Assembly: GCA_030054295.1 (NCBI GenBank)
Contig: JASGCE010000006.1
Location: forward strand, 1 to 37,271
Direction of reading: 5' to 3'
From: Minisyncoccota bacterium
GTDB lineage: Bacteria > Pseudomonadota > Alphaproteobacteria > Elsterales > Elsteraceae
DNA length: 37,271 nt
This document shows positions 1 to 37,271 of this stretch, piece by piece. A model generated the notes under the pieces. It saw only the letters and a program-made list of their open reading frames with translations, ran no database searches and was not told the origin of the DNA. Position 1 is the first letter of the stretch, and the number at the start of each line of letters is the position of its first letter. The position numbers were made by a program, and so were the translations under genes.

Positions 1-2
1 TT

Positions 3-1148
3 TTTGTGACGGCGGCGGAATCGATTACTCTGGCCAATCAAACCCTGTCCTTGCCAGGCCTTGGTTCCTATATTGGTACTGCCATATTGGCGCAGAATAA
101 GACGGCGATTCTCTATGCCATTGTGACGATGTTTTTGGTGATTCTGCTTTACGACCAGCTGCTCTTTAGGCCCCTGGTGGTCTGGTCGCAGAAATTCAAG
201 ATCGAGGAGATTCAGGGCGAGACTGTCGCCAAGTCGCTGGTCTGGGATCTGTTTAGACGGACTCTATTGTTTAAAAGGTTGGAATTTCCGCTCGAGGCTG
301 GGCTTCGACGAATTCGTCAGATCTTTCCGCACCGCATTGTCCAGCCAGCCATAAAAAGCCCGCTCTGGCGAAGATTAACGCCAAAAATCAAGGGCTGGAA
401 TCAAGACCTATTGGACTGGCTCTGGTATGGACTCCTGTCGCTTTTGGCGATCTATCTGCTTTACCGCTGCTATGTTTTTGCCCATACCACCATTGGTCTT
501 GGCGATATTGGCCAGATCATTTTACTGGGCAGCTATACCGCGCTCAGGGTCGTCGCAATGATTATCTTGATACTGTTGATTTGGGTGCCGCTGGGGGTGG
601 CGATTGGCCTGCGCCCGCGATTGGCGCAGTTTATTCAGCCCCTGGCCCAGATATTGGCGGCCTTTCCGGCTAACCTTTATTTTCCGTGGATAACGGTGAT
701 GATTATCTATTATCACCTTCAGCCCAATATTTGGGTCAGCTTTTTGATGATTCTCGGTTCGCAATGGTATCTGCTCTTTAATGTGATTGCTGGCACCATG
801 GCCTTTCCGCAAGACCTGCGGGATGCTGCCAAATGTTTTAAGATCAAAGGGTTTTTATGGTGGCGCAAGGTGATTTTGCCCGGCATCCTGCCCTATATTC
901 TTACGGGAGTAATTACCGCTGCGGGCGGGGCCTGGAACGCGGCGATTATTGCCGAACTGTCGGATTGGGGTGCGAGTAAGGTCTCGGCCGATGGTCTCGG
1001 GGCCTATATTGCCAAGGCGACCAAGGACGGTAATTTGGCGGCAGTCTTGGTTGGAACCATCGTCATGTCTTGCTTTGTCATCGCCTTTAACCGCTTGATT
1101 TGGCGACCACTCTATGACCTTACCGCCAAGAAGATGCGATTAGGCTAG
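3..1148 (+). CDS. ABC transporter permease, NitT/TauT-like, C-terminal part (5' end cut by window)
   Basis: This is an inner-membrane permease subunit of an ABC importer of the nitrate/taurine-like class. The visible part opens with the end of one permease domain ([10 protein letters not shown], then a hydrophobic helix). A linker follows that begins [12 protein letters not shown], and after it comes a complete second binding-protein-dependent transport domain with about five membrane segments. The segment [25 protein letters not shown], roughly residues 278-302, has the layout of the EAA loop that contacts the ATPase. This arrangement matches two-domain permeases of roughly 550-600 residues, so about 200 residues are probably missing. 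The frame is open to the window edge, and the GTG at position 6 is probably internal. The 3' end overlaps the convergent folD by 9 nt. The substrate cannot be told from the sequence. Confidence 0.8.
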
Positions 1149-2009
1149 GCGCATCCGATAGCTGAGAAGCGTATTTTGCAACAGGCAGGCAATGGTCATG
1201 GGGCCAACCCCGCCCGGCACCGGGGTGATGGCCCCCGCCACCTGTTGGCAGGATTCATAATCACAATCGCCGGTCAGCCGAGCCTTACCCTCCGCCGTAA
1301 CCAGCCGATTAATCCCAACATCAATGACAATGGCCCCCGGTTTCAGCCAATCACCCTTGACCATATCGGCCTTACCCACTGCGGCAATCACAATGTCGCC
1401 GCGCTTGACCAGACTGGGCAGGTTTTGCGACCTGGAATGGACGACCGATACCGAACAGTTGGCCGCCAGCAATAGGGCCGCCATCGGCTTACCAACAATA
1501 TTCGAACGGCCAATCACCACCGCCTCCGCCCCCGACAGGTCGGGCAGGACCGAGCGAAGCAATATCATCGAGCCCGAAGGGGTACAGGGAACCAGAGCGC
1601 GGGGATCGCCGGTCCATAGCCGGCCGACATTAACGGCATGGAATCCATCGACATCCTTGTCCGGGGCAATGGCCGTCAAGACCTTGGCGGAATCAATATG
1701 GCTGGGCAGGGGCAGCTGCACCAGAATTCCGTCAATCATCGGGTCACGGTTATAGGATTCGACCAGGGATAGAAGCTCCGCCTCGCTGGTCGTGACCGGC
1801 AAACGATTCTCGATCGAATTCATCCCGACTTCGTCGGTTTGCTTGGCCTTGTTGGCGACATAGACCTTGCTGGCTGGGTCATCCCCGACCAGAATCACCA
1901 CCAGGCCGGGCTTGCGACCATTCTTGGCGACCAACTGCGCGACTTCGGCGGCAATTCCTTGTCTTAGTTTCTCGGCAGCCAGTTTTCCATCGATAGTTTT
2001 GGCGGTCAT
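1140..2009 (-). CDS. folD: Bifunctional methylene-THF dehydrogenase / methenyl-THF cyclohydrolase
   Basis: FolD interconverts 5,10-methylene-, methenyl- and 10-formyl-tetrahydrofolate with NADP in the cytoplasm. It supplies one-carbon units to purine synthesis, including the PurH step encoded at 33.1 kb. The protein is 289 residues, normal for the family. Counting from the ATG at 2009, the catalytic residues fall at Tyr50, Lys54 (in YVANKAK), Gln98 (in [10 protein letters not shown]) and Asp121 (in KDVDGFH). The NADP-binding motif [11 protein letters not shown] and the C-terminal [10 protein letters not shown] are intact. A longer reading from a TTG at 2015 exists, but the ATG at 2009 has an AGAGG Shine-Dalgarno at the right distance. 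The yggT-family gene lies 36 nt upstream on the same strand, and the gene is tail-to-tail with the ABC permease. Confidence 0.97.
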
Positions 2010-2045
2010 ATTCAAACCTCTGTCGGGTTAAGTAAGTTTAGAACT

Positions 2046-2351
2046 CTACCAGAAGGACTCCCGATAGGCCAAAAACAGCAGGTCGCGCAGCAGATAGAGT
2101 AACAGTATCAAGATCATTGGCGAAAAGTCCAAACCGCCAAAATAGGGCAAAATCCTGCGGATCGGTCGCAGCAAAGGATTGGTCAAACGATAAAGAATCA
2201 TCGTCGTCGTCGAAACAAAACGACTATAGGGATTGATGATGTTAAAGACCAACAGCCAACTCAAGACCGCTTGAATGACCAATATCCAGATAAAGACCGT
2301 GATGATCGGGATGACTAAATTGATAAGGACAAGGCCAAAAACTTCATTCAT
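2046..2351 (-). CDS. YggT family membrane protein
   Basis: This is a small integral membrane protein of 101 residues. It has two hydrophobic stretches, one near residues 5-35 and one near residues 70-90. They are separated by a segment containing NPYSRF and RLTNPLLRPIRRILP, which is the hallmark of the YggT/YlmG family (turn-proline-rich region followed by RPIRR). Family members have been linked to cell shape, osmotic stress and chloroplast nucleoid organisation, but no biochemical activity is established. The ATG is preceded by AAGAG about 6 nt away. It sits immediately upstream of folD, a common alphaproteobacterial pairing. In many relatives a small DUF167 gene lies between the two, and there is no room for one here. 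Confidence 0.85.
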   Translation of the reverse strand: MNEVFGLVLINLVIPIITVFIWILVIQAVLSWLLVFNIINPYSRFVSTTTMILYRLTNPLLRPIRRILPYFGGLDFSPMILILLLYLLRDLLFLAYRESFW

Positions 2352-2383
2352 GATGCACTCTTACTGTTAATTAATGCCGATTA

Positions 2384-3889
2384 CTACAGAGAAGCGATAT
2401 GTTGAAGCTTCCCGAGGTCAAAACTGGGTTGAGGCACTGCCCCTGGTGATCTTTGAACTGCATCCTCGGCCTTTTTAACATATTCGGCAAGATATTCAAC
2501 CAACCTTGGATCAACCTTCTTGACTCCGGCCAGGATATTCTGCGCCTCCTCGACCGATAGTTTATTGGCCTTTATATCAACGCTCAGTTTAGCATGGGCC
2601 CTCTGCACCGACATGAGATCAATCAGGGTTAAGTTCAGCCGATTGGGAATCTTACCAATAATGGCGGCAATATCAATCACCGACAAACCGACCATCAGTT
2701 TGCGAATACAGTCTTCGCGCCCACCCATGACCGCCAGGTGATAGGCAGTATTGCCGCGAGCATCCTGCATCAGCAACAGCGACATGACCGGGTTGGATGG
2801 GGAGGCCGATAGTCGATTTAAAATCACCGGAATCCGCTCGGGCTGCCCCTTGACCCCGCGATTGGGATTGATCTGCCAAATATTCTCGTTCTGGATCAGG
2901 GAGAATATCTTGGGGATATAGTTCGCCCGATCGGCAATGACCATTCGGTGCAGAATCCCGGTGCCGCTTTTGTTGGTCTTGGCCAGATGGTTATAGATAT
3001 AGACCTGTTTTTCCTGCCGCGCGGTTTGCGAATCGACGGCCGCCTTTTGCCGCGTTGCATCCTCTGACCCCAGTTCGAGCAGCCTCAGCATCCTATCGAC
3101 AATTTCGCGCAGATCCGATTCGACGGCATACATAAATACTGTCTCGGCCAAGACCCCGCCAACATAGTTAAAGATGGCGCGGAGCAAGGGGGCGCGGTTG
3201 ATCTTCTCGGCCTTGGGGCTCAGGGCAAAATCGAGCAACTGAGTCAGAAGCACGCCACGGTTTTTGCGAATATCCGATAACAATATCGAATTGATAATCT
3301 CCGCCATCACCGCTTCGTTCTGGCTGATGGTGTCAGAGAAGGATTCCTCAATCTCCTCGATACTCAACCGTCGCACCTTGATCATGGCGTTGATCGAGGC
3401 CCATTTGACTTCAGGAATCAAGAGATGGGCGAGGGGCGATTGATCCTGATCATTTTTACGACAAAAGTCGATCTCCAGCTGAATCAGAATCTGGGCAATC
3501 TGCAGGGCATCGTCGCCTTCGCGGTCAGCAAGATTCTCGGCCAAATAGTGCCAGACATCATTACCATTGAGATCAATATGTTTTAGAAAGGCCACGACTC
3601 CGGCCGAATTGGTGCTGCGGGCAAATTCATTACACATCTGCACCACTGCCTGTGCAATGGTTAAGTCCTTAATCGACAGAAGGTAATGGAGGTAATTCTC
3701 CCCGCGCAGACCACGGGCGTTAAAAAAAAGCCTTTGGCTCGGTTCCAATAGAATCCATTGCTGTAAAAAAGCCACCAATGAACCGGTGCGCCGTTCAAAC
3801 CTCGACCTGATGTCCTTATCCAGTTCGAGAATCTGAGTACTTGGGGTGACCGGTCTTACGATAGATGATTTGATTGATGGTAGTGCCAT
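2384..3889 (-). CDS. Ankyrin-repeat-like protein of unknown function
   Basis: This is a 501-residue soluble protein with no signal peptide or membrane helix. The clearest ankyrin-type unit is in the C-terminal third, GNTAYHLAVMGGREDC followed by a second helix, near residues 378-400. Weaker units of the same shape occur at GENYLHYLL (~85), GNDVWHYLAENL (~130), DQSPLAHLL (~168) and SGTGILHRMVIADR (~328). The N-terminus carries a basic stretch (RSRFERRTGS). The 3' end is Pro/Gln-rich and then ends. Ankyrin arrays bind other proteins; in host-associated alphaproteobacteria they are often effectors, but nothing here shows secretion. It is separated by about 120 nt from the MFS gene upstream. Base composition looks like that of its neighbours. 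The ATG at 3889 has a GGTGAG about 10 nt upstream. No function can be assigned. Confidence 0.6.
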   Translation of the reverse strand: MALPSIKSSIVRPVTPSTQILELDKDIRSRFERRTGSLVAFLQQWILLEPSQRLFFNARGLRGENYLHYLLSIKDLTIAQAVVQMCNEFARSTNSAGVVAFLKHIDLNGNDVWHYLAENLADREGDDALQIAQILIQLEIDFCRKNDQDQSPLAHLLIPEVKWASINAMIKVRRLSIEEIEESFSDTISQNEAVMAEIINSILLSDIRKNRGVLLTQLLDFALSPKAEKINRAPLLRAIFNYVGGVLAETVFMYAVESDLREIVDRMLRLLELGSEDATRQKAAVDSQTARQEKQVYIYNHLAKTNKSGTGILHRMVIADRANYIPKIFSLIQNENIWQINPNRGVKGQPERIPVILNRLSASPSNPVMSLLLMQDARGNTAYHLAVMGGREDCIRKLMVGLSVIDIAAIIGKIPNRLNLTLIDLMSVQRAHAKLSVDIKANKLSVEEAQNILAGVKKVDPRLVEYLAEYVKKAEDAVQRSPGAVPQPSFDLGKLQHIASL

Positions 3890-4013
3890 AAAACTATTCT
3901 CACCGAAGATACAGATTACAAAAACCAGCCGTTGAATGACATTTGGTTTCTAGCCAGCAATTATAGCACAACCATAAGGGATTAAAAAAAATTTCCAAAT
4001 TTAAAAATTATTC

Positions 4014-5327
4014 CTATGCCAGGCCTTGCCCAGTTTTACGACGGTTGACACTGATCGATGCTAGGGCCGCGATAAAACAGGCCAGGCCGCTGATTAAAAA
4101 GGCGAAGAAATAGCTTTTATACTGGGTGTGGATGAGGCCCGCCCCCGCCGCCGCTACCCCGGCCCCCAGTTGGTGTCCGGCTGAGATCCAGCCAAAGACC
4201 ATCCCGACCCGCTCCCGCCCTAAAATACCGGTGGCCAGCTTGACGGTGGGGGGAACGGTCGCTACCCAGTCCAGTCCATAAAAGACGGCAAAGACCGACA
4301 GCCAAATGACCGAGGCATTCTCGGTCAAGATAAAGGGCAGGGCCATCAAGGACAGACCCCTAAATCCATAATAGGCAAAAAGCAATTTGCGACTGTCAAA
4401 GCGATCAGTTAGGTATCCCGAGCCAACCGTCCCCACCAGATCAAACAGTCCCATGGTCGCCAATAACCAGGCACCATTACGGCTCGAGATTCCGACATCT
4501 TCACAGGCGGCAATCAAATGGGTACCAATCAAACCATTGGTCGAGAGACCACAGATAAAAAAGGTCAAGAAGAGCAGCCAAAAGTTAAGATTTTTCGCCG
4601 ATTGCCGCAGAACCTGCAGGGGCAATAAAAAAACATTGGCATCCGCCACAGTCGCGCCAGTTTTTCGTGGGTTGGCGGACAAAAAAGCCCGTCCTTCAGG
4701 ATGGTCGAAACCATAGGGCTCGACTCCGCGGTCGCGCGGAAAGTTACGGATAAATATCGCCACCACCGGAATCACCAACATGCCAAAACCAGCCATAAAG
4801 GCAATGGCCCAGCGCCAGCCAAAGGATAGGGCGAGATGCTCGAGCAGCGGCAAAAATACCAAGGCTCCGGTGGCAAAACTCGCGGTCAATATGCCCTGCA
4901 CCAGTCCGCGATGGCGCAAAAACCAGCGATCAACAATAATCGCACTGACCGACAGACCCGCCATACCGGTGCCAAGGCCAATCAAGACTCCCCACAGCAG
5001 AGTCAAATGCCAAATTTGGCTTATCTGTGTCGCCCCCAAAACCCCCAAAACAACCATGACCAGGGCGATAATCATAATCCGCCTGATGCCAAACCGCGCC
5101 ACCAACGAAGCCGAAAAGGGCCCGGCCAATCCATATAGAATCAGACTGATGGAGATCGATGATGATATTGCCGCGCGGCTCCAACCAAATTCGGCCTCCA
5201 AGGGCAGCAGCAAAACCCCATTGGCCGAGCGAATTCCAGTTGCCGTAATCAGCAACAAAAAACTGGCCATCAAGACCCACCAGGCAGGGTGAATTTTATT
5301 TCTTGGCTGCGACAATCTGACCATCAT
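4014..5327 (-). CDS. Major facilitator superfamily (MFS) transporter
   Basis: This is a secondary transporter of the inner membrane with about 12 hydrophobic helices in two halves of six. The first helix is WWVLMASFLLLITATG. The loop between helices 2 and 3 carries SLVARFGIRRIMI, an MFS motif-A-like sequence, and the equivalent loop of the second half reads SGYLTDRFDSRKLLF. The overall pattern resembles the monocarboxylate/oxalate-formate antiporter branch, but the substrate cannot be predicted. An upstream GTG at 5426 would add 33 residues that do not look like a membrane-protein N-terminus and has no Shine-Dalgarno. I therefore start at the tandem ATG codons at 5327/5324. The gene is transcribed away from a palindromic repeat block lying upstream. 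Confidence 0.85.
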   Translation of the reverse strand: MMVRLSQPRNKIHPAWWVLMASFLLLITATGIRSANGVLLLPLEAEFGWSRAAISSSISISLILYGLAGPFSASLVARFGIRRIMIIALVMVVLGVLGATQISQIWHLTLLWGVLIGLGTGMAGLSVSAIIVDRWFLRHRGLVQGILTASFATGALVFLPLLEHLALSFGWRWAIAFMAGFGMLVIPVVAIFIRNFPRDRGVEPYGFDHPEGRAFLSANPRKTGATVADANVFLLPLQVLRQSAKNLNFWLLFLTFFICGLSTNGLIGTHLIAACEDVGISSRNGAWLLATMGLFDLVGTVGSGYLTDRFDSRKLLFAYYGFRGLSLMALPFILTENASVIWLSVFAVFYGLDWVATVPPTVKLATGILGRERVGMVFGWISAGHQLGAGVAAAGAGLIHTQYKSYFFAFLISGLACFIAALASISVNRRKTGQGLA

Positions 5328-5438
5328 GGCGGTTCCAGGGGTATGGTTCTTCAGAGGAAAATTCAAGTCTATAGGGAATAGGGATGATTGACCATGGTTA
5401 ACTCTTAATGAAGGTCTGAAAAACACTAATTCATTTTA

Positions 5439-5617
5439 GCAACCCCCCTTAGTCTCACTAAGCAGCAAGCTGCTAAGTGAGACTATTCCCCCCTTCTGAA
5501 GAAGGGGGGATAAAGAGTAACGATTTCAATCTATTATACCTCCCCTTCTTTAGAAGGGGAGGATAGAAAACCTTAGCGAAGCCGAAGGCGAGCGTTAGGT
5601 TTTCTTGGTGGGGTTGC
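5439..5617. repeat. Stacked-palindrome intergenic repeat (copy 1)
   Basis: The gap between rnr and the MFS gene is almost filled by nested hairpins. The outer arms are GCAACCCC (5439-5446) and GGGGTTGC (5610-5617). Inside lie a 34-nt near-perfect palindrome at 5451-5484 (AGTCTCACT / AGTGAGACT), a perfect 9-bp stem with a TGAA loop at 5488-5509 (CCCCCCTTC / GAAGGGGGG), a perfect 11-bp stem at 5539-5562 (CCTCCCCTTCT / AGAAGGGGAGG) and an imperfect palindrome at 5566-5604 (GAAAACCT / AGGTTTTC). A block with the same style of hairpins occurs at the right end of the window. It probably also acts as a terminator for rnr on the minus strand, but that is inference. There is no coding potential. Confidence 0.8.
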
Positions 5618-5632
5618 ATAAAAAAAATTTCC

Positions 5633-7708
5633 CTAGTTTTTGAGACCTTCCTTTACAAACTGCACAAAGCTAAATTTTAACCTGCCGGTGACAATATCAA
5701 CCTCGTCGAGGCGCAGCAGCAAGCGATCCCCGAGGCGGAAGATTTTTTTACTCTTGTCGCCGACCAACCTTTGGGTTTTTGGGTCATGTTTGTAATAGTC
5801 GCTTGGCAGGGCACTCATCGGCACCAGACCATCGGCCCCGGTTTCGTCCAGAGTCACAAAGAGTCCGAACTTGGTGACGCTGCTCACTCGCGCGGTAAAT
5901 TCCGCCCCCTCCAGGGTCGCCATAAAGGCTGCCAGCAAGCGATCCTTGACCCCCCGTTCGGCATTGACGGCACGGCGTTCCATCCCCGAAATATGCTGTG
6001 CTATCGCGGCATGGTTACCAACCCTCTCCCCCCCTTGACCCGACAGGCTGGGATGGTCTTCAATCTTCAGGGCCTGTTTTAAAAACCGATGAACCATCAA
6101 ATCGGCATAGCGACGAATGGGGGAGGTAAAATGGGCATAACGGCGCAGGGACAGGCCAAAATGGCCAATATTATCGGGCGAATAGACCGCGAGGGCGAGG
6201 CTGCGCAAAATCAGACCATGAATCAAATCATGCTCGGGCTTGCCGGCGGATTTTTGCAAAATCCGCACCAGCAATTCGGGTCGCAGCACCTGTCCCTTGG
6301 CGAGTTTATAGCCAAAAGCCGCCAGAGACTGCGACAGGGCCAGGAACTTCTCCGGGCTCGGGCTATCGTGAATGCGATAGATACAGGGGCTCAGCCTCTG
6401 TTCCAAAACCTCGGCGGCGGCGACATTGGCGAGAATCATCAACTCCTCGATCAGCCGATGGGCATTCAATCTTTGTCGGTTGGCAATGGCCACCACCGCT
6501 TGACCGGTTGGGTCGAGAATCACCTCCCGCTCGGGCAGTTCGAGATCCAGGGCATGGCGCAGTTCGCGGGCGGCCAATAGAATCTTAAAGGCGGCCTCGA
6601 GCGGGCTAACCAAGTCCTTGATTTGCGGTTCTTGCCCCCCTGCCCCCTCCCCATCCATAACCCCCTGCACCTGTTCATAGGTCAGGCGAGCGCGGGAATT
6701 GATGACCCCCGATTTAAACTCCCGCGAGATCAATTGTCCTTCGGCATTAATCCGCATCACCGCCACCATCACAGCCCGATCCTGATGCGGCAGCAGGGAA
6801 CAGGCCCCGTTAGACAGGGCCTCCGGCAACATCGGGATCACCCGATCGGGCAGATAGACCGAATTGCCGCGCTCCCGCGCCTCGAGGTCGAGCGGCGACT
6901 CGGCAGTGACAAAAAATGAGACATCGGCAATCGCTACCCACAGGCAAAATCCACCGGGATTATTTGGGTCACTATCGGCCAGAGCAACCACCGCATCGTC
7001 AAAGTCGCGGGCATCAATCCCATCAATGGTGACAAAGGGCAGGTGGCGGAAATCGGTGCGATTATTAAGATCAATCGGTTTGGCTGCCGCCTGCACTGCC
7101 GACTGTTCGATATCAAGGTTAAATTCCAAAGGAATTTCCAGCGACCGCAGCACCGCTACCGAGATCGAGGCGACCGAACCATAGGGCCCGAGTCGCTCGA
7201 CGACCTTTGCCCCTTCCTCCTCATGGTGCTGTGATAATGGCGCATAGACCACCAACTCCCCGGACTGGGCCGACATGCAATCCTCCGCCGCGACCAGCCA
7301 AACCATCTGGGTTGATTTCTCGAGCGCGCGAATCTTGCCCCCCAGCGGAGTCTTGTCGAATATGCCGATTGAATTGGCGGCGGTCTGGGGTAGGATCCGC
7401 ATAATCTCGAACTCATGGCGCGATTTTTGATTAACAAAAACCCGATCCCCAATCGAGACCGCAGCATTGTTTTTGGGCGAAGGGCCAGCCGTCGGAGAAA
7501 TCTCGATAAATTCCGGCAGGCGCGAAAGGGATTTTTTGGCCCCGCTTAAAATCTGCGCCTGAATATAGCCATCATGGTTAATCGACAGAATCTGGGCGAC
7601 GAGGAACCGCGATTGCGACTCGCGACTGTCCAACCGATGATGGTTCCTTGGCCCATTTCTTCGACTGTCGGGCTGCCGATGCGAAGCCGAGCGATTCTTA
7701 CCCTTCAT
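5633..7708 (-). CDS. rnr: Ribonuclease R (RNB-family 3'-5' exoribonuclease)
   Basis: RNase R is a processive cytoplasmic 3'-5' exoribonuclease that degrades structured RNA. The RNB catalytic centre is intact: Asp229, Asp235, Asp237 and Asp238 in the motif that reads IDGIDARDFDDAV. It is followed by VYLPDRVIPMLPEALSNG and, nearer the C-terminus, FTSPIRRYADLMVHR. A C-terminal S1 RNA-binding domain (GAEFTARVSSVTKFGLFV onward, roughly residues 590-680) is present. The protein is 691 residues, shorter than the usual 750-800. The N-terminus is a polar basic tail (HRQPDSRRNGPRNHH), and I do not see the winged-helix domain that normally comes first. It begins 18 nt downstream of gatB, so it is probably cotranscribed with gatCAB. 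In relatives rnr often follows topA. Confidence 0.95.
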   Translation of the reverse strand: MKGKNRSASHRQPDSRRNGPRNHHRLDSRESQSRFLVAQILSINHDGYIQAQILSGAKKSLSRLPEFIEISPTAGPSPKNNAAVSIGDRVFVNQKSRHEFEIMRILPQTAANSIGIFDKTPLGGKIRALEKSTQMVWLVAAEDCMSAQSGELVVYAPLSQHHEEEGAKVVERLGPYGSVASISVAVLRSLEIPLEFNLDIEQSAVQAAAKPIDLNNRTDFRHLPFVTIDGIDARDFDDAVVALADSDPNNPGGFCLWVAIADVSFFVTAESPLDLEARERGNSVYLPDRVIPMLPEALSNGACSLLPHQDRAVMVAVMRINAEGQLISREFKSGVINSRARLTYEQVQGVMDGEGAGGQEPQIKDLVSPLEAAFKILLAARELRHALDLELPEREVILDPTGQAVVAIANRQRLNAHRLIEELMILANVAAAEVLEQRLSPCIYRIHDSPSPEKFLALSQSLAAFGYKLAKGQVLRPELLVRILQKSAGKPEHDLIHGLILRSLALAVYSPDNIGHFGLSLRRYAHFTSPIRRYADLMVHRFLKQALKIEDHPSLSGQGGERVGNHAAIAQHISGMERRAVNAERGVKDRLLAAFMATLEGAEFTARVSSVTKFGLFVTLDETGADGLVPMSALPSDYYKHDPKTQRLVGDKSKKIFRLGDRLLLRLDEVDIVTGRLKFSFVQFVKEGLKN

Positions 7709-7726
7709 GGCCGTGCCAGTTAGACA

Positions 7727-9229
7727 TCAAGTCAGTTTCTTTTTTAACAGGTCATTGAGCATGGCCGGATTGGCCTTGCCCGCGGTGGCCTTCATGGCTT
7801 GACCGACAAAAAAACCGAACAGCTTATCCTTACCGGATTTAAACTCCGCGACCTTGTCGGGATTGGCGGCGAGAATCGAGTCAATCGCCGCCTCAATCGC
7901 GCCGCTGTCGCTGACCTGCCGCAGTCCGCGCGATTCGACGATCTCCCTCGGGGAGCCTTCGCCGTCGATCACCGCCTGAAAAACCTCCTTGGCGATTTTG
8001 CCCGAGATAGTTCCATCACTGATCAAATCGACCAGTTCCCCCAAATGGGCGGCCGAGATTGGCGATTGGCTAATCTCGAGGTTCAAACGGTTGAGAACGG
8101 CAAAAACCTCGCTGGTCATCCAGTTGGCGACAATCTTGGGGTCGCGCTGGACGGTGGCACCGCTCGTCAATGCCGCCTCGTAATAGGCCGAGAACTCCTG
8201 CTCCGCCGCCAAGACCCGAGCATCATAGGGGGAGAGTCCATAGTCATGCACATAGCGATCACTGCGGGCATCAGGCAATTCCGGCAGGGCTGATTTAAGG
8301 GACTCAATCCAGCCTGGCTCCAGTTCGAGCGGCAGCAGATCCGGGTCGTTAAAATAACGATAGTCGTGGGCATCCTCCTTACTGCGCATGGCCCGGGTTT
8401 CACCGCGCGCGGAATCATAGAGTCGCGTCTCCTGATTGATCGTACCACCCGCTTCCAGAATCTCGATCTGCCGCCGCGCCTCATATTGAATGGCCTGAGA
8501 GACAAAACGGATCGAATTGACATTCTTAATCTCGCAGCGGGTGCCAAATTCCCCGCCCGGTTTGCGCACCGAAACATTAGCGTCGCAGCGCAAGGAACCC
8601 TCCTCCATATTGCCATCACAGGTGCCAAGATAGCGCAATATGGAACGGAGTTTGCGCAGGTAAGCCGCTGCCTCCTCCGGCGAACGCAATTCTGGCTCCG
8701 ACACAATCTCCATCAGGGCAATCCCCGAACGGTTGAGATCGACGAAGGTTTTGGTGGCATGAAGATCATGCGACGACTTGCCCGCATCCTGTTCCAGGTG
8801 CAGCCTTGTCACGCCAATGGTCTTGCTCTGGCCTTCGGGCAGGTCGAGGATAATCTCCCCCCCCGTCACAATCGGCTGGGTAAATTGCGAAATCTGGTAA
8901 CCCTGCGGCAGGTCGGCATAAAAGTAATTCTTGCGGTCAAAAACCGAAACCGGATTGACCTTACCCTTGATCCCAAGACCCGTTCGCGCTGCCTGTTCGA
9001 CACAAAAACGGTTAATCACCGGCAACATTCCCGGAAAGGCCGCATCGACCAGACTGACCTGACTATTGGGTTCAGCCCCAAAGGCCGTTGCCGAGGCGGA
9101 GAAGAGCTTCGACTGTGACAATACCTGGGCATGAACCTCGAGCCCAATCACAATTTCCCACTTGCCGGTGGCTCCTTCAATCAAATCCTGTGGCTCGGCG
9201 GCAATCGCCATGGCTGATTCTAGGCTCAT
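7727..9229 (-). CDS. gatB: Asp-tRNA(Asn)/Glu-tRNA(Gln) amidotransferase subunit B
   Basis: GatB is the kinase and tRNA-binding subunit of the GatCAB amidotransferase. GatCAB converts misacylated Glu-tRNA(Gln) and Asp-tRNA(Asn) into Gln-tRNA and Asn-tRNA. The N-terminus has the family signature [13 protein letters not shown], followed by [22 protein letters not shown] and the metal/phosphate region RCDANVSVR. The C-terminal YqeY-like helical tail domain runs from about residue 350 to the end ([10 protein letters not shown], then [13 protein letters not shown]). The length of about 500 residues is normal. A TTG at 9244 would add five residues, but the ATG at 9229 is preceded by AGGA at good spacing. 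The start lies only 4 nt after the gatA stop, which suggests translational coupling. Confidence 0.97.
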
Positions 9230-9233
9230 GATA

Positions 9234-10715
9234 CTATCCTGCAATCGAGTGGGGGCGGTGGGTAAAACCCGCCGATTTTTCTAGCACTGCCGCGCCGCGA
9301 ATCACCATGGCATCGTCAAAGGCACGACCAATCAGCTGTAACCCCAGCGGCAAGCCAGCCGAATCGAGTTTGGCCGGAATCGATATGGCGGGCAGACCCG
9401 CCAGACTCGCGGGAACCGTAAAGACATCGTTAAGATACATGGTCACCGCATCCATGGTCTTATCGCCTATGGCAAAGGCCGAACTGGGGGCGGTGGGGGT
9501 GAGCAACAGATCGACCTTGGTAAAGGCCTCGGTAAAGTCGCGGGTAATCAGATTCCGCACCTGCTGCGCCTTGCGGTAATAGGCATCATAATATCCGGCC
9601 GACAGCACATAGGTACCAATCAAGATGCGCCTTTTGACCTCGGCACCAAAACCAGCAGCCCGTGTCGCTTCATACTGTTCGTCAAGGCTGGCAGCCGGAA
9701 CTCGCAGGCCATAACGAACCCCGTCGTAACGCGCCAGATTGGCCGAGGCCTCGGCGGGGGCAATAACATAATAGGTTGGCAAGGCATATTTAGTGTGAGG
9801 CAGAGTAACCTCGAGAATCTTGGCACCGGCAGCCTTGGCCCAGCGCACCCCCTCCTCCCACATTGCGATAATCTCGGGGTTGGTGCCATCGATCCGATAT
9901 TCCTTTGGCACGCCGATTTTAACCCCCTTTAAATCGGTGGAGGCTACCGCTGCGCGAGTATCGGGAACCGGCAAATTGGCCGATGTCGAATCGAGCGGGT
10001 CAAACCCGGCCATGACTTCAAACATCAGGGCAGCATCGGCGACGCTGCGGGTCATGGGCCCCGCCTGATCGAGCGAAGAGGCAAAGGCCACCACGCCCCA
10101 CCGCGAACAGCGACCATAGCTCGGCTTAAAACCAACCAGTCCGCAAAAGGCGGCTGGTTGTCTGATTGAACCGCCAGTATCGGTACCGGTCGCCCCCATC
10201 ACCATCTCAGCGGTTACCGCCGATGCCGACCCCCCCGATGAGCCGCCGGGAACCAAGGGGGTATTGGGATCAGACCTGCGTCGCCACGGGTTGGTAACCG
10301 CATTGTAAAAACTGGTCTCGTTCGACGAACCCATGGCAAATTCATCGAGGTTGAGCTTGCCCATCATGACACTGCCCGCCGCATCCAGCCGCGCCGTCAC
10401 GGTCGAATCATAGGGGGGTTTAAATCCATCCAGAATATGACTGGCGGCGGTGGTCAAGACTCCCTTGGTGCAAAAAAGGTCCTTGTAGCCGAGGGGGATT
10501 CCTTCCAAGACTCCTGCCGTGCCAGCGGCATATTTCTGGTCGCTAATCTTGGCGCGTTCAGCGGCACTATCCAGAGTCTCGGTGATAAAGGCATTGAGAC
10601 TGCGCGAGGCGATAATGGCCGCACTATGGTCGGCGACCAGTTCAGCAGCCGAGAATTGCTTGGTCTTTAGACCCAGCAGGGCCGCGGTAATGGTAAGTTC
10701 GGTAAGTTTAGTCAT
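9234..10715 (-). CDS. gatA: Asp-tRNA(Asn)/Glu-tRNA(Gln) amidotransferase subunit A
   Basis: GatA is the glutaminase subunit of GatCAB and releases the ammonia used to amidate misacylated tRNA. It is an amidase-signature enzyme with an intact Ser-cisSer-Lys triad: Lys78 in [10 protein letters not shown], cis-Ser159 in [12 protein letters not shown] and the nucleophile Ser183 in [15 protein letters not shown]. The 493-residue length is typical. The gene begins 2 nt after the gatC stop and ends 4 nt before gatB, so the three genes form one tight operon read on the minus strand. This enzyme implies that glutaminyl- and/or asparaginyl-tRNA is made by the indirect route, the common state in Alphaproteobacteria. 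Confidence 0.98.
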
Positions 10716-10717
10716 GA

Positions 10718-11020
10718 CTATTCCACCACCTTTGGCACAACAAAATAGCGACCGCGGTTGCCCGCAATATCCGCCTCCTGCGCATTGGACAGAACTTCGC
10801 GCTGCAGATTGGGATAGTCAACCCGATCATCGCGCATCGGCAAGGGCATGGTCACCACCCGCACCATCGGCTCGACTCCCTTGGTATCAACCTCCTGCAG
10901 CTGCTCGACGAATTTTATGATACCGTTGAGTTCGGTAATCATAGCGGGTATGGCTTCAGCGGGCAGTTTTATCCGCGCCAGCCGAGCGACTTTTTTGACA
11001 TCATCCTGATTGAGTGACAT
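10718..11020 (-). CDS. gatC: Asp-tRNA(Asn)/Glu-tRNA(Gln) amidotransferase subunit C
   Basis: GatC is the small subunit that wraps around and stabilises the GatA-GatB interface. The 100-residue protein starts [19 protein letters not shown], the characteristic N-terminal helix of the family. It contains the loop [22 protein letters not shown] and ends with the extended segment [13 protein letters not shown]. It is the first gene of the gatC-gatA-gatB-rnr run. The 63-nt space to the divergent ruvX must hold promoters for both directions, but I do not see a clear consensus there. Confidence 0.96.
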
Positions 11021-11083
11021 GAGATTCTCAGTAGTTTAATCAAGTTTTGACCATTTTAAAGCTTCTGTACAAGGAACGATCCC

Positions 11084-11593
11084 GTGACCAGTCCATCCAT
11101 AGCCGATTTAGAACCCATAATTCCAGTATCTTCCGACCTGGATATTATTCGCAATTGCCGAATCGCGCAACGGCGGATGCTGGGGCTGGATGTGGGGGGC
11201 AAGACCATTGGTCTAGCCCTGTCTGATCCCATGGGGCGAGTCGCCACTGCCCTCCACACCATTAACCGTAAAAAAATCGCCGTCGATGCTGCGGAACTGT
11301 TTAAGGTCATTGGTGACTATAGAATTGGTGCGCTGGTGATTGGCTTGCCGCTCGAGATGAGTGGGACCGAGGGTCGCCGTTGCCAATCGGTGCGGCAATT
11401 TGCCCGCAACCTTAAAAAAATTCCCGAATTTGCGACCCTGCCCATGGCCTTTATCGATGAGCGACTCTCGACCGCGGTGGTCGAGAGGGCGATGATCGCC
11501 GCCGACCTCTCGCGCCGCAAAAGAGACGAGCGAATCGATGCCGCCGCCGCCGCCTATATTTTGCAAAATGCATTGGAGAGGGTGAGGGAATGA
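11084..11593 (+). CDS. ruvX: RuvX/YqgF-family Holliday-junction resolvase-like nuclease
   Basis: RuvX/YqgF has an RNase H-like fold and acts in 16S rRNA 5' maturation and/or Holliday junction resolution. The first catalytic strand reads MLGLDVGGKTIGLALSD (Asp near residue 36). The second acidic motif is in FIDERLSTAVVERAMI, and the C-terminal Asp is in RRDERIDAAAAAYILQ-like sequence near residue 155. The 169-residue length is slightly above the usual 140-160 because of an N-terminal extension of about 30 residues. The GTG start at 11084 is supported by AAGGAA about 8 nt upstream. The gene is divergent from gatC, a conserved alphaproteobacterial layout. In relatives pyrB often follows directly, whereas here about 1.2 kb of repeat and accessory DNA intervenes. 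Confidence 0.93.
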   Translation: MTSPSIADLEPIIPVSSDLDIIRNCRIAQRRMLGLDVGGKTIGLALSDPMGRVATALHTINRKKIAVDAAELFKVIGDYRIGALVIGLPLEMSGTEGRRCQSVRQFARNLKKIPEFATLPMAFIDERLSTAVVERAMIAADLSRRKRDERIDAAAAAYILQNALERVRE

Positions 11594-11600
11594 GTTAATC

Positions 11601-11911
11601 TATACTCCGTTCACTTGAGAATAGAAAATTTTGTTTAGGTTTTAAAAACTATCCATTTTCGTCATTGCGAGGGAGTGCCCCGTCGGCGTAGGCCGACATT
11701 CGTCGGCGGGTGCAGCAAGCCCGCGAAGCGGTCAGATTTCTTTTTACATTAACTAATTGATTTTATAGATTATTTTGACCGCTACGCGGGTTCATTGCCA
11801 CGGCCTCCTCGCTTATGCGCCTTGCACGCGCGGCGATTTGCCTCGCAATGACGAATATGGATAGTTATTGAAATCAAAACGAAATTTTGAATTCTCAAGG
11901 CAACATCGTAT
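11601..11911. mobile_element. MITE-like palindromic element, copy A
   Basis: This is a non-coding element of about 310 bp directly after ruvX. The left arm begins TATACTCCGTTCACTTGAGA and runs to CGTCATTGCGAG (11660-11671). The right arm starts at CTCGCAATGACG (11842-11853) and ends near GCAACATCGTATG. Reverse-complementing the right arm gives the left arm with few mismatches over about 60 bp. A second inner inverted pair is CCCGCGAAGCGGTCA / TGACCGCTACGCGGG. Reverse-complemented, copy B at 16875-17178 matches this element through most of its length, including the unpaired centre. There is no ORF, so it would need a transposase supplied elsewhere. I did not find a clear target-site duplication. 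Confidence 0.75.
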
Positions 11912-11945
11912 GATAAAATGGTTTAAGTTTTAGTAATAGAATCTG

Positions 11946-11954
11946 TGCTATACT
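11946..11954 (+). promoter_or_regulatory. Candidate extended -10 promoter for the two-gene cassette
   Basis: TGC followed by TATACT at 11949-11954 makes an extended -10 element (TGnTATACT), 44 nt before the ATG at 11998. There is no convincing -35 box, which extended -10 promoters can lack. It lies just outside the right end of MITE-like copy A, so the cassette probably has its own promoter instead of reading through from ruvX. Confidence 0.4.
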
Positions 11955-11997
11955 AACTTACCTCTGCATATTTATTTCACCAAAAAGGGTGTTGATT

Positions 11998-12207
11998 ATG
12001 AAAAGTTTAAATAACGAGCCAAACAAACATTCGGGTCGAGCAGCAACCGAACCGCAGAATTTCCCCAAGGCCGACGGTTATTTTCCGATGACCAATTTAA
12101 GAATCGAAGATCTGTTGGAAACGCAAAAAATTTTGGCACCACAAATGTATAATGATGAATTCTGGGAAAACATTGAAAAGGATCCCACCCTTGTAACTAA
12201 GAGGTAA
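11998..12207 (+). CDS. Small protein of unknown function, first gene of accessory cassette
   Basis: This is a polar 69-residue protein without membrane segments or signal peptide. I do not recognise the family. The N-terminal half is low-complexity and basic (SLNNEPNKHSGR). The C-terminal half holds a conserved-looking acidic helix region (RIEDLLETQKILAPQMYNDEFWENIEKD). Two upstream in-frame starts (GTG 11989, TTG 11992) exist, but the ATG at 11998 has AAAAAGGG about 8 nt upstream and is preferred. It ends 2 nt before the next gene, whose Shine-Dalgarno (AGAGG) lies inside this stop region, so translation is probably coupled. Base composition is visibly richer in A/T than that of ruvX or pyrB. 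A small gene ahead of a larger one in a tight pair is the shape of a toxin-antitoxin module, but nothing in the sequence proves that. Confidence 0.6.
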   Translation: MKSLNNEPNKHSGRAATEPQNFPKADGYFPMTNLRIEDLLETQKILAPQMYNDEFWENIEKDPTLVTKR

Positions 12208-12209
12208 AG

Positions 12210-12731
12210 ATGCAGGATAAAAGCGATGGGTCTTCCCTACGAAAACTAAACTGGATTGAGCTTCTTCATTTCATTCGGAATATTTATATCTCAAAAGGAT
12301 ATGAAATCGAAGAAATAGATGCAGACCTAGTTAATGAAATTTCAGACTGCCTCTATCGCACCTTGGCTGGATATGATGATCTCAATCCTGCAAAAACTGC
12401 TGGACATGTATGTTTTTGGGTCAGAAGGTTAAAACCTCTCCACCAGGAATCGACATCAGCTAAGAGGATGAAAGCATTAAATGAATTCATCGCAATCGAC
12501 CTCGCTCTCTTAATCTGTATTCAAAGAATATTAATTTACAATAAAACCGACTTGACATCCACCAAGGGTATTCAGTTTGCAAAGACTACTGTGGAACAAA
12601 TTCTCCCCTATCCCATCCGGAAAGACCTTGCCATTAGTATGAGGCATTACTCCCACTCTCCCCATGGTTTGGCGATGATTTTCGAGATTCTGTTTCGAGA
12701 CTACATAAATGAACTTCGTGGTCGGTCTTAA
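12210..12731 (+). CDS. Protein of unknown function, second gene of accessory cassette
   Basis: This 173-residue protein is predicted soluble and mostly helical. I do not recognise it with confidence. The most distinctive stretch is NPAKTAGHVCFWVRRLKPLH (about residues 59-78), followed by KRMKALNEFIAIDLALLI. The C-terminus contains RHYSHSPHGLAMIFEILFRDYI. Codon use differs from the flanking genes, with frequent ATA, TTA, AGA and AAA, and the region is AT-richer. Together with the adjacent MITE-like element and the disruption of the usual ruvX-pyrB junction, this suggests horizontal acquisition. The ATG is preceded by AGAGGTAA at close spacing. Toxin, defence or regulatory roles are all possible, and none is supported directly. 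Confidence 0.65.
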   Translation: MQDKSDGSSLRKLNWIELLHFIRNIYISKGYEIEEIDADLVNEISDCLYRTLAGYDDLNPAKTAGHVCFWVRRLKPLHQESTSAKRMKALNEFIAIDLALLICIQRILIYNKTDLTSTKGIQFAKTTVEQILPYPIRKDLAISMRHYSHSPHGLAMIFEILFRDYINELRGRS

Positions 12732-12791
12732 ACCCATCCAACTCAATAAAACCCTTGTCGCATCTGGCTAATGGGTTAATAATGGCTGGCT

Positions 12792-13733
12792 ATGAAATCA
12801 ATCAACCGGCGCGATACCCCTTCGGCTTCTTCTCGGCATTTGCTGGGCATAGGGTCTATGGCGGCGAGCGAGATCATCAAACTGATGGATCGGTCTGAAT
12901 ATTATTTGGATTCGCCGCCCACAACCGACCATAAAAAGACCTTGCAGGGTAAAACCGTCATTAATCTGTTCTACGAGAATTCGACCCGCACCCGCACTTC
13001 ATTTGAATTGGCGAGTCTCAAACTCGGGGCCAATGTGATTAACATGACCGTCGATAGTTCCTCGGTCAAAAAGGGCGAGACCTTGATTGATACGGCCATG
13101 ACCCTGAATGCCATGCACCCCGACCTGTTGGTGGCGCGGCATGGGGATTCGGGGGCGGTTCATCTGCTGGCCGATAAGGTTGATTGCTCGGTCATCAATG
13201 CGGGGGACGGTCGGAACGAACATCCGACCCAGGCCCTGCTCGATGCCTTGACCATTCGTCGTTATAAAAAAAATCTGGCGGGCTTGACCATCGCCATCTG
13301 TGGCGACATAGCCCATAGTCGGGTGGCGCGGTCGAATATCTACCTGCTGACCAAGATGGGGGCACGGATTCGCGCTGTCGCCCCCGCTACCCTGCTGCCA
13401 AGTCAGATACAAAAATTGGGTGTCGAGGTTTACCACACCATGGCCGAGGGAATTGCCGACTGCGACATCATCATGATGCTGCGCCTGCAATCGGAGCGGA
13501 TGGATTCGGCACTGGTACCATCAAAACGCGAATATTTTCATTTTTTTGGGCTGGATAGTCGGTTCTTGGCCCTTGCCAAGCCCGATGCTCTGGTCATGCA
13601 TCCGGGGCCGATGAATCGCGGGGTGGAGATTGACTCGGTCATTGCCGACGATATTCGCCGCAGCCTGATTCGTCCGCAGGTCGAGGCAGGGGTAGCAGTC
13701 CGCATGGCGGTGATGGAAAGCCTGGTGGCATAG
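12792..13733 (+). CDS. pyrB: Aspartate carbamoyltransferase catalytic subunit
   Basis: PyrB condenses carbamoyl phosphate with aspartate to give carbamoyl aspartate, the committed step of pyrimidine synthesis. The carbamoyl-phosphate site is intact: STRTRT at residues 64-69, then the 80s-loop Ser/Lys in SSVKKGET (about 90-97), ARHGDSG (115-121) and HPTQ at 144-147. The aspartate-binding LQSER and HPGPMNRG motifs are in the C-terminal domain. The 313-residue length is normal for the class whose catalytic trimers associate with dihydroorotase-like partners. The next gene starts 1 nt after the stop, consistent with a joint complex. No pyrI regulatory-chain gene is nearby. There is no strong Shine-Dalgarno before the ATG. 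Confidence 0.97.
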
Positions 13734-13734
13734 A

Positions 13735-15027
13735 ATGACACAAAAACCGCAATCCAGATTAATCCGTGGTGCAAGGCTGGTCGATTCCATTCAGACCAGC
13801 GACTCCCCCCAAGACCTACTGATTATCGATGGCAAGATTGCCGAGATCGGGGAGACTATCTCTGCCCCACCGCAGACCGAAACCATCGATGCGGCGGGAT
13901 TATATATTGCCCCCGGCCTCATCGACATCAGGGTTCAAACCCGCGAGCCGGGTGGCGAGCATGAGGAGACTCTGGAATCGGCGGTCGAATCGGCGGTGGC
14001 GGGTGGCATTACCCAGCTGATCTGTCTGCCCAATACCGACCCGCCGCTCGATGAGCCAGCCTTGATTGCCTGGATTCGCCAGCGCGGTCAATCCCTCGGC
14101 AAGACCCGAATTCACGCCTATGGCAGTCTGACCAAAGGTCGTCGCGGCGAGCAGCTGGCCGAGATGGGTCTGTTGCAAGAATCGGGTGCCATTGGCTTTA
14201 CCGATTCGCCGCAAGCGATTGGTTCAGCGCGGTTGATGGTTCAGGCCCTTAAATATGCGCGGGGATTTAACAGTCTGGTTCTCAGCCACCCTGAGGAGCC
14301 AAGCCTGGCCAGCGGTATGATGAATGAAGGGGAACTGGCGACCCGTTTAGGTCTGGCCGGTCGCTCATCTCTCGCCGAGACCCTGCTGGTGGAGCGCGAC
14401 TGCCTTATCAGCGAAGCCACCGGCAGTCGGCTCCATATTGGGCCCGTAACCTCGGCTGCGGCGATTGATGCCATTCGCCGCGCCAAAGCCCGCGGGGCTC
14501 GGGTGTCCTGCGACACGGCAGCCCATTACTTTACCCTGACCGAAATGGCGGTGGGCAATTGGCGCAGCTTTGCCAAGGTCGCTCCCCCATTGCGGTCGGA
14601 ATCTGACCGTCTGGCGGTGATTGCGGGATTAAAGGATGGCACCATCGATGCCGTCAGTTCTGACCATTCACCGCGAGCCCCCGACAGTAAAAGACTCCCC
14701 TTTGCTCAGGCGTCATTTGGCATGGTTGGACTCGAGACTCTGTTTCCTCTCACCCTTGATCTGTTTCATCATCATGGCTTTACCCTGGCTCAGGCACTAT
14801 CCTTGGTGACTGCAAAACCAGCGGCAATTGTTGATATCAAGGGTGGAACAATAGACAAGGGGGAACCAGCCGATTTAATCATTTTTGATCCGAACCAAGA
14901 CTGGAAAATCGACCCGGAACAGTTTAAATCCCGTTCCAAAAACAGCCCGTTGCTGGAATATCCGGTAAAGGGTAGAATTCACCAGACCCTGATCGCGGGT
15001 AGGGTTGTTTATCAGCACCAACCATAA
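13735..15027 (+). CDS. Dihydroorotase-like protein lacking zinc ligands (probable non-catalytic partner of PyrB)
   Basis: This is a class I dihydroorotase homologue of 430 residues with the usual amidohydrolase barrel. The core motifs are GLYIAPGLIDIRVQTREPG, CLPNTDPPLD, MNEGELATRLGL and SSDHSPRAPDSKRLPF. The metal-binding signature Asp-x-His-x-His is replaced by Asp64-Ile-Arg66-Val-Gln68. The position usually occupied by the His of HVS reads GPVTS (Pro237). Asp157, His185, His264 and Asp310 are retained. Enzymes with this pattern (PyrC' of Pseudomonas, and the pyrB-linked copies in Alphaproteobacteria) are known as structural, non-catalytic subunits that support PyrB. A catalytically competent dihydroorotase would then have to be encoded elsewhere. 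The gene lies 1 nt after pyrB. Databases often label such proteins pyrC. Confidence 0.9.
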   Translation: MTQKPQSRLIRGARLVDSIQTSDSPQDLLIIDGKIAEIGETISAPPQTETIDAAGLYIAPGLIDIRVQTREPGGEHEETLESAVESAVAGGITQLICLPNTDPPLDEPALIAWIRQRGQSLGKTRIHAYGSLTKGRRGEQLAEMGLLQESGAIGFTDSPQAIGSARLMVQALKYARGFNSLVLSHPEEPSLASGMMNEGELATRLGLAGRSSLAETLLVERDCLISEATGSRLHIGPVTSAAAIDAIRRAKARGARVSCDTAAHYFTLTEMAVGNWRSFAKVAPPLRSESDRLAVIAGLKDGTIDAVSSDHSPRAPDSKRLPFAQASFGMVGLETLFPLTLDLFHHHGFTLAQALSLVTAKPAAIVDIKGGTIDKGEPADLIIFDPNQDWKIDPEQFKSRSKNSPLLEYPVKGRIHQTLIAGRVVYQHQP

Positions 15028-15046
15028 TCACAACCAAGGATAGACC

Positions 15047-15658
15047 ATGACCGAAGTTACGATTCCCATGCAGATTGTTTTTATAGTCCTCGCCTATCTA
15101 TTGGGCTCCATTCCTTTCGGCTTGATTTTGACGCGGCTGGCGGGGCTTGGCGATATTCGCCAGATTGGCTCGGGCAATATTGGCGCGACCAATGTGCTGC
15201 GCACCGGTAATCGCGGCCTGGCAGCCCTGACCCTGATATTGGATGCGGTCAAGGGGGCGGCGGCGATTTTGCTGGTTCGGCTGATCTATCCCAATGCCGA
15301 TCCGACCCTGGCCTATGCGGTCGCCATGGCGGTGATTATCGGGCATATTTTTCCGCTTTGGCTGGGCTTCAAGGGTGGTAAGGGGGTTGCGACAGTGTTG
15401 GGGATTTGGCTCGCCCTGTGCTGGCCGATTGGGGTCATTGGCGCCTTGGTTTGGGTCTTGATGCTGCTGGCCTTCCGTTATTCTTCGCTCTCGGCATTGG
15501 TGGCGGTGATTATATCGGTTCCGCTGGCCTGGGTTTTTGACCTTGGCTTTGCCGGAGTCTATCTGGCCCTGATCTTGACGGCCTTAATCTGGTGGCGGCA
15601 CCGTGACAATATTGTTCGATTGCTCAAGGGAACTGAATCCAGGGTCGGCAAGAAATGA
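15047..15658 (+). CDS. plsY: Acyl-phosphate:glycerol-3-phosphate acyltransferase
   Basis: PlsY is an inner-membrane enzyme that transfers the acyl group from acyl-phosphate to glycerol-3-phosphate, making lysophosphatidic acid, the first step of phospholipid synthesis. Three conserved loops are present: LGSIPFG with the DIRQIGSGNIGATN stretch (about residues 22-46), GHIFPLWLGFKGGKGVAT (about 101-118) and a C-terminal loop before the final helix (WRHRDNI). There are about five hydrophobic helices. The ATG at 15047 has AAGGA about 7 nt upstream. A second in-frame ATG (residue 8) is possible. The gene overlaps dprA by four bases (ATGA), so translation is likely coupled. Confidence 0.97.
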   Translation: MTEVTIPMQIVFIVLAYLLGSIPFGLILTRLAGLGDIRQIGSGNIGATNVLRTGNRGLAALTLILDAVKGAAAILLVRLIYPNADPTLAYAVAMAVIIGHIFPLWLGFKGGKGVATVLGIWLALCWPIGVIGALVWVLMLLAFRYSSLSALVAVIISVPLAWVFDLGFAGVYLALILTALIWWRHRDNIVRLLKGTESRVGKK

Positions 15659-16830
15659 ATGCAAAGGCCGCGCTCAAACCCTTGACCGATGAGGAAAGGT
15701 TGGATTGGCTCCAGCTTTACCGTAGCGAAAATGTCGGCCCCATTACCTTTAACCAGCTTTTGGATCGCTTTGGTTCAGCGCGGGCGGCCTTACGGTCGCT
15801 TCCAGACCTTGGCAAAAAAGGCGGGCGGGTTTTAAAGATTGCCAGCCGCGACGATGTTACCCGCGAACTGGAGCGAAGTTACAAATTCGGCGCCAAGATC
15901 ATTGCCAGCTGCGAGCCAAACTATCCGCAGCTGCTGGCTGAACTCGAGGATGCTCCCCCCATCATCATCGTCAAGGGTTTTGAACATCTGCTCACCCGCC
16001 CCGAACTGAACCGCGCGATTGGCGTGGTTGGGGCACGCAATGCCTCGATTAACGGCTTGAATATGGCGGAGGCTATTGCCTTTGACCTCGCCAGTGCTGG
16101 TTGGATTATTGCCTCTGGTCTGGCCCGCGGCATTGATGCCGCTGCCCATCGGGGGGCCTTGCGGGCGGGTTCGGGTGGCACCATCGCCTTTATCGCCGGT
16201 GGCATTGATACTATCTATCCGCCCGAGAACGAGAGTCTGTACGAGGAGATTAGCGACCGTGGGCTGTTGGTCACCGAAGTGCCCTTTGGCGTCCAACCCA
16301 TCGCCCGCCATTTTCCGCGGCGCAATCGGTTAATATCAGGCCTGTCATTGGGGCTGTTGGTGGTGGAGGCTACCGTCAATTCCGGCTCTCTGATTACCGC
16401 GCGGTTGGCGGCGGAACAGGGGCGCGAGGTTTTTGCCATCCCCGGCTCCCCCCTCGACCCGCGCTGTCGCGGCAGTAACAGTTTGCTGCGGGATGGGGCC
16501 ATATTGACCGAATCGGCGGGGGATATTCTCGAGGCCTTTGAACAGAGGGAACTCCCCTATCGCAACAGCAAAACCGGTCTGAGTGATGTTCGGCTGACAA
16601 GGGCTCCGAATAGATCGGTCAAGTCATCTGCCCAGGTTACGACCGAGGCCGAGATTGAACTGGCCCGCAGCAGAATTCCCGAACTGCTGAGTGCAACCCC
16701 GACCGAGATTGATCGCTTGATCGAGGTTGCCAATATCGGTCGCGGTGCCGTCCAGATGGTTCTGCTGGAATTGGAACTGGCGGGGAAAGTGCAAAGACAG
16801 ATTGGTAACTCGGTTTCCCTTACCTTCTAA
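15655..16830 (+). CDS. dprA: DNA-processing protein DprA (DNA uptake recombination mediator)
   Basis: DprA binds incoming single-stranded DNA and loads RecA during natural transformation, and it is widespread even in bacteria not known to be competent. The Rossmann-like core is clear: VVGARNASINGL, ASGLARGIDAAAHRGAL, FIAGGIDTIYPPEN, FPRRNRLISGLS, VVEATVNSGSLITA and FAIPGSPLDPRCRGSN. The N-terminus (residues 10-60) has the helical SAM-like region, including ERLDWLQLYRSENVGP. The C-terminus (about 330-391) forms the winged-helix domain (SATPTEIDRLIEVANIGRGAVQMVLLELELAGKV). The length of 391 residues is typical. It is the last gene before MITE-like copy B, which separates it from topA. Confidence 0.97.
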   Translation: MNAKAALKPLTDEERLDWLQLYRSENVGPITFNQLLDRFGSARAALRSLPDLGKKGGRVLKIASRDDVTRELERSYKFGAKIIASCEPNYPQLLAELEDAPPIIIVKGFEHLLTRPELNRAIGVVGARNASINGLNMAEAIAFDLASAGWIIASGLARGIDAAAHRGALRAGSGGTIAFIAGGIDTIYPPENESLYEEISDRGLLVTEVPFGVQPIARHFPRRNRLISGLSLGLLVVEATVNSGSLITARLAAEQGREVFAIPGSPLDPRCRGSNSLLRDGAILTESAGDILEAFEQRELPYRNSKTGLSDVRLTRAPNRSVKSSAQVTTEAEIELARSRIPELLSATPTEIDRLIEVANIGRGAVQMVLLELELAGKVQRQIGNSVSLTF

Positions 16831-16874
16831 ACCCAAACCACAGAAATTCTTCACTAAGCTTTAGGTTTTTGGTA

Positions 16875-17178
16875 CTATAGTCTGTTCATTTGTGAATTCA
16901 AAACTTTGTTCAGATTTCAATAACTCTCCACATTCGTCATTGCGAGGCAAATCGCCGCGCGTGCAACGCGCATATGCGATTTGGCCGTGGCAATGAACCC
17001 GCGTAGCGGTCAAAATAATCTTTTAAAATCAAATAGTTATTTTCTTTAAAAATTCTGACCGCTTCGCGGGCTTGCTGCCACGCCTTCGGCGGTTGTGCGA
17101 GCTTCGCTCGCGCCGCCGAGGCTCGCAGTGACGATTATTAGGTTGAAACTTCTAGAATTCTTAAAGAAACTCAGTATA
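16875..17178. mobile_element. MITE-like palindromic element, copy B (inverted relative to copy A)
   Basis: This is a second ~304 bp non-coding element, between dprA and topA. The left arm starts CTATAGTCTGTTCATTTGTG and reaches CGTCATTGCGAG at 16935-16946. The right arm starts at CTCGCAGTGACG (17122-17133) and ends near AGTATA (17173-17178). Its reverse complement follows copy A almost base for base through the centre: GCAAGCCCGCGAAGCGGTCA, an AT-rich middle, then ATTTTGACCGCTACGCGGGT. The right arm is more diverged than the left. The arms could form a long hairpin in RNA, so it may attenuate read-through from dprA. The gap contains no gene. Confidence 0.75.
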
Positions 17179-17256
17179 TCTGATGATTCCACTATATTTT
17201 AATCTGATTTCTGCTATAGCATCGGACTCTTTGATAAGGTACTCTGGATTTAAAAA

Positions 17257-19953
17257 ATGAAAGTAGTTGTCGTCGAATCGCCGGCCAAGGCAAAAACCAT
17301 CAATAAATATCTTGGAAAGAACTATATTGTTTTGGCGAGCTATGGCCATGTGCGCGACCTGCCGCCGCACGATGGTTCGGTGCGCCCAGACGAGAATTTT
17401 GCCATGGACTGGGAGATGGAGAGCCGTGGGCTCCAGCGGGTTTCGGAGATTGCCAAGGCGGTCAAGGGTGCCGATGAACTGATCCTCGCTACCGATCCGG
17501 ACAGAGAGGGTGAGGCAATTTCGTGGCATGTTCTCGAGGCCCTTAAAGAAAAAAAGACCCTGTTAAAATCGGTCGCCGTATCCCGCGTGGTCTTTAACGA
17601 GGTCACCAAGGCCGCCGTTGACAAGGCCTTTGCCAATCCGCGCCAGATTAATCAGGAACTGGTCGATGCCTATTTGGCGAGAAGGGCCCTTGACTATTTG
17701 GTGGGATTTACTCTGTCGCCCATTCTGTGGCGCAAATTACCCGGCAGCAAATCGGCGGGGCGCGTCCAGTCGGTGGCTCTGCGCCTCATCTGTGACCGAG
17801 AGGACGAGATTGAATCCTTTAAGACCACCGAATATTGGACGGTGGGGGTGGAGCTGGCAACCCTGCGCAAAGAAAAATTTACCGCACGCCTGACCCAGCT
17901 TGGCGGGCAGAAGCTCGATAAATTCTCCCTTAAGACCGCAGCGGAGGCGGAGGCGGCAAAAATCGCCATCGAGGCCCAGACCTATTCTGTGGCTGCGGTT
18001 GAACCCAAACAGACCAAAAAGAACCCCTATCCGCCCTTTATGACATCGACCCTGCAACAGGAGGCAAGCCGCAAACTCGGCTATACCGCCAGTCGCACCA
18101 TGCAGATTGCTCAAAAACTCTATGAAGGGATCGAACTGAGCGGCGAAACCGTCGGATTAATCACCTATATGCGAACCGATGGACTCTATATGGCCCCGGA
18201 AGCCATAGAACAGGCGCGGCAGACCATTGTTACCGAATTTGGTCGGGAATATCTGCCCGCTTCGCCGCGACTCTATAAATCCAAACAGAAAAATGCTCAG
18301 GAGGCGCATGAGGCGATTCGCCCTACCGACTTTAGCAAAAAACCCGAGATGGTCGCCAAATACCTCAGTCAAGAACAGGCCAGACTCTATGAATTGATTT
18401 GGAAACGCAGCCTCGCCTGTCAAATGGAATCGGCGATTCTCGATCAGGTCGCCGTCGATATTGACAGTAAGGATGGTTTGATTCGCCTTCGCGCCAATGG
18501 CTCGGTGGTCAAGTTCGCGGGCTTTATGGCGGTGTACCGCGAAGATAGTGATGATCAGGCGGGGTCTAAAAACAATTCCGCAAGCGATGGTGACAGTGAC
18601 GATGATCAGGGGCGGATTCTCCCGGCCATGGCGAAGGGCGAGGCGATTGAACGGAAGCTGGTCACGCCCGAACAGCATTTTACCCAGCCGCCGCCGCGAT
18701 TTACCGAAGCCAGTCTGGTCAAACAGATGGAGGAGCTGGGGATCGGTCGCCCATCAACCTATGCTTCGATCATCGATGTTTTGCAAAATCGAAACTATGT
18801 TCGCCTCGATAATAAACGCTTTATTCCCGAAGACCGTGGGCGGGTGGTTACGGTGTTTTTGACCGAATATTTTGGCAAATATATCGATAGTGGCTTTACC
18901 GCTGGGCTGGAGGAGGAACTGGATGATGTCTCGGGCGGTCGGCTCGACTGGCACGAGGTTCTGCGCAAATTCTGGAATGATTTCTCGGTACAGATTGGCG
19001 AGACCAAGAATCTGACCATCACCCAGGTGATTGATCGACTCGACGAGGTTCTCGCCCCGCATTTTTTTCCAGCGCGCGAAGATGGCACCGATGCCAGGCT
19101 CTGTCCATCCTGCAAGGCTGGCAGGCTGGGGTTGAAACTCGGCAAGACTGGCGGATTTATTGGCTGTTCGACCTATCCCGAGTGCCGCTATACCCGCGCC
19201 TTCAGCGACCATAGTGACGATGGGGAGCCGGGTTCTGCCGGTGGCGTTTTTGAACCCAAGAACCTCGGCAGCGACCCCAAGACCGGTATGGAGGTCACCC
19301 TGCGCAAGGGCCCCTTTGGCATCTATGTCCAGCTGGGGGAGGGCGATAAGACCAACAAACCCAAGCGGGCATCGCTGCTCAAGACTCAGGAACCGGGACA
19401 GATCGATCTGGTCGCCGCCTTGAATCTTCTCGCCCTGCCGCGAGAGATTGGCAAACACCCCGAGACTGGGGAGATGATTCTGGCCGGATTGGGTCGCTTT
19501 GGCCCCTATCTCAAACACGGCAGCAGCTACACTTCCCTGCCCGCCGGTGAAGATCTCATGACTATCGGGATGAATCGCGCAGTTGATATTTTGGCCCAAC
19601 CCAAAACCGGCCGAGCCAAGGCGGTTGCGCTGCGCCAACTCGGGCCCCACCCCAGTGACCAAAAACCCGTCGAGGTCTTTAACGGCAGGTACGGCCCCTA
19701 TATTGCCTGGAATAAGGTTTTTGCGACCCTGCCAAAGTCTGTAAGCCCAGAAGAGGTGACGATTGAGGAGGCCTTGCCCCTGCTCGAGGCCAAGCTGGCG
19801 GCGGGAGGCGGAGGCAAAAGCAAATTCAGCGGTCGTAAATCCACCAAAACCAGCCCGGTTAAAAAAACCGCCGCCAAGGGTACTAAACTCGGGCAGAAGG
19901 CCAGTGCTGCGAAAAAAGCCAGCACCAAAAAGGTTGCGGGAGTGGTGGAGTAG
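17257..19953 (+). CDS. topA: DNA topoisomerase I (type IA)
   Basis: TopA relaxes negatively supercoiled DNA by transient single-strand cleavage. The Toprim domain begins at the N-terminus (VVVVESPAKAKTI, residues 3-15) and holds the metal-binding acidic triad Asp80-Pro-Asp82-Arg-Glu84. The active-site tyrosine is Tyr304, in GLITYMRTDGLY with Arg306. ASRTMQIAQKLYEG and the EAHEAIRPTD motif follow the expected order. One clear C-terminal zinc-ribbon lies near residues 615-645 (CPSC...GCSTYPEC). It is followed by topoisomerase-C repeats and a Lys/Ala/Ser-rich basic tail, common in Alphaproteobacteria. The length of 898 residues is normal. The start ATG at 17257 gives the canonical MKVVVVESP N-terminus. 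Confidence 0.98.
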   Translation: MKVVVVESPAKAKTINKYLGKNYIVLASYGHVRDLPPHDGSVRPDENFAMDWEMESRGLQRVSEIAKAVKGADELILATDPDREGEAISWHVLEALKEKKTLLKSVAVSRVVFNEVTKAAVDKAFANPRQINQELVDAYLARRALDYLVGFTLSPILWRKLPGSKSAGRVQSVALRLICDREDEIESFKTTEYWTVGVELATLRKEKFTARLTQLGGQKLDKFSLKTAAEAEAAKIAIEAQTYSVAAVEPKQTKKNPYPPFMTSTLQQEASRKLGYTASRTMQIAQKLYEGIELSGETVGLITYMRTDGLYMAPEAIEQARQTIVTEFGREYLPASPRLYKSKQKNAQEAHEAIRPTDFSKKPEMVAKYLSQEQARLYELIWKRSLACQMESAILDQVAVDIDSKDGLIRLRANGSVVKFAGFMAVYREDSDDQAGSKNNSASDGDSDDDQGRILPAMAKGEAIERKLVTPEQHFTQPPPRFTEASLVKQMEELGIGRPSTYASIIDVLQNRNYVRLDNKRFIPEDRGRVVTVFLTEYFGKYIDSGFTAGLEEELDDVSGGRLDWHEVLRKFWNDFSVQIGETKNLTITQVIDRLDEVLAPHFFPAREDGTDARLCPSCKAGRLGLKLGKTGGFIGCSTYPECRYTRAFSDHSDDGEPGSAGGVFEPKNLGSDPKTGMEVTLRKGPFGIYVQLGEGDKTNKPKRASLLKTQEPGQIDLVAALNLLALPREIGKHPETGEMILAGLGRFGPYLKHGSSYTSLPAGEDLMTIGMNRAVDILAQPKTGRAKAVALRQLGPHPSDQKPVEVFNGRYGPYIAWNKVFATLPKSVSPEEVTIEEALPLLEAKLAAGGGGKSKFSGRKSTKTSPVKKTAAKGTKLGQKASAAKKASTKKVAGVVE

Positions 19954-19959
19954 AATCTG

Positions 19960-20871
19960 CTATTTCTTGCTTCGATTCAATTCCAGTGTCTGCAACAGAC
20001 TGCGGGCCAGCTCGGCCATCTCCCCTTGATCCTGAACCGCCAGGGCGGCAAGCCAGGCCCTTCTCGCGCCATTGACATTGCCGGTCGCGCTAAAAAGATT
20101 GCCGCTCTCGATCAAGGCCCCCTGATGCTGTGGCGATGCCGACAGAATCTGGTCAATCCCCTGACGAGCCGCTGCAAATTCACCAAGATGGCGCAGGGCC
20201 GTTGCCCGCAACAACAGAGCATCATTCAAGGATGGCGAGGCTAAATTCCGTGGCATTTTTTGCACCGCCAGATCAAGATCGCTCAAGGCCCCGCGCCAAT
20301 TCGACTGTTTGCCCAGGATAATGGCGCGGTCAATCAAAAGTTCAGGATCATCCGAATTGAGTTTAATCGCGCGGGTCAGCTCGGTGACCGCACTGCCTCC
20401 GTCCCCGCCAAGATCATAAAGCACCCCGGCCTGATCCAGGATCAAACTGCGCAGTTTGACGGTTGATTTTGAACTGGTCTCCCCCTCGAGCGGCGACATG
20501 TCCTGGGCCAGATTATGCAGGGTGGAGGCAGCCGCAATAATGTGACCCTGGTGGTAAAGGGCCAGGGCGAGGCAATGGATAGCAGCAAAACCTCCCCCCT
20601 CCTCCTGCCAGCCCCTGGCATATTCAACCGCAAAAACCGGGTCGGGTTTAAGGGCAGCCAAACAGGCCCGGTATCGCGCCTCTGATTCTGGATCAAAGGG
20701 CAGCCCCACTTCTAACTGGCGGTCAATCCGAACTGTCGAACCGGACAATGGGGCAGCGGTAAGATCCTTTGCCATATGGCAAAAAATCAGCCCACTGCTA
20801 ATGGCTAAAATCAAAAATGGTTTTTGATTAAGCCACGGCAAACTATTTACAATCCTTGACCCAAACATCAT
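19960..20871 (-). CDS. TPR-repeat protein, probably exported or membrane-anchored
   Basis: The N-terminus has a hydrophobic stretch (PFLILAISSGLIFCHMA) that could be a signal peptide or anchor. The remainder is helical with tetratricopeptide-like pairs, such as DQAGVLYDLGGDGGSAVTELTRAIKLNSDDPELLIDRAIIL, then WRGALSDLDLAVQKMP and LLLRATALRHLGEFAAARQGIDQIL. TPR arrays mediate protein-protein contact, and no enzyme activity is implied. The gene overlaps the 3' end of the DUF2155 gene by about 30 nt. I prefer the start at 20871 (GGAAC upstream) over 20892, which lacks a Shine-Dalgarno, but this is uncertain. The last residues (LNRSKK) sit 6 nt from the convergent topA stop. Function unknown. Confidence 0.7.
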   Translation of the reverse strand: MMFGSRIVNSLPWLNQKPFLILAISSGLIFCHMAKDLTAAPLSGSTVRIDRQLEVGLPFDPESEARYRACLAALKPDPVFAVEYARGWQEEGGGFAAIHCLALALYHQGHIIAAASTLHNLAQDMSPLEGETSSKSTVKLRSLILDQAGVLYDLGGDGGSAVTELTRAIKLNSDDPELLIDRAIILGKQSNWRGALSDLDLAVQKMPRNLASPSLNDALLLRATALRHLGEFAAARQGIDQILSASPQHQGALIESGNLFSATGNVNGARRAWLAALAVQDQGEMAELARSLLQTLELNRSKK

Positions 20872-21226
20872 AGACCGGATGTTCCAATGCATTTAAAGCG
20901 GGGGATTCGGCAAACATCCAACCGGTGAACCATTTGATTCGGGTTAAATCCGTCTTGACTTCAAAAACCTGGACAAAGGCCGCTGTATCAGGGGTTTCCT
21001 CGGGCGGTTGTTTGCGGCATTTCAGGGCGATGATCCTTAAGGTGCCGAAACGAATCTCCTTACCAATCGGGGCCTCGAGATTGCTGATACGGGCGGTTAC
21101 CTTATCGAGGGCCTGCAGAATGACCGTCGATTCTGCGGCAGCATTGCCCGTCCAAAAACTGACCATCAGAGCCACCGCAAGGGCAATAACAACCTGGACT
21201 CTGCGGCAAATAAAATATCCCGCCAT
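20843..21226 (-). CDS. DUF2155 domain protein, predicted periplasmic
   Basis: Starting at the ATG at 21226, the protein is about 127 residues with a clear signal peptide: a basic n-region (CRRVQ), a hydrophobic core (VVIALAVALMVSFW) and an AAA cleavage site before ESTVILQAL. The mature part carries the DUF2155 pattern: LDKVTARISNLEAPIGKEIRFGTL, the Cys in ALKCRKQPPEETPDTAAF, then GWMFAESPALNALEHPVYDVWVKDC. Two cysteines could form a disulfide. The frame is open further upstream to 21331, but that stretch overlaps the mlaD-like gene and lacks signal-peptide features. The start lies 4 nt after the stop of the MlaD-like gene. The family is restricted mainly to Alphaproteobacteria and its role is not established. 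Confidence 0.85.
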   Translation of the reverse strand: MAGYFICRRVQVVIALAVALMVSFWTGNAAAESTVILQALDKVTARISNLEAPIGKEIRFGTLRIIALKCRKQPPEETPDTAAFVQVFEVKTDLTRIKWFTGWMFAESPALNALEHPVYDVWVKDCK

Positions 21227-21230
21227 CAAA

Positions 21231-21725
21231 CTATTTCTTGCCCGAATCTTTTGCATCATTGCCATTTTTTCCCGCCGAGACATTGGTTCCTGCCGACATA
21301 AAGACCTTACCGAGCAGATCCGATAGATCAACCGCGCCTTGGCTATATTGGAAACGGTCGCCGTTTTTTAAAACCCCATCAGAGCCACCCACCAACAGGC
21401 GAATATAGTTTCCACCCAGCAATCCTTCCGAGCCGATGGTCACGATGGAATCGTCGGGAATCTTAACCTCGTCATTAATCGTCAGTTCGACCATGGCCAA
21501 AAAGCTGGTTGGGTCGAGCTTGACCGACCTTACCGTACCGACCTTAATCCCGCTAATCTTTACCGCCGTACCAATACCCACCCCCTGCACCGATTGAAAC
21601 TGGGCGAGAAGACTATAGCTGTTGCGGCTGGTCGAATTGGTAGTGCTAAAGGTATAAAATGCGAATAGTACTGCCACCAACAGTACGCCAGTCCCGACCA
21701 GGGTTTCGACAAGATTTTTATGCAT
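21231..21725 (-). CDS. MlaD-family (MCE-domain) lipid-transport protein
   Basis: The protein has one N-terminal membrane anchor (ETLVGTGVLLVAVLFAFYTF) and a single MCE domain: SLLAQFQSVQGVGIGTAVKISGIKVGTV, then PDDSIVTIGSEGLLGGNYIRL. The polar C-terminal tail of about 30 residues is Asn/Gly/Lys-rich. MlaD hexamers form the periplasmic ring of the Mla system, which moves phospholipids between outer and inner membranes. The permease (MlaE) and ATPase (MlaF) genes are not here. They are commonly found elsewhere in Alphaproteobacteria, where this gene sits beside the NDUFA12 and DUF2155 genes as it does here. A GTG at 21737 would add four residues; the ATG at 21725 gives the usual short N-terminus. 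Confidence 0.88.
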   Translation of the reverse strand: MHKNLVETLVGTGVLLVAVLFAFYTFSTTNSTSRNSYSLLAQFQSVQGVGIGTAVKISGIKVGTVRSVKLDPTSFLAMVELTINDEVKIPDDSIVTIGSEGLLGGNYIRLLVGGSDGVLKNGDRFQYSQGAVDLSDLLGKVFMSAGTNVSAGKNGNDAKDSGKK

Positions 21726-21760
21726 TATTAAACTCACGATTGTGGCAAGAGAAAACAGAA

Positions 21761-22153
21761 TTATGAATTGGGATTCCAGGGTTCGTAGTCGCGGGCTGGT
21801 GTCCTATCCGAAGCTGTAGCGGATGATCGCGCGGAAGGTTTGCGAGCATAGAGGGTTCCAGTCAAGTTTGGCAAAAATGACTTTTGCCAGAAGCGTCTTT
21901 TGGGTTGGGAATTACCCACCGGGGCCAAGCCACTATAATGAAGCCAGCCATGCCATTCGGCCGGAACCTTAGAGGCCTCCACCATACCGCGATAAAGGAC
22001 CCAACGGCGCTGACCCGAACCACGACCGGTGCCATGACCCAAACGAGTCTCCTTCCGCGCAAATCTTTGACAATAGTATCGGTTGCCGAATTCATCGGTA
22101 CCGACCTTTTTGCCCACCAGCACTGTCGCCAAAACCGTTCCAAGATCCGCCAT
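21761..22153 (-). CDS. NDUFA12-like NADH:ubiquinone oxidoreductase accessory subunit
   Basis: This is the homologue of the 17.2-kDa (NDUFA12) accessory subunit of respiratory complex I, which occurs in mitochondria and Alphaproteobacteria. It sits on the peripheral arm. Diagnostic stretches are GKKVGTDEFGNRYYCQ near residue 15, RRWVLYRGMVEASKVPAEWHGWLHY (about 49-73) and FWQKSFLPNLTGT (about 87-99), ending DYEPWNP. The length of 130 residues is normal. It is the first gene of a minus-strand group NDUFA12-mlaD-DUF2155-TPR. The 36-nt gap to the mlaD-like gene is compatible with cotranscription. The protein is charged and basic with no membrane segment. Confidence 0.93.
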   Translation of the reverse strand: MADLGTVLATVLVGKKVGTDEFGNRYYCQRFARKETRLGHGTGRGSGQRRWVLYRGMVEASKVPAEWHGWLHYSGLAPVGNSQPKRRFWQKSFLPNLTGTLYARKPSARSSATASDRTPARDYEPWNPNS

Positions 22154-22233
22154 AAATCAGCCTCGATAGACTATTGATACACCATAGATTCAGGCGAACT
22201 ATGGCAGAATTGCGACCATGATTCAATCAAATG

Positions 22234-23550
22234 TCAGATTCCGCTGGTAAGTTCTTGATTTTTTATAATATCGGATAGATATTCGAGGCATTGAGCGCGA
22301 TTGGGTTGGCAGTTTTTAGCCTCCCACCAAACCTCGACCAGCCTAAAGACCTCCCCCACTCTTTTACCGGGGGGGATTCCGTGGGCCAGAATATCCTCTC
22401 CACTGATGGGGAGATCAACCTCCTCCCACTGGCTGGTCAGTTCGGTCAGGGCAATGATTTGAGCGGGGTTGATCTTTTGGCTGTGAATATCGGCCCGGGC
22501 CAGGGTTATGATACTGGCATCCCTGACCCGTTCCGACCCATAGTGCCGTAAATAATGACAGGGATTAACCAAAACCTGACCAAATTCAGTGGAGATCAGA
22601 TCGCATTCCGCCATAAATTTTTGATCGGCCTTAGATAGTTTAAATTTTTTTGCAAGTTCCTCGCCAGTATTTGGCGGCAGCAGGGCCATAATGCGCCGCC
22701 GCGCCGATGGGGGCAATTCGAGTTTTTCCTCCATCTCGATCAACCGTGCCAATACCGCCACGGCCCCCAGTTTGATCTCGGGGATGAAGGTTTTAAGAAT
22801 GCCACGGCTGACCATCAAGACCAGAACCGCGCAGGGTTCAGGGGCGAGCAGCAGTTTTTTAAACTCGTTCCATAGTCTCTCGACCGACAAACGAGTCAAA
22901 AGCTTTGAATTTTCCACCGCCGCGGCCAGATCAATCGACAGGGGCGGAACCTTGCCATACCAGGCCAGAAACCTAAAATAGCGCAGAATCCGCAGGTGAT
23001 CTTCGATAATTCTTTGTTGTGGATTGCCGATAAAGCGAATCAATCCGGCCTGTAGATCATCAATCCCGCCCAAGGGGTCGTAAAGATTGCCCTGACAATC
23101 GCAATAGATAGCATTCATGGTCAGGTCGCGACGGGCTGCATCCTCCGCCCAGCTATCCAGCCAGCTTACGGTGGCGTGGCGACCATCGGTGGCATCATCG
23201 CGGCGCAGAGTGGTAATCTCGACGCGCCAGCCCCCCTCCTTGGCCTTGCCGACCAAGACCGTGACCGTGCCATAGGCAATGCCACTCGGGATGACGACAA
23301 AACCCACCGCCTCCGCCCTTTGCGTCACCTGGTCGGGAGTCCATTGCGTCGCCAAGTCAATATCGTGACCAAAGGGCAATTGCAGCAGCCAATCGCGGAC
23401 ACAGCCGCCCACAAACCGCGTTGTCCCCTGCGGCTGGTCGAGTGCCGCCAGCAAGGGTTGCAACAGCGGGTCGGTAAGCCATGAAGGCTGGCTTAAATGA
23501 TTCAAGGGCTGGGTCGCGGCAGCCGAGGACAGGTTAAAAAAACTAGCCAT
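22234..23550 (-). CDS. CCA-adding / poly(A) polymerase family tRNA nucleotidyltransferase
   Basis: This class II nucleotidyltransferase adds or repairs the CCA end of tRNA, or adds poly(A). The head domain has the expected FVGGCVRDWLL (residues 47-56) followed by the catalytic Asp pair in GHDIDLA (Asp63, Asp65). The neck then shows RRDLTMNAIYCDCQGNLYDPLGGIDDL and RIIEDHLRILRYFRF, where the Arg and Asp residues select ATP and CTP. The 438-residue length fits the alphaproteobacterial CCA-adding type. Its start overlaps the stop of the NUDIX gene by 8 nt, so translation is probably coupled. Sequence alone does not separate CCA-adding from poly(A) activity with certainty; the neighbourhood favours CCA addition. 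Confidence 0.92.
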   Translation of the reverse strand: MASFFNLSSAAATQPLNHLSQPSWLTDPLLQPLLAALDQPQGTTRFVGGCVRDWLLQLPFGHDIDLATQWTPDQVTQRAEAVGFVVIPSGIAYGTVTVLVGKAKEGGWRVEITTLRRDDATDGRHATVSWLDSWAEDAARRDLTMNAIYCDCQGNLYDPLGGIDDLQAGLIRFIGNPQQRIIEDHLRILRYFRFLAWYGKVPPLSIDLAAAVENSKLLTRLSVERLWNEFKKLLLAPEPCAVLVLMVSRGILKTFIPEIKLGAVAVLARLIEMEEKLELPPSARRRIMALLPPNTGEELAKKFKLSKADQKFMAECDLISTEFGQVLVNPCHYLRHYGSERVRDASIITLARADIHSQKINPAQIIALTELTSQWEEVDLPISGEDILAHGIPPGKRVGEVFRLVEVWWEAKNCQPNRAQCLEYLSDIIKNQELTSGI

Positions 23551-24160
23551 TAGCCAATAACCGCGAATAGTCTTCGATTCTTTGGCGGAACTGGGCGATG
23601 ATCATGGCGGTCGCGCCCCAAATCCTAAATTGATTAAAATGAATCGTCTCGCAATTCCTGAGTCCAACCGAGGTTTGAATCATCTCGGTGCGATAGTTTT
23701 GCGCGGTTAACAAAAAAGCCAAGGGTACTTCAAAAATCTCGTGAACCTCGGCGGGATTGGCGACCATTGCAACCCGCGAATCGACCAGAGCCACCACCGG
23801 ATGAATGACAAAACCAGTTCCAGTATAGACTTCGGGCAGGGTGGTGATAACCTCGACCTGATGATGAATAATGCCAATCTCTTCAAAGGCTTCGCGCTTG
23901 GCGGTAGCGACCAGATCGGCATCGAGCCCATCGACACAGCCGCCGGGAAAACTGATTTGACCAGGATGGTCGGTCAGGTCGGGGCTGCGTTTGGTAAAGA
24001 CGACACTATAGCCATCGCTTCTCTCGACAAAGGGCACCAGCACCGCAGCGGTCCTGATTTTGCGAGATGTTACGGATTTAGCCGTTACCCGCCCGGCCGT
24101 GTGGTGCGGGGTCTGTAGTGCGCGAATTAAATTTTCTCTCTGACTAATGATTTTTTCCAT
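23543..24160 (-). CDS. NUDIX hydrolase, CoA-pyrophosphatase-like
   Basis: This is a 205-residue NUDIX enzyme. The box reads GQISFPGGCVDGLDADLVATAKREAFEEIGI in two parts, with the catalytic REAFEEIG (residues 89-96) intact. The preceding LTDHPGQISFPGG and the following helix match the YeaB/NudL group, which hydrolyses CoA and its derivatives to 3',5'-ADP and phosphopantetheine. The first Glu of the consensus box (Gx5E) is an Asp or shifted position here, a variant seen in this group. The gene ends inside the start of the nucleotidyltransferase gene. In relatives a DUF1285 gene lies directly upstream; here a 360-bp repeat cluster has been inserted between them. Confidence 0.9.
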   Translation of the reverse strand: MEKIISQRENLIRALQTPHHTAGRVTAKSVTSRKIRTAAVLVPFVERSDGYSVVFTKRSPDLTDHPGQISFPGGCVDGLDADLVATAKREAFEEIGIIHHQVEVITTLPEVYTGTGFVIHPVVALVDSRVAMVANPAEVHEIFEVPLAFLLTAQNYRTEMIQTSVGLRNCETIHFNQFRIWGATAMIIAQFRQRIEDYSRLLANG

Positions 24161-24227
24161 GGTTCTAGTCTAGTGGATTTTGTTGTTTTGTCGAATCGTA
24201 AAGAGGAATCTATCACCTTCCATATTT

Positions 24228-24590
24228 GTCATTACCCGCCGCTGCTCTTCCACCGATTGTCATTCCCCGCGCGAAGCGTCGGGGAATCCAGAGTCACAGA
24301 ACAAAACTATGGTGCAGACCCGCTGGATTCCCCGTCTGCGGTTGCCCCTTGCGGGTCAACCTGGCGGGGAATGACAATAAAAAGGGACACCGCCTACCCA
24401 CCCTTGTCATTACCCGCCGTTACGATAGCAGCGAGACGGGTAATCTCGCTTTGCTATCAGAGAGTACAAAAGAAAAGCGAGATTCCCCGTCTGCGGTTGC
24501 CCCTTGCGGGTCAACCTGGCGGGGAATGACAATAAAAAGGGGCGGTTGCACCTGACGGTTAAGCTTGCGGGGAATGATAATGAGGAGTTG
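24228..24590. repeat. Composite GGGGAATGAC-type palindromic repeat with exact 61-bp duplication
   Basis: The 442-nt gap between the NUDIX and DUF1285 genes is filled by fragments of one repeat family whose ends read TGTCATTCCCCGC or its complement GCGGGGAATGACA. A 61-base segment at 24326-24386 recurs without a mismatch at 24481-24541 (starting GATTCCCCGTCTGCGG, ending AATAAAAAGGG). Between the two lies a related TGTCATTACCCGCC unit with GAGACGGGTAATCTCGC. Short ORFs across it encode repeated Pro/Gly/Arg-rich peptides and are not credible genes. The perfect identity of the two copies suggests recent duplication or gene conversion. Confidence 0.8.
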
Positions 24591-24602
24591 CAATGCCAGC
24601 GC

Positions 24603-25133
24603 TCAGTCCACACCGTCAAATGCAAAAAACTCGCCACAGCTCCATAGTCCGAGCTTCGAGCCATCATCCCCTTGGGCCAGAGCCAAATCGACCAACTGAT
24701 AAAATACCGGCCGGTTTATCAAGCCCATCAGATTATCACGGACGAGAATGTAGGGTCTTGGCTCGCCATCGGCTTTAAACCGAATCGACAGGGGATGATC
24801 AGAATCAAGTCTGACCTCCTCCCCCAAACTGGTCGTAAAAAAAATCTGCTGGTCTTGACCCGCGCCAAGGCTGCGCATCGCCACCACGACAAAGGGGGCA
24901 TCATCAACGATAATCCGGCCCCGCTCCGCCGGAGTGACCAGAAAATACTCATCCCCCTCCCGCCGCAACACCGAAGCAAATAACTTGACCAGAGCCATCC
25001 GCCCAATCGGCGAATTCTGATAGTACCAGGTGCCATCGACGCCAATCCGCATCGACAGGTCGCCACAGTCAAAGGGCAATCGCCGCGGTGGCAAGGATTG
25101 GTCCGGGGATGATTTAAAAAGATTATCCATCAT
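24603..25133 (-). CDS. DUF1285 domain protein
   Basis: This 176-residue soluble protein matches DUF1285: FDCGDLSMRIGVDGTWYYQNSPIGR (about residues 21-45), then KLFASVLRREGDEYFLVTPAERGRI and DDAPFVVVAMRS. It ends in a short region that includes LYSLIGLWSCGEFF-like sequence near the C-terminus. Structures of the family show a small two-domain fold, but no activity has been assigned. In many Alphaproteobacteria it is followed by the NUDIX and CCA-adding genes, the same order as here apart from the inserted repeat. It lies 23 nt downstream of ettA on the same strand. Confidence 0.85.
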   Translation of the reverse strand: MMDNLFKSSPDQSLPPRRLPFDCGDLSMRIGVDGTWYYQNSPIGRMALVKLFASVLRREGDEYFLVTPAERGRIIVDDAPFVVVAMRSLGAGQDQQIFFTTSLGEEVRLDSDHPLSIRFKADGEPRPYILVRDNLMGLINRPVFYQLVDLALAQGDDGSKLGLWSCGEFFAFDGVD

Positions 25134-25156
25134 CCCCTATTGATAGTCGGTATTGA

Positions 25157-26836
25157 CTATCTTGCCAAGGGTTTGAAGCGAATTCGGTGCGGTTGATCGG
25201 CTGCTGCCCCCAGCCGCGACTTGCGATCCTCCTCGTAGGCTGCATAGTTACCCTCGAACCAGACCACCCTACTCTCCCCTTCAAAGGCGAGAATATGGGT
25301 AGCAATACGGTCGAGAAACCAACGGTCGTGGCTGATAATCACCGCACAGCCGGCAAAATCCATCAAGGCCTCCTCGAGGGCCCGCAGAGTCTCCACATCG
25401 AGATCATTGGTCGGTTCATCGAGCAAAATCAAATTGGAGCTTTTTTTAAGCATCTTGGCCAGATGAACGCGGTTGCGCTCGCCCCCCGAAAGAATACCAA
25501 CCTTCTTCTGTTGGTCACTGCCCCTAAAGTTAAACTGCGCACAATAGGCGCGGCTGGGGATGGTTCTGCGCCCAAGGTCGATAATCTCCGCCCCGTCAGA
25601 GATTTCCTCGAACACGGTTTTATTGTCATTGAGCGAATCGCGGCTCTGATCGACAAAACCGAGGCTGACCGTCTCTCCCAGTTTAAAACTCCCCGAATCG
25701 GGTTTCTCTACCCCGGTAATCATCTTGAACAATGTAGTCTTGCCCGCGCCATTGGGGCCAATCACCCCGACTATCCCCCCCGGCGGTAGCCTGAAGGAGA
25801 GATTATCAATCAGTAGTTTATCGCCAAAACCCTTGACCAGCTCCTTGGCCTCGATCACCACCCCGCCGAGCCTTGGCCCTTGCGGGATGATAATCTGCAC
25901 TGTATCTGGAGCCTTCTCCTTGGACCTGGCCAGAAGCTCCTCATAGCTGGCAATGCGGGCCTTGGACTTGGCCTGCCGCGCCTTGGGGCTAGCGCGAACC
26001 CACTCCAGCTCCTCTGCCAGAGATTTTTGCCGCGCCACCTCCTGCTTGCCCTCGAGTTCCAAGCGTTTTTGTTTATCCTCCAGCCAGGCGGTGTAATTGC
26101 CTTCAAAGGGCAGGGCCTTGCCGCGGTCAACCTCGAGAATCCACTGCGCCACCTCGTCAAGAAAATAGCGGTCATGGGTCACAGCGACCACCGTTCCCGT
26201 ATAGTCATGGAGGAATCGTTCCAACCAGGTCACCGATTCGGCATCAAGGTGGTTGGTCGGCTCGTCGAGCAGCAAAAGGTCGGGTTTTTCCAGCAAGAGA
26301 CGACAGAGGGCAACCCGTCTCTTCTCTCCCCCCGACAGGGTTTCGACCCGGGCATCGGCGGGCGGGCAGCGAAGCGCATCCATGGCAATGTCAATCCGTC
26401 GGTCGAGGTCCCAACCATCAACCGCATCGATTTTTTCCTGCAATGTCGATTGTTCAGCGATGAGGTCATTCATAGCCTCGTCGGTAAGGTCTTCGCCGAA
26501 TCTGGCGCTGACCTCCTCAAACCTTGTCACCAGATCGGTAATGGATTTAAGCCCAAGGCGAATATTCTCAACCACGGTTTTGCTATTATCGAGCTGCGGC
26601 TCCTGCGGCAAATAGCCGACCTTGATCCCTTCGGCCGCCCAGGCCTCCCCGCCAAACTCCTTTTCGAGCCCGGCCATGATCTTCATCAGAGTCGATTTAC
26701 CGGCGCCATTGGGGCCAATCACCCCGATCTTGGCTCCGGGTAAAAAACTCAGCCAGACATCCTCGATAACCTTTTTACCGCCGGGATAGGCCTTCGACAG
26801 GCCCTTCATGACATAGATATATTGATAAGCAGCCAT
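25157..26836 (-). CDS. ettA: Energy-dependent translational throttle protein EttA (ABC-F ATPase)
   Basis: EttA binds the ribosomal E site and gates entry into elongation according to the ATP/ADP ratio. It has no membrane domain. Two ATPase domains are complete. The first has Walker [10 protein letters not shown] (residues 41-49), signature [11 protein letters not shown] and Walker [13 protein letters not shown]. The second has [20 protein letters not shown] and [12 protein letters not shown]. The linker between them is rich in charged helix ([20 protein letters not shown]). The N-terminus, [21 protein letters not shown], is typical of the EttA subgroup. The length of 559 residues is normal. 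It starts 9 nt after the rho stop, so it may be cotranscribed with rho. Confidence 0.96.
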
Positions 26837-26845
26837 ATTATTCTC

Positions 26846-28102
26846 TTAGGTATTCATTGCATCAAAGAAGTCGGAATTGGTCTTGGACTGTTTGAGTTTA
26901 TCAATCAGGAACTCGATTCCATCGACCACCCCCATCGGCATCAGAACGCGGCGCAGCACCCACATCTTGGACAGGCTGGCCTTATCGACCAGCAGTTCTT
27001 CCTTACGGGTTCCCGACTTGGTAATGTCGATGGCCGGGAAGGTGCGTTTGTCGGATATTTTGCGATCGAGGATAATTTCGCTGTTACCAGTGCCTTTGAA
27101 CTCTTCAAAGATAACCTCGTCCATACGGCTGCCGGTATCAATCAGGGCGGTGGCGATGATGGTCAGGGATCCGCCCTCCTCGATATTCCGCGCCGCGCCA
27201 AAAAACCGCTTGGGTTTTTGCAGGGCATTGGCATCAACACCACCGGTCAAGACCTTGCCCGATGATGGCACCACGGTATTATAGGCCCGCGCCAGACGGG
27301 TAATGGAATCGAGCAATATGACCACATCGCGTTTATGTTCAACCAGTCGCTTGGCCTTTTCAATGACCATTTCGGCAACCTGAACATGGCGCGTCGCCGG
27401 CTCGTCGAAGGTCGAACTGACCACCTCTCCCTTGACCGAACGGGCCATGTCGGTGACCTCCTCCGGTCGCTCGTCGATCAGCAAAACGATGAGATAGGCG
27501 TCTGGATGATTTTCCGAAATGGCATGGGCGATATTCTGCAACATCACCGTCTTGCCAGTGCGCGGCGGCGCGACAATCAGGGCGCGCTGTCCCATCCCGA
27601 GGGGGGCAATCAGGTCGATAATCCGCGTCGTCGTATCCTTGATGGTGGGATTGGGAATCTCGAGCTTCAACCGCCGGTCGGGATAGAGCGGCGTCAGATT
27701 GTCAAAATTAATCCGATGGCGAACCTTTTCCGGGGCTTCAAAATTAATCATATTGATTTTATTCAGGGCGAAATAGCGTTCGCCATCCTTGGGGGCGCGA
27801 ATCTCCCCTTCGACCGTATCGCCGGTGCGCAGGCTGAAACGACGAACCTGCTGCGGGTTGATATAGATATCGTCGGGCCCCGGTAAGTAATTGGATTGCG
27901 GCGAGCGCAAAAATCCAAAACCATCGGCCAATATCTCGAGGACTCCATCGCCAAAAATTGTAATTTCATTTTCGGCGAGTTTTTTTAGGATCGCAAACAT
28001 CATATCCTGCTTGCGCAAAATACTGGCATTTTCAATTTCTAATTCCTCGGCAAAGGCAAGCAGCTCCGCCGGGGTTTTGCGTTTTAATTTTTCAAGATGC
28101 AT
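26846..28102 (-). CDS. rho: Transcription termination factor Rho
   Basis: Rho is the hexameric RNA helicase that ends transcription at C-rich, unstructured sites. The N-terminal helical domain (residues 1-45, [21 protein letters not shown]) is followed by the cold-shock-like RNA-binding fold with [14 protein letters not shown] (56-68). The ATPase core has Walker A in [11 protein letters not shown] (178-187), Walker B near [13 protein letters not shown] (204-216) and the secondary RNA-binding loops [24 protein letters not shown]. The length of 418 residues is normal. It follows hemJ after a 231-nt leader that looks regulatory and precedes ettA. The hemE-hemH-hemJ-rho order is conserved near the origin in several alphaproteobacterial genomes. 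Confidence 0.98.
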
Positions 28103-28158
28103 AGAAGATCACTTGGTTGAATCGCAACAACAGAGACTCTGTTGCACGATCGATTATT

Positions 28159-28190
28159 GAAAGAAGGGGGAGAAGAGAGAAAAGAAAGAA
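28159..28190 (-). promoter_or_regulatory. Pyrimidine-rich, G-poor tract in the rho leader (possible rut site)
   Basis: Read on the minus strand, the rho leader contains an almost uninterrupted C/T tract that includes TTCTCTCTTCTCCCCC, about 60-90 nt before the start codon. Rho binds such C-rich, G-poor RNA. In E. coli, rho transcription is attenuated by Rho acting on its own leader. The tract makes that mechanism plausible here, but it is inferred from composition only. Confidence 0.35.
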
Positions 28191-28273
28191 TGACAAGAAA
28201 AAATTATAAAACCATCTTGCAGAACCGTCTCAAAGCTTCACGCACAGTGGTTTTAAATCACCCTTGTCTGGGA

Positions 28274-28302
28274 ACCCTAAACAATTCAAAACAGACTGTC
28301 AA
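28274..28302 (-). promoter_or_regulatory. Candidate rho promoter
   Basis: On the minus strand a perfect -35 hexamer TTGACA (28297-28302) is followed after 17 nt by TAGGGT (28274-28279), a weak -10. It is placed about 170 nt upstream of the rho start codon, which would give a long leader containing the pyrimidine tract. Whether hemE-hemH-hemJ read-through also feeds rho is unknown. Confidence 0.35.
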
Positions 28303-28333
28303 GCTGGTGCGTAAGCGATCTTGAATAATTCCT

Positions 28334-28774
28334 CTACCAGGGTTTAAAAACCACCAGGATCAAAATCAACAATAACAAGACCGTCGGAGCCTCGTTCAAG
28401 ATTCTAAAAAACCTTGGGCTATGGGGATTGCGATGGGCGATAAAGCCATGGCGGTAATGGTTTAATCTCAGATGATATAGAAGAAGCAATAGAACAAAAA
28501 CCAACTTGATCAGGATCCAATTCTCGCCATTTAACAGCGGCGAATTGGGAAGACTCAGCAGGATTCCGCCCGACAAAAGCGACAGCACCATCGCCGGCGT
28601 GGCGATAAATAAATAAAGCCGCCGCTCCATGGTCTGAAAAACCATATCCTGCGAAGGGGTCAAATCAGCATCACTATGATAGACAAATAATCGCGGCAGA
28701 TAGAGCAAACCCGCCATCCAGGAAATCACCGCCAGCAGATGAAGGGTCTTAATCGATAGATAGAAATTAACCAT
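28334..28774 (-). CDS. hemJ: Protoporphyrinogen IX oxidase, HemJ type
   Basis: HemJ is the membrane-bound oxidase that converts protoporphyrinogen IX to protoporphyrin IX, the penultimate step of haem synthesis. From the ATG at 28774 it is 146 residues with four hydrophobic helices. The conserved N-terminal region has His12 in SIKTLHLLAVISWMAGLLYLPRLFVYH. The middle helix contains KLVFVLLLLLYHLRLNHY, and the C-terminus reads NEAPTVLLLLILILVVFKP, all characteristic. The frame is open to 28825, but the upstream 17 residues overlap hemH and lack family similarity. The ATG overlaps the hemH stop by eight bases (ATGGTTAA), giving tight coupling. The product of this step is the substrate of HemH. 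Confidence 0.95.
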   Translation of the reverse strand: MVNFYLSIKTLHLLAVISWMAGLLYLPRLFVYHSDADLTPSQDMVFQTMERRLYLFIATPAMVLSLLSGGILLSLPNSPLLNGENWILIKLVFVLLLLLYHLRLNHYRHGFIAHRNPHSPRFFRILNEAPTVLLLLILILVVFKPW

Positions 28775-29810
28775 GGTTTTTATAGGGGCATTGGTTAAAA
28801 TTCGGGGGACAGAATCGCTTTTCACAGTGGTTGAGAATCGCCTGGTCGCTGGCTTCGGCGCGGTTGATTAATTCGCATAGGGCATTGATAAAATATTCGC
28901 CACTGCCGACGGTTGGCACCCGCCGATAATGGGGAACACCAAATTCCTTCGCCACCGCGCGATATTCAATATCGAGCTCGACCAGGGTTTCCGAATGTTC
29001 CGAAACAAAGGCAATCGGACAGATGACCAGATTGATTCTTTGGCTGCCGGCGAGTTTAATTTCATCCTCGGTCGAGGGGCCAATCCATTCCAAGGGGCCA
29101 ACCCGACTTTGATAGGTGACCTTCCAATCGAGATTAGGAATATTCAAGGCCTTGACCACCGCTGCCGAAGTCTGTTCGATTTGATTTTGATAGGGATCGC
29201 CCTTTTGGATGATCTGTTTGGGCAGACCATGGGCCGAAAACAATATCCGCGTCTTGCCCAGTTCCTTGACCGCACCATAATGGTTTGAAACCAGTTTCGC
29301 CACCTCCTGAATGAAGCTATCGGCGGTGGGATAGCAGCAGATGGTTTTGGTCGGCACCGCAAGATTGAATTTCTTTGCCGCCGCCAACCAGGCCTTGACC
29401 GAAGACCCGGTCGTGGTCATTGAATATTGGGGATAGAGCGGCAAAAGAATCACCTGATCCGGCATGAATTTAATCACATTCTTGATCGTCTCGGTCGTCA
29501 TCGGATGCCAATAGCGCATGGCGATAAAGAATTGAGTGTTAGACTTGGTTTGCAGGCTCTGGCTGAGGGCCTCGAGCTGGGTTTGGGTATTGATCAAGAT
29601 GGGCGAAAATCCCCCCAAATGATTATAGATCTCGACCGCGGTTTTGGTGCGGCGATAGGCAATCAACCGCGCCAAGAATTTCCTGACCAGGCTTGGAATT
29701 TGCAAAATCGCCGGGTCGCTGAAAAGATTAATCAAAAAAGGGCGAACTGCCTTGGGACTATCGGGGCCACCAAGGTTGAAAAGGATTACTGCTGTTTTTT
29801 TTTGGGTCAT
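28767..29810 (-). CDS. hemH: Ferrochelatase
   Basis: HemH inserts ferrous iron into protoporphyrin IX, the last step of protohaem synthesis. Family motifs are VILFNLGGPDSP (residues 8-19), the porphyrin-binding HPMTTE region, the metal-site His194 in LFSAHGLPK and Glu274 in CPIAFVSEHSETLVELD. The 347-residue length is normal. The C-terminal tail has three cysteines (Cys329, Cys334, Cys341, in NHCEKRFCPPNFNQCPYK). Together with an internal cysteine (Cys158 or Cys159) they could bind a [2Fe-2S] cluster, as described for ferrochelatases of Caulobacter and Mycobacterium. The gene is 5 nt downstream of hemE and overlaps hemJ. Confidence 0.97.
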   Translation of the reverse strand: MTQKKTAVILFNLGGPDSPKAVRPFLINLFSDPAILQIPSLVRKFLARLIAYRRTKTAVEIYNHLGGFSPILINTQTQLEALSQSLQTKSNTQFFIAMRYWHPMTTETIKNVIKFMPDQVILLPLYPQYSMTTTGSSVKAWLAAAKKFNLAVPTKTICCYPTADSFIQEVAKLVSNHYGAVKELGKTRILFSAHGLPKQIIQKGDPYQNQIEQTSAAVVKALNIPNLDWKVTYQSRVGPLEWIGPSTEDEIKLAGSQRINLVICPIAFVSEHSETLVELDIEYRAVAKEFGVPHYRRVPTVGSGEYFINALCELINRAEASDQAILNHCEKRFCPPNFNQCPYKNHG

Positions 29811-29815
29811 GGTCT

Positions 29816-30910
29816 TTAAATCGATTTCAATAGCTGGACAAGAAAAGCGACATTTTCAACGGGACTGTTGGGCAGGATTCCATGTCCCAGGTTGAAAATA
29901 TAGCGACTATTATTTTTCGAGTCGAGTCGTACGGACTCGATCATTCTTCGGGTTGCCGCCTCGATGGTTTTCGGGTCGGTTAAGAGATAGATTGGATCCA
30001 AATAACCCTGAATCACATAGTGTTTCTGCAACTGCCGCGCCGTGTTCTGAGTCACTGTTGAATCCAAACCAATGGCTTGAATATTCAAGATTTTACCCGA
30101 TTGGATCAGGGTTTCGCTGGCATTTTTTGGAAACCAAATAATCGGTATCTCGGGGTGACTAGCCCTTAATCTGTTAACCAAGATTTCGGTGGGGTCAAGA
30201 ATAAACTTGTTAAAATGAAACTCATCCATCTGCCCAGCCCAGGATTCAAAAATCTGAATCACTTGACAGCCCGCTTCGATTTGCCCGACCAGATAATGGT
30301 AACTGGCCTCGATTAAAATCGCAAAGAGTCGATTTATGAATTCCGAATTCTGGTAACAGTGCTGTTTGATAGTTTCGTAATTTTTCGAAGATTGCCCCTC
30401 GATCATGTACGAAGCTACGGTCCAAATTCCGCCGCAGAATCCAATCATGGTCTTATTGGCGGGCAGGCCTTGGCAGGTCAGTTTTACGGTTTGGTAAATC
30501 GGGTCAAAACCATGGGCAACAGATTCAAGATTCAAAATTTTAAGATCTTCGAGGCTGCGCAGCGGTTTCAATCTGGGGCCAATCGATTCGATAAACTCGA
30601 CCCTTTGCCCCAAGACATGGGGAACAATCAAAATATCCGAAAATAATATCGCCCCATCCATGTCAAAGCGACGAATCGGTTGCAGGGTTATTTCGCTCGC
30701 CAAATCGGGGTTTAGGCAAAGCTGGATGAAGTTTTTTTCTTGGCTGCGAATCGCGCGATATTCGGGAAGATAGCGACCGGCCTGGCGCATAAACCAAAAG
30801 GGAATCTTATCTCCCGCAAAACCATTTAAACAGTCAAGCAAGGGTCTGTTTTGCCGAATCGGGTTTTTTAAAGACTCTTCATTTTTTTCCATCGTGCTTA
30901 TAGTTACCAT
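29816..30910 (-). CDS. hemE: Uroporphyrinogen decarboxylase
   Basis: HemE removes four carboxyl groups from uroporphyrinogen III to give coproporphyrinogen III. The N-terminal signature FWFMRQAGRYLPEYR (residues 38-52) carries the substrate-binding arginines. RRFDMDGAILFSDILIVP (80-97) contains the catalytic-site Asp. GFCGGIWTVASYMIEG, ESWAGQM and the C-terminal FNLGHGILP also match. The 364-residue length is normal. The start is uncertain between 30910 and the ATG at 30892; neither has a strong Shine-Dalgarno. It is the first gene of hemE-hemH-hemJ. Its upstream region holds the DnaA-box cluster, the arrangement known for the Caulobacter origin. Confidence 0.97.
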   Translation of the reverse strand: MVTISTMEKNEESLKNPIRQNRPLLDCLNGFAGDKIPFWFMRQAGRYLPEYRAIRSQEKNFIQLCLNPDLASEITLQPIRRFDMDGAILFSDILIVPHVLGQRVEFIESIGPRLKPLRSLEDLKILNLESVAHGFDPIYQTVKLTCQGLPANKTMIGFCGGIWTVASYMIEGQSSKNYETIKQHCYQNSEFINRLFAILIEASYHYLVGQIEAGCQVIQIFESWAGQMDEFHFNKFILDPTEILVNRLRASHPEIPIIWFPKNASETLIQSGKILNIQAIGLDSTVTQNTARQLQKHYVIQGYLDPIYLLTDPKTIEAATRRMIESVRLDSKNNSRYIFNLGHGILPNSPVENVAFLVQLLKSI

Positions 30911-31232
30911 ATAGAATTTAAATTTAAAAGATATTAGGGGATAGTAGAGTCGTGAATTATGTGGATAAGTTCTGTTAAAATTCTATCCACAGGATTATCC
31001 ACTTAAAATTGTCAAGCAAGCCATTCATTTGATAGTATAATTTGATTTATCCCGATGAGTTATTAAATCCAATTATGGTTAATCTGAATAGCTTGTTTGT
31101 GACTCCTATCCCCGCTTTTAGCAGCAAAATGGACTATTGCCAAAAAAGCGGTTTTTATCCACAGGGTGGTTTTTTTACCAAAGCAATGCTATGGATTGAA
31201 GATAATTTTCGAATCGCGGAAGGAATTCTAAC
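30911..31232. other. oriC: Putative chromosomal replication origin (oriC) next to hemE
   Basis: This 322-nt non-coding region between divergent genes carries four DnaA-box-like 9-mers. Perfect matches to TTATCCACA lie at 30960-30968 (minus strand, TGTGGATAA) and 31155-31163 (plus strand). One-mismatch boxes are at 30983-30991 (CTATCCACA) and 30995-31003 (TTATCCACT). The first two boxes form an inverted pair around an AT-rich spacer. AT-rich stretches such as AATTTAAATTTAAAAG occur on the hemE side. In Caulobacter the origin lies beside hemE and its promoter. Genes to the left (20-31 kb) are all on the minus strand and those to the right are mostly on the plus strand, as expected for replication leaving this point. 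Confidence 0.65.
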
Positions 31233-33131
31233 TTGTCGGTCTTTACATTAGTGCGACGATCCTGGTTAGCCCTTTTTCACGATGCGGTTTCTGCCGGTTT
31301 AATCTTCACCCTTGGGCTCTATCTGCGCTGGCAATTTGAACCTGAACAGTTCGAATTTTCGCGATTCTTTGGTGGGGTTATAGGTTGGCAAATCACTTTA
31401 TTTTTGCTCATCTCGACCCTGGTATTTTGGTTTACCGGCATGTATCGCGGGGTTTGGCGTTATGCTTCCTTGGAAGATCTGCTGGCGATTTTCCGCGGCG
31501 TAACCCTGTCGGTTTTGCTCTTTACTCTGGTGCTGTTTCTGGTCAGTCGTGGAGATAATTTTCCCCGTACGGCAATTGTCGTGACCTGGCTGCTCTTGAT
31601 GGTTTACCTGCCCTTGCCGCGAATTCTCTATCGATTATGGCGCGATGGCGGGATTGAAAATATATTTCTGCCCAAACAGGATCGGATTCCGGTTCTGCTG
31701 ATTGGCGCGGGTGACGAGGCTGATATTTTCATTCATGCCATGAGACGAAGCAAGGGGGCCTACCGCGCGGTTGCGATTATCGATGTGACGGGAAAGAGAA
31801 CCGGACAGTCGATTCGCCGCGTGCCGATTATCGGTTCCTTGGCGGTGTTGCAAACCTATCCTTCGCATGAATCCATCCGCAATCGTCCACAAAGAATCAT
31901 TATCAGTAAAAACTATTCCCCTGAGCGAATGAACGAGATTTTGCAGATTGCCGAAAAACTCGCTTTGCCAGTTTCGCGTTTGCCGCCGCTGGGTAATTTT
32001 TCGACCGGCTCGGTGGGGGAGATCGAAATTAAACCCATCAATATTGAAGACCTGCTCAATCGCGCGCAAAAACCCTTGGATAAGGCTCCGGTTGAATCCC
32101 TGATTAGCGGTCGGCGGATCCTGGTCACTGGCGCCGGGGGTTCGATTGGTTCGGAACTGGTCAGGCAGCTGGCGCGTTTTAACCCGCAATCGATTGTCCT
32201 GCTGGATAGTTCGGAATATGGCCTATATTTAATTGATCTCGAGATTGGCGAATCCTTCCCTAGTTTGAATCGCATTCCACGGCTTGCCGATATTCGCAAT
32301 CTCGGCGGGGTCGAGACGATTTTTAAACAGTTTAAACCCGAACTTGTTTTCCATGCGGCGGCCTTGAAACATGTGCCATTGGTCGAATTGAACCCGCTGG
32401 AGGCGATTGAAACCAATGTTCTTGGCACCAAAAACATTGCCGACCTGTGTAAAAACTATGGCGTCTTGGCGATGGTCATGATTTCGTCCGACAAGGCGGT
32501 CAATCCCACCAATATTATGGGTGCGACCAAGAGACTGGCCGAATCCTGGTGCCAGGCTCTGGATCGTTTGCTGGCGCAAAATTCAAACCAGAGTGATTGC
32601 CATTATATTACGGTCAGGTTTGGTAATGTCCTTGGTTCGACCGGTTCGGTGGTGCCGCTTTTTGAACGGCAATTGGCGCAGGGGGGCCCCTTGACGGTTA
32701 CTGACCCGGCCATGACCCGCTATTTTATGACCATTCGCGAGGCCGTATCCTTGGTTTTGCAAGCAGCCGCCTTTGGCGCCGCTCATCGGCAAGATGCTGG
32801 CAAGATCTTTATTCTCGATATGGGCAAGCCGGTGAAGATTCTCGATCTGGCCAAGAGAATGATTCAACTCAGTTCCTCGAGTCAGACGAAGAAAATCGAG
32901 ATTAAAATTACCGGCATTCGCCCGGGAGAAAAACTCCACGAGGAGTTAATGCATCAGGGGGAGGAATTGATTCCAACCCCCACCGAAGGTCTGTTGCTGG
33001 TCGCGCCGCGCCTGAGTGACTATGAGGAATTAAGGCTCGAGCTCGAACAGTTGGCGGAAGTGATAGACCAGCAGAATTTACCGGCGGCGATGAAGCTTCT
33101 GGCCAAACTGGTACCCGAATATCAACCATAG
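31233..33131 (+). CDS. Membrane-bound nucleotide-sugar 4,6-dehydratase (CapD/PglF/WbpM type)
   Basis: This enzyme probably converts UDP-GlcNAc to a 4-keto-6-deoxy sugar for surface polysaccharide or glycan synthesis. Residues 12-130 form about four membrane helices. They are followed by a degenerate Rossmann unit (VLLIGAGDEADIF, 154-166) and the catalytic SDR domain with NAD-binding VTGAGGSIGSELV (298-310). FHAAALKHVPLVE and the active-site stretch ISSDKAVNPTNIMGATKR (418-434) follow. The usual Tyr of Tyr-x3-Lys is Met429 with Lys433, typical of this subfamily, where Asp420-Lys421 assist catalysis. The 632-residue length fits the family. The start is TTG at 31233, supported by GGAAGGAA about 8 nt upstream. 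No other polysaccharide genes are visible. It is the first gene right of the origin candidate. Confidence 0.9.
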   Translation: MSVFTLVRRSWLALFHDAVSAGLIFTLGLYLRWQFEPEQFEFSRFFGGVIGWQITLFLLISTLVFWFTGMYRGVWRYASLEDLLAIFRGVTLSVLLFTLVLFLVSRGDNFPRTAIVVTWLLLMVYLPLPRILYRLWRDGGIENIFLPKQDRIPVLLIGAGDEADIFIHAMRRSKGAYRAVAIIDVTGKRTGQSIRRVPIIGSLAVLQTYPSHESIRNRPQRIIISKNYSPERMNEILQIAEKLALPVSRLPPLGNFSTGSVGEIEIKPINIEDLLNRAQKPLDKAPVESLISGRRILVTGAGGSIGSELVRQLARFNPQSIVLLDSSEYGLYLIDLEIGESFPSLNRIPRLADIRNLGGVETIFKQFKPELVFHAAALKHVPLVELNPLEAIETNVLGTKNIADLCKNYGVLAMVMISSDKAVNPTNIMGATKRLAESWCQALDRLLAQNSNQSDCHYITVRFGNVLGSTGSVVPLFERQLAQGGPLTVTDPAMTRYFMTIREAVSLVLQAAAFGAAHRQDAGKIFILDMGKPVKILDLAKRMIQLSSSSQTKKIEIKITGIRPGEKLHEELMHQGEELIPTPTEGLLLVAPRLSDYEELRLELEQLAEVIDQQNLPAAMKLLAKLVPEYQP

Positions 33132-33151
33132 TAAGGGTGGTGATTAAGACT

Positions 33152-34738
33152 ATGACTCAAAGAATAATGCCAAGAAGGGCCCTGATTTCGGTTTCTGACA
33201 AGACCGGGGTGGTTGAATTTGCCAAGAAATTAACGACAGATTTTGGTCTCGAGATTATCTCGACCGGCGGTACGGCAAAAACTCTATTGGAGGCGGGAAT
33301 CGCGGTCTTGACGGTTGAATCTGTGACTGGCTTCCCCGAGATTCTCGAGGGGCGGGTCAAGACTCTCCATCCGATGATTCACGGGGGGATTCTCCACCGT
33401 CGCGACCAGGCCGATGACCTGGCGGCGATCCAGAACCATGGGATTGAAGCGATTGACCTGGTGGTGGTCAACCTCTATCCCTTTGTCGAGACCGTGCAGT
33501 CGGGTCAGGATTTCAACCAGGCGATTGAAAATATCGATATTGGTGGGCCCTCGATGATTCGCGCGGCGGCAAAGAACTTTCCCTTTGTGGCTGTCTTGAC
33601 CCAGACCAATCTTTATGCCGATTTCTGCCAGGCCTTGGCACAGGGGGGTTCCACCCTTGAGCAAAGGCGAGAATGGGCAATGGCGGCCTTTAACCAGTGC
33701 GGAGCCTATGATGGGATGATTGCCAGCTGGCTGCAGCAGCAGCTGAATCAGCCGCCCCCGCGCCAGTTGAGTCTGGGTTCGCCCGAGGGTACGCACCTTC
33801 GGTATGGCGAGAACCCGCATCAGTCGGCAATCTTCTACCCCAATTTTTTGGCGGCAAGGGGCGTGGGTCTGGCGCAGCAACTTCAGGGCAAGGAACTGTC
33901 CTATAATAATCTGGTCGATGGCGATGCGGCCTGGCAGTTGGTGCAGGAAATTGCTGAGCCAGCCGTCGTGATTATCAAACATGCGACCCCCTGTGGCGTG
34001 GCCATGGCAGCGGATCTGCTTCAGGCCTGGCATCTGGCCTTGGCTGCCGATCCGGTCAGTGCCTTTGGCGGCATCATTGCCTGTAATCGGCTGGTCGATG
34101 GCGATACGGCGGCAGAGATTGCGAAGATCTTTAGCGAGGTGATTATTGCCCCAGACTTTACCGAGCCAGCGCGGGAAATTTTTGCCGCCAAGAAAAATCT
34201 TCGTCTGCTGGCGGTTGGCAATCACCTCACAGCTAATCCGTCACAAAGCAATTGGCAGGTTAAATCGATTGGCGATGGTTATTTGGTGCAGTCGCAGGAC
34301 TGGGGGACGGTTCCCTGTCGCGATTGGAAAATTGTTTCACAGAAACATCCAAGTTCGGCGGAATTACGCGATCTAAACCTCGCCTGGATCATCGTCAAAC
34401 ATGCCAAGTCGAACGCGATTGTTCTCGTAAAAAATGGCATGGCGGTGGGGATCGGTTCGGGTCAGACTTCGCGGCTGGCGGCGGCGCAGCAGGCCATCGA
34501 CATGGCCGGGCAATTTGCCGAAGCGGCGGGGGAGCCATCCAGCCGCGCGATGGGGGCAGTGGTCGCTTCGGATGGATTCTTCCCCTTTGCCGATGGCTTG
34601 GAAACCTGTCTGAAGGCGGGGGTCATTGCCGCGGTCGAGCCGGGCGGGGCCTTGAAGGACGAAGAAGTCATTGCCTGCGCCAACCGCCATTCCGCGACCC
34701 TAGCCTTTACGGGCAAGCGGCATTTTCGCCATGGCTAG
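33152..34738 (+). CDS. purH: Bifunctional AICAR formyltransferase / IMP cyclohydrolase
   Basis: PurH catalyses the last two steps of IMP synthesis, using 10-formyl-THF, the product of FolD. The N-terminal MGS-like cyclohydrolase domain begins RRALISVSDKTGVVEFA and has STGGTAKTL and GRVKTLHPMIHGGIL. The transformylase domain contains LRYGENPHQSA, the catalytic KHATPCGVA (Lys-His) and ends with PGGALKDEEVIACANRH and AFTGKRHFRH, the canonical C-terminus. Alternative GTG starts at 33137 and 33140 would add up to five residues; the ATG at 33152 is closest to the family norm. It begins 20 nt after the dehydratase stop and its last 39 bases overlap a gene on the other strand. Confidence 0.97.
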   Translation: MTQRIMPRRALISVSDKTGVVEFAKKLTTDFGLEIISTGGTAKTLLEAGIAVLTVESVTGFPEILEGRVKTLHPMIHGGILHRRDQADDLAAIQNHGIEAIDLVVVNLYPFVETVQSGQDFNQAIENIDIGGPSMIRAAAKNFPFVAVLTQTNLYADFCQALAQGGSTLEQRREWAMAAFNQCGAYDGMIASWLQQQLNQPPPRQLSLGSPEGTHLRYGENPHQSAIFYPNFLAARGVGLAQQLQGKELSYNNLVDGDAAWQLVQEIAEPAVVIIKHATPCGVAMAADLLQAWHLALAADPVSAFGGIIACNRLVDGDTAAEIAKIFSEVIIAPDFTEPAREIFAAKKNLRLLAVGNHLTANPSQSNWQVKSIGDGYLVQSQDWGTVPCRDWKIVSQKHPSSAELRDLNLAWIIVKHAKSNAIVLVKNGMAVGIGSGQTSRLAAAQQAIDMAGQFAEAAGEPSSRAMGAVVASDGFFPFADGLETCLKAGVIAAVEPGGALKDEEVIACANRHSATLAFTGKRHFRHG

Positions 34739-35476
34739 GCTGGGGGAAATCGACTTGGAACTGTTGGTCAGCATATTCAGGGCGGCGAGGGATTCGCTCT
34801 TGAATCGCGCCTTTAAGGATTTCTGCACCTCGGGCGAGCAGCTTGGAAAATGCACCAATATCCCCTTGTCATTGACCCGGCCTCGCTCGGTATAGATGGC
34901 GGTAATCCAGGCCGTATCGCGACTGAGTGGGTCGCTGTTCTGCACCTCGATTGGCAGATTCATCCAGCAGCTCATGGGCAGGGTCGAACGACCGCCATGC
35001 TGCACCGCGCAGGACCAGATGACATTTTGAAGGGCGAAGGAACAGTCGTTAAGATCAATGGCGCAGCGATTCAGAATTGATTTCACCATCGGCAGATAGT
35101 GATTATCGCGAATAAACTGATGTTGAGCCCTTTCGAACCGTGCGTCCTTTTCGGCAATCTCCCTCCAGACCGCGGCAAATTCGGGACTGCCAATCGGATA
35201 GGCCTTCAGGCGACTGGCCCAGGGAAAATTCGGCTGAGAAATAAATTTAATCACCGTCCCGCCATTGGGCTGGCTTGACATTTGATAGAGACCATAGGAG
35301 ATTCCCCCACGGTCGCCGACCCCTGATGAAACCGTGCCAGCGCCAGATTTACCCGATTCATATTTTGCCGACAGGGTGCCCAGAAAATTCGCAATTTGTT
35401 TTTCAGCTTGTTTTTCAGCCTCCAGTTCAACCGATTGTTTTAATTTTGGCGAAGCCTGTAGATTTGATTTCATCAT
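34700..35476 (-). CDS. Orphan lysozyme-like / phage-tail-associated protein
   Basis: This 258-residue protein has no signal peptide. The recognisable segment is KYESGKSGAGTVSSGVGD followed by RGGISYGLYQMSS (residues 38-68). This pattern, a Glu in an ESG turn followed by a glycine-rich GGxSYGxYQ strand, is seen in lysozyme-fold peptidoglycan hydrolases of phage structural proteins and related polypeptides. Glu40 would be the candidate catalytic residue. Further on are AAVWREIAEKDARFERAQHQFIRDNHY and a C-terminal part with SCAVQHGG. The N-terminus is a charged helix (ELEAEKQAEKQ). It stands alone: no other phage or secretion gene is visible. The 3' end overlaps purH antiparallel by 39 nt. The assignment rests on motif memory only. 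Confidence 0.5.
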   Translation of the reverse strand: MMKSNLQASPKLKQSVELEAEKQAEKQIANFLGTLSAKYESGKSGAGTVSSGVGDRGGISYGLYQMSSQPNGGTVIKFISQPNFPWASRLKAYPIGSPEFAAVWREIAEKDARFERAQHQFIRDNHYLPMVKSILNRCAIDLNDCSFALQNVIWSCAVQHGGRSTLPMSCWMNLPIEVQNSDPLSRDTAWITAIYTERGRVNDKGILVHFPSCSPEVQKSLKARFKSESLAALNMLTNSSKSISPSLAMAKMPLARKG

Positions 35477-35610
35477 GGTGTCTTTCCCGTTCTTAATGGA
35501 CTGATTTTGGATTGAAGGATAACTTGAATTAAAGTTGATTTGGTCATTATAAAGTACATATTAATAAATTGCAAAATTTGCGGCTAGTTTTTTTTGCGGC
35601 AGAAATTTTC

Positions 35611-35640
35611 TTGCACTGTGGTTTGTAAAATCGCTATAGA
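35611..35640 (+). promoter_or_regulatory. Candidate sdaA promoter
   Basis: A -35-like TTGCAC (35611-35616) is followed after 18 nt by TATAGA (35635-35640), about 39 nt before the preferred sdaA start at 35679. It is the best sigma-70-like match in the 200-nt AT-rich gap between this gene and the divergent lysozyme-like gene. Confidence 0.5.
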
Positions 35641-35678
35641 ATTAAGACTAGCCTTTACGGTTTGGTTTGGAGTTTGGT

Positions 35679-37058
35679 TTGTATATAAGTTTTTTTGATC
35701 TCTTTAAAATTGGCTTGGGCCCTTCGAGTTCTCATACCACTGGGCCGATGCGGGCGGCGGCGCGCTTTGTTCATGGTTTGGCGGAGGCTCCGCAGCCGGT
35801 TAAAATCACCCGTCTGGTGGTTGAACTCTATGGCTCGCTTGCCTTGACCGGTCGCGGACATTCGACCGATTTAGCGGTACTGCTGGGGATCAGCGGCTAT
35901 TTGCCCGAGAATCTTGACCCCGAACAGGCGCAGGCAATTGTCGCCAAGATTCGCACCGACCATCGTTTGACTCTCCCCCATGATAGGGTCATTGAATTCA
36001 AGGAAGACCGCGATCTGCTCTTCCATATGGCCGAATCCTTACCCGGTCATCCCAATGGCATGAGGCTGACAGCCTATAGCAGCGATGGTACTCTGCTGCA
36101 CCGTGAAGTCTATTATTCCATCGGCGGCGGTTTTATCGTTACCGAGGCGGAACTCCATTCCAACAATCCCGATGCCGATGCGGTCGAGGTTCCCTATCCC
36201 TTTACCAGCGGCGATGAACTGCTGGCCCTGTGCAAAACCCATGGCCTGTCCATCGAGGAAATTGTGCGCGCCAATGAATATAAACTGCGCAGCCAAAAAC
36301 AACTCGAGGAGGGGATGGACAGAATCTGGGCAACCATGCAGGCCTGTGTCCAGCGCGGCTTGACCCAGGATGGAATTTTGCCGGGGGGTCTCGGGGTGAC
36401 TCGTCGCGCGCCCCTGCTCTATCAGGCATTGGTTTCCAAGCCCGAAGCCAGTCTGCGCGATCCCTTGACGGTGATGGATTGGGTCAATATCTACGCCATG
36501 GCGGTCAATGAAGAAAATGCGGTGGGCGGTAAGGTGGTGACTGCCCCCACCAATGGCGCGGCGGGAATTATTCCGGCGGTGCTGCATTATTATGAAAGAT
36601 TCTGTATTGGCGCCGACCGCGCGGGAATCCATCGGTTTTTGCTGACGGCGACAGCGATTGGCAGTTTATATAAGCAAAATGCCTCGATTTCCGGGGCCGA
36701 GGTCGGATGCCAAGGCGAGGTCGGGGTCGCCTGTTCGATGGCCGCGGCGGGTCTGGTCGCTGCTCTGGGCGGCAGTGTCGGACAGGCCGAAAATGCCGCC
36801 GAGATTGGCATGGAACATAATCTCGGGCTGACCTGCGACCCCGTCAAGGGTCTGGTGCAGATCCCCTGTATCGAACGAAATGCCATGGGGGCGATTAAGG
36901 CCATCAATGCCGCGCGGCTGGCGATGCGCGGTGATGGTTCGCATCAGGTCAGCCTGGATCGAGTCATCGAAACCATGCGCCAAACCGGTGCCGATATGGA
37001 TCATCGGTACAAGGAAACCTCGATGGGCGGTCTGGCGGTCAATTTCGTCGAATGTTAG
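35679..37058 (+). CDS. sdaA: L-serine ammonia-lyase, iron-sulfur-dependent, single chain
   Basis: The enzyme deaminates L-serine to pyruvate and ammonia using a [4Fe-4S] cluster. The N-terminal domain begins [23 protein letters not shown]. The C-terminal catalytic domain has [18 protein letters not shown] and the cluster cysteines Cys344 or Cys352 ([13 protein letters not shown]), Cys386 (LTCDPVKG) and Cys397 ([12 protein letters not shown]). The spacing matches the known three-cysteine pattern of single-chain enzymes. I place the start at the TTG at 35679, because GGAG lies 6 nt upstream and the resulting N-terminus aligns with the family. The in-frame TTG at 35667 overlaps that Shine-Dalgarno. 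The length of 459 residues is normal. Confidence 0.96.
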
Positions 37059-37108
37059 AGCAATTTTACAGTTAATAAGCAGTAATATAAATTTAAGGTG
37101 CTTTCCTG

Positions 37109-37271
37109 CTGTTGTCTCCCCCTAGCAGGGGGAGATAGGCTTGCTTGATTTTCGCCACTTTGCGAAAATCTTTAGCAAGCCTTGTGGGGGTAGGAGTCAA
37201 ATTCAAGTCATCAACCTCTACCCCCACCAAGAAACTCTAAGGCTTGAACTTCGTTCATCGCCAAGAGTTTC
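37109..37271. repeat. Stacked-palindrome intergenic repeat (copy 2, runs off the window)
   Basis: After sdaA the sequence again consists of stacked hairpins: CTCCCCCT/AGGGGGAG separated by three bases, a longer stem with arms GGCTTGCT and AGCAAGCC around GATTTTCGC/GCGAAAATC, a pair TTGTGGGGGTAG / CTACCCCCACCAA, and a terminal GAAACTCT / AGAGTTTC palindrome. The style, C/G runs and TTGGTGGGGGT-like boundary resemble copy 1 at 5439-5617, although the sequences are not identical. The first hairpin could end sdaA transcription. The element continues past the right edge. Confidence 0.7.

Follow-up and report, generated by a model that had tools for sequence, protein, structure and literature searches.

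Inactive partners of aspartate transcarbamoylase that are encoded beside pyrB and resemble dihydroorotase are already known, and they are common in the bacterial class to which the organism studied here belongs. The class A2 partner of Pseudomonas, PyrX/PyrC' (pDHO), is described as an inactive dihydroorotase homologue of about 45 kDa (PMC7053772), and a separate active PyrC is reported from the same cell (PMC2770081). According to PMC7053772, the aspartate transcarbamoylase chain of P. aeruginosa remains an inactive monomer unless it is supplied with the pDHO dimer, itself inactive, with which it forms a dodecamer. Disruption of the pyrB-linked S. meliloti gene smc01361, as reported in PMC5929573, resulted in pyrimidine auxotrophy despite the presence of a separate essential PyrC; its authors proposed from context that the gene product is an inactive PyrX. 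The class A1 PyrC-PyrB reactor of Aquifex aeolicus (3d6n and 4bjh) has the same fold and the same partner enzyme, but its PyrC, in which His61-x-His63 is retained, is a zinc-binding protein with activity in the complex (PMC3880350). The same source describes an alpha zinc held by His61, His63, and Asp153, with Asp305 at a distance of 2.7 Å, and a metal-free enzyme that is inactive; the beta-site histidines are dispensable there, the His232Ala mutant being active. An inactive dihydroorotase fold that is joined to aspartate transcarbamoylase and has lost its zinc ligands is also described for the pseudo-DHO of yeast and Chaetomium, which, however, is a domain of a fused eukaryotic CPSase-ATCase and not a separate bacterial chain (PMC7053772).

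We analyzed a pyrB-linked dihydroorotase homologue encoded in the window, that is, in the whole 37,271-nucleotide stretch of DNA under study. Compared by description, its product (the window protein) resembles the Pseudomonas partner, from which we infer its role, and it shares with smc01361 the class, the linkage to pyrB, and a separate PyrC; the likeness to the eukaryotic domain is likewise one of description. We describe the degeneration of its metal site, its pairing with pyrB, its predicted fold, and a second dihydroorotase in the genome. Taken together, these features make it highly likely that the window protein is the noncatalytic PyrX/PyrC' subunit of a class A2 aspartate transcarbamoylase, which would no longer bind the alpha-site zinc or make dihydroorotate and would be kept for the assembly of PyrB.

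The pyrB-linked gene pair and its family assignment

The stop codon of pyrB (13731-13733) and the ATG start codon of the downstream homologue, at 13735, are separated by a single base (Table 1). The pyrB product scored over the cut-offs of both NF002032 (390 bits; cut-off, 263) and TIGR00670 (288 bits; cut-off, 237), and it is the only full-length PyrB in the assembly, the other match being just 29% identical. Upstream of this pair, between ruvX and pyrB, there is a 173-aa frame (12210-12731, +) with no Pfam match, in a stretch that is AT rich (G+C of 0.37-0.41 versus about 0.53-0.62 over pyrB and pyrC'). A homologue search of 20 other genomes found none for this frame, which is possibly an acquired orphan gene.

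Table 1. Positions in the window of the gene pair and of the metal- and substrate-site codons
Feature	Coordinates	Strand	Description	Basis
pyrB	12792..13733	+	Aspartate carbamoyltransferase catalytic chain, 313 aa	NF002032 and TIGR00670 over cut-off
pyrC'/pyrX	13735..15027	+	430-aa homologue of type I dihydroorotase; metal site degenerate	Profile, alignment, model
R66-V67-Q68	13930..13938	+	Site of His-x-His (alpha-site zinc) in active enzymes	Alignments, codons
D157	14203..14205	+	Kept; Aquifex Asp153, alpha-site ligand	phmmer and MAFFT alignments
H185	14287..14289	+	Kept; Aquifex His180, beta site	phmmer and MAFFT alignments
P237	14443..14445	+	His lost; Aquifex His232, beta site	Alignment
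D310	14662..14664	+	Kept; Aquifex Asp305	phmmer and MAFFT alignments
R314	14674..14676	+	His in 21/21 rows with intact His-x-His	Alignment

Against TIGR00857, the general 'dihydroorotase' model, the window protein scored 340.9 bits (NCBIfam cut-off, 279.05) over positions 6-411 of 412, and an automatic pipeline would therefore name it dihydroorotase. It stayed under the cut-offs of the curated NCBIfam dihydroorotase equivalogs PRK07627 (428.7 versus 442 bits) and PRK09059 (415.4 versus 645 bits). The initial annotation had warned against transferring the name pyrC to this gene, and the TIGR00857 score bears out that hazard. Indeed, the assignment is an annotation trap: a standard model says dihydroorotase of a protein that, judging from its residues, is very probably not one, the real enzyme being encoded elsewhere. 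An AlphaFold2 model of the window protein, built from 56 window and locus sequences, reached a mean pLDDT of 95.5. Its top structural matches were 4bjh and 3d6n, the complex of dihydroorotase with aspartate transcarbamoylase from Aquifex (Z of 61; root mean square deviation of 1.4 Å over 421 residues), and the amidohydrolase fold is thus predicted to be intact.

Metal-site residues of the window protein

The residues of the window protein were mapped by phmmer and MAFFT alignments against Aquifex PyrC (3d6n/1xrf), whose numbering was taken from PMC3880350. The His-x-His alpha-site pair of the active type I dihydroorotases (class A1, of the Aquifex kind) was absent from the window protein, which has R-V-Q instead; R66 (agg, 13930-13932) and Q68 (caa, 13936-13938) align with Aquifex His61 and His63. 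Both alpha-site histidines are thus missing while the third alpha-site ligand, D157, is kept, as are the arginine of the HxHxR motif (Arg70) and the asparagine of PNT (position 100). The position of the HVS histidine is occupied by P237 (ccc, 14443-14445), and R314 stands where, in the rows with an intact pair, there is always a histidine that we take to be the equivalent of His254, which binds the substrate in E. coli PyrC. The initial annotation had read the same residues, namely, Arg66-Val-Gln68 for His-x-His and Pro237 for the HVS histidine, with Asp157, His185, and Asp310 remaining, and the alignments and codons confirmed these residues as well as their coordinates. Its broader statement that the zinc-binding histidines had been lost is correct for three of the four and has to be narrowed for the fourth, H185, which is kept.

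A sequencing slip is unlikely to be the source of these residue changes, since other genomes of the same family (rows L009, L010, and L145) share R-x-Q together with proline and since all eight readable rows of the family have Pro237. This proline was found in none of the other rows read at that position; it occurred in 7 of 111 rows, all from the window's own family, f1, and in the added f1 row L145. As evidence for inactivity, P237 was considered and found weak. Because Aquifex PyrC can do without its beta-site histidines (PMC3880350), the loss at position 237 proves little, and the argument is carried by the lost alpha-site pair; moreover, 61 of 90 degenerate rows retain both H185 and H237.

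Likelihood of residual dihydroorotase activity

The loss of zinc ligands alone is no proof of inactivity. A PyrC paralogue that is predicted to be Zur regulated and lacks the conserved zinc residues showed activity, as reported in PMC2770081. A further caution comes from the second dihydroorotase of the PRK09060 type in alphaproteobacteria, which has Gln-x-His in seven of the eight copies read (L048-L051, L134, L135, and L148; L149 has His-x-His) and in which positions 185, 237, and 314 are histidine and position 310 is aspartate. Since no second candidate other than this type was found in the genomes of many relatives, the Gln-x-His enzymes are presumably active, and one missing histidine is consequently too little to call an enzyme dead. 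One pyrB-linked copy, in a 2.0-Mb MAG (L077:2986-4266, +), has Gln-Val-His with all other ligands intact. A second dihydroorotase was looked for in the L077 genome and none was found; either this copy is a working enzyme short of one histidine or the genome is incomplete.

With these cases in mind, we considered the possibility that the window protein is itself a working dihydroorotase whose unusual site takes up one metal ion through D157, D310, H185, and perhaps Q68 and which is active only inside the PyrB complex. The persistence of D157, H185, and D310 speaks for such an enzyme and may allow the protein some metal binding. Moreover, the presumably active Gln-x-His enzymes of relatives also miss an alpha-site histidine, the paralogue mentioned above was active, and the Aquifex enzyme depends on its partner for activity (PMC3880350). 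We nevertheless regard this possibility as improbable, because neither alpha-site histidine is left, arginine having replaced one of them, because arginine also stands for the invariant histidine at 314, because a complete PyrC is present in the genome, and because the active-site columns are loose across the degenerate relatives. Indeed, the columns that loosen most from intact to degenerate copies (111 rows) include 159, 68, 312, 314, 237, and 100, which are located within or next to the metal and substrate site. Unlike the one-histidine losses, the window protein lacks both alpha-site histidines and the histidine at 314 together.

Arginine at position 66

Position 66 differs from the loosened columns in that arginine is found there in 80 of 90 degenerate rows. 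A tentative reading is that the metal site has been rebuilt, with Arg66 replacing the alpha zinc and neutralizing Asp157 and Asp310, such that the fold and the scaffold for PyrB would remain stable without metal; we consider this possible, although we lean against it. If it were true, a guanidinium in place of the metal would explain why the arginine and both aspartates stay together. Both aspartates are kept in 78 of 99 degenerate rows (121 rows in all), and 77 of these 78 have R66, the remaining one being L077, the Gln-x-His copy that is possibly still active. Degenerate rows without both aspartates have R66 in only 7 of 21 cases and another residue in 14. The link between R66 and D157/D310 is unproven, since the tree provides only three independent contrasts (sign test, P = 0.25).

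Selection on the degenerate copies

Relaxed active-site columns would also be expected if the gene were a decaying, functionless leftover that persists solely because it lies in the pyrB operon. This we consider very improbable. The open reading frame is full length, its product is modeled with the high confidence given above, and dN/dS (NG86) was 0.02-0.16 in eight pairwise comparisons of degenerate copies, with a single genus of the window's family supplying three of the pairs; these values indicate that the degenerate protein is maintained. The gene also adjoins pyrB across the class, pyrB being found on the same strand near the pyrC' homologue in 29 of 30 rows from the relatives and in 77 of 80 named rows, and disruption of the S. 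meliloti gene led to auxotrophy (PMC5929573). Nor does the maintained protein seem to have taken on another amidohydrolase activity, for which the predicted intact fold would provide the framework. Without the HxH pair, the usual metal site of the fold is absent, and the substitutions vary widely (positions 66 and 68 carry 17 different residue pairs among 90 degenerate rows), unlike what a new shared active site would show; we give such an activity hardly any credence.

Rather, maintenance of a protein with a degenerate site is in keeping with the noncatalytic subunit that the initial annotation had proposed as a partner of aspartate carbamoyltransferase, a proposal that the degenerate site, the linkage to pyrB, and the separate PyrC all support, with the inactivity itself argued from residues. 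Such a subunit would be retained because PyrB needs it to assemble. By analogy with the published relatives, two PyrB trimers would be held together by three dimers of the window protein in a dodecamer, and PyrB alone would be inactive or unstable.

A second dihydroorotase in the same assembly

The assembly that contains the window (G000; 2.72 Mb, 355 contigs, 95.5% complete) encodes a type II PyrC on another contig (G000:C193:4479-5510). This was the only protein over the TIGR00856 cut-off (432 versus 293 bits), and its nearest solved structures are those of type II enzymes, 4lfy and 1j79 among them. Its metal motifs are complete (H14-L-H16, K103, H140, H178, and D252); the ligands of E. coli PyrC are given in PMC2770081 as His16, His18, Lys102, His139, His177, and Asp250. 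It had been predicted that the cell needs a second dihydroorotase elsewhere, and the C193 protein, with its intact HxH, answers to that prediction. Since its motifs are intact, this type II PyrC would be the enzyme that carries the dihydroorotase step.

A third homologue, on contig C171 (29% identity), was rejected as a dihydroorotase, as it scored over the TIGR02033 cut-off and was assigned as a dihydropyrimidinase. Likewise, a zinc chaperone (COG0523) was rejected as the identity of the gene at L003:2780-3787, which neighbors the presumably active pyrC; its product scored over the TIGR02475 cut-off and was assigned as CobW. Profile searches of the assembly for pyrE with TIGR00336 and TIGR01367 gave no match, and both models matched in all 14 control genomes; given the completeness and the number of contigs of the assembly, a gap probably explains the missing gene.

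Co-occurrence of a degenerate copy with a second dihydroorotase

Sixty related genomes were sampled, 41 of which had the PyrC' type; three others (G027, G029, and G056) were dropped from this count as weak matches only (E values of 1e-27 to 7e-34). The His-x-His pair was readable in 40 of the 41 pyrB-linked copies and was lost in 39, the one intact copy being that of G041 (row L138). Among 80 named loci, the pair was intact in 20 and not in 60. The intact rows came from Geobacter and other deltaproteobacteria, clostridia, and similar organisms, and also from three alphaproteobacterial MAGs (L079, L088, and L091). A degenerate pyrB-linked dihydroorotase is a class-wide condition.

A second dihydroorotase was counted when a protein scored over the curated cut-off of TIGR00856 or PRK09060. 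By this measure, one was present in 36 of the 39 related genomes whose copy is degenerate; the three genomes without one (G003, G019, and G031) were 83%, 77%, and 71% complete. For the named loci, 38 of the 80 were tested, a choice that covered every one of the 20 intact copies as well as L077 and 17 degenerate copies, and a second dihydroorotase was found with 17 of 17 degenerate copies and 0 of 20 intact copies. When the two samples were combined, a second dihydroorotase was present in 51 of the 54 genomes that carry a degenerate copy compared to 1 of the 21 that carry an intact copy; L077 was set apart from the 54, and two genomes common to both samples were recognized because their contig places are identical (G047/G063 and G024/G067). 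Loss of His-x-His thus goes with having a second dihydroorotase among the sampled relatives. Neither direction holds as a strict rule: an intact copy does not always mean that there is no second enzyme, as G041 has both, and a degenerate copy does not always mean that there is one, since the three incomplete genomes and L077 were without it.

The counts rest on few independent events, since only two changes of the His-x-His state were needed on the tree of 111 rows, and again two with 121 rows. The trees were made with the 'quick' method; that of 121 rows left out L147 (partial, with an unreadable metal pair) and L148 and L149 (of the second-enzyme type). The row of the window protein joined long betaproteobacterial branches in the tree of 111 rows, which is possibly an artifact, and nothing was drawn from its position; when L145 was added, the two rows paired, with betaproteobacteria still nearby under the same method.

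The exception, G041, carries pyrB with an intact His-x-His copy (L150:543-2921, +) and also a PRK09060-type dihydroorotase. Such a combination is as expected of a stage before the loss.

Follow-up and report, generated by a model that had tools for sequence, protein, structure and literature searches.

A predicted hemE-linked chromosomal origin with a rearranged flank in an alphaproteobacterial draft genome

The Caulobacter crescentus chromosomal origin, Cori, is flanked by hemE and COG1806, whereas in Wolbachia these two genes are separated and the origin, with hemE and COG1253 as its flanks, has been assigned to the hemE side (PMC1914354). The locus described here resembles Cori and the other alphaproteobacterial origins of the hemE/COG1806 type in being a divergent gap of 300-400 bp next to hemE (PMC1914354), and it shares with the Cori group several DnaA boxes, a high AT content and weak elements of the TCCCC type, the W-box consensus being TCCCCA (PMC4285127). 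Unlike in Caulobacter, a CapD-like gene replaces COG1806, perfect E. coli-type boxes are found instead of the TGATCCACA G-boxes, and the hemE gap has no CtrA site of the form TTAA-N7-TTAA. The likeness to the Wolbachia origin consists in a hemE flank that was kept after COG1806 had been rearranged away and in three to four DnaA boxes; the replacement gene differs, and most Wolbachia strains have kept CtrA and IHF sites. A further system to be compared is the basal unwinding system, in which a strong box, a weak tandem box, DnaA-trios and AT-rich DNA follow each other in this order (PMC8287927).

The hemE gap and its DnaA boxes

The window, that is, the whole 37-kb stretch of DNA that was analysed, is the entire contig C250 of a 2.72-Mb draft genome (355 contigs, 95.5% complete, 3.2% contamination), whose host is alphaproteobacterial according to its relatives and its gene order. 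A preliminary description had proposed a candidate origin linked to hemE, a proposal that is supported by the boxes, the hemE linkage, the AT content, the conservation in a sister contig (C215, see below), the uniqueness in the draft genome, the concentration of boxes in the class, and the skew switch of relatives. Our prediction, with a probability of about 0.9, is that this alphaproteobacterium has its chromosomal origin (oriC) in the gap at 30911-31232. The gap, its flanks, and its boxes are as follows.

29816-30910, minus strand: hemE, uroporphyrinogen decarboxylase (TIGR01464, 363.7 bits), the conserved origin flank
30911-31232, no strand: predicted chromosomal origin (oriC), a 322-nt intergenic gap between the divergent hemE and CapD-like genes, with 4 DnaA boxes and 67% AT, syntenic and box-conserved on C215
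30960-30968, minus strand: DnaA box 1, perfect TTATCCACA, reading toward hemE, identical in C215; proposed anchor of the unwinding module
30983-30991, plus strand: DnaA box 2, CTATCCACA, inverted relative to box 1; CAATCCACA in C215 with the same spacing
30995-31003, plus strand: DnaA box 3, TTATCCACT, direct repeat of box 2; TTATCCACC in C215
31155-31163, plus strand: DnaA box 4, perfect TTATCCACA, with a conserved T-tract after the box; CTATCCACA and T-tract in C215
31233-33131, plus strand: CapD-like polysaccharide biosynthesis protein (PF02719), occupying the place of COG1806 as the other flank

Reading the sequence and scanning it for boxes returned all four boxes, two perfect and two with one mismatch, at the positions given for them in the preliminary description, which was also right that three of them lie inside 44 nt and that an inverted pair is present, boxes 1 and 2 being inverted, and boxes 1 and 3 as well. 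When up to one mismatch is allowed, 3000 composition shuffles of the gap contained on average 0.11 boxes and at most 2, compared with the 4 observed. The window holds only two other such sites, at 685 and 4127, and its total of 6 is at the chance level (mean 6.4); the non-chance part is that 4 of the 6 fall within one 322-nt gap.

Several DnaA boxes in an intergenic region, an AT content above that of the genome, and adjacency to an orthologue of hemE or COG1806 are among the marks by which such origins have been recognized, and a GC-skew shift and an IHF site also count among them (PMC1914354). The hemE gap has 4 boxes, its AT content of 67% (47% for the whole window) places it among the 7 most AT-rich of 1848 windows, and it adjoins hemE, COG1806 not being adjacent here. 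The start of hemE is possibly codon 7 (30892) and not codon 1, in which case the gap is longer and the argument unchanged.

The identities proposed earlier for hemE, purH, and sdaA hold, hemE through TIGR01464 and the other two through their own models, while the supposed dehydratase to the right of the gap is the CapD-type PF02719 protein. The claimed strand switch is real in so far as hemE (minus) and the CapD-like gene (plus) diverge, but the right side is not entirely on the plus strand, as the gene at 34700-35476 (minus strand, PF21277), conserved and located between purH and sdaA, reads the other way. This gene encodes a VgrG3-like C-terminal domain, overlaps the end of purH, and is kept in C215. 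Because of this minus-strand gene on the right and a plus-strand gene block (11-20 kb) to the left of the gap, the strand switch alone is weak evidence. Inside the window, GC skew tracks gene strand, with a minimum near 27 kb and not at 31 kb, and the skew at fourfold-degenerate sites tracks transcription, with no clear replication signal.

The window gave no match to any Rfam family, and no similarity to plasmid DNA was found. Dispersed intergenic repeats of about 180-310 nt occur at 5435-5655, 11679-11911, and 16866-17178, and each recurs on many contigs of the draft; those at 11679-11911 and 16866-17178 are members of a single family and lie in opposite orientation. These repeats are a likely cause of the assembly breaks.

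Conservation, uniqueness, and linkage to hemE in the class

Contig C215 (8.7 kb), from the same bin, is syntenic with positions 27.2-35.6 kb of the window at about 80% identity and carries a second copy of the rho-hemJ-hemH-hemE-origin-capD-purH region (locus L047). All four boxes are present there in unchanged order, orientation, and spacing, and C250 and C215 are identical at 33 of the 36 box positions, compared with 188 of 286 in the remaining gap (Fisher p = 6e-4). Beyond the boxes, two more blocks are conserved between the two contigs, an AT-rich strip beside hemE and the following element, whose GANTC site is kept in C215 despite a base change at the free position.

31097-31114, plus strand: conserved block TTGTGANTCCTATCCCCG, a TCCCC element resembling the Caulobacter W-boxes, with a GANTC site at 31101-31105

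The simplest reading of C215 is that the bin includes a second, related species from which this fragment comes, but it may also be a duplicated origin region inside one genome; no comparable copy of window positions 1-20 kb was found. On either reading, the sequence comparison shows constraint on the boxes.

The draft genome contains 16 perfect boxes, compared with 8 occurrences of the reversed control word. An inverted pair of 7-mer box cores no more than 30 nt apart occurs, in the 2.72-Mb draft, only in the hemE gaps of C250 and C215, and a direct pair of box cores only on C250 and C142. The preliminary description had named a denser box cluster elsewhere as evidence against its proposal; in searches for paired boxes and an inspection of all perfect boxes, the only comparable array lies on the phage-like C142. 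Apart from C142, these searches agree with a further mark of such origins, the lack of a comparable set elsewhere (PMC1914354). The dnaA locus (C19, gene at 14638-16068) has no DnaA box beyond one weak site.

The array at C142:680-754 (L048) consists of the head-to-tail boxes TTATCCACA, CTATCCACA, TTATCCACA, and TTATGCACA in a GC-rich stretch. We rejected it as a rival chromosomal origin on account of the head-to-tail repeats and of phage-type Erf, exonuclease, and Holliday-junction resolvase genes; it is more plausibly a phage element, possibly serving as a phage origin or a DnaA trap. As an origin marker, parS gave no strict site in the genome; one-mismatch parS-like palindromes are found at C156:10527, C229:5295, and C313:2333, next to a HolA-like gene, mnmE, and gidA-gidB-parA, respectively, and none on C250.

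Among 114 hemE loci of the class, perfect boxes number 51 upstream of hemE (~101 kb), 0 in the gene (116 kb), and 1 downstream (102 kb), and a first set of 30 hemE loci had given 19, 0, and 0. COG1806 lies within the hemE flank at 81 of the 114 loci, and the share of loci with at least one perfect box is about equal with COG1806 (25/81) and without it (11/33). GANTC, the site of CcrM-type methylation, is about twofold enriched in the 250 nt upstream of hemE at 113 class loci (194 vs 92 expected) and depleted in the hemE genes (186 vs 388 expected).

GC skew was followed in three closed relatives (G017, G175, and G172), sampled as twenty 20-kb pieces, and two of the three show a switch at hemE. 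In G017 the skew is positive from 0 to 1.52 Mb and negative between 1.71 and 3.60 Mb; hemE is located at 3.604 Mb on this 3.741-Mb chromosome. In G175 it turns from negative to positive between 1.12 and 1.285 Mb, and hemE, at 1.307 Mb and far from the record start, is at most ~0.2 Mb from the switch. The skew of G172 is too weak to place a switch, and no origin-like sequence precedes the best hemE match of this genome.

COG1806 itself is detached from hemE in this genome and found on C212 (L080), and on C250 as well as C215 it is the CapD-like gene that stands beside the origin gap. Of the genomes in this family, four (G001, G002, G005, and G007) keep COG1806 adjoining hemE, and in two from another genus (G004 and G006) other genes take its place. 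The predicted origin stayed with hemE after COG1806 moved, as has been argued for Wolbachia (PMC1914354).

A putative unwinding module and triplet arrays in relatives

On the minus strand, going from box 1 toward hemE, we observe TTATCCACA, TAATTCACG, a 3-nt spacer, CTA-CTA, TCCCC, and CTTTTAAATTTAAATTC. Three features of this stretch add to box 1.

30951-30959, minus strand: weak second box TAATTCACG, abutting box 1, with 3 mismatches; matches the TTCACAGG position of the class profile
30942-30947, minus strand: CTA-CTA, a pair of DnaA-trio-like triplets that read 3'-GATGAT-5' on the plus strand; 12 nt away from box 1 and conserved in C215
30911-30936, no strand: AT-rich stretch, a putative DNA unwinding element; its minus strand reads CTTTTAAATTTAAATTCTAT; nearly invariant in C215

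The profile of relatives gives the class consensus TAATCCCCGTTATTCACAGG-(CNA)n-CTTTT. When built from 51 relatives with this genome left out, the profile has its best match in the 37-kb window at 30973-30916 on the minus strand (E 0.024, against 2.4 for the runner-up). Of the other contigs tried, C215 scores best, in its equivalent stretch (E 0.19). All of these scores are modest.

The arrangement is like the basal unwinding system in its strong box, weak tandem box, 12-nt spacer (the published peak is 10-13), 3'-GAT-5' triplets, and AT-rich DNA, and unlike it in the number of triplets, two here against a published minimum of three (PMC8287927). That system requires three or more 3'-NAN-5' trios no farther than 16 nt from a box (PMC8287927); at box 1, both direct reading and a scan with this definition gave two tandem CTA only, and box 4 qualifies solely through its T-tract, without a CTA unit. 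The module of the hemE gap, as judged from its layout, probably works like a basal unwinding system, but since it has fewer trios than the published minimum we do not file it as one.

The relatives carry longer triplet arrays. In the hemE upstream regions, (CNA)3-6 arrays occur at 52 of 113 loci on the hemE strand, compared with 6 on the other strand, 4 downstream, and a shuffle mean of 6.6. They lie between a hemE-proximal TAATCCCCR/TTATCCACA box with its TTCACAGG neighbour and a CTTTT AT-rich stretch (loci L019-L178, 114 loci). The middle base of the triplets is T in 82 cases, A in 81, C in 46, and G in 2, and is thus not fixed, unlike in published DnaA-trios, where it is T on this strand and A on the other and whose authors suspected that deviant trios exist (PMC8287927). 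We tentatively suggest that these arrays might be a class-specific form of the DnaA-trio in alphaproteobacterial origins, (CNA)3-6 on one strand and 3'-GNT-5' on the other, with A, T, or G in the middle. If this is true, the rule of a conserved middle adenine fails in the class, and what DnaA recognizes in each triplet would be its outer bases. No earlier description of a CNA array was found in the literature searched, although one may exist; the array is a concrete, testable candidate for the deviant trios that had been suspected (PMC8287927).

The gap holds no strict CtrA site (TTAA-N7-TTAA) and one loose site, vs 1.45 expected by chance. Caulobacter-style CtrA control is not supported by the sequence of the hemE gap, which we do not file as a CtrA-regulated, Cori-type origin. 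There is one loose IHF site (WATCAN5WTR), of a kind that 24% of shuffles have by chance and that is absent from C215.

Proposed initiation and alternative readings

We infer DnaA binding, a melting site, and origin activity at the hemE gap from its sequence, and initiation might proceed as follows. The high-affinity boxes would be loaded with DnaA, the inverted group at 30960-31003 acting as the nucleation site and box 4 and the TCCCC elements playing an accessory role. A DnaA filament that starts at box 1 and the weak box abutting it would extend toward hemE onto the triplets at 30942-30947, the AT-rich stretch at 30911-30936 would melt, and the helicase would then be loaded. Two forks would leave, one via hemE-hemH-hemJ-rho and the other via capD-purH.

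The gap is a divergent promoter region in any case, and box 4 lies 70 nt from the capD start, which would suit boxes that serve, between hemE and capD, to control a divergent promoter through DnaA or to titrate DnaA while replication starts elsewhere. We consider this improbable, as the boxes upstream of hemE persist throughout the class although the opposite gene varies, the skew of two closed relatives switches at hemE, and the searches for paired and perfect boxes found no alternative cluster except the one on the phage-like contig. Slightly less probable again is an origin that moved with COG1806, or that sits at some other contig end outside the sampled ones and has left the hemE gap as a relic. 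Contig C212 does carry COG1806-maf-coaE-dnaQ followed by dnaN-recF, a gene set characteristic of origin regions, and breaks off 194 nt upstream of COG1806; nevertheless, these 194 nt contain no DnaA box, the boxes of the hemE gap are constrained between C250 and C215, and in Wolbachia, whose hemE and COG1806 have likewise come apart, the origin has been placed beside hemE as well (PMC1914354). The probability that box-like words merely clustered by chance in an AT-rich gap is negligible: the window total is indeed what chance would give, but the shuffled gaps never exceeded 2 boxes against the 4 seen, and the conservation in C215 refutes this explanation.

We favor the reading of the gap as a predicted oriC because the boxes, their conservation in C215, the uniqueness of the inverted pair, the class-wide linkage, and the skew of relatives agree. 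By its sequence, it is predicted to be an ordinary hemE-linked alphaproteobacterial oriC, whose less ordinary aspects are the CapD flank, the lack of CtrA sites, and the (CNA)3-6 arrays of its relatives. This places the predicted origin of an uncultured lineage and adds another lineage in which the origin stayed by hemE after the opposite flank was rearranged, which makes hemE a safer marker than COG1806 for origin calls in draft genomes.
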